From Aromatoleum petrolei (lineage in GTDB: Bacteria; Pseudomonadota; Gammaproteobacteria; Burkholderiales; Rhodocyclaceae), in the NCBI RefSeq assembly GCF_017894385.1, contig NZ_CP059560.1, positions 4,100,501 through 4,164,500 of the forward strand: a stretch of 64,000 bases of DNA. Direction: 5' to 3'. The stretch's first letter is position 1. Each line of letters begins with the position of its first letter. This document shows positions 1 to 64,000 of this stretch, in pieces. The position numbers were made by a program, and so were the translations under genes. Below the pieces are notes generated by a model that searched no databases, was not told the DNA's origin, and saw nothing but the letters and a program-made list of their open reading frames with translations.

Positions 1-173
1 TGCTGACGATGCTGTGGGAGGTCGCCTACGCGGACGGTGATCTCGAACGGCTCGAGGAGCGGCTGGTGTCGCGCCTCGCGCATCAGCTGGACATCGACGC
101 GGAAGGAGCGGATGCAGCACGCGCGACGGCGGTGGCGCGCGCGGGGCTGATCGACGGCGGACCGGACGCGTGA
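1..173 (+). CDS. C-terminal end of a TerB-like protein (partial)
   Basis: An open frame (codons from position 3) enters from the left edge and stops with TGA at 171-173, giving about 56 residues. The visible part has the WEVAYADG and acidic EERL pattern of the TerB / DjlA-N helical fold, in which an acidic D-G loop follows an aromatic residue and a later L-x-I segment closes the bundle. Function is not known for most TerB proteins. It ends 48 bp before the aldehyde dehydrogenase, so it may be co-transcribed with it. The family call rests on a short fragment. Confidence 0.5.
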   Translation, partial: LTMLWEVAYADGDLERLEERLVSRLAHQLDIDAEGADAARATAVARAGLIDGGPDA

Positions 174-221
174 TTCCAGGTCGATAAAGAAACCAACCCA
201 TAAGACAGAGGAGACAGGTAC

Positions 222-1724
222 ATGGAGAGTTACCACGGACAACTGCTGAGCGAAGGCACGCGGCGCTTTCTGGAGCGCCCGCGGCGCATGCTGATCGGCG
301 CCGAGTGGGTCGAGGCGGCGAGCGGCGAGACGCTGGCGGTGGTCGATCCGGCCAATGGCGAGAAATTTGCCAGCGTGCCGGCGGGCGGGGCGGCGGACAT
401 CGACCGTGCAGTCGCTGCGGCGCGCCGCGCTTTCGAGAGCGGTGACTGGCCGAAGATGCGCCCGGTCGATCGCGAGCGGCTGCTGCTGAAATTCGCCGAC
501 CTGGTCGAGGCGAATGCGCAGGAGCTTGCGGAGATCGAGTCGCTCGACAACGGCAAGCCGGTGACGATGGCTCGCCACGTCGACGTCGCACTGGTGGTCG
601 ATTTCCTACGCTACATGGCGGGCTGGGCGACCAAGATCGAGGGCTCGACGATGGACGTGTCGGTGCCCATCATCCGCGATCGCGAGTTCTTCGGCTTCAC
701 GCGCCGCGAACCGGTCGGCGTGGTCGGCGCGATCATCCCGTGGAACTTCCCGCTGCTGATGGCGGCGTGGAAGGTGGCGCCGGCCCTCGCCACCGGCTGC
801 ACGATGGTGCTGAAGCCCGCCGAGGAGACGCCGCTGTCGGCGCTGCGCTTCGCGGAACTCGCGCTGGATGCGGGCTATCCGGCGGGCGTGCTGAACGTCG
901 TCACCGGCCTCGGACACACCGCGGGCGCGGCGCTGGCGTCGCACAAGGGTGTCGAGAAGGTCGCCTTCACCGGTTCGACCGAGATCGGCAAGCTGGTCGG
1001 CAAGGCAGCGCTCGACAACATGACGCGCGTGTCGCTGGAACTGGGCGGCAAGAGCCCGGTGATCGTGCTCGACGACGCGGACGTGAGTGCGGCAGCAGCA
1101 GGGGCGGCGCAGGCGATCTTCTTCAATCAGGGGCAGGTGTGCACGGCCGGTTCGCGGCTCTTCGTGCATAAGAGCCGCTTCGACGAGGTCGTCGAGGGGC
1201 TGTCGGGGATCGCCGCCGGCATGAAGCTCGGTGCCGGCATCGACCCGACGACGCAGATCGGCCCGCTGGTGTCGGCCACGCAGCAGAAGCGCGTGCTGGG
1301 CTACATCGAGAGCGGCTTCGCCGAAGGCGCGCGGGCCGCGACCGGCGGCGCGGCGGGCGAGGGCGCGGGCTACTTCGTGAAGCCGACGGTGCTGGTCGAC
1401 ACGACGGACGACATGAAGGTCGTGCGCGAGGAGATCTTCGGACCCGTCGTCGTCGCGATGCCCTACGAGGATCTCGACGAAGTCGCTCGTCGCGCGAACG
1501 ACACGCCCTACGGGCTCGCCGCGAGCATCTGGTCGAACGACCTGTCGCGCGTGCATCGCCTGATCCCCAAGATCCAGGCCGGCACCGTGTGGGTGAACTG
1601 CCACAACATCCTCGACAACGCGATGCCCTTCGGCGGCTTCAAGCAGTCCGGCATCGGGCGCGAGATGGGGCGCGCGGTGCTCGACCTATACACCGAATCG
1701 AAGTCCGTGATCATGGCTTTGTGA
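222..1724 (+). CDS. NAD-dependent aldehyde dehydrogenase (phenylacetaldehyde dehydrogenase-like)
   Basis: A 500-residue class I/II aldehyde dehydrogenase, full length. Visible motifs are WNF (174-176), KPAEET (198-203), FTGSTEIG (249-256), the general-base Glu273 in LELGGK and the catalytic Cys307 in NQGQVC. The sequence resembles FeaB/PeaE/StyD phenylacetaldehyde dehydrogenases, including the TRVSLELGGK and AGTVWVN-H stretches. The start has an AGAGGAG-type ribosome site. It lies 64 bp before qhpA in the same direction, so it probably oxidises the aldehydes made by the amine dehydrogenase to carboxylic acids. The enzyme class is certain; the substrate is inferred. Confidence 0.9.
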   Translation: MESYHGQLLSEGTRRFLERPRRMLIGAEWVEAASGETLAVVDPANGEKFASVPAGGAADIDRAVAAARRAFESGDWPKMRPVDRERLLLKFADLVEANAQELAEIESLDNGKPVTMARHVDVALVVDFLRYMAGWATKIEGSTMDVSVPIIRDREFFGFTRREPVGVVGAIIPWNFPLLMAAWKVAPALATGCTMVLKPAEETPLSALRFAELALDAGYPAGVLNVVTGLGHTAGAALASHKGVEKVAFTGSTEIGKLVGKAALDNMTRVSLELGGKSPVIVLDDADVSAAAAGAAQAIFFNQGQVCTAGSRLFVHKSRFDEVVEGLSGIAAGMKLGAGIDPTTQIGPLVSATQQKRVLGYIESGFAEGARAATGGAAGEGAGYFVKPTVLVDTTDDMKVVREEIFGPVVVAMPYEDLDEVARRANDTPYGLAASIWSNDLSRVHRLIPKIQAGTVWVNCHNILDNAMPFGGFKQSGIGREMGRAVLDLYTESKSVIMAL

Positions 1725-1788
1725 GTGCGGCGCGCCGCCCCGGATTTGCCGTGGCGGCGCTTTTCCTCACCGGAGACTGGAGACAGAA

Positions 1789-3402
1789 GTGAAGGCGCAG
1801 ACCACACAACACACGCGCAGGCGACTGCGCATTGCCGGCGCCGTGGCGCTGGCCCTGGGAATGGCGGGCTCGCTGCCGGCCGCGGCGGCGCAGGATCCCG
1901 GCCGCGACGTCATCGACAAGAAGTGTGCGAGCTGTCACCTCGAGGACGGCAAGCTCACGCGCATCCCGGAGATGCGCAAATCGCCCGAAGGCTGGGACAT
2001 GACCGTCGTGCGCATGGGCATCTGGCACAAGGTGGAGCTGACGGCCGAGGAGCGGCGCGCGGTCGTGAAGTACCTCGCGGATCGTCAGGGCCTGGCGCCG
2101 TCCGAGGCGGCCCCCTTCCGCTTCCTGACCGAGCGGCGCCCGAACATGCAGGACACGCCGCCCGACGACGAGATGGCGCAGATGTGCGGCCGCTGCCACA
2201 GCTACGGCCGGGTCGCGCTGCAACGGCGCGATGAGGGCGAATGGCGCAAGCTGATGCACACCCACCTCGGCCAGTTCCCCAGCGCTGAATATTCGGCGCT
2301 CGGGCGTGACCGCAACTGGTGGGAGATCGCGCGCGACAAGATGCCGGGGCGGCTGGCGGCGATGTATCCGAAGAACACCGACGCCTGGCGCGACTGGAGC
2401 CGCGCGAAGCACCGGCCGGCGGACGGGCGCTGGATCGTTGCCGGCGAGCGGCCCGGCTGGGGCGCCTACACCGGCACGATGACCGTGACCGCGAAGGGCA
2501 AGGACCGCTACGAGGTCGGCTACGAGCTGCATTTCGGGCCGGGCAACACCGTGCGCGGCAAGGGCGAGTCACTTGTCTATACGGGCTACGAATGGCGCGG
2601 TACGGCGCAGCTCGGCAATGAGCACACGCAGTCCATTTTCGCGCTGAGCGAGGATGGCGGCCGGATGAGCGGGCGCTGGTTCATGCGCAAGGCCGACGAG
2701 ATCGGTGCGACTTTCGAGGCGGTGCGTGCCGACAAGGCGGCAAAGAACGCGGTCGCGGCAGTCACGCCGCACATGCTGCGGGCAGGCGAGACGGCGACGG
2801 TGACGGTGGCAGGAGCGGGCCTCGATGCCAGGCTCGACCTCGGCGCGGGCGTGGAGGTGGTGGAGTGGCTCGGCAAGTCCGCGGAGCAGCTGAAGGTGCG
2901 CGTCAAGGTCGCGGCGGATGCCGCGCCGGGGGTGCGCAAGCTGGCAGTGGGCGGGCGCGCGTCGGACAAGACCGTCGCCGTGTATCGCCAGATCGACTCT
3001 GTGCGCGTCGAGCCGGCCTTCGGTATCGCGCGCTTGGGCGGTGGCAGCGGCACGAATCCGCCGATGACTGCGCAGTTCGACGCCGTTGCCTTCCTCAACG
3101 GTGCCGACGGCAAGCCGGGCACCGAGGACGACGTGCGCCTCGGCAGCGTGCCGGCGAAGTGGAGCACCGAGCCCTTCGACGAGCGCGCCAAGCATGACGA
3201 AGACCTCAAATTCGCCGGCCACATGGAGCCGCACGGCCAGTTCCTGCCGTCCTTCGCCGGCCCCAACCCCAACCGCCGCGGCCTCAACAACGTCGGGAAC
3301 CTGTCGGTCGTCGCGACCGTTCAGGACGGCGAACGCACGCTCGATGCGAAAGGCCAGTTGATGGTGACCGTGCAGCGCTGGAACACCCCGCCGCTGCGCT
3401 AA
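1789..3402 (+). CDS. qhpA: Quinohemoprotein amine dehydrogenase alpha subunit (diheme)
   Basis: Large subunit of QHNDH (also called PeaA), a periplasmic enzyme that oxidises primary amines to aldehyde and ammonia and passes electrons to a small redox carrier. The 537-residue product starts with an Arg-rich n-region and a hydrophobic Tat/Sec-like signal peptide ending near residue 34 (AAAAQ). Two c-heme sites follow, CASCH (46-50) and CGRCH (133-137), then beta-rich domains typical of the alpha subunit. I use the GTG at 1789 because GGAG lies 6 bp upstream at 1779-1782. It is 15 bp ahead of qhpD. Confidence 0.95.
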   Translation: MKAQTTQHTRRRLRIAGAVALALGMAGSLPAAAAQDPGRDVIDKKCASCHLEDGKLTRIPEMRKSPEGWDMTVVRMGIWHKVELTAEERRAVVKYLADRQGLAPSEAAPFRFLTERRPNMQDTPPDDEMAQMCGRCHSYGRVALQRRDEGEWRKLMHTHLGQFPSAEYSALGRDRNWWEIARDKMPGRLAAMYPKNTDAWRDWSRAKHRPADGRWIVAGERPGWGAYTGTMTVTAKGKDRYEVGYELHFGPGNTVRGKGESLVYTGYEWRGTAQLGNEHTQSIFALSEDGGRMSGRWFMRKADEIGATFEAVRADKAAKNAVAAVTPHMLRAGETATVTVAGAGLDARLDLGAGVEVVEWLGKSAEQLKVRVKVAADAAPGVRKLAVGGRASDKTVAVYRQIDSVRVEPAFGIARLGGGSGTNPPMTAQFDAVAFLNGADGKPGTEDDVRLGSVPAKWSTEPFDERAKHDEDLKFAGHMEPHGQFLPSFAGPNPNRRGLNNVGNLSVVATVQDGERTLDAKGQLMVTVQRWNTPPLR

Positions 3403-3417
3403 CGCCAGGAGAGAGAC

Positions 3418-4845
3418 ATGGCGACACTGCAGATCCAACCCCACAACTACCGCGCGATCCGCAAGGGCGACCGGCAGGTGCTGTTGCACGTGCCGACGAC
3501 CTCGATCTTCGAGCTGGATCCGGCCGCGTCGGACCTGCTCGGGCTGTTCGAGACGAGCCCCGCGGTCAGCGCGGATGACATCCAGGGCCGCTTCGACGGC
3601 CGCTACACGCCGGCCGAGCTGTGCGACAGCCTGAGCGATTTCATCGACCTCGGCATCGTCGCGCCGCAGCCGAAGCATTACGAGATCCCGGCGCGCGTCG
3701 TCGAGCGCTCGCCGCTCAAGACGCTGGTGCTGACGCTGACGACGGGATGCAACCTCGGCTGCAGCTACTGCTACCGCGAAGACCTGACCTCGCCGAAAAA
3801 TTCCTCGGTGATGGACTTCCAGACCGGGGCGCGCTCGATCGACCTGCTGATGGAAGAGGCGAGCGGGCACGAGCGCATCGGCATCGTCTTCTTCGGCGGC
3901 GAACCGCTCACGCGCATCGCCGTGATCCGCGACCTCGTCGAATATGCCGAGGAGAAGGCCGCGGCGGCCGGCAAGGAAGTCGAATTCTCGCTCACGACCA
4001 ACGCGACGCTGCTCACCGACGAAATCATCAACTTCCTCGACGCGCATCGCTTCGGCATCACGGTCAGCATCGATGGCGACCAGGCGCAGCACGACCGCCA
4101 TCGCCGCACCATCGCTGGCGGCGGTACTTACAAGACGGTCGCGATGCGCGTGAAGCGGCTGCTGGATAAGTACAAGTCCAAGCCGGTCGGTGCGCGGGTG
4201 ACGCTGGCCAGCGGCAACCTCGACGTTGCTGGCATCTACAAGCACCTGCATGACGAACTGGGTTTCTTCGAAGTCGGCTTCGCGCCGGCGACGGCCGGTC
4301 CGGATTCGCCGGTCGGCCTGAGCCGCGAGGAGCTCGACATCGTCTTCGAAGCCTTCAAGGCGCTCGGCCGCGAGTACATCAGCGAGGCCAAGCGCGGCAA
4401 GCGCCACGGCTTCGGCAACATGCAGCAGCTGATGACCGACCTGTGGATGGGCACCCGCAAGGTGCTGCCCTGTGGCGCCGGCGTCGGCCTGCTGGCGGTC
4501 GGCACCAGCGGCAAGATCTCGCTGTGCCACCGCTTCACGGGTTCCGAGCTGGAAACCTTCGGCGATGTCGACAACGGCATCGCGCGCGAGTCGCTGTCCG
4601 CCTTCATGACCCGCGCGCAGGCCCCGCACGGCGCCTGCCAGGTCTGCCCGGCGCGCAGCCTGTGCGCCGGCGGCTGCTACCACGAATCGTATTCCCAGAG
4701 CGGCGACCCCTTCCAGCCGACTTTCGAATACTGCGACCAGATCCGCGAATGGACGGCCTTCGGGCTGGAGGCCTTCGGCGAGATTGCTCTCGCCAACCCG
4801 GCGTTCTTCAACGCCGCCATCGAACAAAGGAGTGCCCTGCAATGA
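3418..4845 (+). CDS. qhpD: Radical SAM/SPASM peptide thioether-forming enzyme QhpD
   Basis: QhpD makes three intra-peptide Cys-to-Asp/Glu thioether links in the gamma subunit precursor QhpC. The 475-residue protein has an N-terminal peptide-recognition region (1-90), the radical-SAM cluster motif C111-x3-C115-x2-C118, and a C-terminal SPASM part whose cysteines are visible at 352, 370, 407, 410, 416, 420 and 439. Its stop overlaps the qhpC start by ATGA (4842-4845), so enzyme and substrate are translationally coupled. Function is known from the Paracoccus family and the match in context is strong. Confidence 0.95.
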
Positions 4846-5162
4846 AACGACTGCGAGCCCTGAACCACAAGGCGCACCTGATCGAACAGGCGGCCAGCGA
4901 TGGCCACCGCGAGGAGGTGCAACTAATGAGCAGCGTCGTCGGCTGCACGACCACCTTCGACCCCGGCTGGGAAGTCGATGCCTTCGGCGGGCTGGCGAGC
5001 CTGTGCCAGCCGATGGAGGCCGACCTCTACGGCTGCACCGACCCCTGCTGGTGGCCGGCGCAGCTTGCCGACAGCCTGAACACCGCGCGCGACTGGACCG
5101 ACGGCAAGAACTCGGCGCTGCGCGACTGGCGCGAACTGCAGACCCTGTTCCCGGGAGACTGA
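4842..5162 (+). CDS. qhpC: QHNDH gamma subunit precursor carrying CTQ
   Basis: Small catalytic subunit, 106 residues. A 28-residue leader is expected, so the mature chain starts near Met29. All residues modified in the family are in register: Cys35-Glu44, Cys55-Asp61 and Cys69-Asp77 for the three thioethers, and Cys65-Trp71 for cysteine tryptophylquinone. Relative to the Paracoccus mature numbering the offset is exactly 28. Trp71 must be hydroxylated twice and joined to Cys65 to form CTQ. The gene overlaps qhpD and is followed 3 bp later by qhpB. Confidence 0.95.
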
Positions 5163-5165
5163 GCG

Positions 5166-6254
5166 ATGAGGATGCTGCCCATCAAGAAAGCTTTCGTGGC
5201 CCTGTGCTGCGCCGCGGCCGCGCTCCCCGCGCTCGCGGCCGAGCATCTGCTCACCGTCACGCGCCCCAACAACCTGCACATCATCGATCCCGCCAAGCGC
5301 GCGATCGTGCGCACGATCGAGCTGCCCGGCGACGGCATTCCCGGCGCCATCGCCTTGCCCAAGGACGGCAAGATCGCCTATGTGCTGACCAACCGCATGG
5401 AGAGCGTCGTCGGCGTCGATCTCGACACCGGCAAGCCGGTGTTCCGTGCCGATTTCTCGACGCCGCAGCGCCGCGTAAAGGCCTTCTTCGCACTCGCGGT
5501 GAGTGAGGATGGCAAGGAGCTCTACGTCCATCAGGCGCCGGTGCAACTGGGCCGGTCGGAGTACACGGTCGAGGATACCTCCATCGCGGTCTTCGACACC
5601 GCCGACGGCATGAACGCCAAGCCGCGCCGCAGCTTCCCCGCACCGCGCCGCATCACGGTGATGGCCGCCACCGGCAAGCCGGACCACCTCATCGCGCTCG
5701 GCTGGGACATGTACCTCTTCAACACGAAGACCGGCAAGATCGAGCAGACCTTCCCGGTGCGCCACTGGAACCGGCCGGGGATCGGTGAGCCGGACGTGCT
5801 CGCGATGTGGGGGACCTTCGAGCAGGCGCGTGCCCTGTCGACGCCGTATTTCGTCGCCAAGACCGACGCGGCGCCCGATTCCCCGGAAGCCTTCAAGGCG
5901 GGCATCGCGGTGTTCGACCTAGATGCCGAGACGCTCAAGGTGAAGGAGTTCGAGAATGCGACGACGGCGATGTTCTCGTCGGTGATCAACCCGGTCGCTC
6001 GGAACGAGGCCTTCCTCGTGATGAACCAGCTTACCAAGATCGATGTGGACTCCGGCAAGCTGCTGAAGCGCAAGGACCTCGAGCAGACCTTCTACGCCAT
6101 CAACATATCCGGCGACGGCAGGGAGGTCTACGTCGGCGGCGCCCTCGACAAGATCGCGATCTACGACGCGGACAGCTTCGAGAAGAAGGGCGAGATCCAG
6201 ATGCCGGGCGGTGCCGACCAGTCGATCGGCTGGATGCGGGTCGTGAAGCGCTGA
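5166..6254 (+). CDS. qhpB: QHNDH beta subunit, seven-bladed propeller
   Basis: The 362-residue product has a clear Sec signal peptide (hydrophobic to about residue 24, ALAAEH). WD/YVTN-like propeller repeats follow, seen as recurring DGK-x-AYV and D-x-DTGK patterns. In QHNDH the beta subunit is a seven-bladed propeller that helps enclose the gamma subunit next to the diheme alpha chain in the periplasm. It sits 3 bp after qhpC and 10 bp before qhpF. No heme or metal motif is seen. Confidence 0.92.
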   Translation: MRMLPIKKAFVALCCAAAALPALAAEHLLTVTRPNNLHIIDPAKRAIVRTIELPGDGIPGAIALPKDGKIAYVLTNRMESVVGVDLDTGKPVFRADFSTPQRRVKAFFALAVSEDGKELYVHQAPVQLGRSEYTVEDTSIAVFDTADGMNAKPRRSFPAPRRITVMAATGKPDHLIALGWDMYLFNTKTGKIEQTFPVRHWNRPGIGEPDVLAMWGTFEQARALSTPYFVAKTDAAPDSPEAFKAGIAVFDLDAETLKVKEFENATTAMFSSVINPVARNEAFLVMNQLTKIDVDSGKLLKRKDLEQTFYAINISGDGREVYVGGALDKIAIYDADSFEKKGEIQMPGGADQSIGWMRVVKR

Positions 6255-6264
6255 GGACCGGGCA

Positions 6265-7983
6265 GTGATAGGGCTGCGCACGGATCGCCTCCTGCCCCTG
6301 CAGGCGCTCGACTGGGCCTTGCCCATGGTGAGGCAACGCGCCGGGTCGGTTGCCGGCGTCGTCGTCCTCTCCTGTGTGGGTTCGGCGGCGGCCTTGCTGC
6401 CGCCCTACCTCACGCAGCGGCTCGTCGACGAGGGCATTGTCGGCGGCAGGGTCGATCTCGTGCTGCAACTGTGCGCGGCCTTTCTCGTCCTGATGGTGGG
6501 GGGAGTCCTTGTCGAGACGCTGTCGCGCCTCACTTACCTGAAACTCTCCGCGCACGTCCTCTTCGGCCTGCGCGAGCAGGTGTGGCGGCACTTGCAGACG
6601 CTCGCGCCGACCTACTACGCGCGCACCCGCGGCGGCGAGATCCTGTCGCGGCTCGACGGCGACGTCGCCGAGGTGCAGCGCTTCGCCCTCGATGCGCCGA
6701 TGGCGGTGCTCAACGGCGTTTTTTCGCTGGTCGTCGCGCTGGTCTTGATGCTGTCCCTGAGCCCGATGCTCACGGCGCTCGTGTTCGCGCTCGTGCCGCT
6801 GCAGGTTGCGGCGCTGATGTTCTCGCGGCCCTGGCTGGAAAACAGTACGCAGGCATTGCGCAAGGAAAGCGCCGCGATGTCGAGCTTCTTCGTCGAATCG
6901 CTGCGCGCGATGAAGTTCATTCAGGCGTCGAACGCCGCACGCCGTCAGGAGGCGGGCCTGCGCGCGCATCACGGCGACTACTTCGCCGCGCTGCGCCGCT
7001 CGCAGCTCGCCTCGCTCGGCGCGGGCGGGCTGCAACGCGTACTGTCGGGCCTGGGCGTGCTGTTGGTGTTCGCGGTCGGCGGCTCGCTCGCGGCGGCTGG
7101 CGACCTATCGGTCGGTGTCGTCGTGGCCTTCATCGCCTACACCACCCGCGCAGCGGGGCCCTTGCAGACACTGGCGGGCGTGTTCATGGGCTGGCAGCGC
7201 GCGAAGGTCAGCCTGCAGCGCATCCAGGAGCTCGCCGCCGAGCGGCCTACCGTTTCATCGCCGGCCCAGCCCGTCACGCTCGCACTCCCGGTGCGGGGCG
7301 AACTGCGGTTGGATGCGGTGCGCTTCGGCTATGGCGCCGAGGCGGTGCTCGATGACGCGACACTCGACATCCCCGCCGGTACCAAACTCGCCCTAGTCGG
7401 TGCGTCCGGTGCAGGCAAATCCACACTGATCGACCTGTTGCAGCGCCACTACGATCCGCAGGCCGGGCGGCTGCTGCTCGACGGCGTGCGCATCGATCTG
7501 ATCGACCTGGTCGAACTGCGCCGCGAGGTCGTCGTCGTCGACCAGGAGCCCGTGCTGATGCCCGGCACGGTGCGCGACAACCTGCGCTTCGTCGCCCCCG
7601 ATGCCGACGAAGCGGCACTGCTGCGCGCGCTGGAGCTTGCCGGCCTGGCGAAACTCGCGCACGCGGGCGGGCTCGACAAACCGGTCGGGGCGATGGCCGC
7701 GGCGCTGTCGCGCGGCGAACGCCTGCGCATCGCGTTGGCGCGCGCGATCCTGCAAGATCCGGCGGTGCTGATCCTCGACGAAACGACGTCCGGGCTCGAT
7801 CTCCCCGTCGCGCAGGCCATCATCGCCGCCGTCGATCGCATCTTTGCCGCTCGCACGCGCATCGTCATCACCCACAATCTCGCCTCCGTCGGTGTGGTCG
7901 ATCGCGTCATCGAATTGCGCGACGGCCGGCTCGTCGAGCCCGAGCCGACGCGGCCCGTTGTACCGCTGCTGAGGGTGGTATGA
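6265..7983 (+). CDS. qhpF: ABC exporter QhpF for QHNDH biogenesis
   Basis: A fused ABC exporter half-transporter of 572 residues: six membrane helices in about 1-310 and an ATPase domain in 345-560. Walker A GASGAGKST is at 379-387, signature LSRGE at 481-485, Walker B ending in Glu506, and the switch His at 537. The start is GTG at 6265. In the Paracoccus pathway QhpF is needed to move the processed gamma subunit to the periplasm. The stop overlaps the qhpE start (ATGA, 7980-7983). Confidence 0.9.
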   Translation: MIGLRTDRLLPLQALDWALPMVRQRAGSVAGVVVLSCVGSAAALLPPYLTQRLVDEGIVGGRVDLVLQLCAAFLVLMVGGVLVETLSRLTYLKLSAHVLFGLREQVWRHLQTLAPTYYARTRGGEILSRLDGDVAEVQRFALDAPMAVLNGVFSLVVALVLMLSLSPMLTALVFALVPLQVAALMFSRPWLENSTQALRKESAAMSSFFVESLRAMKFIQASNAARRQEAGLRAHHGDYFAALRRSQLASLGAGGLQRVLSGLGVLLVFAVGGSLAAAGDLSVGVVVAFIAYTTRAAGPLQTLAGVFMGWQRAKVSLQRIQELAAERPTVSSPAQPVTLALPVRGELRLDAVRFGYGAEAVLDDATLDIPAGTKLALVGASGAGKSTLIDLLQRHYDPQAGRLLLDGVRIDLIDLVELRREVVVVDQEPVLMPGTVRDNLRFVAPDADEAALLRALELAGLAKLAHAGGLDKPVGAMAAALSRGERLRIALARAILQDPAVLILDETTSGLDLPVAQAIIAAVDRIFAARTRIVITHNLASVGVVDRVIELRDGRLVEPEPTRPVVPLLRVV

Positions 7984-8675
7984 GCGTTACCGTCGGTATC
8001 GTCGACGGCGGCTTCACAGGCGTCCCGTCCCACGCTCTGCACCGAGCAGCGACTTTCACTCCGGTCCCGGACGGCAGTGTGCGGCGCGAGCCCGCTGGCG
8101 GTCGTCCGCTACGGCACGGCGAAGCGGTGGCCTCGCTCGTGCTTGAGGCCGCCCCTGCGGCCCGCCTCATCGACGCGCGTATCGCCTCGCACCGGCACGC
8201 GCCGACGCCGGCCATGGTTGCCGCGGCGATCGAATGGTGCGTGGGCGAGGGCGCGCGCGTGGTCAACCTCAGCCTCGGCCTGCTCGAAGACCGCACCGTG
8301 CTGCGCGAAGCGTGTACACGCGCGCTCGAGCAAGGCGTCGTGCTCGTCGCGGCGGCGCCTGCCCGCGGCACGCCCGTTTTCCCCGCCGCCTATCCTGGCG
8401 TTATCGCCGTGAGCGGCGATGCGCGCTGCGCACCCGGACAGTGGTCGCTCCTCAAGGGCGAGACGTCCGGCGCTGCGGACTGGGGCTGTTCCCCCGCCGG
8501 GCCGGGAAGGATGAGCGGAGGCGCCAGCATGGCCACGGCGCGTTTCACCGGCATCCTCGCGCATCATTTCACGCAGTACCCCGCCGCAGACCCGCAAGGG
8601 CTCGCGGATCACCTCGCCGCCCGCGCCAGCTGGCATGGGCGGGAATACAAGAGAATCGCGGAGATCGATTCATGA
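7980..8675 (+). CDS. qhpE: Subtilisin-like leader peptidase QhpE
   Basis: A compact cytoplasmic S8-family serine protease (231 residues, no signal peptide). The triad is Asp9 in GIVDGG, His46 in RHGEAVAS and Ser183 in GGASMAT. It removes the 28-residue leader of QhpC after cross-linking. The oxyanion-hole Asn usual in subtilisins (AAGN) is replaced here by AAAPARG near residues 124-130; this may be normal for the dedicated QhpE branch. The gene overlaps both neighbours by ATGA, so qhpF, qhpE and the first U32 gene should be made together. Confidence 0.88.
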   Translation: MSVTVGIVDGGFTGVPSHALHRAATFTPVPDGSVRREPAGGRPLRHGEAVASLVLEAAPAARLIDARIASHRHAPTPAMVAAAIEWCVGEGARVVNLSLGLLEDRTVLREACTRALEQGVVLVAAAPARGTPVFPAAYPGVIAVSGDARCAPGQWSLLKGETSGAADWGCSPAGPGRMSGGASMATARFTGILAHHFTQYPAADPQGLADHLAARASWHGREYKRIAEIDS

Positions 8676-9574
8676 CAAACATGATGCACACCCCCACCCC
8701 CAACAGTGGCACCCGACCCATCGAACTGGGCTTCGCTCTCGTCGACGAACGCGAACTGGCCGCCTTCGCGCGGCACGATCGCCTCACGCGCGACGATTAC
8801 CTCGACCAGTTGGGCGAGGCCCGCGATTGCGTCACGCTGCCCGACGACGCCGAACCTACGCACTTCTTCCTCGGTAGCGAGTTCTGCGAACACCTGCTGC
8901 CCAGCGTCGAAGCCGTCGACCGCGCCGTCGCGCTGTGCGAGCGCTGGGGCCTCACCTTCGGCCTCGTCACGCCCATCGCCTGCGACGGCCTGTTCGATCC
9001 GCTGCGCGCCGCCCTCCAGCGCCTGCCCGCCGGATCCGAAGTCACCGTCAACGACTGGGGCGTCGCGCGCCTCGTGCAGCGCGAGTTCCCGGCGCTGCGC
9101 CCGGTCGCCGGGCGGCTGCTCGGCAAGATGCTCAAGGACCCGCGGCTGCCGTCCGCGACCTGGGCGCGCATGTACCCCAACGGCCTGCGCGCCGGTCCCT
9201 TCCGCGACATCCTCGACGGGCTGGGCATCGGCCGCCTGGAACTCGATTTTCCGCCCTTCGGTGCCGCCGACATGTATGCCGGCATCGACTTTCCCGTCGG
9301 CGTGCGCGCACCCTACGGCTACATCGCCAAGGGCCGCATCTGCAAGCTCGGCTCGCTGTCGCTCGACACGCCGGAGAAGTTCTCGCCCGGCCACAAGTGC
9401 CGGCGCGAATGCCTCGGCTTCAACGAGGTCGGCGCACGCCCGGGCACGCACGAACTCCCCACCTCGCAGCGCGGCAACACCATGTACTACCGCCACGCGC
9501 AGGGCATGGCCGCGGCCGTTGCCGAGGCCGTCAACAACGGCTGGGTCAGCCGCATCGTCCTCTCGGGAGCCTGA
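8672..9574 (+). CDS. U32-family protein, UbiV-like, in the qhp operon
   Basis: A 300-residue U32 (collagenase-like) family protein that looks like UbiV, one half of the iron-sulfur UbiU-UbiV hydroxylase that works without O2. The UbiV cluster ligands have plausible counterparts: Cys72 in FLGSEFC (UbiV YLGEAVC), Cys224 in GRIC, and Cys243-x3-Cys247 in HKCRREC. The start is the ATG at 8672, overlapping the qhpE stop. The next U32 gene starts 2 bp after its stop. The operon position suggests a step in CTQ formation, possibly tryptophan hydroxylation, instead of ubiquinone synthesis. Family and cluster ligands are seen; the substrate is inferred. Confidence 0.8.
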   Translation: MTNMMHTPTPNSGTRPIELGFALVDERELAAFARHDRLTRDDYLDQLGEARDCVTLPDDAEPTHFFLGSEFCEHLLPSVEAVDRAVALCERWGLTFGLVTPIACDGLFDPLRAALQRLPAGSEVTVNDWGVARLVQREFPALRPVAGRLLGKMLKDPRLPSATWARMYPNGLRAGPFRDILDGLGIGRLELDFPPFGAADMYAGIDFPVGVRAPYGYIAKGRICKLGSLSLDTPEKFSPGHKCRRECLGFNEVGARPGTHELPTSQRGNTMYYRHAQGMAAAVAEAVNNGWVSRIVLSGA

Positions 9575-9576
9575 AC

Positions 9577-10623
9577 ATGAAGATCACCGCCCCCATCAGC
9601 ACTCCCGCCGAAGTCGAACCGCTCGTGCGCGCCGGCGCCCGCGAACTCTATTGCGGCGTCGTCCCCCCCGACTGGATCCAGCGCTTCAACACCTCCGGCG
9701 TCAATCGGCGCGTGTTCGGCAACCTCAACGGCTACGCCGATCTCGAGCGCGTCGTCGAGAAGGCCACCGGGCTCGACGCCGAAGTCTTCCTCGTCCTCAA
9801 CGCGCAGCAGTACGGCGAACAGCACCTCGACGCGCTCACCGAGATCGGCGCGCGCTTCCGCAGCATCGGCGGCAAGGCCGCGATCGTCGCCGACATCTCG
9901 CTGATCGCCTCGCTCGCCGCCAACGTGCCCGACCTCGACATCCACGTCAGCTCGGTGGCCACCTGCCGCAACGTCGAATCCGCGCGCTTCTTCGCCGCGC
10001 TTGGCGCGAATCGCATCATCCTGCCAAGGGACGTGACGGTCGCCGAAATCGCCGCGATCACGACGGAACTGCCCGAGCTCGACATCGAAGCCTTCGTCCT
10101 CAACGACGGCTGCGTGTTCGAAGAGGGCACCTGCCACACCGTCCATCTGCCGATGAACAAGGGCGGTCCGATCTGTATCGACAACTACCAGTTCGAGTAT
10201 CAGGCGACCGGCGGCGGCCAACCGCAGGAGCGCGCGCTGCGCCGCCTGGAACAGAACGATCTCGATTACAAGCGCTGGCTCTGGTACCGCTTCGGCAACG
10301 GCTTCACGTCTGCACCGAACGGCTACCCTTGGGGCCCATGCGGCGTCTGCGCGATGCCGGCGATGCACGCGGCGGGCGTGCATTCGGTGAAGATCGCCGG
10401 CCGCGAGGGCGCGAGCGAACGCAAGATCAAGAGCGTCGAGCTCGTCGCCCGCGTACTGGAGCGCATCGAGGCGGGCGAGCCGGCCGACGAGGTGCGCAAG
10501 TTCGCGGTCGGATTGCGCGACGCGCCGAGCCACTGCGCGAGCGGCTACATGTGCTACTACCCCGAGGTGCGGAGCCGCCACGAGCTTGGCGATACCGAAG
10601 GAAAGCTGCTGACGGCCGTCTGA
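9577..10623 (+). CDS. U32-family protein, UbiU-like, in the qhp operon
   Basis: A 348-residue U32 protein resembling UbiU, YhbU and RlhA. The cluster motif C179-x6-C186 has the same spacing as UbiU C169/C176, followed by Cys200 and Cys255/Cys258. The U32 signature region includes NDGC and, near the end of the core, IAGREGA (273-279). UbiU-type proteins use a [4Fe-4S] centre and, in ubiquinone synthesis, prephenate as oxygen donor. Here the protein is the last gene of the qhp operon, 2 bp after its UbiV-like partner. The pair probably forms a heterodimer. Extra cysteines at 320 and 326 are not part of the usual set. Confidence 0.8.
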   Translation: MKITAPISTPAEVEPLVRAGARELYCGVVPPDWIQRFNTSGVNRRVFGNLNGYADLERVVEKATGLDAEVFLVLNAQQYGEQHLDALTEIGARFRSIGGKAAIVADISLIASLAANVPDLDIHVSSVATCRNVESARFFAALGANRIILPRDVTVAEIAAITTELPELDIEAFVLNDGCVFEEGTCHTVHLPMNKGGPICIDNYQFEYQATGGGQPQERALRRLEQNDLDYKRWLWYRFGNGFTSAPNGYPWGPCGVCAMPAMHAAGVHSVKIAGREGASERKIKSVELVARVLERIEAGEPADEVRKFAVGLRDAPSHCASGYMCYYPEVRSRHELGDTEGKLLTAV

Positions 10624-10644
10624 GGCGAGGCAGGCAGGATGCGC

Positions 10645-10715
10645 AAAAAAAAGCCCGAGCTCTGGAGGGGCTCGGGCTGTAATCCACACCAAAGGAGGAA
10701 GTGGAGGAGACAGTT
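10645..10715 (-). ncRNA. Predicted anti-SD sibling sRNA, copy A
   Basis: Read on the minus strand, a promoter TTGAAC (10742-10747), 17 bp, TAGTAT (10719-10724) is followed by a transcript of about 70 nt starting near 10711-10715. The 5' part has CUCCUCC, then a hairpin with CCAC/GUGG stem whose loop holds CCUCCUU. It ends in a terminator with stem AGCCCGAGC / GCTCGGGCT and a run of eight U (10645-10652). This copy is the most divergent of the five, with a weaker first stem and no conserved AT-rich upstream block. It converges on the end of the UbiU-like gene. Confidence 0.72.
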
Positions 10716-10718
10716 GAA

Positions 10719-10747
10719 ATACTAAACTTAACAGTTGCGTAGTTCAA
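10719..10747 (-). promoter_or_regulatory. Promoter of sRNA copy A
   Basis: TTGAAC (-35, 10742-10747) and TAGTAT (-10, 10719-10724) with a 17-bp spacer, minus strand. The same spacing recurs in the other four copies although the spacer sequences differ. Confidence 0.65.
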
Positions 10748-10921
10748 CGATGCCTCTGTGAGAAGTTCTCATGCGGTGATTTACACGGCAAATGACCGGC
10801 GATGCAGATTCTTGGTGCGCCGACGCCATTGCATGCGTCTCCGGTCGCCGAGCCCGTACCGCAGCGCGCACACGAGCAAGCCGGGGATCGCGCGACCCTG
10901 ACGAGTACATCGAACCGGCAC
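10748..10921. other. Spacer between sRNA copies A and B
   Basis: About 170 bp with no convincing gene. An open frame across it and into copy B gives a peptide that only reflects the repeat and has no ribosome site. It may hold the upstream control region of copy A. Confidence 0.5.
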
Positions 10922-10994
10922 AAAAGAAAAAAGCCCGGACCTGTGAAGGGCCGGGCTAAATCCACACCAAAGGAGGAGGGTGGAGGAGACGGTT
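10922..10994 (-). ncRNA. Predicted anti-SD sibling sRNA, copy B
   Basis: Minus-strand unit with -35 TTGCAA (11021-11026), 17-bp spacer and -10 TAAGAT (10998-11003). The transcript of about 70 nt begins in GAACCGUCUCCUCC. A hairpin follows (CCAC-CC paired with GG-UGUGG, one bulge) with loop UCCUCCUUU, which contains the 16S anti-Shine-Dalgarno heptamer CCUCCUU. The terminator stem AGCCCGG/CCGGGCT is followed by U6CU4. A perfect dyad AAATTTGT-N3-ACAAATTT lies upstream (11028-11046). Confidence 0.78.
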
Positions 10995-10997
10995 CAA

Positions 10998-11046
10998 ATC
11001 TTAACGACAACGCTTGTGCGTTGCAATAAATTTGTACGACAAATTT
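10998..11046 (-). promoter_or_regulatory. Promoter and upstream dyad of sRNA copy B
   Basis: -10 TAAGAT at 10998-11003 and -35 TTGCAA at 11021-11026 (17 bp apart). A perfect 8-bp inverted repeat with a 3-bp centre is at 11028-11046, followed on the plus strand by a T-rich block. The dyad sits just upstream of -35, where an activator or UP element would act. Confidence 0.65.
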
Positions 11047-11208
11047 TTTTATCGCTGGATCAGGCATCCGAATGTGCACGGCTGCCGCTGCAATGCGTGG
11101 GCAAAGCGCGCAATCGATGCACTCGGACGACGCCGAGTTTGATGTGCGATGTTCCAGGGGGCGGTCGGCGCTCGTGTTTCGGCACCGTCGGCGAAGGGGC
11201 CGAGTCGG

Positions 11209-11280
11209 AAAAGAAAAAGCCCGAGCAGCTGAGGCCCGGGCTTAAATCCACACCAAAGGAGGAGGGTGGAGGAGACGGTT
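11209..11280 (-). ncRNA. Predicted anti-SD sibling sRNA, copy C
   Basis: Minus-strand unit with -35 TTGCGT (11307-11312), 17-bp spacer and -10 TAGTAT (11284-11289). The transcript core from GAACC through both CUCCUCC motifs to the GUGUGG side of the first hairpin is identical to copies B, D and E. The terminator stem AAGCCCG / CGGGCT has its own loop sequence and ends in U5CU4. The dyad seen in B and D is degenerate here. Confidence 0.77.
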
Positions 11281-11283
11281 CAA

Positions 11284-11312
11284 ATACTATAGAACCGGCT
11301 TGTGCGACGCAA
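11284..11312 (-). promoter_or_regulatory. Promoter of sRNA copy C
   Basis: -35 TTGCGT (11307-11312) and -10 TAGTAT (11284-11289), spacer 17 bp, minus strand. The CGCACAAGC stretch right after -35 is shared with copy B. Confidence 0.65.
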
Positions 11313-11451
11313 TAATAATGCACTTCAAATTTTTATATCCCGCGATCAGATCTTCGAATGGCCAGGCGGTGATGGGGATTTCTAACCATGTCTTATACAA
11401 GACTGGAATTGTGCGTCGCAACAGCGCGAAGCATTACGAAGACCTTCTGGC

Positions 11452-12870
11452 TCAGGCCAGGCCGACCAGCGCGCGCGGCTGCGTGAGCACCTCGGGCCGC
11501 AGGATCTCGTCGAGCTGCTCGCGGGTGAGCAGCCCCTTGTCGAGCACCAGCTCATACACGCTATGCCCGCCGACCAGCGCCTCCTGGGCGATGCCGGTCG
11601 CGTTGGCGTAACCGATGTAGGGATTCAGCGCCGTCACGAGACCGATCGAGTTCTCGACGCTCCTGCGCAGGAATTCGCGATTGACGGTGATGCCCTTGAC
11701 GCAGCGCTCCGCCAGCGTCAGGCAGCCCGCGCGCAAGTGGGTGACGCTCTTGAACAGGCTGTGGGCGATGATCGGCTCGAAAGCGTTGAGCTGCAGCTGG
11801 CCGGCTTCGGCGGCGAACGAGATGGTCGTGTCGTTGCCGATCACCTCGTAGGCGATCTGGTTCACCACTTCCGGAATCACTGGATTCACCTTGCCCGGCA
11901 TGATCGACGAGCCCGCCTGGCGCGCCGGCAGGTTGATCTCGCCGAAGCCCGCACGCGGCCCCGAGGACAGCAGGCGCAGGTCGTTGCACACCTTGGAGAG
12001 CTTGACCGCGACGCGTTTGAGCACGCCCGACAGCTGCACGAAGCTGCCGCAGTCCTGCGTCGCCTCGACCAGGTTCGGCGCCGTCAGCACCGGGATGCCG
12101 GTGATCTCGGCCAGATGCCGGCGCACCAGCGCGGCGTAGTCGGGATGGGCGTTGATGCCGGTGCCGATCGCGGTCGCGCCGAGGTTGATCTCGCAGATCA
12201 GCAGCACCGCCTCCTTCAGGCGCTCGATGTCCTCGCCCAGCATCACGACGTAGGTCGAGAACTCCTGGCCCACCGTCATCGGCACCGCGTCCTGCAGCTG
12301 CGTGCGCCCCATTTTCAGCACGTCGGCGAACTCGACGGCCTTCTCGTGGAACGCCGCGCGCAGCACTCCCATCGCCTCGATCAGGCTCAGGATGCCCTCG
12401 TAGCCCGCGAGCTTCAGCGCTGTCGGATACACGTCGTTGGTGCTCTGGCTCATGTTCACATGCTCGTTCGGGTGCAGGCGGGCGTAGTCGCCCTTCGCGC
12501 AACCGAGCAGCTCCAGCGCACGGTTCGCGATCACCTCGTTCGCGTTCATGTTGGTCGAGGTGCCGGCGCCGCCCTGGATCACGTCGACGACGAAATGCTC
12601 GTGCAGCGCCCCGGCGCGGATCTCCTCGCAGGCACGCACGATCGCGTCGGTGCGTTCGCGATCCAGCAAGCCGAGTTCGCTGTTTGTCAGTGCGGCGGCC
12701 TGCTTGATCGCGGCGAGTGCGCGCACGAGGTCGGGATAGATCGAAATCGGCGTGCCGGTGATTGGGAAATTCTCCACCGCGCGCAGCGTATGGACCCCGT
12801 AGTAGGAGTCGGCGGGCAGGGAGCGATCCCCCAGGAGATCGTGTTCGATGCGTTCTGTCGTCTGCGTCAT
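11452..12870 (-). CDS. aspA: Aspartate ammonia-lyase
   Basis: A 472-residue member of the aspartase/fumarase superfamily, cytoplasmic, converting L-aspartate to fumarate and ammonia. Conserved blocks are GTSTNMN (103-109), HPNEHVNMSQS (133-143) and the mobile catalytic loop GSSIMPGKVNP (320-330) with the catalytic serine. The C-terminus (LTREQLDEIL, PEVLTQP) is of the aspartase type and not of fumarase C. It is transcribed divergently from the LysR-type gene at 13036, with 165 bp between them, and its 3' end faces sRNA copy C. Fumarase C is the main alternative. Confidence 0.85.
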   Translation of the reverse strand: MTQTTERIEHDLLGDRSLPADSYYGVHTLRAVENFPITGTPISIYPDLVRALAAIKQAAALTNSELGLLDRERTDAIVRACEEIRAGALHEHFVVDVIQGGAGTSTNMNANEVIANRALELLGCAKGDYARLHPNEHVNMSQSTNDVYPTALKLAGYEGILSLIEAMGVLRAAFHEKAVEFADVLKMGRTQLQDAVPMTVGQEFSTYVVMLGEDIERLKEAVLLICEINLGATAIGTGINAHPDYAALVRRHLAEITGIPVLTAPNLVEATQDCGSFVQLSGVLKRVAVKLSKVCNDLRLLSSGPRAGFGEINLPARQAGSSIMPGKVNPVIPEVVNQIAYEVIGNDTTISFAAEAGQLQLNAFEPIIAHSLFKSVTHLRAGCLTLAERCVKGITVNREFLRRSVENSIGLVTALNPYIGYANATGIAQEALVGGHSVYELVLDKGLLTREQLDEILRPEVLTQPRALVGLA

Positions 12871-12935
12871 GTTTCCTCCGATGTGTGGTGCGACGCATGG
12901 ATGCTACGGACCGACAATGGATTGCGTGCCGCGTC

Positions 12936-12950
12936 ATGCAAAAAACGCAT
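12936..12950. promoter_or_regulatory. Candidate LysR-type operator between aspA and lysR gene
   Basis: ATGC-N7-GCAT, an inverted repeat containing the T-N11-A pattern expected for LysR-type regulators, in the 165-bp divergent region. It lies 66 bp from the aspA start and 86 bp from the regulator start. Confidence 0.45.
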
Positions 12951-13035
12951 AACATCCCCAAGGAACCCGAATAGGGCGGGCGCATCGCGACAACTCGTCG
13001 GATGCGGCGGCACCGATAGCGCAGGAGTGTGCAAC

Positions 13036-13947
13036 ATGCAGATCAAGTGGATCGAGGACTTCCTGACGCTGACGGACGCGCGTGCGTTCTCGCGCGCCGC
13101 CGAACGCCGCAACGTCTCCCAGCCGACCTTCAGCCGCCACATCCAGGCGCTGGAAGACTGGCTCGGCGTCGAGCTCATCGATCGCCGCGCGCAGGGCGTG
13201 CATCTCACCGCCGCCGGACGAATCTTCCGCGGCTTCGCCGCCGACATCCTGCGGCGCACCTACGACATGCGCACCGTGTTGCGCGGGCAGTCGCCCGGCA
13301 ACGTCGACACTGTGCGATTCTCCGTCGCGCATACGCTGTCGCTCACCTTCTTCCCGCGCTGGCTGGGGCAACTGAAGGAAGCGCTGGGCAACGTCGTCGC
13401 ACGGGTCGGGGCGGTGAATGTACCCGAAGGGGCGAGCGCGCTGATTGAGGGCGCCACCGATCTCCTCATCGCGTACCACCACCCGCAACTGCCGATGCTG
13501 CTCGATCCCGTGCGCTTTCCCTACATCGCGCTCGCCACCGACCGCATGCTGCCTCTGTCCGCACCGCGTGCCGACGGCCGCCCGCGCTACAGACTGCCGG
13601 GGCGGGCCGAGGCGGTCGTGCCCTTCCTCGCCTATTCGTCGGGCACCTACCTCGGGCATGTGGTCGAGATGATCCTGCTCGGCGCGAACGAGCGCTGCCA
13701 TTTCGACCGCTCTTTCGACACCCATATGTCGGAGGCGCTGAAGGCGATGGTGCTCGAAGGGCACGGGCTGGGCTGGTTGCCGGAGAGCTGCGTGGGCCGG
13801 GAACTTGCGGAGGGGCGCCTGGTGGAGGCCGGGCCCGCGCAGTGGACCTGCCCGCTGGAGGTCCGCCTGCATCGGGCGGCGGACAACAGCAATCCGATGG
13901 TGGACAAGATCTGGGCGCTGCTGAACACTCCGCGGGGAACTGCCTGA
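13036..13947 (+). CDS. LysR-type regulator, HypT/YjiE-like
   Basis: A 303-residue LysR-type transcription factor: winged-helix DNA-binding domain in 1-60 (FSRAAERRNVSQPTFSRHI) and a periplasmic-binding-like effector domain after about residue 90. The order of motifs (AHTLSL, YSSGTYLG, MSEALKAMVLEGHGLGWLPE) resembles E. coli HypT/YjiE. I chose the ATG at 13036 because the upstream in-frame extension is non-coding sequence antisense to the aspA 5' region. Divergence from aspA suggests it controls aspA; the inducer cannot be read. Confidence 0.85.
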   Translation: MQIKWIEDFLTLTDARAFSRAAERRNVSQPTFSRHIQALEDWLGVELIDRRAQGVHLTAAGRIFRGFAADILRRTYDMRTVLRGQSPGNVDTVRFSVAHTLSLTFFPRWLGQLKEALGNVVARVGAVNVPEGASALIEGATDLLIAYHHPQLPMLLDPVRFPYIALATDRMLPLSAPRADGRPRYRLPGRAEAVVPFLAYSSGTYLGHVVEMILLGANERCHFDRSFDTHMSEALKAMVLEGHGLGWLPESCVGRELAEGRLVEAGPAQWTCPLEVRLHRAADNSNPMVDKIWALLNTPRGTA

Positions 13948-13965
13948 GGCCGCTTGCGGGCGTAG

Positions 13966-14037
13966 AAAAGAAAAAGCCCGAGCGACTGAGGCTCGGGCTT
14001 AAATCCACACCAAAGGAGGAGGGTGGAGGAGACGGTT
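13966..14037 (-). ncRNA. Predicted anti-SD sibling sRNA, copy D
   Basis: Minus-strand unit with the best promoter of the set: -35 TTGCGC (14064-14069), 17 bp, -10 TATGAT (14041-14046). The transcript core matches B, C and E. The terminator is a perfect stem AAGCCCGAGC / GCTCGGGCTT with U5CU4. A TTTGT-N3-ACAAA dyad lies at 14074-14086, at the same distance from -35 as in copy B. The terminator sits 18 bp after the lysR stop, so it may also affect read-through from that gene. Confidence 0.78.
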
Positions 14038-14040
14038 CAA

Positions 14041-14086
14041 ATCATACGGCACCGTATGCTGCGGCGCAATAAGTTTGTCCTACAAA
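14041..14086 (-). promoter_or_regulatory. Promoter and upstream dyad of sRNA copy D
   Basis: -10 TATGAT (14041-14046; 5 of 6 consensus) and -35 TTGCGC (14064-14069), 17 bp apart. The inverted repeat TTTGT-N3-ACAAA at 14074-14086 starts 5 bp upstream of -35, as in copy B. Confidence 0.65.
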
Positions 14087-14134
14087 TGTTTTTATCGCGC
14101 GATCAGAATCCCCTATGGGCTGACGGGGCTCCAG

Positions 14135-14206
14135 AAAAGAAAAAGCCCGGACGTTTGACGGCCCGGGCTAAATCCACACCAAAGGAGGAGGGTGGAGGAG
14201 ACGGTT
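14135..14206 (-). ncRNA. Predicted anti-SD sibling sRNA, copy E
   Basis: Minus-strand unit with -35 TTGCGT (14233-14238), 17-bp spacer and -10 TAAAGT (14210-14215). The transcript core is the same as in B, C and D. The terminator stem AGCCCGG / CCGGGCT is extended by CG pairs around loop TCAAA, and ends in U5CU4. The upstream dyad is degenerate. It is the outermost copy; nothing recognisable lies between it and the FliD-like gene. Confidence 0.76.
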
Positions 14207-14209
14207 CAA

Positions 14210-14238
14210 ACTTTATTGGAAGAGCTTGTGCAACGCAA
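14210..14238 (-). promoter_or_regulatory. Promoter of sRNA copy E
   Basis: -35 TTGCGT (14233-14238) and -10 TAAAGT (14210-14215), spacer 17 bp, minus strand. An A/T-rich block follows upstream at about 14252-14263. Confidence 0.62.
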
Positions 14239-14451
14239 CATACGTTGCCCGAAAATTTTTTTATCTTCCGATTATCACGATAAATGAAACTGTGTACTCA
14301 ATGGGTTGCAATGGCTTAACTATCTTTTTGGCATGCTGCAATGCAGAATGAAGGCCGCCGCCGCGCAGACGATCCGGCGCACATCACGCAGTTGCGACCA
14401 CGATTCTTGGCCCGATGGAGCGCCTTGCGGGCGTCGTCGGTCAGTGATTGA

Positions 14452-15276
14452 TCAGCGCAGCAGGGCGGAAACGAGAGAGAACTCATTGAGGGCGGCCACC
14501 ACGCGCGCCTGCGACTCCGGTCCGCCATTGCCGAGCGAGGCCAGCGTGAGGAGGTCGGTGAGATTCTGCAGACCGCCTTGCGAGGAATCATTGCCATCGT
14601 CGAAGAGGCCGAGCGTCAGCTGCAGGGACGAGAACCGGAGCTGGGTCGCAAGCAGCGAGTTCACGTCGCCGTTTGACGAAGTGAATTCGCTCGCCACCGT
14701 CGCGAATTCCTCGGCCGCCCGCGCGAGCAGCGAGAAGCTCCCTTCGGGGGCCGCCTCGAAGGCCGCGCGCAATGCCGCCATGTCGATGCCCAGACGGCCG
14801 CCGGTGCCGGGCAGCAGCGATGGCTGCAGTTCGATGCCGAGGTCCGATAACTGCATGAGGGCCGAATCGCCATTGTCGAAAGCCTCTTCGACACGTGCCC
14901 GCAGGTCCGCCGACAGCTGGGCAGCAGGGGAGGAGGTAGGGACGGTACCGAACAGGAAATTCACGTCGGCGAGGCTGTCCTGCAGGCTGTTGAAGCTGTC
15001 GACGAAGAACTGCGCCTCGGCCGCGAGGCTGCCGAAATCCGTGCCGAATTTCCGTCCGATTCCGCTGTCGGACGACCCGGGGCGCAGCACGGCGAGGCGG
15101 TTCCCGAACGTCGCGACGGCCGACAGGAGTTGGCCGAAACTCGACAGATCGACGATCGTCGACGAGCCGGAGAACAGCGATAAACTGCCCGCCGTCGCGG
15201 CCAAATTCGTCGAAACGGGACTAAGGGCGCTCGTGCCGAAGAGGCCGAGCGTCGAGCTCAGGGGCAGGATGTTCAC
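14452..15276 (-). CDS. Orphan FliD C-domain-like protein
   Basis: I do not recognise a specific gene. The 274-residue reading from GTG at 15276 is Ser/Leu/Ala-rich. Its centre has the pattern of the flagellar cap protein FliD C-terminal part (SDLGIELQPS..GGRLGIDMAALRAAFEAAPEGSFSLLARAAEEFATVASEF). There is no signal peptide and no membrane helix. A longer reading to 15498 has poor composition and is less likely. No flagellar gene is nearby. It could be an exported filament-associated or a cytoplasmic coiled protein. Confidence 0.6.
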   Translation of the reverse strand: MNILPLSSTLGLFGTSALSPVSTNLAATAGSLSLFSGSSTIVDLSSFGQLLSAVATFGNRLAVLRPGSSDSGIGRKFGTDFGSLAAEAQFFVDSFNSLQDSLADVNFLFGTVPTSSPAAQLSADLRARVEEAFDNGDSALMQLSDLGIELQPSLLPGTGGRLGIDMAALRAAFEAAPEGSFSLLARAAEEFATVASEFTSSNGDVNSLLATQLRFSSLQLTLGLFDDGNDSSQGGLQNLTDLLTLASLGNGGPESQARVVAALNEFSLVSALLR

Positions 15277-15561
15277 GTGGCGGACTCCCGCGCGCGGCTG
15301 CGACCCGCGGTCGATCGCATTCCTTGGAGTGCTCGTGCCGGCCCGAGGTTTCCCGCGAGCACGCCGCCGAGGACAAAAGATCGTCTCGTTGGGGTTGCGC
15401 CCAATCCCCGCGAGCGCGACCTGCAGGTATCGTTCGGGGTGCGTCCGCGGCAGTGGCTTGCCCATTGCCACCGCGTTCTTCGCCGCAGATGTCCGCACAA
15501 TCTACGCCCTGCGCGCCCAGCCGGACCGAATTCACCGAGAATCACGAGCAGGAAGAAAAAC

Positions 15562-16530
15562 ATGACCCGACCCCGCCTCATCGTCACCCGCCGCTGGCCC
15601 GCCGAAGTCGAACGTGCGCTCGCCGAGCGCTTCGACGTCCGGCTCAATACCGACGATCACCCCTTCACGCGCGACGAGATGCGCGCGGCGCTCGCCTCGT
15701 GCGACGCACTGCTCCCCACGGTGTCCGACCGCATCGACGCCGACGTGCTCGGCACCGCCCCGAGCGCGACGCTGATCGCCAATTACGGCGTCGGCTTCAG
15801 CCACATCGACATCGACGCCGCCAGGGCGCGGGGCATTGCCGTGACGAACACGCCCGACGTCCTCACCGATTGCACCGCCGACCTCGCGATCACGCTGATG
15901 CTCATGGTCGCCCGGCGTGCCGGCGAGGGCGAACGCGAAGTGCGCAGCGGCAACTGGACCGGCTGGCGCCCGACACACATGATCGGCACGAAACTGAGCG
16001 GCAAGACGCTCGGCCTCATCGGCATGGGCCGCATCGCGCGCGCGGTCGCGATGCGCGCGCAGCACGGCTTCGGCATGAAGATCGTGTTCTTCAACCGCAG
16101 CCGTGTGCCGGCGGAAACACTCGCAGGGCTCGACGCACGGCAATGCGATTCGGTCGAGGAGGTGCTGACCGAGGCGGATTTCGTCTCCCTGCATTGCCCC
16201 GGCGGCGCCGCGACGCGCCACCTGATCAACCGCGAACGCCTCGCCCTGATGGGGCCCGACGCCTTCCTCATCAACACCGCGCGCGGCGAAGTTGTCGACG
16301 AGGCCGCGCTGGTCGACGCCCTGCGTGACGGCACCATCGCCGGCGCGGGCCTGGACGTGTTCGAAGCCGAACCCAAGGTCAGCGCGGGCCTGCTCGCGCT
16401 GGAAAATGTCGTCCTGTTGCCGCACCTCGGCAGTGCCACGCGCGAGACGCGCGTCGGCATGGGTATGCGCGTGCTCGACAACGTCGAGGCCTTCTTCGCC
16501 GGCCGTACGCCGCCCGACCGCGTCGCCTGA
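15562..16530 (+). CDS. D-2-hydroxyacid dehydrogenase (glyoxylate/hydroxypyruvate reductase-like)
   Basis: A 322-residue NAD(P)-dependent D-isomer 2-hydroxyacid dehydrogenase. The Rossmann motif GLIGMGRIA is at 151-159. The catalytic residues are Arg241 (NTARGE), Glu270 (DVFEAEP) and His288 (LPHLGSA). The substrate-binding VGFSHID is near 77-83. It resembles GyaR-type glyoxylate reductases. The ATG at 15562 has GGAAGAAAAA just before it. A small membrane protein follows 10 bp later. The precise 2-oxoacid cannot be told from sequence. Confidence 0.88.
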   Translation: MTRPRLIVTRRWPAEVERALAERFDVRLNTDDHPFTRDEMRAALASCDALLPTVSDRIDADVLGTAPSATLIANYGVGFSHIDIDAARARGIAVTNTPDVLTDCTADLAITLMLMVARRAGEGEREVRSGNWTGWRPTHMIGTKLSGKTLGLIGMGRIARAVAMRAQHGFGMKIVFFNRSRVPAETLAGLDARQCDSVEEVLTEADFVSLHCPGGAATRHLINRERLALMGPDAFLINTARGEVVDEAALVDALRDGTIAGAGLDVFEAEPKVSAGLLALENVVLLPHLGSATRETRVGMGMRVLDNVEAFFAGRTPPDRVA

Positions 16531-16540
16531 GGGGGCCGCA

Positions 16541-16780
16541 GTGAAGCTTTCACGCCTGTACCAGCCGCGCAATCCCGCGTTCTGGATGATGATCGCGTTG
16601 AACGTCCTGTCGTCGGTGTTCGCATGGATCCTCCGCAGCTATCCGCTGAGTTCGCTGGCACTTGCCGTGCTTGCCGGCGTCGCCCTCGCGAACGCGCTAC
16701 TCGGGATGTGGTTCGCATGGCGGCTGGTCCGCGACGACACCCCTTCCGGGGACGAAAACGCGCGCGGTCGCGGCATGTGA
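16541..16780 (+). CDS. Small two-helix membrane protein
   Basis: A 79-residue protein starting at GTG 16541 with GGGGG-rich sequence upstream. Two hydrophobic segments (about 14-31 and 37-60) make it an inner-membrane protein, with a charged tail (RDDTPSGDENARGRG). It is probably in one operon with the dehydrogenase, 10 bp upstream. No family is recognised and no function is proposed. Confidence 0.6.
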   Translation: MKLSRLYQPRNPAFWMMIALNVLSSVFAWILRSYPLSSLALAVLAGVALANALLGMWFAWRLVRDDTPSGDENARGRGM

Positions 16781-16867
16781 CGCGCATCGTCGCGGCCGGA
16801 ATCGCTATCATGTGCGCCTAGTGCGGTTCTCGCGACCACACCCGACGACACCCCACCGGAGAACCTT

Positions 16868-18271
16868 ATGGCTTCAGCCCATGACAGCGTCAGCATGGCG
16901 GTGTTCTGCGATTTCGAAAACGTCGCCCTCGGCGTGCGCGACGCCAAATACGAAAAATTCGACATCAAGCCGGTGCTCGAACGGCTGCTGCTCAAGGGCA
17001 GCATCGTCGTGAAGAAGGCCTATTGCGACTGGGAACGCTACAAGGGCTTCAAGGCCGTGATGCACGAAGCCAACTTCGAGCTGATCGAGATTCCGCACGT
17101 GCGCCAGTCGGGCAAGAACTCGGCCGACATCCGCCTCGTCGTCGATGCGCTCGACCTGTGCTACACGAAGTCGCACGTCGACACCTTTGTCATCATCAGC
17201 GGCGACTCCGACTTCTCGCCGCTGGTGTCCAAGCTGCGCGAGAACGCCAAGCAGGTCATCGGCGTGGGTGTGAAGCAATCGACCTCGGACCTGCTGATCG
17301 CCAACTGCGACGAGTTCATCTTCTACGACGATTTGGTGCGCGAGAGCCAGCGCGCAGCCAAGCGCGAAACGCGCGAAACCCAGCCCTCGACGAAGCGCTC
17401 GCCCGAAGAGGAAAAACGCCGCAAGGACGAGGTCGAAACGCGCAAGCTCAAGGCCATCAACATCGCCGTCGAAACCTTCGACGCCCTGGTGGCAGAGCGC
17501 GGCGACAGCGGCGTGCGCATCTGGGCATCGATGCTCAAGGAGGCCATCAAGCGCCGCAAGCCCGACTTCAACGAGTCCTACTACGGCTTCCGCGCCTTCG
17601 GCAACCTGCTCGAGGAGGCCCAGACGCGCGGCCTGCTCGAGTTCGGCCGCGACGAGAAATCGGGCGCCTACGTCTATCGCAGCAACCGTGCGGCCGTGAC
17701 CGAAGCGATTGCCGAGGCGCCCGCGGCCGCGGAGCAGGGCGCCGCGGTCGAGGCCATGCCGGCGGCGGGCGAAGCGGTGCATGATGAAGCGGTGTCGGCG
17801 ACGCCGGTGGAACGTCCGGCGGGCGAAGAGCCTTCCGGCCGGCACGAACCCCGCCGCAAGCGGGGCGGACGCAAGTCCGCTGCGAAAAAGGCCGAGGCCT
17901 TGGTGGAAGGGGGCAGGGCGGAGGCGCCGAAGACCGTCGAGGCGGAAGCTCCGGCACCCATACCGGCTCCGCCCGAGCAGGAGCTCGTGGTCGCGCCCGT
18001 AGCCGCTGAACCCGGAGTCGAGCCGGCCGAGCCCGTCAAGGCAGGCGCCCGTCGTTCGCGTCGCGGCAAGGCCCAGGTCGCGAAGGCCGAGACCGCGAAG
18101 CCCGAAGCGGCAATGCCGGAAGCGGCGCAAGCTGTTCCGGCTGCGGTCGACGCGGCGCCCGCGACGGAGCCGGCGAGCGTCGCCGCCGGGGACGAGGGTG
18201 CGGCCAAACCCCCCCGTAAGACTGCAGCGCGCGGCCGTCGACCGCGCAAGACCGAGCCGCAACAGAACTGA
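16868..18271 (+). CDS. NYN (LabA/PIN-like) and LOTUS domain protein
   Basis: The N-terminal NYN domain (about 8-158) has the PIN-like acidic residues of an RNase fold: Asp15 (CDFEN), Asp87 (SADIRL), Asp113 and Asp115 (SGDSDF). A helical OST-HTH/LOTUS RNA-binding region follows at about 190-275 (VRIWASMLKEAIKRRKPDFNESYYGF). The rest to residue 467 is a low-complexity Ala/Glu/Pro tail with basic blocks (RRKRGGRKS, RGRRPRK) likely to bind nucleic acid. The product is probably a cytoplasmic RNase or RNA-binding protein. Targets are unknown. It is monocistronic. Confidence 0.85.
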   Translation: MASAHDSVSMAVFCDFENVALGVRDAKYEKFDIKPVLERLLLKGSIVVKKAYCDWERYKGFKAVMHEANFELIEIPHVRQSGKNSADIRLVVDALDLCYTKSHVDTFVIISGDSDFSPLVSKLRENAKQVIGVGVKQSTSDLLIANCDEFIFYDDLVRESQRAAKRETRETQPSTKRSPEEEKRRKDEVETRKLKAINIAVETFDALVAERGDSGVRIWASMLKEAIKRRKPDFNESYYGFRAFGNLLEEAQTRGLLEFGRDEKSGAYVYRSNRAAVTEAIAEAPAAAEQGAAVEAMPAAGEAVHDEAVSATPVERPAGEEPSGRHEPRRKRGGRKSAAKKAEALVEGGRAEAPKTVEAEAPAPIPAPPEQELVVAPVAAEPGVEPAEPVKAGARRSRRGKAQVAKAETAKPEAAMPEAAQAVPAAVDAAPATEPASVAAGDEGAAKPPRKTAARGRRPRKTEPQQN

Positions 18272-18403
18272 CCCTGCGCCGCCAGCGCGTCCGGCGTACG
18301 GTATTTCCTCACGCGATGGCGCCCGCGGGGCAAATACAATGGCTATCGCCCCGCGGGCGACCGACGGGGTGACCTGCCCATTGCGCAGAGGCTGACCATC
18401 CCG

Positions 18404-20623
18404 ATGACATCCGCTCTCCTGAACCGCCAGATTGCCGCCGCGTTCGGCACCAGCGAGGAGGCCCCCCTCAAGGGCACGCTGGACGCGCTGCAGTCGGCCG
18501 GCCTTTCCGACCTTGCGGCGAACCTCGTCAATCTGCTGGTCGAGATCGAGGAAACCTACGATCGGCATGCCGAGATCGAACGGCGGGCCGAGAAGGCCCG
18601 GCGTCTCGTCGCCTGTCTCGATCTGACCGGCGATGTGTTGTGCGAATGGGATCTCGTCTCGCGCAAGATCAAGCAATCGTCGGCGTGGCAGAGGCGTTTC
18701 GGCATCATCGGCGGCGCGCCGGTGCGCAGCGTAGACGACTGGCTTGAATGGATCCTGCCCGACGATCGTGCGATGGTGGGCGAGCGGCTCAACACCGTGC
18801 TGCAGCGGCGTGCCCCGCTGATGGAGATCGAGCACCGCATGCTGGATCAGGACGACGGGTGGCGCTGGTGGCTGCTGCGTTGCCGCGTCTCAGTGCGGGA
18901 CGGCGAGGGCAGGCCCAAGCGAATTCTCGTCCTGCACCGCGACATCTCCGAACAGAAGCGCTCCGAAGCGGCCCTCGTGCGCGCGAAGGAAGAAGCGGAA
19001 ACGGCCAACCGTGCGCGCGGGGCCTTTCTCGCGAACATGAGTCACGAGATTCGCACGCCGATGAATGCGGTCGTCGGCATGACCGAGCTTGCGCTCGATA
19101 CCCCGCTCGACGACGTGCAGCGCGGCTACCTGGAAACCGTCAAATCGTCCGCAGACGCCCTGCTCACGATCATCGACGACGTCCTGGATCTCTCCAAGAT
19201 CGAAGCTGGCCGTCTCGAACTCGAATCCGTCGTGTTCTCGCTGCGCAATGTCCTGGGTGACATCATGCGCGGGCTGGCGGTTTCGGCCCATCGCAAGGGT
19301 CTGGAGGTGCTGCTCGACGTCGCACCCGACGTTCCCGATCGACTTTACGGCGATCCCACGCGTCTGCGCCAGGTTCTCTCCAATCTCGTCGGCAACGCGA
19401 TCAAGTTTACCGAACGGGGTGAAGTCGCCGTGGAGGTCAGCAAGCTGCGGCACAACGGCATGTCCCTGTACCTGCAGTTCGTCGTCCGCGACACCGGCAT
19501 CGGCATCGCCCCGGAGCTTCACGAGCAAATCTTCGATGCCTTCATGCAGGGCGACCCGTCTACGGCACGGCGCTTCGGCGGCACGGGTCTCGGACTCGCG
19601 ATCACGAACCGGCTGGTCAAGCTGATGGACGGCCAGATCCGGCTAGAGAGCGAGCCCGGCGGAGGCAGCACCTTCTACTTCACGTCCCGCGTGGCGGCCG
19701 ATCCGAATGCGGCCGCGCCCTCGTTCGAACAGCCAGCATGGCTGAAAGGCCGTACGGCACTCGTGATCGACGATTGTCCGCACGCCCTCGCGATCATCGC
19801 GCGCATGCTGCAGCGGCTCGGTTTGGACGTCGATACGACCGATGATGCGGACCGCGTCCCGATGCTCGTCGCCGAGCGCGCCAGTGCGGGCCGGCCCTAC
19901 GACATCCTTATTGCCGATGGCGGCATGCCATCGCCAGGCGGGCTCGCGCTCGTGCAGACGTTCGACAACGTGCTGTTGTTGCTGGCAAATCACGCCCAGA
20001 GACGGGAACTCGCGCGCAGCGCTGCGGTTCCGTCGCGCCCCCATCTCGTCAAGCCCGTGTTCGAGGACAACCTGTTCGACGCACTGCGCGCCGCATTCGA
20101 TGTCGCGGACCTGCGACGGCTGGAACTGGCGCGCTTCGAGGCCGACGAAGCGGCCGCGCTCGGGCTCGATGTCGCCGAGCCGCTCAACGTCCTGTTGGTC
20201 GAAGACACGCCCGTCAATCAGGCACTTGCCGTGCAGTTGCTGACCAAGGCCGGGCACCGCGTCACCGTTGCGAACAATGGTGTCGAGGCGCTTGACTGGT
20301 TCGAGCAGCAGCCGTTCGACCTCATCCTGATGGACCTGCAGATGCCTCTCATCGATGGCATGGAAGCCACCGCGAAGATCCGCGCTCGCGAAGCCAGCCG
20401 GAGCTGGGCCGTTGGCGAGGGGCCGCGGCAATGTTACATCGCCGCAATGACTGCTCACGCGATGCAGGGGGACCGCGAGCGCTGCCTTGCTGCTGGAATG
20501 GATGACTACATCTCCAAACCCATCCGTCGCCAGGCGCTGAGTGAGTTGCTCAATCGCGCGATCGAGCATCGCAGCGCGCCCAAGGGTGATCTGAGCGTCC
20601 TGCTGCAGAGTTGGACGAACTGA
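18404..20623 (+). CDS. Hybrid sensor histidine kinase
   Basis: A 739-residue cytoplasmic hybrid kinase. An N-terminal coiled part (35-70) leads to a PAS domain (about 70-185), then a HisKA domain with His214 in the H-box (NMSHEIRTPMN). The ATPase domain covers about 310-425 (GDPTRLRQVLSNLVGNAIKF; GTGLGLAI). A first, partly degenerate receiver spans about 445-570, keeping Asp in ADGGMP and Lys in VKP but lacking the usual Thr/Ser. A canonical receiver follows at about 598-730 (LLVEDTPVN, LMDLQMP, SKPI). Output probably passes to the Hpt and response regulator encoded convergently next to it. Confidence 0.9.
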   Translation: MTSALLNRQIAAAFGTSEEAPLKGTLDALQSAGLSDLAANLVNLLVEIEETYDRHAEIERRAEKARRLVACLDLTGDVLCEWDLVSRKIKQSSAWQRRFGIIGGAPVRSVDDWLEWILPDDRAMVGERLNTVLQRRAPLMEIEHRMLDQDDGWRWWLLRCRVSVRDGEGRPKRILVLHRDISEQKRSEAALVRAKEEAETANRARGAFLANMSHEIRTPMNAVVGMTELALDTPLDDVQRGYLETVKSSADALLTIIDDVLDLSKIEAGRLELESVVFSLRNVLGDIMRGLAVSAHRKGLEVLLDVAPDVPDRLYGDPTRLRQVLSNLVGNAIKFTERGEVAVEVSKLRHNGMSLYLQFVVRDTGIGIAPELHEQIFDAFMQGDPSTARRFGGTGLGLAITNRLVKLMDGQIRLESEPGGGSTFYFTSRVAADPNAAAPSFEQPAWLKGRTALVIDDCPHALAIIARMLQRLGLDVDTTDDADRVPMLVAERASAGRPYDILIADGGMPSPGGLALVQTFDNVLLLLANHAQRRELARSAAVPSRPHLVKPVFEDNLFDALRAAFDVADLRRLELARFEADEAAALGLDVAEPLNVLLVEDTPVNQALAVQLLTKAGHRVTVANNGVEALDWFEQQPFDLILMDLQMPLIDGMEATAKIRAREASRSWAVGEGPRQCYIAAMTAHAMQGDRERCLAAGMDDYISKPIRRQALSELLNRAIEHRSAPKGDLSVLLQSWTN

Positions 20624-20629
20624 GGGGCG

Positions 20630-20968
20630 CTACAAGGCCCGCAATTCTGCACTCAGCCGCGCGAGGAGCCGTTCGACCTCGCCCAGCAAGCCGGCTGCCG
20701 ACTCGAAGTCATGCGTGCGCGACGCTTCCTCCAGTGCCCCCACCGCACGAATCAGTTCTGCAGCACCGAAGTTCTGCGCCGACCCCTTGAGACTGTGGCC
20801 CGCCCGGACCACCATCGACAGGTTGCGGTCTGTGAGTGCGCTGCGAAGTTCGGCAAGCAGACGCGGTGCATCCGCGACGAAGGTCGCGGAGACGAGCCGC
20901 AGAATCTCGACATCGTTATCGAGGTTGTCGAGGGTCGAGCGAAGATCGAACAACTGCTCACTGTTCAT
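20630..20968 (-). CDS. Hpt domain phosphotransfer protein
   Basis: A 112-residue single-domain Hpt protein. The phosphorylated histidine is His58 in AGHSLKGSAQNFGA, the standard Hpt motif. I chose the ATG at 20968, which overlaps the end of the HD-GYP regulator gene by 11 bp and is coupled to it. Only 6 bp separate its stop from that of the convergent hybrid kinase. It probably carries phosphate between that kinase's receiver and the HD-GYP response regulator. The domain call is secure and the partners are inferred from position. Confidence 0.88.
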   Translation of the reverse strand: MNSEQLFDLRSTLDNLDNDVEILRLVSATFVADAPRLLAELRSALTDRNLSMVVRAGHSLKGSAQNFGAAELIRAVGALEEASRTHDFESAAGLLGEVERLLARLSAELRAL

Positions 20969-22031
20969 CGTACGGCTCCGGGGCCGCGGCGGTTTCCTCT
21001 TCATCGACGAAGCGGTCGCGGATCTTCAGTACCTCATCCCAGACAGAGAGGAAGGCGTCCACGCAGGCCGGATCGAAGTGGGCGCCCCGGTTTTCGCGCA
21101 GGTAGTCGCTTGCCTCGTCGAGCGACCAGGCGCGCTTGTACGGGCGCGCCGACGTGAGCGCGTCGAAAACGTCGGCCACCGCGACGATCCTGCCCTCGAT
21201 CGGGATTGCGTCTGTGGCGATGCCTTGGGGGTAGCCTGAGCCGTCGAACTTCTCGTGGTGATGCAGTGCGATCGATGCAGCCAGCTGAATCGCGTGCGAG
21301 CTGCTTTCACGCAGGATCTCGTACCCGATCTGGGTGTGCTGCTTCATGATCTCGAATTCTTCAGGGCTATGTCGACCGGGTTTCAGCAGAATATGGTCGG
21401 GAGTTCCGAGTTTGCCGACGTCATGCATCGGTGCCGCATGCAGGAGCATCTCAGCGAAGTCGGGTGGAAGGCCCATCTGTACCGCAATGAGCTGAGCGTA
21501 ATGGGCCATGCGCAGGATGTGCGTGCCGGTCTCCGGATCGCGGCACTCCGCCGCGCGCGCCAGCCGCACGATGGTCTCGCGCTCCCTGTCGTGGATCTCC
21601 GCGACGGCGCGCCGCACTTCTTCGGCCAGCCACGTGGCGCGGTCGGCCAAGGCCCTCTGGCTGCGCCGCAGCGAGAGCATGTTCCTGACACGCGCGAGAA
21701 ACTCGATGCGGTCGACGGGTTTGTTCAGGAAATCCACGCCGCCCTGATCCAGCGCCGCATACCGGACGCTCTTCTCATGGTCGGCAGTCACCATCAGGAT
21801 CGGCAGACTGTCGTGCCGGGGTTCTCGCCTAACGTGACGGATGAACTCCAGGCCGTCGAGCTTCGGCATCATGTAATCGACGATGACCAGGTCGGGGTCA
21901 TTCTCGAGGCACCAGTCGAGGCCCGAGCCCGAATCGGCGAAGGGGATGGGCTGGCAGCCGTCCAGTCGCTGGACGAGCATACGCATCAACGCGAGGTTGG
22001 TCGGCGTGTCGTCCACTATGACGACGTTCAT
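20958..22031 (-). CDS. HD-GYP response regulator (cyclic-di-GMP phosphodiesterase)
   Basis: A 357-residue protein with an N-terminal receiver (VDD at 6-8, phosphorylated Asp52 in VDYMMP, Lys104 in NKP), a coiled linker (120-150) and an HD-GYP domain. The metal-binding HD is at 203-204 (PMHDVGKLG) and the GYP at 266-268 in HHHEKFDGSGYP. HD-GYP enzymes hydrolyse cyclic-di-GMP. I use the ATG at 22031, which begins the receiver directly. The gene overlaps the Hpt gene by 11 bp. Confidence 0.9.
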   Translation of the reverse strand: MNVVIVDDTPTNLALMRMLVQRLDGCQPIPFADSGSGLDWCLENDPDLVIVDYMMPKLDGLEFIRHVRREPRHDSLPILMVTADHEKSVRYAALDQGGVDFLNKPVDRIEFLARVRNMLSLRRSQRALADRATWLAEEVRRAVAEIHDRERETIVRLARAAECRDPETGTHILRMAHYAQLIAVQMGLPPDFAEMLLHAAPMHDVGKLGTPDHILLKPGRHSPEEFEIMKQHTQIGYEILRESSSHAIQLAASIALHHHEKFDGSGYPQGIATDAIPIEGRIVAVADVFDALTSARPYKRAWSLDEASDYLRENRGAHFDPACVDAFLSVWDEVLKIRDRFVDEEETAAAPEPYDEQ

Positions 22032-22178
22032 GATGGGATCCTGGGTGGAGTGGCGTTGCAACAAGTTACAAACTACCGTTAACCGGTCACTGCCGCCGTG
22101 CAGCGCCTCACGCACGATGGCGGAATGGAAGATTCCGGATGAATAGCGTGGGTGAGTCGCGCCCCTCCGGTGGCCGCC

Positions 22179-22832
22179 TCAGCCTAACGTCGCATTCGCC
22201 AGTTTTGCGCCGAATCCGATGAACAGCCCGCCGACTCCCCCGGTTGCCGCCGCCGACAAGCGGCGGCGCCGGCGCAACTGCGCCGCGAGGTGCGCGCCGC
22301 CGAAGATCAGCGCCGACAGGTAGATCGCGCTGCACACCTGCACGATCGTGCCGAGGATCGCGAACGACAGTGCGGGGTAGGCATAGCCGGGATCGACGAA
22401 CTGGATGAAGAAGGACACGAAGAACAGGATCGCCTTCGGGTTCATCAGGCTGATGACCAGCGCCGTGCGGAAGGGGCGCGTTGCCTCGGTGGCTGCCTGT
22501 TCGGGCGCCGCCGTGCCGGCCGTCCTGTCGCGCCAGTCGGCGATGGCCGAACGCAGCAGCGAGAGTCCGATCCATGCCAGATAGGCAGCCCCCGCGTACT
22601 TGACCACCATGAAAAGGGCGGGGGTCGTCTGCAGCAGGGATGCGACGCCCGTGGCCGAAAGCACCATCAGCACGGTGTCGCCGAGGAAGATGCCGCACGC
22701 GCCGCGATAACCCGCCGCGACGCCGAGGCGCGAGGCGACCGCCGTCACGTAAAGCGAGTTCGGTCCCGGCAGCAGGACGATGAAGATCGTGCCGAGAATG
22801 AAAGTCGTCAGGTCGGTTACGCCATAGAACAT
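22179..22832 (-). CDS. leuE: LysE/RhtB family exporter, LeuE-like
   Basis: A 217-residue amino-acid exporter with about six membrane helices. It begins like LeuE (FILGTIFIVLLPGPNSLYV; the PGPN motif is typical of LysE/RhtB proteins), and has the conserved NPKAILFFVSFFIQF segment near 130-145. Leucine or related neutral amino acids are the likely substrates. The neighbours are unrelated in function. LeuE is the closest match I recognise; another RhtB subfamily is possible. Confidence 0.8.
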   Translation of the reverse strand: MFYGVTDLTTFILGTIFIVLLPGPNSLYVTAVASRLGVAAGYRGACGIFLGDTVLMVLSATGVASLLQTTPALFMVVKYAGAAYLAWIGLSLLRSAIADWRDRTAGTAAPEQAATEATRPFRTALVISLMNPKAILFFVSFFIQFVDPGYAYPALSFAILGTIVQVCSAIYLSALIFGGAHLAAQLRRRRRLSAAATGGVGGLFIGFGAKLANATLG

Positions 22833-22886
22833 GATCCGGGCCTCCGCCGTTTAATTTTTAATCATAACGCCTTCGCTCGGCCGTGT

Positions 22887-23201
22887 TCACCGGCTCGCGC
22901 GACAGTTCTCGTACAGTCCGGCTCCCTGTATGTCCACGCGCGCCGTATCGCCGCTGCGCCACAGTGTCAGGGCCCCGCAGGCGTAACGTTCACCGCTGGC
23001 ATCGGCCGCCTCTCTCATCAGTGCGAAGTGCATCCGCTCGATGTCGATGCTCGCATCGCCCCATGGATGGTAGGTCACCGAAAAGTGCTTGCCCGCATCG
23101 CACGCGTAGGCGACCGGACGCGCTGCGGGCGGGGTCTGGGCGCAACCTGCAAGCAGTGCAGCGACAAGGAGGGCGGGGAGAGCAATTGTGCGGGTGGTCA
23201 T
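22887..23201 (-). CDS. MliC-type lysozyme-inhibitor lipoprotein
   Basis: A 104-residue lipoprotein. The signal peptide ends in a lipobox LLAGC with lipidated Cys20. The mature part has the MliC/PliC pattern: two distant cysteines (YACDAG near 34 and YENC near the end), an ASGERY block and LWRSGDTA. MliC proteins sit in the outer membrane facing the periplasm and inhibit C-type lysozyme. The residue after Cys20 is Ala, which favours sorting to the outer membrane. The sequence is short, so the family call is by pattern. Confidence 0.7.
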   Translation of the reverse strand: MTTRTIALPALLVAALLAGCAQTPPAARPVAYACDAGKHFSVTYHPWGDASIDIERMHFALMREAADASGERYACGALTLWRSGDTARVDIQGAGLYENCRASR

Positions 23202-23292
23202 GGGCGCTTCCTGCGGGAGGCAAGCCGGTGGCGTGGAGGATGGGAAGAGGAGGCTTCGTGTCGCGGTCGTTCGTCCCGTTGCGGCGCGCGCT

Positions 23293-23742
23293 TCAGGTCG
23301 CCGGCGCGACGCGCATCGGTATGGTGACCGGCCCGTCATTGACGAGGTGTACCTGCATTTCCGCGGCGAATTCTCCGGTTCCGACCTGCGTGTGGGCCTT
23401 GCGCGCCTCGGTGACGAAATGCTCGTACAGGCTGCGGCCTTCGTCCGGCGCCGCCGCGTTCGTGAAGCTCGGCCGGTTTCCGCCCGTCGTGTCGGCCGCA
23501 AGGGTGAATTGACTGACGATCAGCAGCCCGCCCTGCACGTCCTGCACGGAACGGTTCATCTTGCCGGCGTCGTCGGAAAAAATCCGCAGCTTGAGGATCT
23601 TGCCCAGCAGCTTGTCGGCCTCGGCGCGACGATCGCCGCGCTCGGCGCACACCAGCACCAGCAGACCCCGGCCGATCGCGCCGGTGATTCTGCCGTCCAC
23701 CTCCACGTGCGCGTCCGCGACGCGCTGCACCACTGCCAACAT
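23293..23742 (-). CDS. dtd: D-aminoacyl-tRNA deacylase
   Basis: A 149-residue Dtd that removes D-amino acids wrongly loaded on tRNA. Family motifs are complete: SQFTLAAD, the GNRPSFT block and NDGPVTI with the conserved Gly-Pro motif. It acts in the cytoplasm as a homodimer. I start at the second methionine (MLAVVQRV, 23742), which matches the usual N-terminus. Confidence 0.93.
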
Positions 23743-23800
23743 CAGTTTCGCTCCCTCGTTCGCGGCCTGCAGCACAACCTTAGCCGCACGTTCCGTGCGC

Positions 23801-24241
23801 TCACAGTTCGTGGCTGCGAGCCCAATGCGCGATGGCCCCTGCGTTCATTGCGCCCGACTGCCGCGCCACCTCCTGTCCGTTGCGGAACAGGATCATCGTC
23901 GGGATGCTGCGGATGCCGAAGCGTGCTGCAAGCGCCTGCTCCTCTTCGGTATTCACCTTCGCAAGGCGCATCTGCGGTTCGAGCATGCGTGCAGCTTCCT
24001 CGAAGGCCGGAGCCATCATGCGGCAGGGGCCGCACCATGGCGCCCAGAAATCCACCAGCACCGGCAGGTCGCTGCGCTCGACGTGGAGCGCGAAATTCGT
24101 CGCGTCCAGCGTCAGCGGCTTGCGTGCGAACAGCGGCGCATGACACTTGCCGCAGTTCGGCTCCTCGTTCATGCGTGCCGTCGGCACCCGGTTGAGTGCA
24201 TCGCAGTGGGGACAGGGCAGGGTCAAGGTATCGGGGGACAT
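23801..24241 (-). CDS. trxC: Thioredoxin 2
   Basis: Zinc-containing thioredoxin of 146 residues. The N-terminal zinc site is C10-x2-C13 and C30-x2-C33, and the redox motif WCGPC has Cys70 and Cys73. Two ATG codons are adjacent (24244 and 24241). GGAG lies 6 nt before the second and only 3 nt before the first, so I choose 24241. Cytoplasmic oxidative-stress reductant. It follows the DUF3365 gene on the same strand. Confidence 0.93.
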
Positions 24242-24288
24242 CATCGACTCCGTCGCCGGCGGGTGCCCGCCAGCGTGTTCACGTGCAC

Positions 24289-24864
24289 TTACAGCGGTTT
24301 TATCGCGACGATGGCGCCGCGGATCTGGCCTTCGCGGTAGCCCGTCGCTCGATCCTGCGGGTAATGCTCGGCCAGGCGCGCCTTCACCGCCGGCGTCAGC
24401 TTGTCCTCGGCACCGTGACAGTTCAGGCATAGCGGCTGCGTCGGCAGGGCCTTGGCGTAGCGGAATGCGCGCGTGCCGTCGGCCTGTTCGACCAGCTCAC
24501 CCTTTTCCAGTTTCGCCGGGTTCTCGCCCATCGCGGCGCGGCGGTCGAATTCTTCCAGCGTCCTGCGCTCCCATGCGTCAGGCGTCGCGCGTTGAGGATT
24601 GCGTGCCTTCAGTGTGACGCGCTTCAACTGCCAGCCGGTGCTCGCGACGATCTCCTTGGCCATCTTCGGCGCCATGTCGCGGCATACGGGAATCGCACCT
24701 TCCGGGCCGCTCCTGGCGATCTCCTCGTTGAGCGCCGTCACGAGCCGCGGCGGCAGGCTCGTCGCAGCGGCCCGCGCCTCGGTCATCAGGGCCAGTTCCT
24801 CCGCCAGGGCGGGTAAGGCTGCGCCCGCAATTGCCGCTGCCACAGCCAGGCGTACTATCGTCAT
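24289..24864 (-). CDS. Periplasmic DUF3365 heme protein
   Basis: A 191-residue exported protein with a signal peptide cut near AAA21-EE. The DUF3365 (Tll0287-like) fold is seen in ALNEEIARSGPEGAIPVC and ITLKARNP-like RVTLKARNPQRATPDAWE. One c-type heme site, CLNCH, is at 146-150. Such proteins are thought to be redox or PAS-like heme sensors; the exact role is not known. The ATG at 24864 is preceded by an AT-rich region that may contain its promoter. Confidence 0.8.
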   Translation of the reverse strand: MTIVRLAVAAAIAGAALPALAEELALMTEARAAATSLPPRLVTALNEEIARSGPEGAIPVCRDMAPKMAKEIVASTGWQLKRVTLKARNPQRATPDAWERRTLEEFDRRAAMGENPAKLEKGELVEQADGTRAFRYAKALPTQPLCLNCHGAEDKLTPAVKARLAEHYPQDRATGYREGQIRGAIVAIKPL

Positions 24865-24962
24865 CGCAATCTCCCTATTTAAATAAAAGCAAACGCTTAT
24901 ATTACTGCGAATGGCAGTAGTAAGGTGGCTTGGGACCAGGGGTTCCCGGACCGCTGCAGCGA

Positions 24963-25163
24963 TTATTCGATGCGTTCGGCCAGCGCCCACAGCAGCAGGA
25001 AGCTGCCGGCGGCGAGCGCGCCGATCCCGGCCAGGAGCAGGGTGCCGACCTGGTATCCGCCAATCCAGAAACTGCCGGACAAGCGCGCGAGGCCTGCGAT
25101 CAGGCACAGGGCGAGCCCGCCGAGGCCCGACAGCCTGCCGGCGAGTAACAACAGTCGATGCAT
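24963..25163 (-). CDS. Small two-helix membrane protein
   Basis: A 66-residue protein read from the ATG at 25163. Two hydrophobic helices (about 3-24 and 33-58) with a short basic N-terminus and an acidic end (ALAERIE). No family is recognised. It lies 98 bp upstream of the DUF3365 gene on the same strand and may be co-transcribed with it. Confidence 0.5.
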   Translation of the reverse strand: MHRLLLLAGRLSGLGGLALCLIAGLARLSGSFWIGGYQVGTLLLAGIGALAAGSFLLLWALAERIE

Positions 25164-25290
25164 GGCGCCTCCTCCCGTCGTGTGCGACACCGTGCAGGCA
25201 TCGCATCCTCGATGTCAGGCGATTAGACGCCGGTATCCTGCGTCGCACAAGCGCCTTCCGGAGGTCGGCCCGGCCGGAGCGGCCGTTCGA

Positions 25291-26076
25291 TCAACTCGCA
25301 CCGAAGACGTAGGCGTCCATCGCGAGCATGCCGTAGCGCACGTCGGCGGCGGCCAGCCGGCGTGCGCCTGCCGGCATTCCGGCTGCGCCGTGGGCGAACA
25401 TGAGCGGCATGAGGTGCTCGTCGGTCGGATGGGCGCGGTCGGCATGCGGCGCGAGCCGCCGGTAGTCGAGCAAGGCATCGACGTCGCCGGAGTCCAGCGT
25501 TTCGGCGATCCATCGGGCGAAGGCATCGACGTAGGGTGCCGTTCCCGTCGCCGCGCCGGTGAACTCGTACAGGTTGTGGGTGAGGCTGCCGGATCCGACG
25601 ATGAGGACGCCGTCTTCGCGCAGCGGGGACAGCGCCCGCCCCAGGGCATGGAACCAGCTCGCCGGCCGGCGCGCGGGCATCGAGATCTGCACGACCGGCA
25701 CGTCGGCGTCGGGGTACATGTGCAGCAGGGGCACCCACGCCCCGTGATCCAGTCCGCGATGCGGGTCCGGCTGTGCATCGATTCCGCTGCCGGCGAGGCG
25801 TGCGATCGCGCGCGCGGCAAGTTCCGGATCGCCGGGCGCCGGGTAGCGCAGGTCATACAGGGGGGCGGGGAAACCGCCGAAATCGTGGATCGTCTCCGGC
25901 TGTTCGCCTGCCGACAGTTTCAGCGCGGGGGCCATCCAGTGCGGCGAGGCGACCAGGATTGCGCGCGGCTTGGGGAGCGTTTGTGCGAGGGCGGCGAGTT
26001 CGCGTCCCGCTTCGCCCGGTTCGAGCGCGAAAGTGGGTGCTCCGTGGGAAACGAAGAGGGTGGGCATCGTACTCAT
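25291..26076 (-). CDS. DOPA 4,5-dioxygenase-like extradiol dioxygenase (YgiD family)
   Basis: A 261-residue class III extradiol dioxygenase of the LigB/DODA superfamily. Metal-binding histidines are in place: His11 (SHGAP), His46 (ASPHW) and His167 (GSGSLTHN). His221 (TDEHLMP) is the likely catalytic residue. YgiD-type enzymes bind Fe or Zn and open catechol rings such as DOPA; the natural substrate in bacteria is unclear. The start ATG at 26076 gives the usual family length. Confidence 0.87.
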   Translation of the reverse strand: MSTMPTLFVSHGAPTFALEPGEAGRELAALAQTLPKPRAILVASPHWMAPALKLSAGEQPETIHDFGGFPAPLYDLRYPAPGDPELAARAIARLAGSGIDAQPDPHRGLDHGAWVPLLHMYPDADVPVVQISMPARRPASWFHALGRALSPLREDGVLIVGSGSLTHNLYEFTGAATGTAPYVDAFARWIAETLDSGDVDALLDYRRLAPHADRAHPTDEHLMPLMFAHGAAGMPAGARRLAAADVRYGMLAMDAYVFGAS

Positions 26077-26332
26077 GTGGGCTCCAGTGCATGCCGGGCG
26101 CGGCCCTTTCTGGCCGTTCCCGTTTGCAGCAGTCTATGGAGCGCGCTCGCGGCAATAAACCGGGAGCGGCGGCACGCACTGTTCAGTCATTTGCAACAAT
26201 CGGCGCTTTGCCGTTGTCGAACCCGGGAATCCGATTTCACGCGCGCTTTTTCCGCGTTGCACAATCGCGCCGTGCTTTTATGGTATCGTCGGTGGCTATC
26301 ACCGGTCCGGCCCTTTCTCAATCGCAATACGA

Positions 26333-27259
26333 ATGACGCTTCTTTCGCTGATCGTTGCGCTGCTGCTCGAGCAGGTACGGCCATTGCCGGTGCGGCAGAT
26401 CGTTCTGGATCCGCTCCACCGACTGTCGGGCGTCCTTGTCGAACGTTTCAACGACGGCCAGGCCCGCAACGGCGTCGTCGCGTGGCTGCTCGTCGTCGTC
26501 TCGGTGGTCGCGGGCGGTGTGCTCGCCTTCTTCCTGCTGTGGCTTGTCCATCCGCTGCTGGCGGTGGTCTTCAACATCGCGGTGCTCTACCTGACGATGG
26601 GTTTCAGGCAGGAAAGCCATTTCTTCACGGACATCCACCTCGCGCTGCGCATGGGCGAACTCGACCGTGCGCGTTCGCTGCTGGGCGAATGGCGCGGCGG
26701 ACAGTACGTCGGAGCGAGTTCCAGCGAGGTCGCGCGGCTCGCGATCGAGGAGGGGCTCGTCGCCGCCCACCGCAACGTGTTCGGCGTGATCTTCTGGTTC
26801 ATCGTCCTGCCCGGGCCGAGCGGCGCGCTGCTGTACCGCCTTGCCCGCTTCCTCGGCGAGGAGTGGGGCGAACGCACGGATGCCGAATTCGGCCAGTTCG
26901 GGCGTTTCGCACGCAAGGCCTTCGAGATGATCGACTGGCTGCCCGCCCGCTTGACGGCGGCGTCGTTTTCGGTGGTGGGCGACTTCGAGGACGCGGTGTT
27001 CTGCTGGCGCACCCAGTCGATGCTCTGGGCCGACAGGGCGTCCGGTATACTTATCGCGGCAGGCGCGGGCGCGCTCGGTGTGCGCCTGGGCATGCCCGTC
27101 CATGAATCCGGCGAGATCGTCGAACGACCGGAAATGGGCGTCGGGGAAGAAGCCGACGCCGACTACATGCAGAGCACAGTGGGGCTGATCTGGCGCGCAC
27201 TGGTGCTCTGTTTGCTGATGCTGGCCCTGCTGGTGATCGCCGGCTGGGTTGGTACCTAA
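26333..27259 (+). CDS. CobD/AmpE-related integral membrane protein
   Basis: A 308-residue membrane protein with segments at about 1-15, 46-85, 150-170, 230-250 and 285-305. It resembles the CobD/CbiB and AmpE superfamily (LEQVRPLP near the N-terminus, SLLGEWRGG and SVVGDFEDAVFCWR). No cobalamin gene is nearby, and the sequence resembles the betaproteobacterial 'CobD-related' group whose role is not established. The thiolase starts 19 bp later. A cobalamin-synthesis role is possible but not supported by context. Confidence 0.65.
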   Translation: MTLLSLIVALLLEQVRPLPVRQIVLDPLHRLSGVLVERFNDGQARNGVVAWLLVVVSVVAGGVLAFFLLWLVHPLLAVVFNIAVLYLTMGFRQESHFFTDIHLALRMGELDRARSLLGEWRGGQYVGASSSEVARLAIEEGLVAAHRNVFGVIFWFIVLPGPSGALLYRLARFLGEEWGERTDAEFGQFGRFARKAFEMIDWLPARLTAASFSVVGDFEDAVFCWRTQSMLWADRASGILIAAGAGALGVRLGMPVHESGEIVERPEMGVGEEADADYMQSTVGLIWRALVLCLLMLALLVIAGWVGT

Positions 27260-27278
27260 CATCCAGGAGGGAGCACAG

Positions 27279-28460
27279 ATGGCGAATCGTGAAGTTGTGG
27301 TTTTGAGCGCAGTCCGTTCGGCGGTAGGTGGTTTCGGCGGCTCGTTGAAGGACATGGAGCCGGCCGAGCTGGGCGGCGTGGTCGTCAAGGAAGCGATCGC
27401 CCGTGCCGGAGTGGACCCGAAGCAGGTGACCTTCGCCACCGTCGGCAACTGCATTCCGACGGAGTCGCGCTATCCCTACGTCGCGCGTGTCGCAACGATC
27501 CAGGGCGGCATGTCGATGGATTCGGTGGCCTTTGCGGTCAACCGCCTGTGCGGCTCGGCGCAGCAGGCCATCGTCAACTCCGCCCAGGCGATCATGCTGG
27601 GTGATGCGGACTTCGCCATCGGCGGCGGCGTCGAAGTGATGTCGCGCGGCGCCTACCTGCTGCCGGCACTGCGTAACGGCGCCCGCATGGGCGACGCCAA
27701 GGCCATCGACGCGATGGTCGCGGTGCTGACCGACCCGTTTGGCGTCGGCCATATGGGTATCACCGCCGAGAACCTGACCGCGAAGTGGAGCATCAGCCGC
27801 GAGGAACAGGACGCCTTCGCGCTCGAGTCGCAGAACCGCGCCGCAGCGGCGATTGCCGACGGCCGCTTCAAGAGCCAGATCGTCCCGATCACCTTCGAAA
27901 CCCGCAAGGGTCCGGTCGTATTCGATACCGACGAGCATCCGCGCATGACGACCATGGAAGCGCTGGGCAAGATGAAGCCCGCCTTCAAGAAGGATGGTTC
28001 CGTCACCGCCGGCAACGCTTCGGGTATCAACGACGCTGCGGCCTTCCTCGTGCTGGCCGACGCCGCCAAGGCTGCCGCCGGCGGCCACAAGCCGATCGCC
28101 CGCCTCGTCGCGTACGCGATCGCCGGCGTGCCCAACGACGTCATGGGCGAAGGTCCGATCCCGGCTTCCAAGCTCGCGCTGCAGCGCGCCGGCCTGTCGC
28201 TGGACAAGATCGACGTGATCGAGTCGAACGAAGCCTTCGCGGCGCAGTCGATCGCGGTGAACAAGGGCCTCGACCTCGATCCGAAGAAGACCAATCCGAA
28301 CGGCGGCGCGATCGCGCTGGGTCACCCGGTCGGTGCGACCGGCGGCGTGATCATCACCAAGCTGCTGCACGAGCTGATCCGCGTCAACGGCCGTTACGGC
28401 ATGGCGACGATGTGCATCGGCGGCGGCCAGGGCATTACGACGATCTGGGAACGCATCTGA
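27279..28460 (+). CDS. Acetyl-CoA acetyltransferase / beta-ketothiolase (BktB-like)
   Basis: A 393-residue thiolase. Catalytic residues are Cys91 (NRLCGSA), His349 (GHPVGATGG) and Cys379 (CIGGGQG). The sequence follows the BktB type of Cupriavidus (SLKDMEPAELGG; TAGNASGINDAAA; NPNGGAIALGHP). It condenses or cleaves acyl-CoA and acetyl-CoA, for polyhydroxyalkanoate or beta-oxidation. I choose the ATG at 27279 because AGGAGGGAG lies just before it, inside the longer frame. A strong terminator follows. Confidence 0.9.
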   Translation: MANREVVVLSAVRSAVGGFGGSLKDMEPAELGGVVVKEAIARAGVDPKQVTFATVGNCIPTESRYPYVARVATIQGGMSMDSVAFAVNRLCGSAQQAIVNSAQAIMLGDADFAIGGGVEVMSRGAYLLPALRNGARMGDAKAIDAMVAVLTDPFGVGHMGITAENLTAKWSISREEQDAFALESQNRAAAAIADGRFKSQIVPITFETRKGPVVFDTDEHPRMTTMEALGKMKPAFKKDGSVTAGNASGINDAAAFLVLADAAKAAAGGHKPIARLVAYAIAGVPNDVMGEGPIPASKLALQRAGLSLDKIDVIESNEAFAAQSIAVNKGLDLDPKKTNPNGGAIALGHPVGATGGVIITKLLHELIRVNGRYGMATMCIGGGQGITTIWERI

Positions 28461-28480
28461 GCGGTCCATTCCCGGAAAGC

Positions 28481-28508
28481 AAAAAACCCGCTGCGGCGGG
28501 TTTTTTTT
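28481..28508 (+). terminator. Intrinsic terminator after the thiolase gene
   Basis: Stem CCCGC / GCGGG with loop TGCG (28487-28500), preceded by A6 and followed by T8. The A-run makes it able to work in both directions, so it can also serve the convergent rsgA. Confidence 0.9.
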
Positions 28509-28533
28509 CGCGCGCCGGGCGGGCCGGGGAGGG

Positions 28534-29466
28534 CTACCAGCCCTGTGACAGGCGTTTCGCTTCGCGGATCTCGTCGCGGATCAGCCGGTAATGGTCAAAG
28601 CGGCGTGCATCGATCGCACCGGACGCGAGCGCCGCCTGCAAGGCGCAGCCCGGTTCGGACTCGTGCCGGCAGTCGCGGAAGCGGCATTTGCCGAGGTGAT
28701 CCTGAAACTCGACGAAGCTCGCCGCAAGCTCGTCGGGCGTGAGGTGGGCGAGCCCAAAGGCCTGCAGTCCCGGACTGTCGATCAGCCAGCCGCCGTCGAG
28801 CGGATACAGGCGGGCGAAGGTGGTGGTGTGCTTGCCACTGTTGAGTGCCTCGGAAATTTCGCGTGTGGCGGCGCGGGCTTCGGGGATGAGCGCGTTGGTG
28901 AGGGTCGATTTGCCCATGCCCGACTGGCCGACGAAGATGCTGCGCTGGCCGGCGAGGTAGGGCCGAAGCTCGTCGGCGCCGGCGCGTGCGCTCAGCTCGA
29001 TCACTTCGTAGCCGAGCCGCTCGAAGGGCGCGAGCATGCGGTGCGCCGCCGGCAGGGATTGAGCGAGGTCGGCCTTGTTCAGGACGATGAGGGTCCTGAG
29101 GTGCTGGCTTTCGGCCGCGGCGATGCAGCGGGAAATGAGCAGATCCGAGAACCCCGGCTCGGTCGCCGTGACCAGCACGACCTGGCTGAGGTTTGCCGCG
29201 ATGAGCTTTTCGCGGAATGCATCCGAGCGCCAGAGGAGGTTGCGGCGCGGCTTGAGTGCGGTGATGACTCCCTGGTCGCTGCCGGTTGCCTCGATCTCGA
29301 CCTCGTCGCCGCACGCGAAGCTGCTCTTCTTGCCGCGTGGGTAGCACTTCAGTCGATTGGTTTCCTGCCCGGTCTGTCCCGCGACGACGACCTCGTATTG
29401 ACGGCCGAAGGCGGCGACGATGACGCCCTCGAGTGCCGTGCCGTGCTTCTGTCTGGGCTTGCTCAC
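28534..29466 (-). CDS. rsgA: Ribosome small subunit-dependent GTPase A
   Basis: A 310-residue circularly permuted GTPase that helps mature the 30S subunit. It has an OB-fold (about 10-70), then the motifs in permuted order: NKAD (130-133), Walker A GQSGMGKS (180-187) and DSPG (230-233). The zinc-finger ligands are Cys261, Cys266, His268 and Cys274. I choose the GTG at 29466, 13 bp after the M48 peptidase stop, because the longer frame runs inside that gene. It is probably in one operon with the protease. Confidence 0.93.
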   Translation of the reverse strand: MSKPRQKHGTALEGVIVAAFGRQYEVVVAGQTGQETNRLKCYPRGKKSSFACGDEVEIEATGSDQGVITALKPRRNLLWRSDAFREKLIAANLSQVVLVTATEPGFSDLLISRCIAAAESQHLRTLIVLNKADLAQSLPAAHRMLAPFERLGYEVIELSARAGADELRPYLAGQRSIFVGQSGMGKSTLTNALIPEARAATREISEALNSGKHTTTFARLYPLDGGWLIDSPGLQAFGLAHLTPDELAASFVEFQDHLGKCRFRDCRHESEPGCALQAALASGAIDARRFDHYRLIRDEIREAKRLSQGW

Positions 29467-29479
29467 GAAATAGGGGGTC

Positions 29480-30736
29480 TCAGCTGGAGGAGCGCAGGCG
29501 CGCGACACGCAATGCCGCCGGCGGGTGGGAGTCGAAGAAGCTGGAGTACAGCGGGTCGGGGGTGAGGGTCGAGGCGTTGTCGCGGTAGAGCTTGACGAGT
29601 GCCTGTGCAAGATCGGAGGCACGCGTCTGGCGCACCGCGTACGCGTCGGCCTCGAACTCGTGCACCCGCGACCAGTAGCTCATCAACGGCGCGGCGGGGA
29701 AGGTGAAACAGGGCAGGGCCAGTGCGAACAGGGCCAGCGCAACCGCGGTGCCGGCCGAGGCAGGGGCAACGCCCAATCCGGCATAGAACCACGGCTGCCC
29801 CATCAGCCAGCCCAGCAGCCACAGCAGGCCGAGGCTCGCCGCGGAGATCACCGCGAGGCGTTTCCAGATGTGCCGGTGGTGGAAATGGCCGAGCTCGTGA
29901 GCGAGCACGGCCTCGACTTCCTCGGGCCGGAGCTTTTCCAGCAGGGTATCGAAGAAGACGATGCGCTTGGCGGCGCCGAAACCGGTGAAGTAGGCATTGC
30001 CGTGTGCAGAGCGGCGCGAGCCATCCATCACGAACAGGCCGCGGGAGCGAAAGCCACAGCGCTCCAGCAGCGCCTCGACGCGCGACTTGAGGGCCTCGTC
30101 CGAGAGCGGGGTGAACTTATTGAACAGCGGCGCGATGAAGGTCGGCCAGATGAAGAGCGCCAGCAGGTTGAAGGCGAGCCAGAAGAGCCACACCCACAGC
30201 CACCAGCGTTCGCCCATTGCACCCATCAGCCACAGCACGGCCGCAAGGACCGGCAGTCCGATCAGCGCGGCAAGCAAGGCCTCGCGTGCGAGGTCGGCGA
30301 GGAAAAGGCGCGCCGTCATGCGGTTGAAGCCGAAGCGCTTCTCGATGCCGAAGGTGCGATAGAGCGCGAACGGCAGCTCGATGGCCCAGCCGGCGATGCC
30401 GAGCGTCGCGAGCAGGGCGACCCCGTGCGCGAGCGTTCCGGCTTCGAGAAATCCGGTGAGCAGGTCGTGGATGACCTGCAGGCCTCCGCCGAGGGTGAGG
30501 GCGAGCACCCAGGCGGTGCCGACCGCAGCATCGACGGTGCCGAGTCCCATCCGTGCTGCGGTGTAGTCCGCAGCCTTGCGATGCGATTCCAGGCTGATCG
30601 ATTCCGCGAACGGGGGCGGCACCGATTCCCGGTGCGCGCGCACGTGCCGGATCTGGCGCATCATGAGCACGAGCCTGGCGCACAGGGTCAGTGCGGCGGC
30701 GGCTAGGAAGAGGTAGGAGAAGGCGTGCGGGGACAT
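29480..30736 (-). CDS. M48 family membrane metalloprotease (Ste24-like)
   Basis: A 418-residue integral membrane zinc protease of the Ste24/CaaX type. The zinc motif HELGH is at 280-284, with the third ligand Glu in HEFEADAYA near 360. Six or seven membrane helices surround it (5-25, 65-85, 100-120, 150-175, 180-205, 295-345). Such proteases take part in membrane protein quality control. The gene is followed after 13 bp by rsgA and is divergent from orn. Confidence 0.9.
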
Positions 30737-30810
30737 TCGGCGAGTGGAGTGGGCGGGCGGCGAGGCATCTATGCCACAATCGCGCCTTTGCTCAAGCGGG
30801 GCGGACGATT

Positions 30811-31362
30811 ATGGCACAGGATCAGAATCACCTCATCTGGCTGGACATGGAGATGACAGGGCTCGAGCCGGATACCGATCGCATCATCGAGGTCGCGATC
30901 GTGATCACCGATTCGCAGCTCAACACCGTTGCCGAGGCGCCCGTGATGGTCGTGCATCAGCCCGACAGCGTGCTCGACCGCATGGATCAGTGGAACCGCG
31001 ACACGCATGGTAGGTCCGGCCTGACCGGCCGCGTGAAGGCGTCGACGACCGGCGAGGCGGATGTCGAGGCGCAGATGCTGGCCTTCCTGCAGCAGTACGT
31101 GCCCGCGCGCACCTCGCCGATGTGCGGCAATTCCGTGTGCCAGGATCGCCGGTTCCTTGCCCGTTACATGCCGCAACTCGAGGCGTGGTTCCACTACCGC
31201 AACCTCGACGTGTCGACGCTGAAGGAACTCGCGCGCCGGTGGCGCCCGGAGATCTACAAGGGCGTCGTCAAGAAGGGCAAGCACGAGGCGCTGTCGGACA
31301 TCTACGAGTCGATCGGCGAACTGCGCCACTATCGCGACAACTTCCTGCGCCTCCAGGACTGA
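30811..31362 (+). CDS. orn: Oligoribonuclease
   Basis: A 183-residue DEDDh 3'-5' exonuclease that degrades di- and short oligoribonucleotides, including the pGpG made from cyclic-di-GMP. The first acidic pair is in [10 protein letters not shown] (Asp12, Glu14). The later Asp sits in CQDRRFL and the His/Asp in [12 protein letters not shown] start at MAQDQNH (30811). It is divergent from the M48 gene and single. Confidence 0.95.
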
Positions 31363-31376
31363 GTCGGCTGCCCCCG

Positions 31377-31407
31377 GTAGCCCCTTGAGCGCGCGCGCAG
31401 GGGCTAC
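31377..31407. terminator. Inverted repeat between convergent orn and glycosyltransferase
   Basis: Perfect stem GTAGCCCC / GGGGCTAC around a GC-rich loop, 15 bp after orn and 14 bp before the end of the glycosyltransferase gene. There is no T-run, so it is a terminator-like hairpin of uncertain strength. Confidence 0.5.
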
Positions 31408-31420
31408 GTGCGGTCCGGTT

Positions 31421-33073
31421 TCAGTCGCGCCGGTACAGGCGGAAGATCTCTTGCTGTCTTCCGCCGCCGCGACGAAATTCCCAGATCTGCTGCCATTCCG
31501 GCGCGGGTTTCTGGGCGTCGCTGCGATCGTCGAAGACCAGCAGGAAGCCGCACTGGGTTTCGTTGTTGATGACCCGCTCCGGCCGGATGCCGGCGAAGTA
31601 ATGGAAGGAGGCGCGCTGGCTGGCCGACAAGCCCACCATCGCGACGCAGTCCTCACGCTCGCCCGACAGCGCGATCTTCAGCGAGGTTGCGGCCGGACGA
31701 TAGCTGCGGTCATGGTCGAACCAGGGCTTGAGCAGTGCAATCGTGAGGCACCACAGCATCGTCATCCCGAGCGCCCAGTTCGCCGGCGCGCGGTTCGGCG
31801 AGCGCGGCAAACGCCAAGCCAGCAGGACCCATGCGGCGACGATGGCGATGCCCGCGATGGCCGAGATCTCGGGCGCGCGCAGGGCGAAATCCGGTGCCAC
31901 GCGCACGAGATGGCGCGCGAGTCCGGGCGGCCACAGGAAGACCTGGGCGCTCCATGCGATCCATACGAGCAGCGTGAAGACGCCGAAGGTCATGATCCCG
32001 AACCAGTCGAAGGCGTTCGCGGCGCCGCGTCGCAGGCTCGGCACGCCCGACGCCGCAAGCAGCGCGAGCGGCGGCACGAGCGGCAGCATCGAGGCCGGGC
32101 TCAGGCTGCCGTTCAGGATGATCCACGCCAGGGCGAACATAAGGGCGGTGATCGGCAGCAGCGTGGACACGCGCAGCAGGTGGCGGCGGGTGCGCCACAG
32201 CGACCATAACGCAATGGGCCACAGCGGCCAGGCGAACCAGCCGAGGAGTTCGGCGAGGCGCGCGAACTCGTTGCCGCTCATCGCCCCTGCCCATAGTTCG
32301 CGCCACTCGTTGCGCCACCACAGCGCGAGCAGCTCGGGGGACTGGTAATGCAGCACCAGCGGCCACAGTGCCGATGCGCCGATGGCGAGGCTCAGTCCGA
32401 TGATCAGTCCGCTGCTGGCGCGTGGATTGCGGCATTCGGGGCAGGCGGTGATGACGACGACGAAGAGTGGCAGCGAAAGCACGACGCCGGGCAGGCCGCC
32501 GGCGAGGAAGGCGAGCGCCGCGCCCATCCCGGCCTGGACGCCGCCGAGCACGGGGCGGGTCGGGATGTGCGAGAGGCCCGCCAGCGTGAAGGCCTGCATC
32601 GCCATGAGCGCAATCATCGGCTGGGTTTCATGCGCATGCAGCACCAGGCCCAGCGTGCCGAGGGTCAGCAGGGCGGCAGGGGTGCGTGTCTCGCGACCGT
32701 AGAGGCGGGTTGCCGCGCGCGTGATCCAGAAGATCGCCAGCGCCGTGAACACCGTGGTCGCCAGCCGGGCGCCGTCGTGCAACGGCAGGAAGGGGGCGAG
32801 CAGGCGCGCGAATGCGGCGCCGGCCCAGTAGTAGAGCGGCGGGAAATCGGTTTCGGGCTCGCCGGCGATGGCGGGGAACAGCAGGTGGTTTCCCTGCAGC
32901 ATCTCCAGGATCGGGCCGAAATGGCGTGCGTCATCGCCGCGCCACGGGTCATGGCCGGTCAGTCCGGTGAGCAGGTACAGGGCGATGAGCAGCGCAAGGC
33001 CGGTCGCGCCGTACAGATGCCGCCGGATCGTCGAGGTCCGTAAGAATTCTCCAGTCATCTCATGGTGCGCCAT
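31421..33073 (-). CDS. ArnT-like (GT-C fold) glycosyltransferase
   Basis: A 550-residue inner-membrane protein with about 11 helices. The first periplasmic loop carries the GT-C acidic motif (HDPWRGDDARH, 41-51) and an FPPLYYW stretch like ArnT/PMT enzymes. These use polyprenyl-linked sugars as donors and work on the periplasmic side. The acceptor is unknown and no lipid A or sugar-synthesis gene is near. The start could also be the methionine at 33058. Its upstream neighbour is rpmE. Confidence 0.78.
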   Translation of the reverse strand: MAHHEMTGEFLRTSTIRRHLYGATGLALLIALYLLTGLTGHDPWRGDDARHFGPILEMLQGNHLLFPAIAGEPETDFPPLYYWAGAAFARLLAPFLPLHDGARLATTVFTALAIFWITRAATRLYGRETRTPAALLTLGTLGLVLHAHETQPMIALMAMQAFTLAGLSHIPTRPVLGGVQAGMGAALAFLAGGLPGVVLSLPLFVVVITACPECRNPRASSGLIIGLSLAIGASALWPLVLHYQSPELLALWWRNEWRELWAGAMSGNEFARLAELLGWFAWPLWPIALWSLWRTRRHLLRVSTLLPITALMFALAWIILNGSLSPASMLPLVPPLALLAASGVPSLRRGAANAFDWFGIMTFGVFTLLVWIAWSAQVFLWPPGLARHLVRVAPDFALRAPEISAIAGIAIVAAWVLLAWRLPRSPNRAPANWALGMTMLWCLTIALLKPWFDHDRSYRPAATSLKIALSGEREDCVAMVGLSASQRASFHYFAGIRPERVINNETQCGFLLVFDDRSDAQKPAPEWQQIWEFRRGGGRQQEIFRLYRRD

Positions 33074-33153
33074 CCGTCATGGTGCGGACGGCGTCGGAAC
33101 GTCGGGTGCGGAATTCTAGCCGGCGCGCGAGGCTGCGCCGTGTTTCGAGGAAC

Positions 33154-33177
33154 AAAAAAGGCAGCCGAAGCTGCCTT
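33154..33177 (-). terminator. Intrinsic terminator of rpmE
   Basis: Stem AAGGCAGC / GCTGCCTT with loop TTCG on the minus strand, followed by a run of T (33154-33159 as A on plus). It lies 26 bp after the rpmE stop. Confidence 0.88.
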
Positions 33178-33202
33178 TCTTGTCGCGACCGGAAACCGGG
33201 GT

Positions 33203-33421
33203 TCAGCCAAGGCGCTGAACGCTGCCGTATTTCTGGCGGAAACGCTCGACACGGCCGGCGGTGTCGACGATCTTTTGCTTGCCGGTGTAGAACGGGTGGC
33301 AGGCCGCGCACACTTCGACGTGCAGCACGGGCTTGCCCAGCGTCGAACGGGTTTCGAAGGCGTTGCCGCAGGAGCAGGTGACCTGGACGACTTGGTAATT
33401 CGGGTGGGTATCCGCTTTCAT
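33203..33421 (-). CDS. rpmE: 50S ribosomal protein L31, zinc form
   Basis: A 72-residue L31. The zinc-binding cysteines of the C+ form are present: CSC at 16-18 and CAAC near 38-41. It has the usual start ([10 protein letters not shown]) and the C-terminal FRQKYG. Having all four cysteines marks it as the zinc-replete paralogue. It has its own terminator. Confidence 0.96.
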
Positions 33422-33737
33422 GGCGATTCCTTGAACGAGCGGGCGGTGAATGTGGCCGCCCTGACAGCAGGTGGAAACCGCGAATTATCTCCGATCCGAT
33501 GTCGCAAGGCAAGCAAGGCGCTGTTTTGCAGGGCAATCCGACGATCGGCGTGGCAGCATTTCGGGGAGCGGCTTCTGCCGTGGATCAGGCGGTCCGGTAA
33601 GGCCGGGAACAAGTTCGCGGCTGACGCCGCACGCACGGTCGGCCTGCAGTCCGCCTGGGCGCTCGTCCATGCGTGTCGCGAGTGGCTGTCCTGCGGCCGT
33701 TGGCCGTACAATACGCCCCTTTTTTCAGGGAGTTGGT
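33422..33737. other. Intergenic region between rpmE and dusC
   Basis: 316 bp with divergent genes on both sides. I see no convincing gene. A TACAAT hexamer at 33707-33712 followed by a C4T6 tract just before the dusC start is the best promoter candidate. Open frames crossing it lack ribosome sites. Confidence 0.45.
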
Positions 33738-34724
33738 GTGCGTCTGCTGCTCGCGCCGATGGAAGGTCTGCTCGACGCCGACTTGCGCGACGTTCTCACC
33801 CGCGCCTGTTCCTATGACTGGGCCGTGAGCGAATTCGCGCGCGTGTCCGGCACGCTCCTGCCGCATCGCTCCTACCGGCGCATCAGCCCCGAGCTGCTGT
33901 CCGGCGGACGGACCGCGGCAGCGGTGCCGGTGCGCCTGCAACTGCTGGGCTCGGACCCCACCTGTCTGGCCGATAACGCCGCGCGTCTCGTGGAGCTCGC
34001 GCCGCCCGGCGTCGACCTCAATTTCGGTTGCCCCGCTCCGACGGTGAACCGCCATCGTGGAGGAGCCGTGTTGCTCGACGAGCCCGAACTCCTGCATCGC
34101 ATCGCGGCCGCCGTGCGGGCTGCCGTGCCGGCAGGGATACCGTTCACGGCAAAAATGCGGCTGGGCGTCGCGGATACCTCGAAAGCCGTCGAATGCGCCC
34201 AGGCGCTCGTCGCCGGGGGCGTGGAAGGTTTGGTCGTGCATGCGCGCACCAAGCTCGACGGCTACCGCCCGCCGGCGCACTGGGTGTGGGTTGCCCGCGT
34301 TGCCGAGGCGGTAGACATCCCCGTGACTGCCAACGGCGAAGTGTGGTCGGAAGCCGACTGGCGGCGATGTCGTGCGGAGAGCGGGGTTGCCGACGTGATG
34401 CTGGGGCGCGGCGCGGTTGCCGACCCCTTCCTTGCGCGACGCTTGCGCGCGCATGGCGGGGAGGGCGATCGCGTGATTGACCGCGAGGCGGAGTGGGCCG
34501 AATTGCTGCCCCTCCTGGCGCTTTTCTGGCAGCGCGTTCAGGGAAGGCTGCGTCCGCAACATTCGCCGGGTCGCCTCAAGCAGTGGCTAAACCTGCTGCG
34601 CCGCAATTATCCGCAGGCCGAGCAGCTGTTCCGCGAGATCCGCGCGGCGCGCAGGCCCCCCGAGATCGAAGCCGCGCTCGCGCGCCACGGCATCGCTGCC
34701 GTTGCGCTGCCGCTGGCGGCCTGA
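33738..34724 (+). CDS. dusC: tRNA-dihydrouridine synthase C
   Basis: A 328-residue flavin enzyme that reduces uridine to dihydrouridine in tRNA. It begins MRLLLAPMEGLLDADLRD, the DusC pattern. The active-site Cys is in LNFGCPAPTVNRH and FMN contacts are in AKMRLG and ANGEVW. The GTG at 33738 is chosen because AGGGAG stands 5 bp upstream. The TrmB-like gene follows 14 bp later, making a tRNA-modification pair. Confidence 0.9.
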   Translation: MRLLLAPMEGLLDADLRDVLTRACSYDWAVSEFARVSGTLLPHRSYRRISPELLSGGRTAAAVPVRLQLLGSDPTCLADNAARLVELAPPGVDLNFGCPAPTVNRHRGGAVLLDEPELLHRIAAAVRAAVPAGIPFTAKMRLGVADTSKAVECAQALVAGGVEGLVVHARTKLDGYRPPAHWVWVARVAEAVDIPVTANGEVWSEADWRRCRAESGVADVMLGRGAVADPFLARRLRAHGGEGDRVIDREAEWAELLPLLALFWQRVQGRLRPQHSPGRLKQWLNLLRRNYPQAEQLFREIRAARRPPEIEAALARHGIAAVALPLAA

Positions 34725-34738
34725 ACCGGACGTCTCCG

Positions 34739-35443
34739 ATGAGTTACGCAAACTCGCGCATCCCCGAGAGCGCCCAGGCGGGCGTGCATGAGCAGTTGTT
34801 GCGGCGCGTACAGCGCCACCTCGCGGAGCCTTTCCGCAAGCCCTGCCTGGATTACAACCGCGAAGCCTTCGAGGCCAGCCTCGCGGGATGGGACCGCAAT
34901 GCGCCGCTTGTCCTCGATGCCGGGTGCGGCGTCGGCCACAGCACGATCCAGCTCGCGCGCGCCTTCCCCGATCACTGGGTGATCGGCGTTGACCAGTCGG
35001 AGGACAGGCTCAAGCGCCGCAAGCCTTATCCCGACGCGCTGCTGCCGAAGAACATGGTCTTCGTGCGCGCCGATCTCGTCGATTACTGGCGCCTGATGAG
35101 CGATGCCGGCCTGAGGCTCGCCCGTCACTACATCCTGTACCCAAATCCCTGGCCCAAGATCGGACATCTCGCGCGGCGCTGGCATGCGCACCCCGTCTTC
35201 CCCTACGTGCCGCGGCTGGGCGGGGTGCTCGAATGCCGCACGAACTGGCGTGTGTATATCGAGGAGTTCGCGTACGCGCTCGGCCTGGCGACCGGCCGCG
35301 AGATCGCGTGGGAGACCTTCGAGGCACCCGTGCCGCTGACGCCTTTCGAGCGCAAGTACCGCGATTCCGGCCAGACGCTCTTCCGCCTAGTCTGCGATCT
35401 CGACGCGCGGGCTTGCGTGCCGCAAGAGGATGGCGCACGCTGA
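34739..35443 (+). CDS. TrmB-like SAM-dependent methyltransferase
   Basis: A 234-residue class I methyltransferase. The SAM motif VLDAGCGVGHST is at about 57-68 and the TrmB family signature appears as ILYPNPWPKIGHLARRWHAHPVF. TrmB makes m7G46 in tRNA. The active-site proline-rich PNPWPK replaces the more common PDPWPK. The N-terminus is unlike typical TrmB and may mark a paralogue. It is co-directional with dusC. Confidence 0.75.
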   Translation: MSYANSRIPESAQAGVHEQLLRRVQRHLAEPFRKPCLDYNREAFEASLAGWDRNAPLVLDAGCGVGHSTIQLARAFPDHWVIGVDQSEDRLKRRKPYPDALLPKNMVFVRADLVDYWRLMSDAGLRLARHYILYPNPWPKIGHLARRWHAHPVFPYVPRLGGVLECRTNWRVYIEEFAYALGLATGREIAWETFEAPVPLTPFERKYRDSGQTLFRLVCDLDARACVPQEDGAR

Positions 35444-35458
35444 AAGGCATTCCGGAGA

Positions 35459-36190
<732 letters not shown>

Positions 36191-36218
36191 GGGCTTGCGC
36201 CAGGATGCGGGGCGCGAA

Positions 36219-36548
36219 GTGAGCGACGACCACTGCACCCGCTGCGGCGCGTGTTGTGCCGCCTTCCGCGTCGATTTCCATCGCTCGGAACTGGCCAGCG
36301 CCACGGCAGGGGGCGTCCCCGACGCGATGACGGTTCCCGTGATCGGCGAGCTCGTGCGCATGCGCGGCACCGACGACGCGCCGCCGCGCTGCGTCGCGCT
36401 GGCAGGGGACATCGGCAGCGGGGTCCGTTGCACGATCTACGCCGGGCGGCCGTCACCCTGCCGCGACTTCGCGCCCTACGCGGCGCTCGGCATCGGCGAG
36501 GATGCCTGCGACCGCGCGCGGCGCCGCCACGGATTATCGCCGCTGTGA
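36219..36548 (+). CDS. YkgJ family cysteine-cluster protein
   Basis: A 109-residue protein of the YkgJ (zinc- or iron-chelating) family. Cysteines are in CTRCGACC near the N-terminus, RC near 58, RCTIYAGRPSPCRDF and DAC near 97. I choose the GTG at 36219 because it directly begins the conserved domain. Metal and function are not known. It follows the SEC-C gene by 28 bp. Confidence 0.8.
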   Translation: MSDDHCTRCGACCAAFRVDFHRSELASATAGGVPDAMTVPVIGELVRMRGTDDAPPRCVALAGDIGSGVRCTIYAGRPSPCRDFAPYAALGIGEDACDRARRRHGLSPL

Positions 36549-36567
36549 ATCGGTGGCAGTCGGTCCG

Positions 36568-36606
36568 GGCCGCCCCTTGCGCGCCGCTGCAAGGGGGCGG
36601 CGGCCT
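36568..36606. terminator. GC-rich inverted repeat after the YkgJ gene
   Basis: GGCCGCC-x-CTTGC / GCAAG-x-GGCGGC hairpin, 20 bp past the YkgJ stop. It has no T-run; it may slow or end transcription of the dusC operon. Confidence 0.5.
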
Positions 36607-36648
36607 TGGGTAGAATGGCGTCGAAGCCTGCACCGCCACCGAATTGCG

Positions 36649-36828
36649 ATGAGCGATCCGAACCCCTGCCTCGACTGGGGCGTGCGTTGCGTTAATTTCC
36701 GCGTCTCGTTCTACTGGGGCGAGGGCGACGACGCGCCGGGCGGTTCGCCGAATCGGAAATGCAACGAGCAGCGCGCGCAGATCGGAATACCGCCCTTGCA
36801 GCCGCTCGCGGCGGCGCAATCCGCCTGA
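36649..36828 (+). CDS. Possible 59-residue small protein
   Basis: A short open frame from ATG 36649 with cysteines at 7, 14 and 39 and acidic and aromatic residues (CLDWGVRCVNF). It ends exactly at the end of the convergent Ap4A phosphorylase gene. No homologue is recognised and no clear ribosome site is seen. It may not be a gene. Confidence 0.3.
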   Translation: MSDPNPCLDWGVRCVNFRVSFYWGEGDDAPGGSPNRKCNEQRAQIGIPPLQPLAAAQSA

Positions 36829-37692
36829 TCAGCGCGGGCGCGCGACGGCCGCGAGCAGCCTGAGCGGGCCGATCGCGCGCACGGTCTCGATCTCCTCGGG
36901 GCGCCGCACGAACAGCGAGCCGGCGAAGCCGAGCGCATTGACGGAAATGTTGTCGTGACGCTCGCGCAGGCGCGGGATCACGGACATCCAGTCGCGCGAC
37001 ACGAGGAAATTGTAGGGGAGCATCGGATCCGCAGCGGGGTCGATGCCGAGTGTCTCGCAGCCGTTCCGGAACGCCTGATGCATGGCTTCGCCAAGCGAAA
37101 CGGCGTCGCTGCGGGGCGGCAGGCGCACGAAAGTGTGCCGCCAGGGCAGGGTATCGAGGGCGGCGTGCGCGAAGGGGGGCAGGTCGGCGGGAAGCTGGTT
37201 GGTGAACAGGCCCAGGCGCGAAGTCTCTGCGGCGTCGGGAATCCATTGCAGGTGCTTGTGGCGCTGGCTGGCACCCGCCTCGCTGCCTCCGTTGTAGAAA
37301 CCGAGCCCGCCGAGCGAGGTCATCACGGTGGCGAGCGCGATGAAATCGGTCCGCGTCAATGGCGCCGTCTGCGCCTCGAAGGCACGGGTGACGATCAGCA
37401 GGTGGCGTTCGATGACGGGAAACTTGTTCAGCACCCCCAGGTGCTCGTCGCCAAGCGGGCCGACGGTCAGTTCCGGGTCGGGCGGGAGAAAGGGGTTGAA
37501 GTCCGGGTCGCGCTTCACCGCGGCCTCGACCCGCGCGGCGTCCTTGTGCGCCAGCGTCGACACCCAGCGCACCGTGAAACCGATGCCGGCGTCCTCGATC
37601 GGCGTGCGTTCGGTGCGGATGGGGAGCAGCGCACCGGTGTCGGCTGCGCGACTGAGCGTGCGGTCGATCCGCTGCAGCAGGTCGTCGGACAT
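36829..37692 (-). CDS. Ap4A phosphorylase / ATP adenylyltransferase
   Basis: A 287-residue HIT-superfamily nucleotidyltransferase that splits diadenosine tetraphosphate with phosphate. The active-site HIT-like motif is QRHKHLQW, preceded by YNGGSEAGAS, as in Apa1/Apa2. Other family blocks are LPPDPELTVGPLG and LNKFPVIERHLLIVTR. I choose the ATG at 37692; the in-frame GTG 15 bp upstream is the alternative. It acts in the cytoplasm and is single. Confidence 0.88.
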   Translation of the reverse strand: MSDDLLQRIDRTLSRAADTGALLPIRTERTPIEDAGIGFTVRWVSTLAHKDAARVEAAVKRDPDFNPFLPPDPELTVGPLGDEHLGVLNKFPVIERHLLIVTRAFEAQTAPLTRTDFIALATVMTSLGGLGFYNGGSEAGASQRHKHLQWIPDAAETSRLGLFTNQLPADLPPFAHAALDTLPWRHTFVRLPPRSDAVSLGEAMHQAFRNGCETLGIDPAADPMLPYNFLVSRDWMSVIPRLRERHDNISVNALGFAGSLFVRRPEEIETVRAIGPLRLLAAVARPR

Positions 37693-37799
37693 GGTATGGG
37701 CGATCACGGGACGGCAGAGGTTTAGCCGGCAGTGTAGGCTGACGGCTCGAGGTCGATCAATTTGAATTGTGCAGCCTGCGGGCTGCCCGGGAGAAATGC

Positions 37800-38018
37800 A
37801 TGACGGTTTCGTTTGCCGTGCGCGGCGAATATATCCAGCTCGATCAACTGCTCAAGGCGACCGGACTGACCGGCACCGGGGGCGAGGCTCATGCCGCGGT
37901 CGAGGCGGGACGGGTCACGGTCGATGGCAAGGTGGAGTCGCGCAAGCGCGCGAAACTGAGGCCGGGTGCGACGGTGTCCTTTGGCGGCGAAACGGTGGTG
38001 TTGGTCGCGTCGGAGTGA
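37800..38018 (+). CDS. S4-domain RNA-binding protein (YbcJ-like)
   Basis: A 72-residue single S4 domain (IQLDQLLKATGLTGTGGEAHAAVEAGRVTVDGKVESRKRAKL) as in E. coli YbcJ and heat-shock 15-like proteins. It should bind structured RNA. The ATG at 37800 follows GGGAG closely. It has the full length of the family. Its end converges with the potassium-channel gene. Confidence 0.85.
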   Translation: MTVSFAVRGEYIQLDQLLKATGLTGTGGEAHAAVEAGRVTVDGKVESRKRAKLRPGATVSFGGETVVLVASE

Positions 38019-38048
38019 CTCCGGTGGCGGCGGAACGAGCCTGTGTCG

Positions 38049-39782
38049 TTATGCCGTCTCGCGCCGTGCCGCCCGGTTGCGCGACAGACGTTCCCAGATC
38101 CAGCCGCCGGGTAGGTCCGTGCCCGTGAGGACATAGACGAGCGCGTGGTCGTTCGAGATCAGCAGGCTGAACTCGCGCTGCGCTTCCGCCGTTCCCACGA
38201 GCAAGAGCTCGTCGCCTGGTCGCAGTTCGGTATCGCCCTCGGGGGTCAGCACGTGATCATCGTCGTCGCGCCGCAGCAGGAGGATTTCGCACGCCAGCTC
38301 GTCGTCGCGGTTCGACGGTGACTTCAGCAGCGCCCGGAGTTCGATCGTCGCACCCTTCATCAGCTTGCGGTGCAGCGCGGGGGCCCGGCTGAGGTTGATG
38401 CGTTCGCTCCACACCGTCGGGACTCTCCATCCGAAGCGGTCCGTCAGGCGCCCGAGGAGCCGGTCGCACCAGTCCTCGTTGTGGCGTTTCATGTCCTCGA
38501 GGAAGGGGACCAGCAGGGGCGTCGTGAGGATTGCGAGGCACTCGTGCGCGATGATGCGGCTGGGCACGACATTAACGTCGTAGTCGAAGGCCTCGAACAG
38601 CGAATTGTTGGCAAAGTGGTTCTGGCGCAGGATCACGAACAGTCTCGGATTGAGTTCGCGTGCGGTGACGACGGTCGACAGGTTGTCCACGTCATTGGCC
38701 GTTGCGGCGACGATGCCGGCGGCACGCCTCACACCCGCCGCTTCGAGCGCGGGGGCTCCGGTGCCCTCGCCCTGCACCCAGCGCGCCGATGGCGCCGACG
38801 GGGGCGCATTGCGGTCGATGATCGTGAGGGGAACGCCCTCGCGCTCGAGGACGTGTGCGAGCATGCGTCCGAAGCGACCATGTCCGCACAGGATCCATTC
38901 GCCGTGCGGGGGGTCGCGCTGGCGTTCCATCGTCGTGCCCGGAACGCCCGTGAGCCAGGTGAGCAGGTGCCAGGCGGCCGGGGCGTGGAGTGCCAGCGCG
39001 AGGTATTCGGAGAATTTCTCGAACGGGTTGATGATGTGGCGCGTGCCGAAGGAGGCCATGTTGGCGGCCGTTTCGGCGGATTCGGCGCGGCACAGGGCGG
39101 GAATCTTCGGGGCGAGGAGTCTCGCGGCGATCGCGATTGCGAGATTGGCGCTGTCGTCATTGGTCAGCGCGATCACGCCGATGCAACTGCGGTGTGTGAG
39201 TCCGGCGAACTTCAGGTTTTCCGGGTTGCGCGCGTCGGCGCACAGGGCAGGGATGTCGGCGTGGTAGCCGTGCAGTTCGATCTCGCCAACCTTGGTTTCG
39301 TCCTGCTCGATGACCACGGCGCGGAATCCGAGACGGTCGAGCGCGTCGCAGATCAGCCGCCCGGTCTCCCCGAACCCGCACACGAGGTAGAAGGGTTCGC
39401 GCAGGTTGCGCACTGCGCGCATGAAACTCTGTGTGCGGATCGCCTGCTGCAGGTTGCGATCGGCGAGCAGCGCGAAGACCGTGCCTACCGTGTAGGCCCA
39501 GCCGATCACCGACAGGTAGATGCAGACGAGGACCCACAGCCGCTGCTGGTCGGAAAAGGCATAGGGGATCTCGCCGAAGCCGATCGTGGTGGCGGTATAG
39601 CTGATGAAATACAGCGCGTGGAAGAAGCTGAGGTAGGCCGTCTTGCCGTTTTCGTCGACGCCCGGCGCGAGCGTGAGCCCCATCACCGAGATCGCGATGA
39701 TGGCGATCAGCAGGATGAACGGCGGGCGCATGCGCCGCATGATCAGGAAGAAGACGCTCTGATGGCGCAGCAGCGGCATCAT
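38049..39782 (-). CDS. Potassium channel with two RCK/TrkA domains
   Basis: A 577-residue protein. Membrane part: helices at about 22-40 and 82-108 around a pore with filter TTIGFG (65-70) in place of the classic TVGYG. Then two RCK (TrkA-N) domains, the first from about 130 (YLVCGFGETGRLIC) and the second from about 320 (WILCGHGRFGRMLA). A TrkA-C end follows with RPGDELLLVGT. It is a gated K+ channel or a related cation channel. Two adjacent ATG codons exist (39782 and 39779). A small membrane protein gene stands 14 bp upstream. Confidence 0.87.
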   Translation of the reverse strand: MMPLLRHQSVFFLIMRRMRPPFILLIAIIAISVMGLTLAPGVDENGKTAYLSFFHALYFISYTATTIGFGEIPYAFSDQQRLWVLVCIYLSVIGWAYTVGTVFALLADRNLQQAIRTQSFMRAVRNLREPFYLVCGFGETGRLICDALDRLGFRAVVIEQDETKVGEIELHGYHADIPALCADARNPENLKFAGLTHRSCIGVIALTNDDSANLAIAIAARLLAPKIPALCRAESAETAANMASFGTRHIINPFEKFSEYLALALHAPAAWHLLTWLTGVPGTTMERQRDPPHGEWILCGHGRFGRMLAHVLEREGVPLTIIDRNAPPSAPSARWVQGEGTGAPALEAAGVRRAAGIVAATANDVDNLSTVVTARELNPRLFVILRQNHFANNSLFEAFDYDVNVVPSRIIAHECLAILTTPLLVPFLEDMKRHNEDWCDRLLGRLTDRFGWRVPTVWSERINLSRAPALHRKLMKGATIELRALLKSPSNRDDELACEILLLRRDDDDHVLTPEGDTELRPGDELLLVGTAEAQREFSLLISNDHALVYVLTGTDLPGGWIWERLSRNRAARRETA

Positions 39783-39796
39783 CGCGAATGCCTCCG

Positions 39797-40180
39797 TCAG
39801 CGGCGCTGCATGATCGTTTCGGCGATCAGGATGATTACCGATACGACGTTCGCGAACAGCGCGCCGCCCGACAGCGACACGATGCGGGCCACCATCTCGG
39901 GCGTGACGCCATCCGGGGAGATGTGTGCCGCGTAACCCCAGACCATCGCCGCCGCGATCAACTGGAGGTCCGCGACCAGGCTCGTCGACAGATGCACCGC
40001 GCCGATCTGCGTGCGGTCGCCGAGCTTGAGCACTGTGGCGATGAGGCTGACGACGATTGCAAAGAACAATTCGTAAATGTCGTGGTGCTGGGCGTTGTCG
40101 ACCTCCCCCACGAAAAAGCCGAAGTTGAGCGTCGCCGCCAGGACGATAAAGAAACCGAAGATGACTTTTTCGAGGTTCAT
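39797..40180 (-). CDS. Small membrane partner of the potassium channel (DUF6394-like)
   Basis: A 127-residue membrane protein with three or four helices (4-25, 36-52, 66-86, 100-122). It resembles the DUF6394 group, which I recall as usually encoded beside RCK potassium channels. It is followed after 14 bp by the channel gene on the same strand. A role as accessory subunit is inferred from position. Confidence 0.65.
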   Translation of the reverse strand: MNLEKVIFGFFIVLAATLNFGFFVGEVDNAQHHDIYELFFAIVVSLIATVLKLGDRTQIGAVHLSTSLVADLQLIAAAMVWGYAAHISPDGVTPEMVARIVSLSGGALFANVVSVIILIAETIMQRR

Positions 40181-40288
40181 GCCGGTCTCTCGACAAGGCA
40201 GCGGAAGCGCCGCAGGAGGGGGGCCGCTCAGGTGAGGGGCATATAGTGGTCCGATTATATGCGGAGGCGATCGGCAGCGGTTGCGCCG

Positions 40289-40678
40289 TCATTCGTGGAT
40301 GTCGCCGTCCACGTAATACCAGCGATGCCCCTCGCGCACGAAACGGCTGGTCTCGTGCAGGCGATGCGCGCGCCCGCCCACCCGATAGCGGGCGACGAAC
40401 TCGACGATGGCGGTGTTTTCCCCGGTCTGCAGGTGTTGGCGCACCTGCAGACCGATCCACTTCGGTGCCGGCTCGCCGCCGGCGAGGTCCAGCGTCGTGG
40501 GGCGTGTCGACTGGTGCCAGCTCTCGAGCAGGTAGGCCTCGTTGGCTTGCGTGAAGGCGGTGTAGCGGCTGCGCATCAGCGCCTCGGCCGAGTCGGCAGG
40601 CACTTCGCCGGCGATCACCGGCGCGCAGCACTCGGAGAAGGTCTTGCCGGACTGGCAGGGGCAGAGGATGGCGAGCAT
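40289..40678 (-). CDS. YchJ family SEC-C protein
   Basis: A 129-residue YchJ-like protein: a SEC-C-type motif at the N-terminus (CPCQSGKTFSECC) and an NTF2-like domain (ALMRSRYTAF, WYYVDGD). Family role is unknown. It follows acnA by 18 bp on the same strand and may be read from the acnA transcript. Confidence 0.87.
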   Translation of the reverse strand: MLAILCPCQSGKTFSECCAPVIAGEVPADSAEALMRSRYTAFTQANEAYLLESWHQSTRPTTLDLAGGEPAPKWIGLQVRQHLQTGENTAIVEFVARYRVGGRAHRLHETSRFVREGHRWYYVDGDIHE

Positions 40679-40696
40679 GGCAAAAATGTCCGGATG

Positions 40697-43414
40697 TCAG
40701 TCCGGGCGACGGAGAATCTCCCGCAGCACGTAGGGCAGGATGCCGCCGTGGCGGTAGTAGTCGACTTCGATCGGGGTGTCGATGCGGCACGTCACCGCTA
40801 CGTCGCGCACGCTCCCGTCGCCGCGCCGGATCGAAAGCGTCAGGTCCTGGCGCGGTTGCAGCGTCGCGTCGATGCCCCGGATGTCGAAGATCTCGTCGCC
40901 CGTCAGGCCAAGATTCTCCCACGAATCCTCGCCCTTGAACTGCAATGGCATGACGCCCATGCCGACGAGATTGGAGCGGTGGATGCGCTCGAAGCTCCTC
41001 GCGACCACCGCCTTCACGCCCAGCAACTGTGTGCCCTTGGCGGCCCAGTCGCGGCTCGAGCCGGTGCCGTACTCTTCGCCGGCGAACACCACCGTCGGGA
41101 TGCCTCGCGCCATGTAAGCCGTCGCGGCCTCGAACACGGTGGTCTGGCGTTCGTCGAGCAGTGTGTAGCCCCCTTCAATGCGCGACCCGTCCTCCCTCGG
41201 CGGCAGCATCATGTTCTTCACGCGCACGTTGGCGAAGGTGCCGCGCACCATCACGTCATGATGGCCGCGCCGCGAGCCGTAGGAGTTGAAATCCTGCTTC
41301 GCGACGCTGCGCGCCAGCAGCCACTGGCCGGCCGGCGTGCTGTCCTTGAACGAACCGGCAGGCGAGATGTGGTCGGTGGTCACCGAGTCGCCCAGCATCA
41401 GCAGCATGCGCGCGCCGACGATGTCGCCGACGGGGCGCGGATGCATGGCGAAGCCCTCGAAGAAGGGCGGACGGGCGATATAGGTCGATTCCGGCCACTC
41501 GTATACCTGCCCTGTGGTCGCCGGGATTTCGTTCCACAGGTCGTGATCGCGGGTGAAGTCGGCATACAGGCGCGTGAAGGTCGCCGGATCCATCGCGAAC
41601 GGCAGCACTGCGGCGATCTCCTCGGAACTCGGCCACACGTCGCGCAGATAAACGGGCCGGCCGTCATTGCCGGTGCCGAGCGGATTCTGCGTGAGATCGA
41701 CATTGACGCGTCCGGCGATCGCGAAAGCGACGACCAGCGGCGGCGAGCCGAGGAAGTTGGCGCGCAGGTTTGGATGGATGCGCGCCTCGAAGTTGCGGTT
41801 GCCCGACAGTACCGCTGCAGCGATCACGTTGTGCTCGTTGATCGCGTCATTGAGTTCGGGCGCCAGGTCCCCGGCGTTGCCGATGCAGGTCGTGCAGCCG
41901 TAGCCCGCCAGCGCGAAGCCCAGTCGTGCAAGCGGTTCGAGCAGCCCGGCGCGGCCCAGGTAGTCGGTCACCACGCGGGAGCCCGGGGCGAGCGAGGTCT
42001 TGACGTGCGGTTGCACTGACAGTCCCTTGTCGACGGCCTTCTTCGCCAGCAGGCCCGCGGCGATCAGCACCGCCGGGTTGCTGGTGTTCGTGCAAGAGGT
42101 GATCGCCGCGATCAGCACGTCGCCGTTGCCCAGCGTCACGCCCGGGAGTGCGGTCGGAAAGCGGGTGCCGAGCGCGGCTTCCGGCTGGCCAAAGCCGTTG
42201 TCGCTCGCCGGCAGGGAGAACAGGCGATCGAACACGTCCTCCATGTCCTGCAGCGCGATGCGGTCTTGCGGGCGCTTGGGGCCGGCCAGCGACGGCACGA
42301 TGGACGCCAGATCGAGGCGCAGAGTGGTCGAATAGTCGATCTCGCCCGGGCGGGGAACGCCGAACAGGCCCTGCGCGCGAAAGTAGGCCTCGAAGAGCTC
42401 GCATTCGAGTTCGGTGCGTCCGGTGCCGCGCATGTAAGCGACGGTCTTCTCGTCGACGGGAAAGAAGCCCATCGTCGCGCCATACTCGGGTGCCATGTTG
42501 GCGATCGTCGCGCGGTCGGTGACGGACAGGCTCGCGGTGCCTTCGCCGCAGAACTCGACGAACTTGCCGACGACCTTCTGCCTGCGCAGCATTTCGGTGA
42601 CGGTGAGCACGAGGTCGGTCGCGGTCACGCCTTCCGCGAGCTGTCCGGTCAGTTCCACGCCGACGACGTCCGGGGTGAGGAAATACACCGGTTGGCCGAG
42701 CATTCCGGCCTCGGCCTCGATCCCGCCCACGCCCCAGCCGACTACGCCGACACCGTTGATCATCGTCGTGTGCGAATCGGTGCCGACCAGCGTGTCCGGG
42801 TAGTACAGTCGCCCGTCGGCCGTGTCATGCCCGCGCACGCCGCGGAACAGGTACTCCAGGTTCACCTGATGCACGATGCCGATTCCCGGGGGGACGACCT
42901 TGAATGTGTCGAAGGCCTGCATGCCCCACTTCATGAACTGGTAGCGCTCGCGGTTACGCTGGAACTCGAGCTCCATGTTCTGGCGCAGGGCCTGCGGAGT
43001 GCCGTAGTGGTCGACCTGCACCGAGTGGTCGACGACCAGATCGACCGGAACCAGCGGTTCGATCAGCTTGGGATTCCGCCCCGTATCCGCCGCCACGTTG
43101 CGCATCGCAGCGAGGTCGCACAGCAGCGGTACGCCGGTGAAGTCCTGCAGCACCACGCGCGCGACGACGAAGGGAATCTCCTCGGTGCGCTCCGCGGTCG
43201 CACCCCAGCTCGCGAGTTGCCGCACGTGCTCCGCGGTGATCTTGCGGCCATCGCACTGGCGCAGCACGGCTTCCAGCACGATGCGGAGCGAGACCGGCAG
43301 CCGCGACACCTTGCCGGCCCCGGCGGCTTCCAGCGCCGGCAGCGAATGGAAGAGGCCCCGCGCCCCGGAAATCGTGGTGAAGGTTCTGAGGGTGTCGAAA
43401 GCGGCTTGGGGCAT
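40697..43414 (-). CDS. acnA: Aconitate hydratase A
   Basis: A 905-residue monomeric aconitase of the IRP/AcnA type that interconverts citrate and isocitrate. Cluster cysteines are in SCTNTSNP and [10 protein letters not shown]. The swivel domain shows [16 protein letters not shown]. The start is the ATG at 43414, 12 codons into a longer frame, where GGAAGGAGA precedes it. Divergent from acnB, so both cytoplasmic aconitases are controlled from one 327-bp region. Confidence 0.95.
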
Positions 43415-43633
43415 GGTGGGTCTCCTTCCTTGCGGTTGTTGGGCCAAGAGCCTGATGGCGGTACGAGCGGTCTTTCATCCGGTTTCTGTTGGAACGGTGT
43501 GTGCCGGATGTGTTCCCGTGCTGGCAGCGTGCGGCTCCCGCGACGGGAGGGGCAAAGCAATCCCCGGAAGCGCGCCCGCAGGCGTACGCAAGTCCTTGGG
43601 GAGGAGTAGAATTCGCGCGCTGACGAGCGATCG

Positions 43634-43673
43634 TTGTTGCATTGCACCTCAAGTCTTATAAAAGACATATAAT
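43634..43673 (+). promoter_or_regulatory. acnB promoter region with GTCTT dyad
   Basis: TTGTTG (43634-43639), 17 bp, TATAAA (43657-43662) is a possible sigma70 promoter; TATAAT at 43668-43673 is a second -10 candidate. A perfect dyad GTCTT-ATAA-AAGAC at 43653-43666 overlaps both -10 boxes and has the size of a GntR-type operator. It would block or tune acnB, and perhaps acnA, transcription. Confidence 0.5.
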
Positions 43674-43741
43674 CTCCCAGCGTCGTCCGGGTCCGCATCC
43701 CCGACGCCCAGCCAACGTCACGAAAAAGGAAGGAATCCGCC

Positions 43742-46339
43742 GTGCTTGAAGCCTACCGTGCCCACGTCGCCGAGCGTGCCGCCCTCGGCATCCCGGCCCT
43801 GCCGCTGTCCAAGCAGCAGACGCAGGATCTGGTTGCCCTGCTGAAGAACCCGCCGAAGGGCGAGGAAGCCTTCCTCGTCGAACTGATCACCTATCGCGTC
43901 CCGGCCGGCGTGGACGACGCCGCGAAGGTCAAGGCAGAATTCCTGGCCAAGGTTGCCAAGGGCGACGAAGCCTGTGCGCTGATCTCGCGCGAGAAGGCGA
44001 CGGAGCTCCTCGGCACGATGCTCGGCGGCTACAACGTCAAGCCCCTGATCGACCTGCTGGCCGACGCTGCCGTGGGTGCCGTGGCTGCCGAAGGCCTCAA
44101 GAAGACCCTGCTGGTGTTCGATTACTTCCACGACGTCGCCGAACTGGCCAAGGCCGGCAATGCGAACGCCAAGGCCGTGATGCAGAGCTGGGCCGACGCC
44201 GAGTGGTTCACGTCGCGTCCGGAAGTCCCCGCCTCGCAGAAGCTGACCGTGTTCAAGGTCACCGGCGAGACCAACACCGACGACCTGTCGCCCGCGCCGG
44301 ACGCTTGGTCGCGCCCCGACATTCCGCTGCACGCGCTGGCGATGCTGAAGAATCCCCGCCCCGGCATCGAGGCCGACGAGGCGGGCAGCCGTGGTCCCGT
44401 CAAGCAGCTCGAAGCGCTGGCCAAGAAGGGCAATCTGATCGCTTACGTCGGTGACGTGGTCGGTACCGGCTCCTCGCGCAAGTCCGCCACCAACTCTGTG
44501 CTGTGGTTCACCGGCGAAGACATCCCCTTCGTCCCGAACAAGCGCTTCGGCGGCGTGTGCCTCGGCTCCAAGATTGCCCCGATCTTCTTCAATACCATGG
44601 AAGATGCCGGCGCGCTGCCGATCGAACTCGACGTCGGCCAGATGGACATGGGCGACGAGATCGAGCTGAAGATCGACTCGGCCACCGCCAAGGTCACCGC
44701 GCTCAAGAATGGCGCCGTGATCGCAGAGTCGACCCTCAAGACCCCCGTGATCCTCGACGAAGTGCGCGCCGGTGGCCGTATTCCGCTGATCGTCGGCCGC
44801 GGCCTGACGACCAAGGCGCGTGAGGCGCTGGGCCTGCCCGTCTCCACGCTGTTCCGCCTGCCGGCGCAGCCGAACGATCCGGGCAAGGGCTACTCGCTCG
44901 CGCAGAAGATGGTCGGCCGCGCCTGCGGTCTGCCGGAAGGCAAGGGCATCCTGCCGGGCACCTACTGCGAACCAAAGATGACCACCGTCGGCTCGCAGGA
45001 CACCACCGGCCCGATGACCCGCGACGAGCTCAAGGATCTTGCCTGCCTCGGCTTCTCCGCCGACATGGTGATGCAGTCCTTCTGCCACACCGCAGCCTAT
45101 CCGAAGCTGGTCGACGTGCGCATGCACCGCGAGCTGCCGTCCTTCATCTCGACCCGTGGCGGCGTCGCGCTGCGTCCGGGCGACGGCGTCATCCACTCCT
45201 GGCTCAACCGCCTGCTGCTGCCGGACACCGTCGGCACCGGCGGCGACTCGCATACCCGCTTCCCGATCGGTATCTCCTTCCCGGCTGGCTCGGGCCTCGT
45301 GGCTTTCGCTGCCGCGACCGGCGTCATGCCGCTCGACATGCCGGAATCGGTGCTGGTGCGCTTCAAGGGCAAGCTGCAGAACGGCGTCACGCTGCGTGAC
45401 CTGGTCAACGCGATCCCCTACTACGCGATCAAGCAGGGCCTGCTGACCGTCGAGAAGAAGGGCAAGAAGAATGTCTTCTCGGGCCGCATCCTCGAGATCG
45501 AAGGTCTGCCGGACCTGAAGGTCGAACAGGCCTTCGAGCTGTCCGACGCCGCCGCCGAGCGTTCCGCTGCCGCCTGCGCGATCCAGCTGAACAAGGAACC
45601 GATCATCGAGTACATGCGCTCGAACATCACGCTGATGAAGTGGATGATCGCCAACGGCTACGAAGACAAGCGCACCTTGGGCCGCCGCATCAAGGCCATG
45701 GAAGCCTGGATCGCCAAGCCCGAGCTGCTGAAGGCCGACGCCGACGCCCAGTACGCCGCCGTGATCGAGATCGATCTGGCCGACGTGAAGGAGCCGATCG
45801 TCGCCTGCCCGAACGATCCGGACGACGTGAAGCTGCTGTCAGAAGTCGCCGGCGACAAGATCGACGAGGTCTTCATCGGCTCGTGCATGACGAACATCGG
45901 CCACTTCCGCGCCGCCGGCAAGGTCCTCGAAGGCAAGTCGGACATCCCGACCCGCCTGTGGATCGCCCCGCCGACCAAGATGGACGCGATGATCCTGAAC
46001 GAGGAAGGCTACTACTCGGTGCTGGGCAAGTCGGGCGCGCGCATGGAAATGCCGGGCTGCTCGCTGTGCATGGGCAACCAGGCGCAGATCCGCAAGGGCT
46101 CGACGGCGATGTCGACCTCGACGCGCAACTTCCCGAACCGCCTCGGCATCGACACCCGCGTGTACCTCGGTTCCGCGGAGCTCGCCGCCGTGTGCGCGCT
46201 GATGGGCAAGATCCCGTCGGTCGGCGAGTACATGGAGCAGGTGCAGGCCGTGAATGCGAAGGCTGCCGATGTGTATCGCTACATGAACTTCGACCAGATC
46301 AAGGAGTTCTCCGAGGTTGCGGATCAAGTCACGGTCTGA
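43742..46339 (+). CDS. acnB: Aconitate hydratase B
   Basis: An 865-residue bifunctional aconitase B (citrate and methylcitrate dehydratase). The N-terminal HEAT-like domain (1-160) precedes the swivel domain ([16 protein letters not shown]), the order reversed relative to AcnA. Cluster cysteines are in [12 protein letters not shown] and [12 protein letters not shown]. It starts at GTG 43742 after AAAAAGGAAGGA. A strong terminator follows at 46371. Confidence 0.97.
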
Positions 46340-46368
46340 GTTTAGACCACACGCAGCTGGCAACATGG

Positions 46369-46398
46369 AAAACCCGCACCGTAATGGTGCGGGTTTTT
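46369..46398 (+). terminator. Intrinsic terminator of acnB
   Basis: Stem AACCCGCACC / GGTGCGGGTT with loop GTAAT, preceded by A-rich and followed by T-rich sequence. It lies 32 bp after the acnB stop. Confidence 0.92.
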
Positions 46399-46484
46399 GT
46401 TTTGCAGGGGGTGATTGCGGTATGCCGCGCAATCGCCGCCGACGCGGGCCTGCCGAGCATCTTCCTGGCAGGCGCATCTTCCGG

Positions 46485-47594
46485 CTATGCGCGCCGGGGC
46501 ACGGGAGTCCTTCGGTTCTCGCTCTCGCGATGTGCCAACTGCAGATTGCCGCCCAGGTGCAGTGTTTGTGTCGGGAATGCGAACTCGATGCCGTGAGCCT
46601 GGAAGACGCGCACGAGGTGGAGGTTGATTGCCTGCTGGGCGTCCATGTAGCGCTGCATGTCGGGTTCTTCGACGAAGTACACCGTTTCGAAGTCCAGCGA
46701 GGACGCCCCGAAACTCTTGAAGTGCGCACGGTCGAAACGCAGTCCCGGCTGTGCTTCGACTGCCTCGCGAATCAGGTCGGGAATGATTTCGAGCGTTTCC
46801 GCGGGCGTCTCATAGGTGACACCGATCATGAACAACGCGCGCCGTTCCTGCATCCGTTTGTAGTTCCGGATGCGGCTGCGCAGCAGATCGTTGTTGGAAA
46901 ACACGATCTGTTCGCCGCTCAGGCTGCGGATGCGGGTCGTCTTGAGTCCGACGTGCTCGACCGTGCCCATCAGCTCGTCGACGATGATGAAGTCGCCGAT
47001 GACGAAGGGCTTGTCGATGGCGATCGACAGCGACGCGAAGAGGTCGCCGAGGATGTTCTGCACGGCTAGCGCCACCGCAACACCGCCGATGCCCAGACTG
47101 GCGACGAGCGCCGTGACATTCAGCCCCATGTTGTCGAGAATCAGCAGCAACACCACGGCGGAGAGAACGACGCGGCCAAGGAACGACAGCAGCGAGCGCG
47201 TCATCGCGCGCGAGCCTTCGTCACCGCTCCCAGCGGTTGCGAAGTGCCGCGCGAGCCAGAATTCCAGGCCCCGGTTTGCCCACAGGCCGGCCTGCAGCAG
47301 TAGCAGCGCGACGAACATCCGGTCGGCGGCCTGGTCGAACGAGGCAGGCAGGCTCAGGAACCGCGTCGCGACATACACGGCAATTGCCGCCGACAGCAGG
47401 ATCCGGGTCGCCGCAACGATTTCGGCCAGCAAGCCGATGGCTGCGAGATCGGTGTTTGTTGCAAGTTTTCTCAAGCGACCGAGCGCGACTCCTCGCACTG
47501 TGTGCATGATCAGCATGCACACGGCGATCGCGAGCAAGGCCAGGGCCCAATCCTGGGGGCTGTTGTCGTGGAAGAGTTCTCTCAGTGCATTCAT
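46485..47594 (-). CDS. MscS-type mechanosensitive channel
   Basis: A 369-residue small-conductance mechanosensitive channel. Four or five helices precede the pore helix with VASLGIGGVAVALAVQNILGDLFA, and the beta domain begins FVIGDFIIVDELMGTVEHVGLKTTRIRS. It opens under turgor to release solutes. The ATG at 47594 overlaps the M42 peptidase stop (ATGA), so it belongs to the osmolyte operon. Confidence 0.9.
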   Translation of the reverse strand: MNALRELFHDNSPQDWALALLAIAVCMLIMHTVRGVALGRLRKLATNTDLAAIGLLAEIVAATRILLSAAIAVYVATRFLSLPASFDQAADRMFVALLLLQAGLWANRGLEFWLARHFATAGSGDEGSRAMTRSLLSFLGRVVLSAVVLLLILDNMGLNVTALVASLGIGGVAVALAVQNILGDLFASLSIAIDKPFVIGDFIIVDELMGTVEHVGLKTTRIRSLSGEQIVFSNNDLLRSRIRNYKRMQERRALFMIGVTYETPAETLEIIPDLIREAVEAQPGLRFDRAHFKSFGASSLDFETVYFVEEPDMQRYMDAQQAINLHLVRVFQAHGIEFAFPTQTLHLGGNLQLAHRESENRRTPVPRRA

Positions 47595-48739
47595 GAGTGC
47601 GGTGCTGTCGGGAGATTTTCGTCCCACTGCGGGGTCTGCATTTCGGCCGGGGGAAAGTCGTCGAGCGGGCCGAGCGCTGCACGATCGCGGTGGAAGAGCG
47701 GCGGGCTGCAGAGGTAGGCGATCAGCAGGCGGGCGAGGGCGTCCAGCGAGTCGAGGTGGACCCGTTCGTGGCCGTGAGAGGCATCCAGTCCGAAGCACAC
47801 CAGCGCGGTGCGGATGTCATTGCCCGCTTCGATCGCCGCGGCGGCGTCGCTGCGGTAGAAGCGGAATACGTCGCGCGAATGCTCAATGCCTTCCGCCTGG
47901 CAGAGCTCGAGCAGGCGGCGCGTAAGATGCCAGTCGAAAGGGCCGCTCGAGTCCTGCATCGAGATTGTCACCCCATACTCGGAAGTGTACTGTCCCTCCG
48001 CGACAGTCCCATTGTCGATCGAGATCAGCTCGGCGACGTCTCCATGCAGGACGTGCGAGGCGCCGACACCGATTTCCTCCGAGATTGTGAACAGGGGGAA
48101 GCAGTCGACGGGCAGCTTCATGCCGCTCTCGCGGATCGCGTGCAGGGCGGCGAGAATCGCAGCGACGCCGGCCTTGTCATCGAGGTGCCGGGCGTTGACG
48201 AAGCCTTCCGGGCCGAATTCGGGGTTGGAGGGTATCGCGATCGTGTCGCCGACATGAATGCCGAGTGCACGGGTTTCCGCCTCGCTGGCAGTGCGCGCGT
48301 CGATGCGCAACTCGATGTTGTCCCAACTCACCGGCTGCGAGTCGATCTCGGCATTGAAGGTGTGGCCGGAGGCCTTCGCCGGCAGCAGGGTGCCCCGATG
48401 GATCACGCCTTCGTCTGAATAGATCGTGACGCGGGCGCCTTCGGCGAAGCGCGAAGACCAGAAGCCGATCGGTACAACCTGCAGGCGCCCGTTCGGCTTG
48501 TATCCCTTTACCATCGCACCCAAAGTGTCAAGGTGGGCTACGACGGCGCGCGCCGGCATGCGCTGGCGCCCTTTCAGGCAGGCGCGAATCGCGCCGCGGC
48601 GGGTAAGTTCGTAGGGAATGCCCAGCGAGTCGAGTTCGCTGGTCGCGACGTGCACGACGGCATCGGTCATGCCCGATGGGCTGGGAGTGTTCAGCAGGCG
48701 GGCGAGCACGTCCTGCAGGTAGTCACGGTCAGGTTGCAT
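47591..48739 (-). CDS. M42/M20-type peptidase of the NAGGN osmoprotectant cluster
   Basis: A 382-residue metal-dependent aminopeptidase-like protein. Metal-site motifs are AHLDTLG (68-74), HLDDKAG and SEEIGVG. It resembles the M42 peptidase regularly found with N-acetylglutaminylglutamine amide synthesis genes, where it may break down the osmolyte. It overlaps ngg by 11 bp and mscS by 4 bp. The role in turnover is inferred. Confidence 0.85.
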   Translation of the reverse strand: MQPDRDYLQDVLARLLNTPSPSGMTDAVVHVATSELDSLGIPYELTRRGAIRACLKGRQRMPARAVVAHLDTLGAMVKGYKPNGRLQVVPIGFWSSRFAEGARVTIYSDEGVIHRGTLLPAKASGHTFNAEIDSQPVSWDNIELRIDARTASEAETRALGIHVGDTIAIPSNPEFGPEGFVNARHLDDKAGVAAILAALHAIRESGMKLPVDCFPLFTISEEIGVGASHVLHGDVAELISIDNGTVAEGQYTSEYGVTISMQDSSGPFDWHLTRRLLELCQAEGIEHSRDVFRFYRSDAAAAIEAGNDIRTALVCFGLDASHGHERVHLDSLDALARLLIAYLCSPPLFHRDRAALGPLDDFPPAEMQTPQWDENLPTAPHS

Positions 48740-50498
48740 TCATCCTCCTTTCGCTTTCGTCGCGCGTTGCTGCGCGCGTCTGCGGGAAGAGCAGGTCGAT
48801 GAAGCGCGCCGCGGTCGGCTGCGGTTCGTGGTTGGCGAGTCCTGGGCGTTCGTTGGCCTCGATCACGACGTATTCTTCACGATCCGGGGCCGTGACCATG
48901 AAATCGAATCCGACCACGGGGATCTCGAGTGCCCGTGAGGCACGTTCCGCAGCCTCCCGCAATGCGGGATGCAGGGCGGGCGTGACGTCGTGGATGGTGC
49001 CGCCGGTGTGCAGGTTTGCCGTCTTGCGCGCCAGGATGCGCGCACCCGACGGTGGCACGTCGTCTAGTTCGTAGCCCTGAGCCCGCAGGCACCTGAGCGT
49101 TTCATCGTCGATCGGAATGTGGCTCTCGCCGGCGGTGGCGAGCTCGCGCCGCCTGCTTTGCTTTTCGATCAGCCGGCGCAGCGCGGTGCTGCCATCCCCC
49201 ACCACCGTGGCGGGGCGGCGCGTCGCGGCAGCAACGACCTGATGGTCGATCACGATGATGCGCAAATCGTCGCCGGCCACCATCTGCTCGACGATGACAT
49301 TGTCGCAGAAGTGCCGTGCCGCCTCGATCGCGCCACGCACTTCGTCCATGCTGCAGAGATCGACGCGCACGCCCTGGCCCTGTTCCCCGCGTGCGGGTTT
49401 CACGACCACCCGGCCGTGCTTCGCCACAAAGTCTGCGACCGTTTCCGGATCATCGGCCTCGACCTGCTCGGGCACCGCAATGCCGGTCTGGGCAAGCACT
49501 TTCAGGGTGACGCGCTTGTCGTCGCAGCGGCTCATCGCAATTGCCGACGTGAGCTCGGACAGGGACTCGCGGCAGGTGATGCTGCGTCCGCCCAGATGCA
49601 GGCGGAAGAAGCCGTGCGCGGCGTCCAGCACTTCGACGCCGATACCCCGCCGACGCGCTTCACGTACGATGATTCTGGCATAGACATTGAGGTCCGACGC
49701 CGGATCGGGGCCGAGGAACAGCGCTTCGTTGATCGGATTCTTGTTTTTCACGCAATACACGGGCACGCGCGCGAACCCCAGCTTTTCGTAAAGCGAGATC
49801 GCCTGGTTGTTGTCATGCAGCACGGACAGATCCAGGAAGCGGCGGCCCCGCTCGCGAAAGAGTCCCGCGAGGGCGCGCACCAGGGCCTCGCCGATGCCGG
49901 GATGGCTGCACTGCGCGTCAACCGCCAGCGCCCATAGGCTAGCCCCCCCGTCGGGGTCGTGGAAGGCCCGCACGTGGTCAACCCCGGTCACGACGCCGAG
50001 GATGGATCTGCCGTCGGAGTCTTCCGCGACCAGCATGTCGATCTCGTCGCGCTTGTCCAGGCCGGCGAAGAAGTTGCGGTTGGGCAGCACCATCTGGCGC
50101 GCCTGATAGATGCGCCGGATCGCAGCGGCATCTTCGGCGCGGGCATTGCGCACGATCCAGGCGTTATTCTTCGCCACGTCGAGCGCCTGGGCGAGTGCCA
50201 GCCGGAAGGTGAAGGACGGATCGATGAAGAGTTCCTGCGGAGCGAACGACACGACTACCTGCGGATCGCGCAAGTACAAAGCGATATCCCGCCGACCCGG
50301 CTGTTCGCGGCAAATGACCTCAGCCAGCATCTGCGGATCGGCGAACGTCTGTCCGAAGATGAGGCGCCCCCAGCCGCAGTCGACGATCGCTTCGCTGTCC
50401 ATCGACGACAGCTCGTTGTGGTCGACCGGATTCTCCCAGTGACGCAGCGACATCATGTGGGCTGGATCCAGAGGGTCGAGTGCTTTGGTGGCGTTCAT
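48729..50498 (-). CDS. ngg: N-acetylglutaminylglutamine synthetase
   Basis: A 589-residue fusion: an N-terminal GNAT acetyltransferase domain (about 110-265, GIGEALVRALAGLF) and a C-terminal ATP-grasp ligase (about 320-580, VVVKPARGEQGQGV; VIEANERPGL). It acetylates glutamine and joins a second glutamine, forming the dipeptide that AsnO amidates to NAGGN, a compatible solute. It is 9 bp after asnO. The fused arrangement is the diagnostic feature. Confidence 0.9.
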   Translation of the reverse strand: MNATKALDPLDPAHMMSLRHWENPVDHNELSSMDSEAIVDCGWGRLIFGQTFADPQMLAEVICREQPGRRDIALYLRDPQVVVSFAPQELFIDPSFTFRLALAQALDVAKNNAWIVRNARAEDAAAIRRIYQARQMVLPNRNFFAGLDKRDEIDMLVAEDSDGRSILGVVTGVDHVRAFHDPDGGASLWALAVDAQCSHPGIGEALVRALAGLFRERGRRFLDLSVLHDNNQAISLYEKLGFARVPVYCVKNKNPINEALFLGPDPASDLNVYARIIVREARRRGIGVEVLDAAHGFFRLHLGGRSITCRESLSELTSAIAMSRCDDKRVTLKVLAQTGIAVPEQVEADDPETVADFVAKHGRVVVKPARGEQGQGVRVDLCSMDEVRGAIEAARHFCDNVIVEQMVAGDDLRIIVIDHQVVAAATRRPATVVGDGSTALRRLIEKQSRRRELATAGESHIPIDDETLRCLRAQGYELDDVPPSGARILARKTANLHTGGTIHDVTPALHPALREAAERASRALEIPVVGFDFMVTAPDREEYVVIEANERPGLANHEPQPTAARFIDLLFPQTRAATRDESERRMNAT

Positions 50499-50507
50499 CC
50501 TTCCTCC

Positions 50508-52292
50508 TTACGGTCGAATGCCGTGCGACTGCAGCCACAGTTCGAGCAGCGCGAGCTGCCACAATTTCGAGCCTCGCAGTGGCGTGATATGACGGTCGGG
50601 AGCGGCGAGCAGGGTGTCGACGTAATCCGGGCGGAAGAGCCCGCGCGTCCGCGCGGCGCCGCTGTGCAGTGCGTCGCGTACCCAGTCGAGGGATGTTCCC
50701 GAGAGGTACTTCAGCGCCGGTACGGGGAAGTAGCCTTTCGGACGATCGATGACCTCGCGCGGCAGCATCCGCCGGGCAATTTCCTTGAGGACGCCCTTGC
50801 CGCCGTGCGACAGCTTGTCCTGTGCGGGCAGGCGCGCCGCCAGTTCGACGAATTCGTGGTCCAGGAAGGGGACGCGCGCCTCGAGTCCCCAAGCCATGGT
50901 CATGTTGTCGACGCGCTTCACCGGATCGTCGACCAGCATCACGGTCGCATCGACGCGCAGAGCCTTGTCGAGCGGTGTCGGGGCGCCGGGGCGTGCGAAG
51001 TGCCGTTCGATGAAATCGCGGCTCGGTCCGGGGCTGGCGTAGGCTTCGGTGACTGTGCGCAGGTATTCCTCCTCGTCGCGGTCGAAGAACACGCGGACGT
51101 ACTCGGCGACCGCGTCGCGGCTGGCGGCGAGCGGGGGATACCAGTGGTAGCCGGCAAGCACCTCGTCGGCGCCCTGACCGCTTTGCACGACCTTGACGTG
51201 CCTCGCGACTTCCTTCGAGAGCAGGTAGAAGCCGATGTTGTCGTAGCTGACCATCGGTTCCGACATTGCCTTGATCGCGTCCGGCAGGGCGGCGAGCAGG
51301 GTCTTGTCGTCGATGCGGATCTTGTGATGCCGCGTGCCGAATTCCTTTGCCACGAGGTCGGAGTACCTGAACTCGTCGCCTTGCTCCCCATTCGCGGCCT
51401 CGAACCCGATCGAGAAGGTATTGAGCCCTTCTTGTCCCGCGCGCGACAACAGCGCAACGAGCAGGCTCGAATCCACGCCCCCGGACAGCAACACGCCGAC
51501 CGGCACATCGGCCACCATGCGGCGCTCGACGGCCTTCTCCAGCGCGAGCTGCACGAGACGTTCGCGCTCCTTGCTGGGGGTGGCGACGAGCTCGGGGTCG
51601 GCCGCGAAGGGCGGGTTCCAGTAGCAGAGATCCGTGCGCTGTCCGTCGGGTTCTATCACCGCGACGGTCGCCGGCGGGAGTTTGCGCACTCCGCGCAGCA
51701 TCGTGAAGGGCGGCGGGACGACGGCGTGCCACATCAAGTAGTGTTCGAGCGCGACCGGATCGATGCGGGTGTCCACGTCACCTGCCGCTAGCAGGGCCGG
51801 CAGCGTCGAGGCAAAACGCAGGCGCTTGCCATCCGTTGATTCCGCGAGATAGAGAGGCTTGATGCCGAAGCGGTCGCGAGCCATCACGACCCGGCCGCTG
51901 TCCCGCTCCCACATCGCGAAGGCGAACATGCCGTGGAGGCGTTCCACGCATGCGAGCCCCCAGCGCCTGTAGGCGCGCAACAGGACCTCGGTATCACCGT
52001 CGGAAAAGAAGCGCTCGCCTTCCCGTTCGAGCTCCGTACGCAACTCGCGGTAATTGTAGATACAGCCGTTGAATACCAGCGTGAGGCCGAGATCCGCGGC
52101 CACCATGGGTTGCTGGGCGCGCTCGCTGAGATCGATGATCTTGAGGCGGCGGTGGGCCAGTGCGATCCGGCCCTGATGGAACGCGCCGCCGGCGTCGGGG
52201 CCGCGCGGACGGAGGCTTTCGGCCATTCGCCCGACAGCCGAAGCGTCGGCCTCGCGGTTGTCGAAGCGGATTTCTCCGGCAATTCCACACAT
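50508..52292 (-). CDS. asnO: N-acetylglutaminylglutamine amidotransferase (AsnB-like)
   Basis: A 594-residue glutamine-dependent amidotransferase of the asparagine synthetase type. Cys2 is the nucleophile of the class II glutaminase domain (MCGIAGEI), and the ATP-binding loop LSGGVDSS is at 269-276. In this cluster it makes the terminal amide of NAGGN instead of asparagine. First gene of the operon, with GAGGAG upstream of its start and a clear promoter. Confidence 0.9.
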   Translation of the reverse strand: MCGIAGEIRFDNREADASAVGRMAESLRPRGPDAGGAFHQGRIALAHRRLKIIDLSERAQQPMVAADLGLTLVFNGCIYNYRELRTELEREGERFFSDGDTEVLLRAYRRWGLACVERLHGMFAFAMWERDSGRVVMARDRFGIKPLYLAESTDGKRLRFASTLPALLAAGDVDTRIDPVALEHYLMWHAVVPPPFTMLRGVRKLPPATVAVIEPDGQRTDLCYWNPPFAADPELVATPSKERERLVQLALEKAVERRMVADVPVGVLLSGGVDSSLLVALLSRAGQEGLNTFSIGFEAANGEQGDEFRYSDLVAKEFGTRHHKIRIDDKTLLAALPDAIKAMSEPMVSYDNIGFYLLSKEVARHVKVVQSGQGADEVLAGYHWYPPLAASRDAVAEYVRVFFDRDEEEYLRTVTEAYASPGPSRDFIERHFARPGAPTPLDKALRVDATVMLVDDPVKRVDNMTMAWGLEARVPFLDHEFVELAARLPAQDKLSHGGKGVLKEIARRMLPREVIDRPKGYFPVPALKYLSGTSLDWVRDALHSGAARTRGLFRPDYVDTLLAAPDRHITPLRGSKLWQLALLELWLQSHGIRP

Positions 52293-52327
52293 GGAATCGT
52301 CTCCTCTTGTCGTTCGAGGGACTTGTT

Positions 52328-52356
52328 ATTGTATTGCACAAAATATATTTGTACAA
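52328..52356 (-). promoter_or_regulatory. Promoter of the asnO operon
   Basis: TTGTAC (-35, 52351-52356), 17 bp, TACAAT (-10, 52328-52333) on the minus strand, 36 bp ahead of the asnO start. The surroundings are very AT-rich for this genome. Confidence 0.75.
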
Positions 52357-52499
52357 ATATGACAATCCGAAATCTCGGGCTGTCAAGCAATTCCGCTCCT
52401 TATGCCAGTCGCTGGATCGATGTGCGTGCGCAATCCGAATGGCTTTCACCAGGCGATGCGCTACGGGAATTTTTGGCGGGACGTGCGCCCAGCCCACGA

Positions 52500-52526
52500 G
52501 ACACCCCGGCCTTCGGCCCGGGGGGC
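52500..52526 (-). terminator. Terminator-like hairpin after the NlpC/P60 gene
   Basis: CCCCGGCC-TTC-GGCC-CGGGG palindrome right after the NlpC/P60 stop. No T-run is present, so efficiency is uncertain. Confidence 0.55.
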
Positions 52527-52528
52527 GT

Positions 52529-53077
52529 TCAGTTCGCCTGCGGCAATCCCAGATCGCCTTCCGGAACCATGCGGCGCGCGCCGTTGAAGCGCTTGGCCCA
52601 GTAGCTCTGGCTCATCTCGTCGATGCGCACTTCACCGCCGCTCGACGGGGCGTGCAGGAAACGGCCGTCGCCGACGTAGATGCCGACATGCGAGAAAGCC
52701 TTGCGCATCGTGTTGAAGAACACCAGGTCGCCCGGCTTGAGTTCCTTGATGCCGACCTTGTCGCCGACTCTGGCCATGTCGCGCGCAGCGCGCGGCAGGT
52801 CGAGGCCGAGGGCGTTGCGAAAGACGTTCTGGACGAGTCCGCTGCAGTCGAGGCCGGTTTCGGGTGAACTGCCGCCGAAGCGATAGCGGATCCCGAGGTA
52901 CTCCATGCCCTGGTTGATGAGGTTCTGCGCCGCCGTACCGTAGCTGCCCAGCGACGAGGCTTCCTCGGCGGGCTGGTCGGCGGATGCAGGAGTCTCGACT
53001 GCGCCGGCAGGGGGCGTGATCAGCAGGGTTGCGGTCGCGAAAAATGCGATCAGAGGGATTGTCAGACGTTGATGCAT
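52529..53077 (-). CDS. NlpC/P60 family cell-wall peptidase
   Basis: A 182-residue exported protein with a Sec signal peptide (about 1-26) and a C-terminal NlpC/P60 domain. Catalytic Cys78 (GLDCSG), His130 (FSHVGIY) and His142 (FLHAPSSG) are in place. It cleaves murein peptides in the periplasm. I start at ATG 53077; a start at 53104 would overlap the exonuclease-like gene by 4 bp. Confidence 0.9.
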   Translation of the reverse strand: MHQRLTIPLIAFFATATLLITPPAGAVETPASADQPAEEASSLGSYGTAAQNLINQGMEYLGIRYRFGGSSPETGLDCSGLVQNVFRNALGLDLPRAARDMARVGDKVGIKELKPGDLVFFNTMRKAFSHVGIYVGDGRFLHAPSSGGEVRIDEMSQSYWAKRFNGARRMVPEGDLGLPQAN

Positions 53078-53100
53078 GGGTCGTGCGGGAGAAAATCGAT

Positions 53101-53745
53101 TCATCCGTGGCGCCTCAGTTGTCGACGGCTGTGTTCCAGATCCGCCAGGCTGCGTGGAGTGTTCAGACCGAGCGAGCGTGCGCGCGCCTGTGCGGCCAGC
53201 ATCAGCTGTGCAATCGCCCAGGCATCGCCCAGGGCGTGGTGGCGCTGGAAGGTTTCGATGCCGAAGGCCTTCATCCAGTCGCCAAGGCGGGCTGGTCTGT
53301 CGATGTGTTCGTCATAGAGGGCTGGCAGGATCCAGTGTAGATCCAGCCAGGTCCAGTCCGGGGTAAGGCGGAGGTGCTCGTCGAGCGCGCGTTCGAGCAG
53401 GCTGCGGTTGAACGACGCATTGAAAACCACGACCGGGCCCTTGCCCACAAACGTCAGCAGGTTCGTGAGCGCGGTTGCCGCATCGGGTTCCAGCGGCGCG
53501 TAATAGCTGTCGTGCGGCGAGAGGCGTTCGCGGTCGATCGCGATCGCGGCGACTGCGAGCAGGCGGTCCTTGTCCAGGTCCAGTCCGCTTGCCTCCGTGT
53601 TGATGACGACGTAGCGGGTCTCGAAGTGGGCAGTGCCCAAGTCCGGTGCGGCAAGTGCCTCCCAGTTCGCAATGGCGTCGCGTAGCGCGACGTCGAGCGA
53701 GGCCGTGTCCGTGCGGTTGCTGAGCAGGCGGGTGAGCCAGTTCAT
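53101..53745 (-). CDS. DnaQ-like exonuclease-fold protein with altered metal ligands
   Basis: A 214-residue protein of the DEDDh exonuclease fold. The first motif reads VINTEASGLD with Asn49 where Asp is expected (Glu51 kept). The second reads FNASFNRSLL with Asn113 in place of Asp. The last motif HHALGDA keeps His169 and Asp174. Two of four metal-binding acids are thus amides. The start overlaps the CBS-DUF294 gene stop by ATGA. Catalysis may be lost or weak. Confidence 0.82.
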   Translation of the reverse strand: MNWLTRLLSNRTDTASLDVALRDAIANWEALAAPDLGTAHFETRYVVINTEASGLDLDKDRLLAVAAIAIDRERLSPHDSYYAPLEPDAATALTNLLTFVGKGPVVVFNASFNRSLLERALDEHLRLTPDWTWLDLHWILPALYDEHIDRPARLGDWMKAFGIETFQRHHALGDAWAIAQLMLAAQARARSLGLNTPRSLADLEHSRRQLRRHG

Positions 53746-55658
53746 AGCTGGTAGTCGAGCTTCAGCCGCAGTTGCAGCTTGCGGGCTTGCCGGAACGCTT
53801 CCTTGAGGATGCGCCGGTCGAGTTCGTTGAGCGCGTCGGGGTTGATGCGGTTGTCACCCGGTGCGTCGTGTTCGGTGTCGAGGTGCTGCGAGCGCAGGCG
53901 CAGCAGCTGGATGAAGTGGAAGCCGTCGATCAGCGCGGCGATCTCCTCGGCCGGCATGCCCATGCGGGTGCCCGCCTGACGCAGGCGCTGCACGGTGCTG
54001 CTCGAAGCGACGTCGGCGCGCAGCGCGAGGATGCGCGCGACGTCGACGAACAGGCGTGCGCCCGACTTCTTCAGATCGATGGTGCCGTCTTCCTCGACGA
54101 CGAAATCACGGATGCGCCCGAGTGGCGGCGCGACCTGCAGCGCGTTCGACGCCATCAGGCGCAGGAAATTGGAATAGGCCTTCGCGGTGCGGTTGAGCCA
54201 CGCGCGCAGCTGGTCGCCGAGGCGCTCGTTTCCGCACAGCACGCGGTAGTCGAAGAAGATCGTCGCATTGAGCAGGGCCTGCGGGTCGGGTTCGCGGATC
54301 CAGTCGCCGAAGCGCCCTTTCCATTCCTCGAGCGTGAGGCACAGCTCGGGGTTGCTCGCCATGATGTTCCCCTTGCACAGCGGGAAGCCGCAGGCGGCGA
54401 GGTTCTCGTTTACCTCTTTCGCGCAGGCCAGCAGGCGGTTCTTCAGTGCGTCCCGATCCGCGCCTTCGGGGCAGACGTAGATAATGCCGTTATCCTGGTC
54501 GGAAGACAGGGTCTGCTCGTGGCGGCCTTCGGAACCGAAGGCCAGCCACGCGTAGTCGATGCCGTAAAGCTCGTGTCGCGTGCGCGCAAGGTCGATGATG
54601 CGGCAGGTCAGAGCATCGTTGAGCGCCGAGATGAATTGCGTCAGCTGCTCCGCCCCGATTCCCTGGGCGATGAGATTGAGCGCGAGCTGGCGGATGTCGC
54701 GACTGGCGCGTTGCAGGGCCTCGAGGTCGTCGGCGCCTTCGATGCTGGACCGGATCTGGCGCAAGCCGATGCGTTGCAGCGTGAACAGATCGCGTTCGGA
54801 TACCACACCTTTCAGTCGCCCTTCCGAATCCACCACCAGCAGGTGGCGCACGCCGTGCGTCGCCATCTCGAGGGCGGCGTCGTAGGCTGAGTCGGACGCG
54901 GACATCACGTGCGGCGTCGCAGTCATCACGTCGCAGATCGGGCGCTGGAGGTCGATGCCCGGCAGCACGACGCGGGGCAGCAGGTCGCTCTGCGTGAGGA
55001 TGCCGATCGGTTTGCGCTCGGCGTCGGCGACCACCATGCAGCCGATGCGCATCTCCGACATCTTCTCGAGCGCGGCGCGGATCGTGTTGTCGGGGCCGAC
55101 GAAGATCGGTTCCTTCTTCACCAATTGGCCGAGCGGTGTCGTCATCGTCTGCTGTTCCGCAGCACGTTGCGCGAAGGTGCTCTGTAACTGCTGGCGCGAC
55201 TGGTTGAGCAGGCTGGCGATGTACTGGGTGCAGAAGACGTGGAAGACGGGGCTCATCTGCATGAGCTTGAGGAAATCTTCCGCCGGCAACTGGTACACGA
55301 AGCTGTCCTCGACGGCCACGTAGGCGTTGGTCGAGGGCCGCTGAGCGGAGATCGCACCGATCGGGAAGCATTCGCCCGGCCCGAGCGTCATCGCGGCGTA
55401 GTCGGTGACGCTTGCCGGGCCGAGTTGGCGGGCCTGCACCTTGCCGCGCTGCACGATGTGGAAATGCGTCGGCTGTCCCATCTCTGGGGTCAGGATCTCG
55501 CTGCCACGTGCGTGGAAAGCCAGGGTCGAGCGCTCGGCGAGGAATGCGAGCGCCTCTGGCTCCATCCGGTTGAACGGAGAGAAGCGCGTGAGGAAGTCCG
55601 AACTGGCTCCGACCAGCATTTCCGAGGCGGCAGCGGGCATGGGGGCTTTCGCAGGCAA
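53742..55658 (-). CDS. cNMP-binding, CBS and DUF294 nucleotidyltransferase-like protein
   Basis: A 638-residue multi-domain protein. Order: cyclic-nucleotide-binding-like domain (about 25-145), two CBS repeats (about 175-300), a DUF294 nucleotidyltransferase-like domain with GSEGRHEQTLSSDQDNGI (about 374-391), and DUF294_C at the end. Such proteins are related to GlnD-type signalling enzymes. It is coupled by ATGA to the exonuclease-like gene, a pairing I recall in other proteobacteria. The signal and the target are unknown. Confidence 0.88.
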   Translation of the reverse strand: MPAKAPMPAAASEMLVGASSDFLTRFSPFNRMEPEALAFLAERSTLAFHARGSEILTPEMGQPTHFHIVQRGKVQARQLGPASVTDYAAMTLGPGECFPIGAISAQRPSTNAYVAVEDSFVYQLPAEDFLKLMQMSPVFHVFCTQYIASLLNQSRQQLQSTFAQRAAEQQTMTTPLGQLVKKEPIFVGPDNTIRAALEKMSEMRIGCMVVADAERKPIGILTQSDLLPRVVLPGIDLQRPICDVMTATPHVMSASDSAYDAALEMATHGVRHLLVVDSEGRLKGVVSERDLFTLQRIGLRQIRSSIEGADDLEALQRASRDIRQLALNLIAQGIGAEQLTQFISALNDALTCRIIDLARTRHELYGIDYAWLAFGSEGRHEQTLSSDQDNGIIYVCPEGADRDALKNRLLACAKEVNENLAACGFPLCKGNIMASNPELCLTLEEWKGRFGDWIREPDPQALLNATIFFDYRVLCGNERLGDQLRAWLNRTAKAYSNFLRLMASNALQVAPPLGRIRDFVVEEDGTIDLKKSGARLFVDVARILALRADVASSSTVQRLRQAGTRMGMPAEEIAALIDGFHFIQLLRLRSQHLDTEHDAPGDNRINPDALNELDRRILKEAFRQARKLQLRLKLDYQL

Positions 55659-55771
55659 AAAACCTGCGCATTATAGGACGCATCCCGGCTGGCCGGGATG
55701 ATCCAGGGCAAACTCCATGCGTAGGGTTGGGGTATCGCCGGGGCGGTCGGATGCCCTCGCCCCGGCAGGCG

Positions 55772-57178
55772 TCAGAGCACTTCGGCGGCGTGGTCGGCCA
55801 GGCGCGAGCGCTCGCCGCGTTGCAGGGTGATGTGGCCGGAGTGCGGCCAGTCCTTGAAGCGGTCGACGACGAAGGTCAGGCCGGAGCTGCCTTCGGTGAG
55901 GTAGGGCGTGTCGATCTGAGCGATGTTGCCGAGGCACACCACCTTGGTGCCGGGACCAGCGCGCGTGATCAGCGTCTTCATCTGCTTGGGCGTCAGGTTC
56001 TGCGCCTCGTCGATGATCAGGAACTTGTTGATGAAGGTGCGCCCGCGCATGAAGTTGAGGCTCTTGATCTTGATGCGCGAGCGGATCAGGTCGCGTGTCG
56101 CCGCGCGGCCCCAGTCGCCGCCTTCGCCCGTCGTGCCGTTGAGCACGTCGAGGTTGTCCTCGAGCGCGCCCATCCATGGCGCCATCTTCTCTTCCTCGGT
56201 GCCCGGGAGGAAGCCAATATCCTCGCCGACCGGAACGGTCACGCGGGTCATGATGATCTCGGAGTAGCGCTTGGCTTCGAGCACTTGCGTCAGCGCGGCG
56301 GCGAGCGTCAGCAGCGTCTTGCCGGTGCCTGCCTGGCCGAGCAGGGTGACGAAGTCGATCTCCGGATTCATCAGCAGGTTCAGGGCGAAGTTCTGTTCAC
56401 GGTTGCGCGCCGTGATGCCCCACACGTTGTTCTTGTTGTGGGCGTAGTCGACCAGCGTCTCCATCAGGACGCTGCGCCCGTCCCGCTCCTTGACCCAGGC
56501 CTGCAGCGGCGATTCTCCGTCCTGGAAGACGAACTCGTTGACCATCATGCTGGTCACGAGCGGCCCCTTTATGCGGTAGTAGGTCTTTCCTTCCTCCTTC
56601 CAGGACTCCATCCCCTTGCCGTGGGTGTCCCAGAAGTCGGGCGGCAGTTCGCGCCAGCCGGTGTAGAGGAGATCGGTATCCTCCAGCACCTTGTCGTTGA
56701 AGTAGTCCTGTGCGTCGAGGCCCAGCGCGCGGGCCTTGATGCGCATGTTGATGTCCTTCGACACCAGGATCACGGGCCGCTTCGGGAAGCGCTCGGCCAG
56801 ATGCATCACGACGGCGAGGATCTGGTTGTCGCCCTTTGCGGTCGGCAGTGCGGGCGGCAGCGCTAGGTTGATCGCTTCGGTCTGCAGGAAGAGCTTGCCC
56901 GCCGCGAGTTCGCGCGACGGGCCCTTGAGGTCGATGCCGTCGGCGATGTCCGCCGGGCACGAACTCACGATCTCGTCCATCGTGCGGCTCGCCTGACGCG
57001 CGTTGCGGGCGACTTCGGACATGCCCTTCTTGTTGTTGTCCAGTTCCTCCAGCGTCATGATCGGCACGAACACGTCGTGCTCCTCGAAACGGAACAGGCT
57101 GGTGGGATCGTGCATCAGCACGTTGGTGTCGAGGACGAAGAGCTTGGTGTTCCGGCTGCGGGGCGCGCGTTTGGTCAT
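55772..57178 (-). CDS. PhoH family protein with PIN domain
   Basis: A 468-residue PIN-PhoH fusion (PhoH2/YlaK type). The PIN domain (about 12-150) has acidic residues Asp17, Glu44/45, Asp117 and Asp142. The PhoH ATPase (about 245-460) has Walker A GQAGTGKT (281-288) and IIDEAQN. PhoH2 proteins can act as ATP-dependent RNA helicase-nucleases. It is preceded by bcp on the same strand, 40 bp away. Confidence 0.92.
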   Translation of the reverse strand: MTKRAPRSRNTKLFVLDTNVLMHDPTSLFRFEEHDVFVPIMTLEELDNNKKGMSEVARNARQASRTMDEIVSSCPADIADGIDLKGPSRELAAGKLFLQTEAINLALPPALPTAKGDNQILAVVMHLAERFPKRPVILVSKDINMRIKARALGLDAQDYFNDKVLEDTDLLYTGWRELPPDFWDTHGKGMESWKEEGKTYYRIKGPLVTSMMVNEFVFQDGESPLQAWVKERDGRSVLMETLVDYAHNKNNVWGITARNREQNFALNLLMNPEIDFVTLLGQAGTGKTLLTLAAALTQVLEAKRYSEIIMTRVTVPVGEDIGFLPGTEEEKMAPWMGALEDNLDVLNGTTGEGGDWGRAATRDLIRSRIKIKSLNFMRGRTFINKFLIIDEAQNLTPKQMKTLITRAGPGTKVVCLGNIAQIDTPYLTEGSSGLTFVVDRFKDWPHSGHITLQRGERSRLADHAAEVL

Positions 57179-57218
57179 GGCGTGGTTGAAGCTCGGGTCG
57201 TCGGGTTAAATGGGGGGC

Positions 57219-57683
57219 TTACAGACTGTTCACGAAATCCAGCACTTCCTGCGCATGGCCGGCGACCTTGACGCCGCGCCACTCGCGGCGCACAACGCCG
57301 TCGGCGTCGATGACGAAGGTGCTGCGTTCGATGCCGCGCACTTGTTTCCCATACATGTTTTTCATCTTGATGACGCCGAAGGCATTGCAGGCAGCCTCCT
57401 CGGGGTCGGAGATCAGCTCGAAGGGGAGGCCGAGCTTGGCCTTGAAATTTTCGTGCGACTTCAGGCTGTCGCGCGAAATGCCATACACGTCGCAGCCGGC
57501 GGCCTGGAATGCCGCGTGGCGGTCGCGGAAATCGGCGGTCTCGTTGGTGCAGCCGGGGGTGTTGTCCTTCGGGTAGAAGTACAGCACGAGCTTGCGTCCG
57601 CGCAAGGCCGAGAGGGTGATGCTCGCGCCGCCCGTCGCGGGCAGGGTGAAGTCGGCCGCGGAAGCCGTGTTTGTCGTGTTCAT
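57219..57683 (-). CDS. bcp: Thioredoxin-dependent peroxiredoxin Bcp (one-Cys form)
   Basis: A 154-residue PrxQ/Bcp peroxiredoxin reducing hydroperoxides in the cytoplasm. The peroxidatic residue is Cys45 (NTPGCTNE). The resolving cysteine found five residues later in E. coli is Ala50 here, so it is the one-Cys or atypical type; Cys64 and Cys99 are other candidates. It stands just upstream of the phoH-like gene. Confidence 0.9.
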   Translation of the reverse strand: MNTTNTASAADFTLPATGGASITLSALRGRKLVLYFYPKDNTPGCTNETADFRDRHAAFQAAGCDVYGISRDSLKSHENFKAKLGLPFELISDPEEAACNAFGVIKMKNMYGKQVRGIERSTFVIDADGVVRREWRGVKVAGHAQEVLDFVNSL

Positions 57684-57760
57684 GGGGCTCTCCGTTGTCG
57701 GTTGTCGCGATCAGCGTAGCGGAGGAGCCGGGGGGATGACAACGGCTGCGTGATGCCGGT

Positions 57761-57789
57761 GGCGCAGCCGGCGGGGTTCCGGCTGCGCC
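57761..57789. terminator. GC-rich hairpin between bcp and the Mth938-like gene
   Basis: GGCGCAGCCGG / CCGGCTGCGCC stem with a 7-nt loop, immediately after the Mth938-like stop on the minus strand. It lacks a T-run. Confidence 0.55.
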
Positions 57790-57796
57790 CCTGTCC

Positions 57797-58174
57797 TCAG
57801 GTCGGGTCGAAGAGCAGCGCCGCGACGACTGAGCGGCCCTCGGCTGCGAGGATGTTGTAGGTGCGGCAGGCCGCGGGCAAGTCCATGATCTCGAAGCCAA
57901 TTCGCGCCTCGATCAGCGGACGCAGCACCTGGGGCGCGGGGAAGCGCTGGCGGCTGCCGGTGCCGATGAGCACCACTTCAGGCCGCATCTCGCACACCAT
58001 CGCGAAGTCGTCGGCGCTCAGGGCATCGAAACCGCCCGGCGCCCAGCCGGCAACGATACGGTCGGCGGCAACCAGCGCATTTCCGTCATGCCGCTCCTTG
58101 TTGATCATGAGGTGGTCCGTGCCGTAGCCGGTCAGGACGTTGAGGTCTGCGGTCTGTTGGAGGTTCAGCTTCAT
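57797..58174 (-). CDS. Mth938-like domain protein
   Basis: A 125-residue protein of the Mth938/NDUFAF3-like fold (GGFDALSADDFAMVCEMRPEVVLIGTGSRQRFP; GFEIMDLPAACRTYNILAAEGR). The conserved GTGS and the TYNxLAxEGR block are diagnostic. Function in bacteria is not known. It is divergent from alaA. Confidence 0.85.
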   Translation of the reverse strand: MKLNLQQTADLNVLTGYGTDHLMINKERHDGNALVAADRIVAGWAPGGFDALSADDFAMVCEMRPEVVLIGTGSRQRFPAPQVLRPLIEARIGFEIMDLPAACRTYNILAAEGRSVVAALLFDPT

Positions 58175-58339
58175 GGGATTCGCTCGGTCGGCAAAATTGC
58201 CGGGGGATACAGGCTTGGATAAGATACATTCTTTTGGGTTTCCGGCCCACCGGCAGCGGCATGCCCGTGCGGTCCGGGGCCGACGGCGCACCGGGCGTCC
58301 GGTGCAGAGTGGAACATGCGAAAGAAAGGACAGAGTGCG

Positions 58340-59638
58340 ATGAGCGTCGAGCCGAAACTGCGGGTTGCTGTCCCGCCCGAACAAACGAAGGGGCAAGCTG
58401 AAGCCCCGCGGCTCCCGCAGGTTCGCAAGTCTGCCAAGCTCGCAAACGTGTGCTACGACATCCGTGGCCCGGTCCTCACCCGCGCCAAGCAGATGGAAGA
58501 CGAGGGCCACAAAATCATCAAGCTGAACATCGGCAACCTCGCCGCGTTCGGCTTCGACGCGCCCGAAGAGATTCAGATGGACATGATCCGCAACCTGCCG
58601 AATTCGGCGGGTTACTCGGATTCCAAGGGCATTTTCGCGGCGCGCAAGGCGGTGATGCACTACACCCAGCAGAAACAGATCAAGGGTGTGACGATCGAGG
58701 ACATCTACATCGGCAACGGCGTGTCCGAGCTGATCGTGATGGCGATGAACGCGCTGCTCAACGTCGGTGACGAAGTGCTCGTCCCGGCGCCGGATTATCC
58801 GTTGTGGACCGCCGCCGTGAGCCTGTCCGGCGGCCGTCCGGTGCATTACCTGTGCGACGAGGCCAAGGGCTGGCTGCCCGACCTCGACGACATGCGCGCG
58901 CGCATCACCCCGAACACGCGCGCCATCGTCGTCATCAACCCGAACAACCCGACCGGTGCGCTGTATCCGGACGAGATCCTGCGCGGCATCATCGATCTGG
59001 CGCGTGAATTCGGCCTGATCCTGTATGCCGACGAGGTCTACGACAAGGTCCTCTACGACGGCGTCACCCACACGTCGATGGCATCCTTGTCCGAGGACGT
59101 GCTCACCATCGTCTTCAACGGCCTGTCGAAGAACTACCGCTCCTGCGGCTATCGCGCCGGCTGGATGGTCGTGTGCGGCGACAAGCGCCACGCGCAGGAC
59201 TACATCGAGGGGCTCAACATGCTCGCCTCGATGCGCCTGTGCGCGAACGTGCCGGGGCAATACGCGATCCAGACCGCTCTGGGTGGTTACCAGAGCATCG
59301 ACGACCTGGTCGCCGAGGGCGGGCGCATGCGCCGCCAGCGCGACCTAGCCTACGAGCTGATCACGGCGATCCCCGGCGTCAGCTGCGTCAAGCCGAAGGC
59401 GACGCTGTACATGTTCCCGAGGCTCGACCCCAAGATCTACCCGATCGAGGACGACCAGGCCTTCATCGCCGAACTGCTCGAGCAGGAGCGCGTGCTGCTG
59501 GTGCAGGGCACCGGCTTCAACTGGCCGCACCCGGACCACTTCCGCCTCGTCTTCCTGCCGCACGAAGACGACCTGCGCGATGCGATCGGACGCGTGGCGC
59601 GCTTCCTCGAAAGCTATCGCAAGCGACACGGTACCTGA
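58340..59638 (+). CDS. alaA: Glutamate-pyruvate aminotransferase
   Basis: A 432-residue PLP-dependent class I aminotransferase closely resembling AlaA (LANVCYDIRGPVL; INPNNPTGA; GYIAKN-like YIEGLNMLASMRLCANVP). The PLP lysine lies in FNGLSKNYR. It makes alanine from pyruvate and glutamate. I choose the ATG at 58340 with AAAGGA upstream. The N-terminus is about 25 residues longer than E. coli AlaA. hom follows 45 bp later. Confidence 0.92.
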   Translation: MSVEPKLRVAVPPEQTKGQAEAPRLPQVRKSAKLANVCYDIRGPVLTRAKQMEDEGHKIIKLNIGNLAAFGFDAPEEIQMDMIRNLPNSAGYSDSKGIFAARKAVMHYTQQKQIKGVTIEDIYIGNGVSELIVMAMNALLNVGDEVLVPAPDYPLWTAAVSLSGGRPVHYLCDEAKGWLPDLDDMRARITPNTRAIVVINPNNPTGALYPDEILRGIIDLAREFGLILYADEVYDKVLYDGVTHTSMASLSEDVLTIVFNGLSKNYRSCGYRAGWMVVCGDKRHAQDYIEGLNMLASMRLCANVPGQYAIQTALGGYQSIDDLVAEGGRMRRQRDLAYELITAIPGVSCVKPKATLYMFPRLDPKIYPIEDDQAFIAELLEQERVLLVQGTGFNWPHPDHFRLVFLPHEDDLRDAIGRVARFLESYRKRHGT

Positions 59639-59683
59639 AGCATCCCGTTTCACCCATTTGAAGACACAACTCAACGAGTTCTT

Positions 59684-60994
59684 ATGAAAGCGATCAATGT
59701 TGGCCTGCTGGGCATCGGTACCGTCGGTGGCGGTACCTTCACCGTTCTGAAACGCAACGAGGAGGAAATCACCCGTCGCGCCGGTCGCCCGATTCGCATT
59801 ACCGCAGTGGCCGACAAGAACCTCGAACTCGCGCGCAAGGTTGCGGGCGATGGTCCGCGGCTGACCGACGACGCCTTCTCCGTCGTCACCGACCCCGAGA
59901 TCGACATCGTCGTCGAACTGATCGGCGGCTACGGCGTCGCGAAGGAACTGGTGCTCAAGGCGATCGAGAACGGCAAGCACGTCGTCACCGCCAACAAGGC
60001 GCTGCTCGCGGTGCACGGCAACGAGATCTTCGCCGCGGCGCAGAAGAAGGGCGTGATGGTCGCCTTCGAAGCTGCGGTCGCGGGCGGCATCCCCATCATC
60101 AAGGCCCTGCGCGAAGGCCTCTCGGCCAACCGCATCCAGTGGCTCGCCGGCATCATCAACGGCACGACCAACTTCATCCTGTCCGAGATGCGCGACAAAG
60201 GCCTGCCCTTCGCCGACGTGCTCAAGGAAGCGCAGGCGCTCGGCTATGCCGAAGCCGACCCGACCTTCGACATCGAAGGCATCGACGCCGCGCACAAGGC
60301 CACGATCATGAGCGCGATCGCGTTCGGTGTGCCGATGCAGTTCTCCGCCGCCCACGTCGAGGGCATCACGGCGCTCGACAGCGTGGATATCACCTATGCG
60401 GAACAACTGGGTTATCGCATCAAGCTGCTGGGCATCTCGCGCATGCGCCTGGAAGGCATCGAGCTGCGCGTGCATCCGACCCTGATCCCCGCCAAGCGCC
60501 TGATCGCCAACGTCGAGGGCGCGATGAACGCGGTCGTGGTTTTCGGCGACGCCGTCGGTCCGACCCTCTATTACGGCAAGGGCGCCGGCGCCGAGCCGAC
60601 GGCGAGCGCCGTGATCGCGGATCTCGTCGATGTCACCCGCCTGCACACCGCCGACCCCGAGCACCGCGTGCCGCACCTCGCGTTCCAGCCGGACCAGGTG
60701 CGCGACCTGAAGGTGCTGCCGATCGACGAGGTCATCACCTCCTACTACCTGCGCATGCGCGTCGAGGACAAGCCGGGCGTGCTCGCCGACATCACCCGCA
60801 TCCTCGCCGACAGCGGCATCTCGATCGAGGCGATGATCCAGAAGGAGGCCCCCGAGGGTGCATCCCAGACCGACATCATCATGCTGACGCACGAGACGGT
60901 CGAGAAGAACGCCAACGCGGCGATCGCCAAGATCGAGGCGCTCCCCGTCGTGCAGGGCAGGATCACGCGCCTGCGCATGGAAAGCCTGCAGTAA
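59684..60994 (+). CDS. hom: Homoserine dehydrogenase
   Basis: A 436-residue NAD(P)-dependent homoserine dehydrogenase. It has the Rossmann GLLGIGTVGGG (4-14), the family signature with AGGIPIIKALREGL, the catalytic Lys in ADPTFDIEGIDAAHK, and a C-terminal ACT domain (about 350-435) for feedback by threonine. It reduces aspartate semialdehyde to homoserine. It lies between alaA and thrC. Confidence 0.96.
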   Translation: MKAINVGLLGIGTVGGGTFTVLKRNEEEITRRAGRPIRITAVADKNLELARKVAGDGPRLTDDAFSVVTDPEIDIVVELIGGYGVAKELVLKAIENGKHVVTANKALLAVHGNEIFAAAQKKGVMVAFEAAVAGGIPIIKALREGLSANRIQWLAGIINGTTNFILSEMRDKGLPFADVLKEAQALGYAEADPTFDIEGIDAAHKATIMSAIAFGVPMQFSAAHVEGITALDSVDITYAEQLGYRIKLLGISRMRLEGIELRVHPTLIPAKRLIANVEGAMNAVVVFGDAVGPTLYYGKGAGAEPTASAVIADLVDVTRLHTADPEHRVPHLAFQPDQVRDLKVLPIDEVITSYYLRMRVEDKPGVLADITRILADSGISIEAMIQKEAPEGASQTDIIMLTHETVEKNANAAIAKIEALPVVQGRITRLRMESLQ

Positions 60995-61124
60995 TCGCCC
61001 TGTGCGGACCCGTGCGCCGACCTTCCGGGGCGCGGGCATGACGGCAGGCACGGCCGCATGCGGAAACCTCCGCGTCGCCGTGCCTTTCGTCCTTTGACGA
61101 ACACACCCATTCAAGGAACTGCCC

Positions 61125-62564
61125 GTGAAGTACCTGTCCACCCGCGGCCATGCCGCCCGTCCCGAGTTCTGCGACATCCTGCTTGGCGGCCTCGCGCCCG
61201 ACGGTGGTCTGTACCTGCCCGAGGCTTACCCGCAGGTGACGCGCGCTGAACTGGACGCATGGCGCGGTTTGTCGTACGCGGATCTCGCTTTCGCGATCCT
61301 GTCGAAGTTCATCACCGACATTCCCGCGGGCGACCTCAAGGCGATCTGCGACAAGACCTATACCGCCGACGTCTATCGCTTCGTCCGTCCCGGCGACAAC
61401 GCTGCCGACATCACGCCCGTGCATTGGCTGGAGCCGGGCCGCTTCGGCCTGCTCGAGCTGTCCAACGGCCCGACGCTGGCGTTCAAGGACATGGCGATGC
61501 AGCTCCTCGGCAACCTGTTCGAGTACGTGCTCGACAAGCGCGGCGAGACGATCAACATCCTCGGCGCGACTTCCGGCGACACCGGCTCGGCCGCCGAATA
61601 CGCGATGCGCGGCAAGCACGGCGTGACCGTGTTCATGCTGTCGCCGCACGGCAAGATGAGCGCCTTCCAGCGCGCGCAGATGTACTCGCTGCAGGATGCC
61701 AACATCTACAACATCGCCGTCACCGGCATGTTCGACGACGCCCAGGACATCGTGAAGGCCGTCTCGAACGACGCCACATTCAAGGCGAAGTACAAGATCG
61801 GGGCGGTCAACTCCATCAACTGGGCGCGTGTCGCGGCCCAGATCGTGTATTACTTCAAGGGCTATTTCGCCGCGACCCGATCCAATGACGAGCAGGTCGC
61901 GTTCTGCGTGCCTTCGGGCAATTTCGGCAACATCTGCGCCGGCCACATCGCACGCCAGATGGGCCTGCCGGTGGCGAAACTGATCCTTGCGACGAACGAG
62001 AACGACGTCCTCGACGAGTTCTTCCACACCGGCGTGTATCGTCCGCGCAAGGCCGCGGAGACGCATGTCACCTCCAGCCCGTCGATGGACATCTCCAAAG
62101 CGTCGAACTTCGAGCGCTTCATCTTCGATCTGGTCGGCCGCAATCCGCAGCGTGTCGCCGAGCTGTGGAAATCGGTCGATGCCGGCGGGGCGTTCGATCT
62201 CGCTGCCAGCGGCGAATTTGCCGACATCCTGAATTACGCTTTCGTTTCGGGACGCAGCTCACATGCCGACCGGCTTGCGACCATCCGGCAGGTGTTCGAC
62301 ACCTACGGCACGATGCTAGACACGCACACCGCGGACGGCGTCAAGGTGGCCTGGGACTGCGCCGACTCGGTGCCCGCAGGCGTGCCGCTGTTGGTGCTCG
62401 AAACCGCGCTGCCGGTCAAGTTTGCCGAAACGATCCGCGAGGCCCTCGGACGCGAGCCGGAGCGTCCCGCCGAGCTGGAAGGCATCGAGGCGTTGCCGCA
62501 GCGGGTCGAGGTCATGGCGCCCGACGTCGAGGCGGTCAAGCGGTTCATCGTCGAGCACCTGTAG
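61125..62564 (+). CDS. thrC: Threonine synthase
   Basis: A 479-residue PLP enzyme that converts O-phosphohomoserine to threonine. The PLP-binding Lys is in NGPTLAFKDMAMQ, followed by the phosphate-binding loop GATSGDTGSAA. The length fits the long, class-II type of proteobacteria. It follows hom by 130 bp and is probably expressed with it. Confidence 0.96.
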   Translation: MKYLSTRGHAARPEFCDILLGGLAPDGGLYLPEAYPQVTRAELDAWRGLSYADLAFAILSKFITDIPAGDLKAICDKTYTADVYRFVRPGDNAADITPVHWLEPGRFGLLELSNGPTLAFKDMAMQLLGNLFEYVLDKRGETINILGATSGDTGSAAEYAMRGKHGVTVFMLSPHGKMSAFQRAQMYSLQDANIYNIAVTGMFDDAQDIVKAVSNDATFKAKYKIGAVNSINWARVAAQIVYYFKGYFAATRSNDEQVAFCVPSGNFGNICAGHIARQMGLPVAKLILATNENDVLDEFFHTGVYRPRKAAETHVTSSPSMDISKASNFERFIFDLVGRNPQRVAELWKSVDAGGAFDLAASGEFADILNYAFVSGRSSHADRLATIRQVFDTYGTMLDTHTADGVKVAWDCADSVPAGVPLLVLETALPVKFAETIREALGREPERPAELEGIEALPQRVEVMAPDVEAVKRFIVEHL

Positions 62565-62575
62565 GCCTGACGTAT

Positions 62576-62606
62576 GCGCGGGGTCGGCTTCGTGCCGGCC
62601 CCGCGC
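62576..62606. terminator. Hairpin between convergent thrC and nadC
   Basis: GCGCGGGG-x-CGGC / GCCG-x-CCCCGCGC with loop TTCGT. It lies in the 49 bp between the two stop codons. No T-run is seen, but the stem is long. Confidence 0.6.
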
Positions 62607-62613
62607 CTGCGGC

Positions 62614-63462
62614 TTACTCTTCCGTGTGGCGCAGCGACAGGTCGAGGGCGCGGACGTCCTTGGTCAGGCTGCCGATGGAGATGCGGTCCACCCCGGTTTC
62701 GGCGATGGCGCGTACCTTCTCCAGACTCACACCGCCCGAGGCTTCCAGTTCGGCACGTCCGGCGGCAATGCGCACCGCCTCGCGCATCGTCGCGAGATTC
62801 ATGTTGTCGAGCAGGATCATCTTCGCTCCGGCGGCCAGCGCTTCCTCGAGCTGATCGAGGTTCTCGACCTCGATCTCGATGAACACGTTGGAGGGGGCGA
62901 TCTTCTTCGCCTCCTCCATCACGCGGGCGATGCTCCCCGCCGCGATGATGTGGTTTTCCTTGATGAGGATGCCGTCATAGAGGCCGACGCGGTGGTTGGT
63001 GCCGCCGCCCACGGCTACCGCATACTTCTGCGCCAGGCGCAGTCCGGGCAAGGTCTTGCGTGTGTCGACGATCTTCGCGCCGGTGCCGGCGACCGCGTCG
63101 ACGAAGCGGCGGGTGACGGTGGCGGTGCCCGACAGCAGCTGCAGGAAATTGAGCGCGGTGCGCTCGGCAGTGAGCAGTATGCGTGCGTTGGCGACGACGT
63201 CGCACAGCACCTGGCCCGGCTCGACTCGATCACCGTCGCTCACGTGCCAGATGATCGTGGCTGCCGGACTCAGCGCGGCGAAGGCGGCCTCGAACCAGGC
63301 CGTGCCGCACACGATGGCGTCCTCGCGCGTGATGACGCGGCCGCGGGCGTCAGTGTCTGCGGCGATCAGGCGTGCGGTCAGGTCACCGGTGCCGACGTCT
63401 TCGGCCAGCGATGCGGCGACATTGCGCTGAATCTCGATGCGCAGTTGTTGTGACAGGTTCAT
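62614..63462 (-). CDS. nadC: Quinolinate phosphoribosyltransferase
   Basis: A 282-residue enzyme of NAD synthesis that joins quinolinate and PRPP. Conserved blocks are ALNFLQLLSGTAT, DTRKTLPGLR, GGGTNHRVGLYDGILIKENH and EVENLDQLEEAL. I choose the ATG at 63462 (MNLSQQL), three codons inside the longest frame. Confidence 0.95.
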   Translation of the reverse strand: MNLSQQLRIEIQRNVAASLAEDVGTGDLTARLIAADTDARGRVITREDAIVCGTAWFEAAFAALSPAATIIWHVSDGDRVEPGQVLCDVVANARILLTAERTALNFLQLLSGTATVTRRFVDAVAGTGAKIVDTRKTLPGLRLAQKYAVAVGGGTNHRVGLYDGILIKENHIIAAGSIARVMEEAKKIAPSNVFIEIEVENLDQLEEALAAGAKMILLDNMNLATMREAVRIAAGRAELEASGGVSLEKVRAIAETGVDRISIGSLTKDVRALDLSLRHTEE

Positions 63463-63563
63463 GGCGGGCACGGCTCGGTATGATTAAACAGAAATTCTAG
63501 CCCGTCCGCCGGGGGACGGGGCAAGCATCGCCGGAACGCGGTGCGGCGATAACAGGAGTCGAA

Positions 63564-64000
63564 GTGAGAGCGCGCGACCTGACCGAACTGCTGATCCTCG
63601 CCGCCCTGTGGGGCGGGTCGTTCCTCTTCATGCGCGTCGCGGCCCCGGAGTTCGGCCCGGCGGCCCTGATCGAAGTCCGAGTGGGGCTGGCTGCCCTGTT
63701 GCTGCTGCCGGTCCTCGCGTGGCGAGGCAAGCTTGCCCCCTTGTGGCGCAAGGCCGGGCCCCTGCTGTTCGTCGGGCTGACCAACTCCGCCTTGCCTTTC
63801 GTCCTGTATGCGTGGGCGGCGTTGTCGGTCACTGCGGGTTTTGCGTCCATCGTCAATGCCACGTCGCCGCTGTTCGCGGCGCTGGTCGCCTGGGTGTGGC
63901 TCAAGGATCGCCTGTCGGCGGCGGCGGCCTTCGGCCTGCTGCTCGGCCTGCTCGGGGTCATGATCCTCGTGTGGGGCAAGGCCTCGTTCCAGGCCGGCGG
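63564..64000 (+). CDS. EamA/DMT family transporter (partial)
   Basis: The frame starts at GTG 63564 with AGGAG upstream and runs off the right edge after 145 residues. Five hydrophobic helices are visible. The N-terminal ALWGGSFLFMRV and the helix-3/4 SALPFVLYAWAAL and ATSPLFAALVAW segments are typical of the EamA domain. It is a drug/metabolite exporter of unknown substrate. Confidence 0.85.
   Translation, partial: MRARDLTELLILAALWGGSFLFMRVAAPEFGPAALIEVRVGLAALLLLPVLAWRGKLAPLWRKAGPLLFVGLTNSALPFVLYAWAALSVTAGFASIVNATSPLFAALVAWVWLKDRLSAAAAFGLLLGLLGVMILVWGKASFQAG

Follow-up and report, generated by a model that had tools for sequence, protein, structure and literature searches.

A U32-type protein pair in a qhp operon of Aromatoleum petrolei as a candidate for O2-independent hydroxylation of the QhpC tryptophan

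How might a qhp operon without QhpG supply the oxygens of its CTQ cofactor? The tryptophan oxygenation step has so far been credited to this O2-dependent flavoprotein, a FAD monooxygenase acting as a peptidyl tryptophan dihydroxylase, in which both inserted oxygens come from O2 (PDB 7CTQ; PMC7876137). The question is raised by a stretch of 64,000 nucleotides from the A. petrolei genome (hereafter, the window), in which a first-pass annotation had seen a qhp operon devoid of a QhpG gene and carrying two U32 genes in its place. These two genes are named qhpV and qhpU here, both names being coined in the present analysis, and their products V and U. Table 1 lists the genes of the locus.

Table 1. 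Genes of the qhp locus in the window, with the evidence for each assignment.
Gene and product	Position	Strand	Evidence
aldehyde dehydrogenase	222..1724	+	closest StyD; NF045735 750 bits, under cut-off 850; PF00171
qhpA, quinohaemoprotein amine dehydrogenase alpha subunit	1789..3402	+	TIGR03908 733 bits
qhpD, radical SAM thioether-forming maturase	3418..4845	+	TIGR03906 741 bits
qhpC, gamma subunit precursor	4842..5162	+	NF037958 163 bits (run from 4833)
qhpB, beta subunit	5166..6254	+	TIGR03907 499 bits
qhpF, ABC exporter	6265..7983	+	PF00664, PF00005; operon position
qhpE, subtilisin-like leader protease	7980..8675	+	NF049966 244 bits
qhpV, UbiV-patterned U32-like protein	8672..9574	+	invariant Cys72, 224, 243, 247
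qhpU, Peptidase_U32 protein	9577..10623	+	PF01136 144 bits; UbiU-like cysteines

The operon itself is as had been read: qhpA-D-C-B-F-E occupy positions 1789-8675 in this order, followed directly by qhpV and then qhpU. QhpA, QhpD, QhpC, QhpB and QhpE each score above the cut-off of an NCBIfam equivalog model, and QhpF is identified as an ABC exporter from its Pfam matches and its place in the operon. The ATGA overlap reported between qhpE and the first U32 gene is present at 8672-8675, and qhpV stops at 9574, next to the qhpU start at 9577. The aldehyde product of the amine dehydrogenase is likely oxidised by the aldehyde dehydrogenase of the locus, whose nearest relative is the phenylacetaldehyde dehydrogenase StyD. 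For qhpC, the probable start at 4842, chosen from the sequence and from relatives, gives a 28-residue leader. Alignment with 1jju_C places the CTQ residues at Cys37 and Trp43, and with such a leader Trp43 corresponds to Trp71 of the precursor, the residue named by the first-pass annotation. Both residues were intact in 72 of 73 QhpC rows (55 different sequences, some species having been fetched twice, and loci without a QhpC match over 40 bits being excluded). The exception was a Deltaproteobacterial QhpC adjoining V-U (locus L135), which had no Cys37.

The description of both genes as U32 genes holds fully for U, which exceeds the PF01136 gathering score (144 bits against 22.4). For V, neither Pfam nor NCBIfam gave a match at E <= 0.001. 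It is probably U32-like, judging from a profile comparison with U (96% probability, E 5e-9) and from its predicted fold, for which VIA ranks 5d88, a U32 protein of solved structure, first in a tie with other TIM barrels. Neither protein matched a FAD monooxygenase family in Pfam or NCBIfam, and the predicted folds of both match TIM barrels. As to the UbiU-type cysteines proposed for U, Cys179, 186, 255 and 258, together with Cys326, were invariant in 44 aligned sequences, and Cys200, like Cys26 and Cys320, nearly so; the Cys179-X6-Cys186 pair, Cys200 and Cys255/258 are kept as in UbiU, and the other spacings differ. The UbiV-type cysteines proposed for V were also found: Cys72, 224, 243 and 247 were invariant in 48 aligned sequences, and hhalign set all four in register with the UbiV cluster ligands (probability 4%, E 0.0097), yet their motif is CXnCX18CX3C, and the CX12CX3C spacing of UbiV is not kept.

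The first-pass annotation had held its proposal to be incompatible with a pair belonging to the true ubiquinone proteins UbiU and UbiV. U aligned with UbiU over 283 columns in a profile comparison (99.8%), and its profile matched TrhP at 97 bits, UbiU at 88 and RlhA at 63. It scored 75.6 bits with the UbiU model NF047963, below the cut-off of 440, and in the tree U and UbiU fell on opposite sides of a 100/100 branch, so that by sequence U lies outside UbiU. Between V and UbiV no similarity was detectable by BLAST or HMM, and their likeness is one of cysteine pattern only. The family name Peptidase_U32, which Pfam gives to U only, might suggest that V and U are peptidases processing QhpC. This we consider extremely improbable, as the operon already encodes the leader protease QhpE and the cysteine patterns are like those of the family's [4Fe-4S] hydroxylases.

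A QhpG profile search of the whole source genome gave no match within the window, in agreement with the absence reported there. One true QhpG was found elsewhere (G000:C1:192744-194066, 692 bits), in the second qhp operon of this genome, which carries a V-U pair of its own as well. In Aromatoleum aromaticum EbN1 (G100), too, one qhp operon contains V-U but lacks a nearby QhpG, and another contains both. The source genome also keeps, elsewhere, UbiU (564 bits) and a UbiV that shares 40% identity with the E. coli protein.

Of the sampled genomes, 46 had a QhpD above the cut-off. QhpG without V was found in 23 of them, V without QhpG in 15 and both in 8; none lacked both. Strict mutual exclusion of qhpG and the U32 pair, as had been anticipated, was thus contradicted by 8 genomes, the source genome with its second operon included. 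The idea that the pair replaces QhpG survives in part: in 15 of the 46 genomes, all with V, QhpG was not found. Since 8 genomes carry both, V-U is better described as an alternative or parallel route than as a simple replacement. In the 249-genome family sample, QhpG alone was found in 14, V alone in 16, both in 8 and neither in 0 of 38 qhpD genomes (G242, at 335 bits, and 37 that exceed the cut-off); V was found in 24 of these 38, against 0 of the 211 other genomes. In a phylum sample of 398 genomes, QhpG was present in all 6 further genomes over the QhpD cut-off, and V was found in the source genome alone. In the family of G423, QhpG adjoined the operon in the 3 new over-cut-off genomes out of 3. 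The complementarity of QhpG and V gave a Fisher p of 3e-6 over 44 genomes, uncorrected for kinship. A point against is that the QhpD tree (44 rows) offered only 6 independent V contrasts; QhpG changed in the opposite direction in about 3 of them, was unchanged in about 3, and in none changed together with V (sign test, p 0.25). The distribution suggests O2-free hydroxylation by V-U.

These counts follow several rules. The QhpG genome search scored at most 44 candidates per genome, and the V searches 9 (family sample) or 5 (phylum sample), so that absence in a genome search means "not found"; in G696, G818 and G767 the V search was confined to about 9.7 kb. Some of the counted genomes contributed loci to the alignments for QhpG and V (A1, A3), and several V-only genomes are incomplete assemblies. 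In the family sample QhpG was counted at >= 390 bits, the QhpG of G103 being split over two contigs. The V-only genome G095 had a 96-bit match to the QhpG profile; matches of about 100 bits or less are taken to be other monooxygenases, because like ones accompany a true QhpG in G204, G215, G060 and G026. The sub-cut-off G242 is included in the 38 and the 44 and excluded from the 46. Four other sub-cut-off genomes stand outside the 46: G849 (family of G423), with a stop in qhpD and an adjoining 102-bit QhpG-like match; G835 (same family), with a fragment at a contig edge and neither QhpG nor V within 9.9 kb; and G297 and G433 (phylum sample), neither of which gave V or, at E <= 1e-15, QhpG.

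Could V-U serve a different step of QHNDH maturation under anoxia, on another residue or subunit, an unrecognised enzyme replacing QhpG? The 8 genomes of 46 with both systems, among them the source genome through its second operon, would fit this. But 15 of the 46 would then be left without QhpG or any known tryptophan hydroxylase, and there would be no reason why none lacks both QhpG and V. We hold this to be quite unlikely.

V-U lies beside qhp genes in at least 5 gene orders: E-V-U; V-U-ALDH, either before A or divergent from it; B-V-U, in a stretch with neither F nor E; B-V-U-F-E; and V-U before A. In the Desulfuromonadaceae genome G692 the operon reads A-D-C-B-V-U-F-E, with a gene for an aldehyde:ferredoxin oxidoreductase after it; a search of that genome yielded no QhpG. 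From the named loci we reached 50 V-bearing genomes, covering 50 of 59 loci (L113, L117 and L123 lie in genomes already represented by a listed locus; L083, L084, L090, L132, L138 and L140 were left out). A QhpD-like gene was present at E <= 1e-30 in 46 of these 50 and over the cut-off in 39, with no QhpD-like match in G675, G683, G684 and G693. The tie of V's near relatives to qhpD is almost exclusive. Distant V-U pairs without adjoining qhp genes occur in Desulfosporosinus and in archaeal MAGs, and the wider family would therefore have other substrates.

As to the expected link of the pair with an anaerobic lifestyle, UbiU, which marks the anaerobic synthesis of ubiquinone, was present in 24 of 24 V genomes against 14 of 23 QhpG-only genomes; within the family the contrast was 24 of 24 against 12 of 14, which is not significant (p 0.13). 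By both counts QhpG-only hosts often carry UbiU too, and the tie of V-U to anaerobic life is suggestive only. Another idea is that the substrate of V-U is a small molecule of the pathway that QHNDH feeds, either a quinone or else an aromatic amine or the product of one. Known U32 hydroxylases do modify ubiquinone precursors and RNA, and V-U hosts break down aromatic compounds. Yet a separate true UbiU exists in all 24 V genomes, V stands beside qhp where no aldehyde dehydrogenase was matched (e.g. L049, L071, L076), and it was found in none of the 211 family genomes that lack qhpD and is complementary with QhpG. Such a role seems very unlikely to us.

We put at roughly three in four the probability that V-U is a U32-type Fe-S pair hydroxylating Trp43 of QhpC (precursor Trp71) without O2. 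We infer O2-independent hydroxylation from distribution and motifs, and with it the putative substrate, number of oxygens added, donor and clusters of V-U. QhpD would first set the thioether bridges in leader-bearing QhpC, in the cytoplasm. V-U, as a two-subunit [4Fe-4S]-type U32 hydroxylase taking the role of QhpG without O2, would then hydroxylate the Trp43 indole of cross-linked QhpC, most simply at C6 and C7, with an oxygen donor that is probably organic, e.g. prephenate, as proposed for other U32 hydroxylases. QhpE would cut off the leader after hydroxylation, QhpF would export the product, and periplasmic oxidation would be the last step to CTQ.

V-U might instead add one oxygen only (giving 7-hydroxy-Trp) or merely prepare Trp43, the second oxygen and the oxidation coming later, e.g. 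from the QhpA haems, as work is divided in MauG/LodB-type systems. For TTQ and LodA/GoxA, the Discussion of PMC7876137 describes a modifying enzyme that acts on an already mono-hydroxylated Trp and supplies just the second oxygen. QhpA indeed carries two haems; against this, QhpG performs both hydroxylations, and V-U is on its own wherever no QhpG was found. That UbiU-UbiV modify one ring at several positions also counts against a single oxygen, and we judge this alternative unlikely. We lean instead towards V-U putting both oxygens into peptidyl tryptophan, with an organic compound (e.g. prephenate) as their donor. CTQ formation would then be fully O2-independent, which would extend to anaerobes pairing the operon with aldehyde:ferredoxin oxidoreductase; QhpG would offer the alternative for aerobic conditions, as in the UbiUV/UbiIHF case. 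The use of such enzymes by Aromatoleum during anaerobic growth has been reported.

If this reading is correct, V-U would be a U32 hydroxylase with a protein substrate, the characterised ones acting on ubiquinone precursors and RNA (PMC11574389). It would explain the anaerobic making of a protein-derived quinone, and offer a soluble substrate for studying the unsettled oxygen-donor chemistry of U32 hydroxylases.

Among the closest known systems, QhpG is like V-U in the proposed task, the hydroxylation of Trp43 of QhpC after cross-linking by QhpD, and in having a gene linked to qhp; it is a FAD enzyme, whereas V and U have cysteine patterns fitting Fe-S clusters. MauG and LodB/GoxB also make protein tryptophylquinone cofactors, as proposed for V-U, but do so with a di-haem or a flavin and start from mono-hydroxylated Trp; the tryptophylquinone maturases compared in PMC7876137 are flavin or di-haem enzymes. 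RlhA and TrhP share the U32 domain with U; they are RNA-modifying enzymes, and V-U a qhp-tied pair. UbiU-UbiV (PMC6747719) resemble V-U in being an adjacent gene pair, in the CX6C of U and the CXnCXnCX3C of V, in the U32-type fold of U, and in aromatic-ring hydroxylation without O2, proposed for V-U. They differ in that V has CX18CX3C where UbiV has CX12CX3C, that U has CX6CX13CX54C and further conserved cysteines (Cys26, 320, 326) against the CX6CX16CX38C of UbiU, and that the V-U genes lie within the qhp operon.

The qhp operon of the window, in a genome of 5.41 Mb on a single contig, ends in two U32-type genes, named here qhpV and qhpU (V and U below). Their linkage to qhpE by an ATGA overlap (8672-8675), noticed in the first-pass annotation, was confirmed, and 2 bases separate qhpV from qhpU. 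A protein named for A. evansii is 96% identical to V of the window. The window also holds an intergenic element of 58 nt that occurs five times, in four cases heading a 162-nt unit; each copy contains a stretch rich in A, a GCCCG...CGGGC hairpin and a stretch rich in purines.

Features of the qhp region (positions in the window)
Feature	Position	Basis
ALDH gene	222-1724	curated models/Pfam
qhpA	1789-3402	curated model
qhpD	3418-4845	curated model
qhpC	4842-5162	curated model
qhpB	5166-6254	curated model
qhpF, ABC exporter	6265-7983	curated models/Pfam
qhpE	7980-8675	curated model
qhpV (name given here)	8672-9574	
qhpU (name given here)	9577-10623	
Intergenic repeat copies	10642-10699, 10922-11083, 11208-11369, 13965-14126, 14134-14295	

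According to PMC7876137, QhpG is an FAD enzyme that dihydroxylates Trp43 of QhpC, and label experiments identified O2 as the source of both inserted oxygens. The pair had been proposed as a stand-in for a missing qhpG, and indeed no qhpG was found within the window. However, one QhpG (692 bits; 175 bits in its match to PDB 7CTQ) is present elsewhere in the genome, inside another qhp operon located near 0.19-0.21 Mb, which has its own V-U pair too, adjoining an ALDH gene. QhpG and V-U are therefore able to coexist, and the simple stand-in premise needs correction. Three genomes of the same genus carry a lone QhpG (loci L154, L155 and L156), around which no other qhp genes were found in the fetched 10.8-19.5 kb.

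The distribution of the two systems was analysed in 249 genomes of the family, searched for QhpD with TIGR03906. Thirty-seven exceeded the cut-off, to which G242, a distant member with 335 bits, was added. Taking 390 bits or more as true QhpG (the next matches being at about 100 bits), these 38 genomes contained QhpG only in 14 cases, V only in 16, both in 8 and neither in 0. V matches were obtained in 24 of the 249 genomes, all among these 38, and none was found in the other 211. Of 398 genomes sampled across the phylum, 7 exceeded the QhpD cut-off, including that of the window; all 6 others had QhpG (243-551 bits), and V was found in no genome of this sample but that of the window. The family of another sampled genome, G423 (218 genomes), gave 4 over the cut-off, 3 of them new and each with QhpG adjoining the operon (210-216 bits). 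Pooling the 46 over-cut-off genomes, we counted 23 with QhpG only, 15 with V only, 8 with both and 0 with neither: the two are complementary, and mutual exclusivity of qhpG and the U32 pair fails in 8 of 46. Fisher tests on this distribution ignore kinship. On the QhpD tree, V underwent at least 7 changes and QhpG 6; over 6 independent V contrasts, too few for significance, QhpG changed in the opposite direction in about 3, stayed as it was in about 3, and in none changed in the same direction.

The V alignment, run as a pattern scan over a collection of species genomes, yielded 59 loci, including some from Aromatoleum, Thauera, Herminiimonas, Glaciimonas, Sterolibacterium, two Pseudomonas, Telmatospirillum, Rhodospirillales, Acidobacteria and Desulfuromonadaceae. 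The fetched stretch contained a QhpD-scoring gene (382 bits or more) at 31 of the 59, many others being cut by contig ends. Among 50 V genomes tested, 46 had a QhpD-like gene (39 over the cut-off) and 16 a QhpG-like match at E <= 1e-15, which scored at least 190 bits in 11 genomes and 65-123 bits in 5. Gene orders were E-V-U, V-U-ALDH before A or divergent from it, B-V-U, B-V-U-F-E, and V-U before A. The operon of a Desulfuromonadaceae MAG (L136) reads A-D-C-B-V-U-F-E, directly followed by an aldehyde:ferredoxin oxidoreductase gene (L136 14038-15744), and no QhpG was found in that genome. Archaeal MAGs, Desulfosporosinus and others carry distant V-U pairs without adjoining qhp genes; the broader family therefore has roles beyond qhp. 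One such pair, with no qhp genes beside it, is that of Desulfosporosinus lacus (L130). At L139 8320-13512 / L174 there are qhpD-V-U-F-E-like genes with A, B and C not recognisable; they may form a related system that modifies a peptide and has a different product.

We found no paper joining QHNDH or tryptophylquinone with U32 in open-licence full text, and other full-text listings of open-licence papers (titles and abstract starts) gave no pointer to such a link. Highly relevant is work by Schmitt et al., whose abstract reportedly states that CTQ maturation is independent of O2. That CTQ forms without O2 in Aromatoleum has thus probably been recognised already, but no enzyme behind it was found named in the open-licence literature searched. 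PMC7876137 makes no mention of Aromatoleum.

The GCxxxCWWP block, which contains the cysteine and tryptophan of CTQ, is kept in 72 of 73 QhpC rows (55 different sequences), also at loci without QhpG. The sole exception, a Deltaproteobacterial QhpC (L135) from an operon with V-U, keeps CWW and lacks Cys37. The most economical reading is that V-U hydroxylates Trp43 of cross-linked QhpC without O2, presumably in two hydroxylations and with putative clusters in V-U. The analysis shows the linkage to qhp, the complementary distribution, the cysteines and the fold class of U; the substrate, both hydroxylations, the oxygen donor and the clusters are inferred from these. In anaerobic ubiquinone synthesis prephenate supplies the hydroxyl, direct proof for the U32 enzymes being still to come according to the review PMC11574389. 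PMC10470549 names prephenate as a possible O donor.

Placement of the pair inside true UbiU/UbiV, which would speak against this role, was assessed for U in a 48-row tree, where long-branch warnings do not allow a finer reading. A 100/100 branch separates all 41 V-associated U proteins from the UbiU of E. coli, this genome's own UbiU, TrhP, RlhA and three more U32 proteins of this genome; U thus falls outside UbiU. Four U32 genes lie in a row on one strand outside the window (G000:C1:2478633-2483166, L006-L008), and the three placed in the tree fall away from qhp-linked U. Beyond the UbiU-type set, U has about four well-conserved cysteines (residues 26, 258, 320 and 326), which may form a second cluster or a site that binds QhpC. 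A separate true UbiU is present in this genome and in every one of the 24 V genomes; it also occurs in 14 of 23 QhpG-only genomes, in one of them as a fragment that scores below the cut-off. This is consistent with hosts that can live in the absence of O2 as well, but the contrast inside the family (24/24 V against 12/14 QhpG-only) is not significant.
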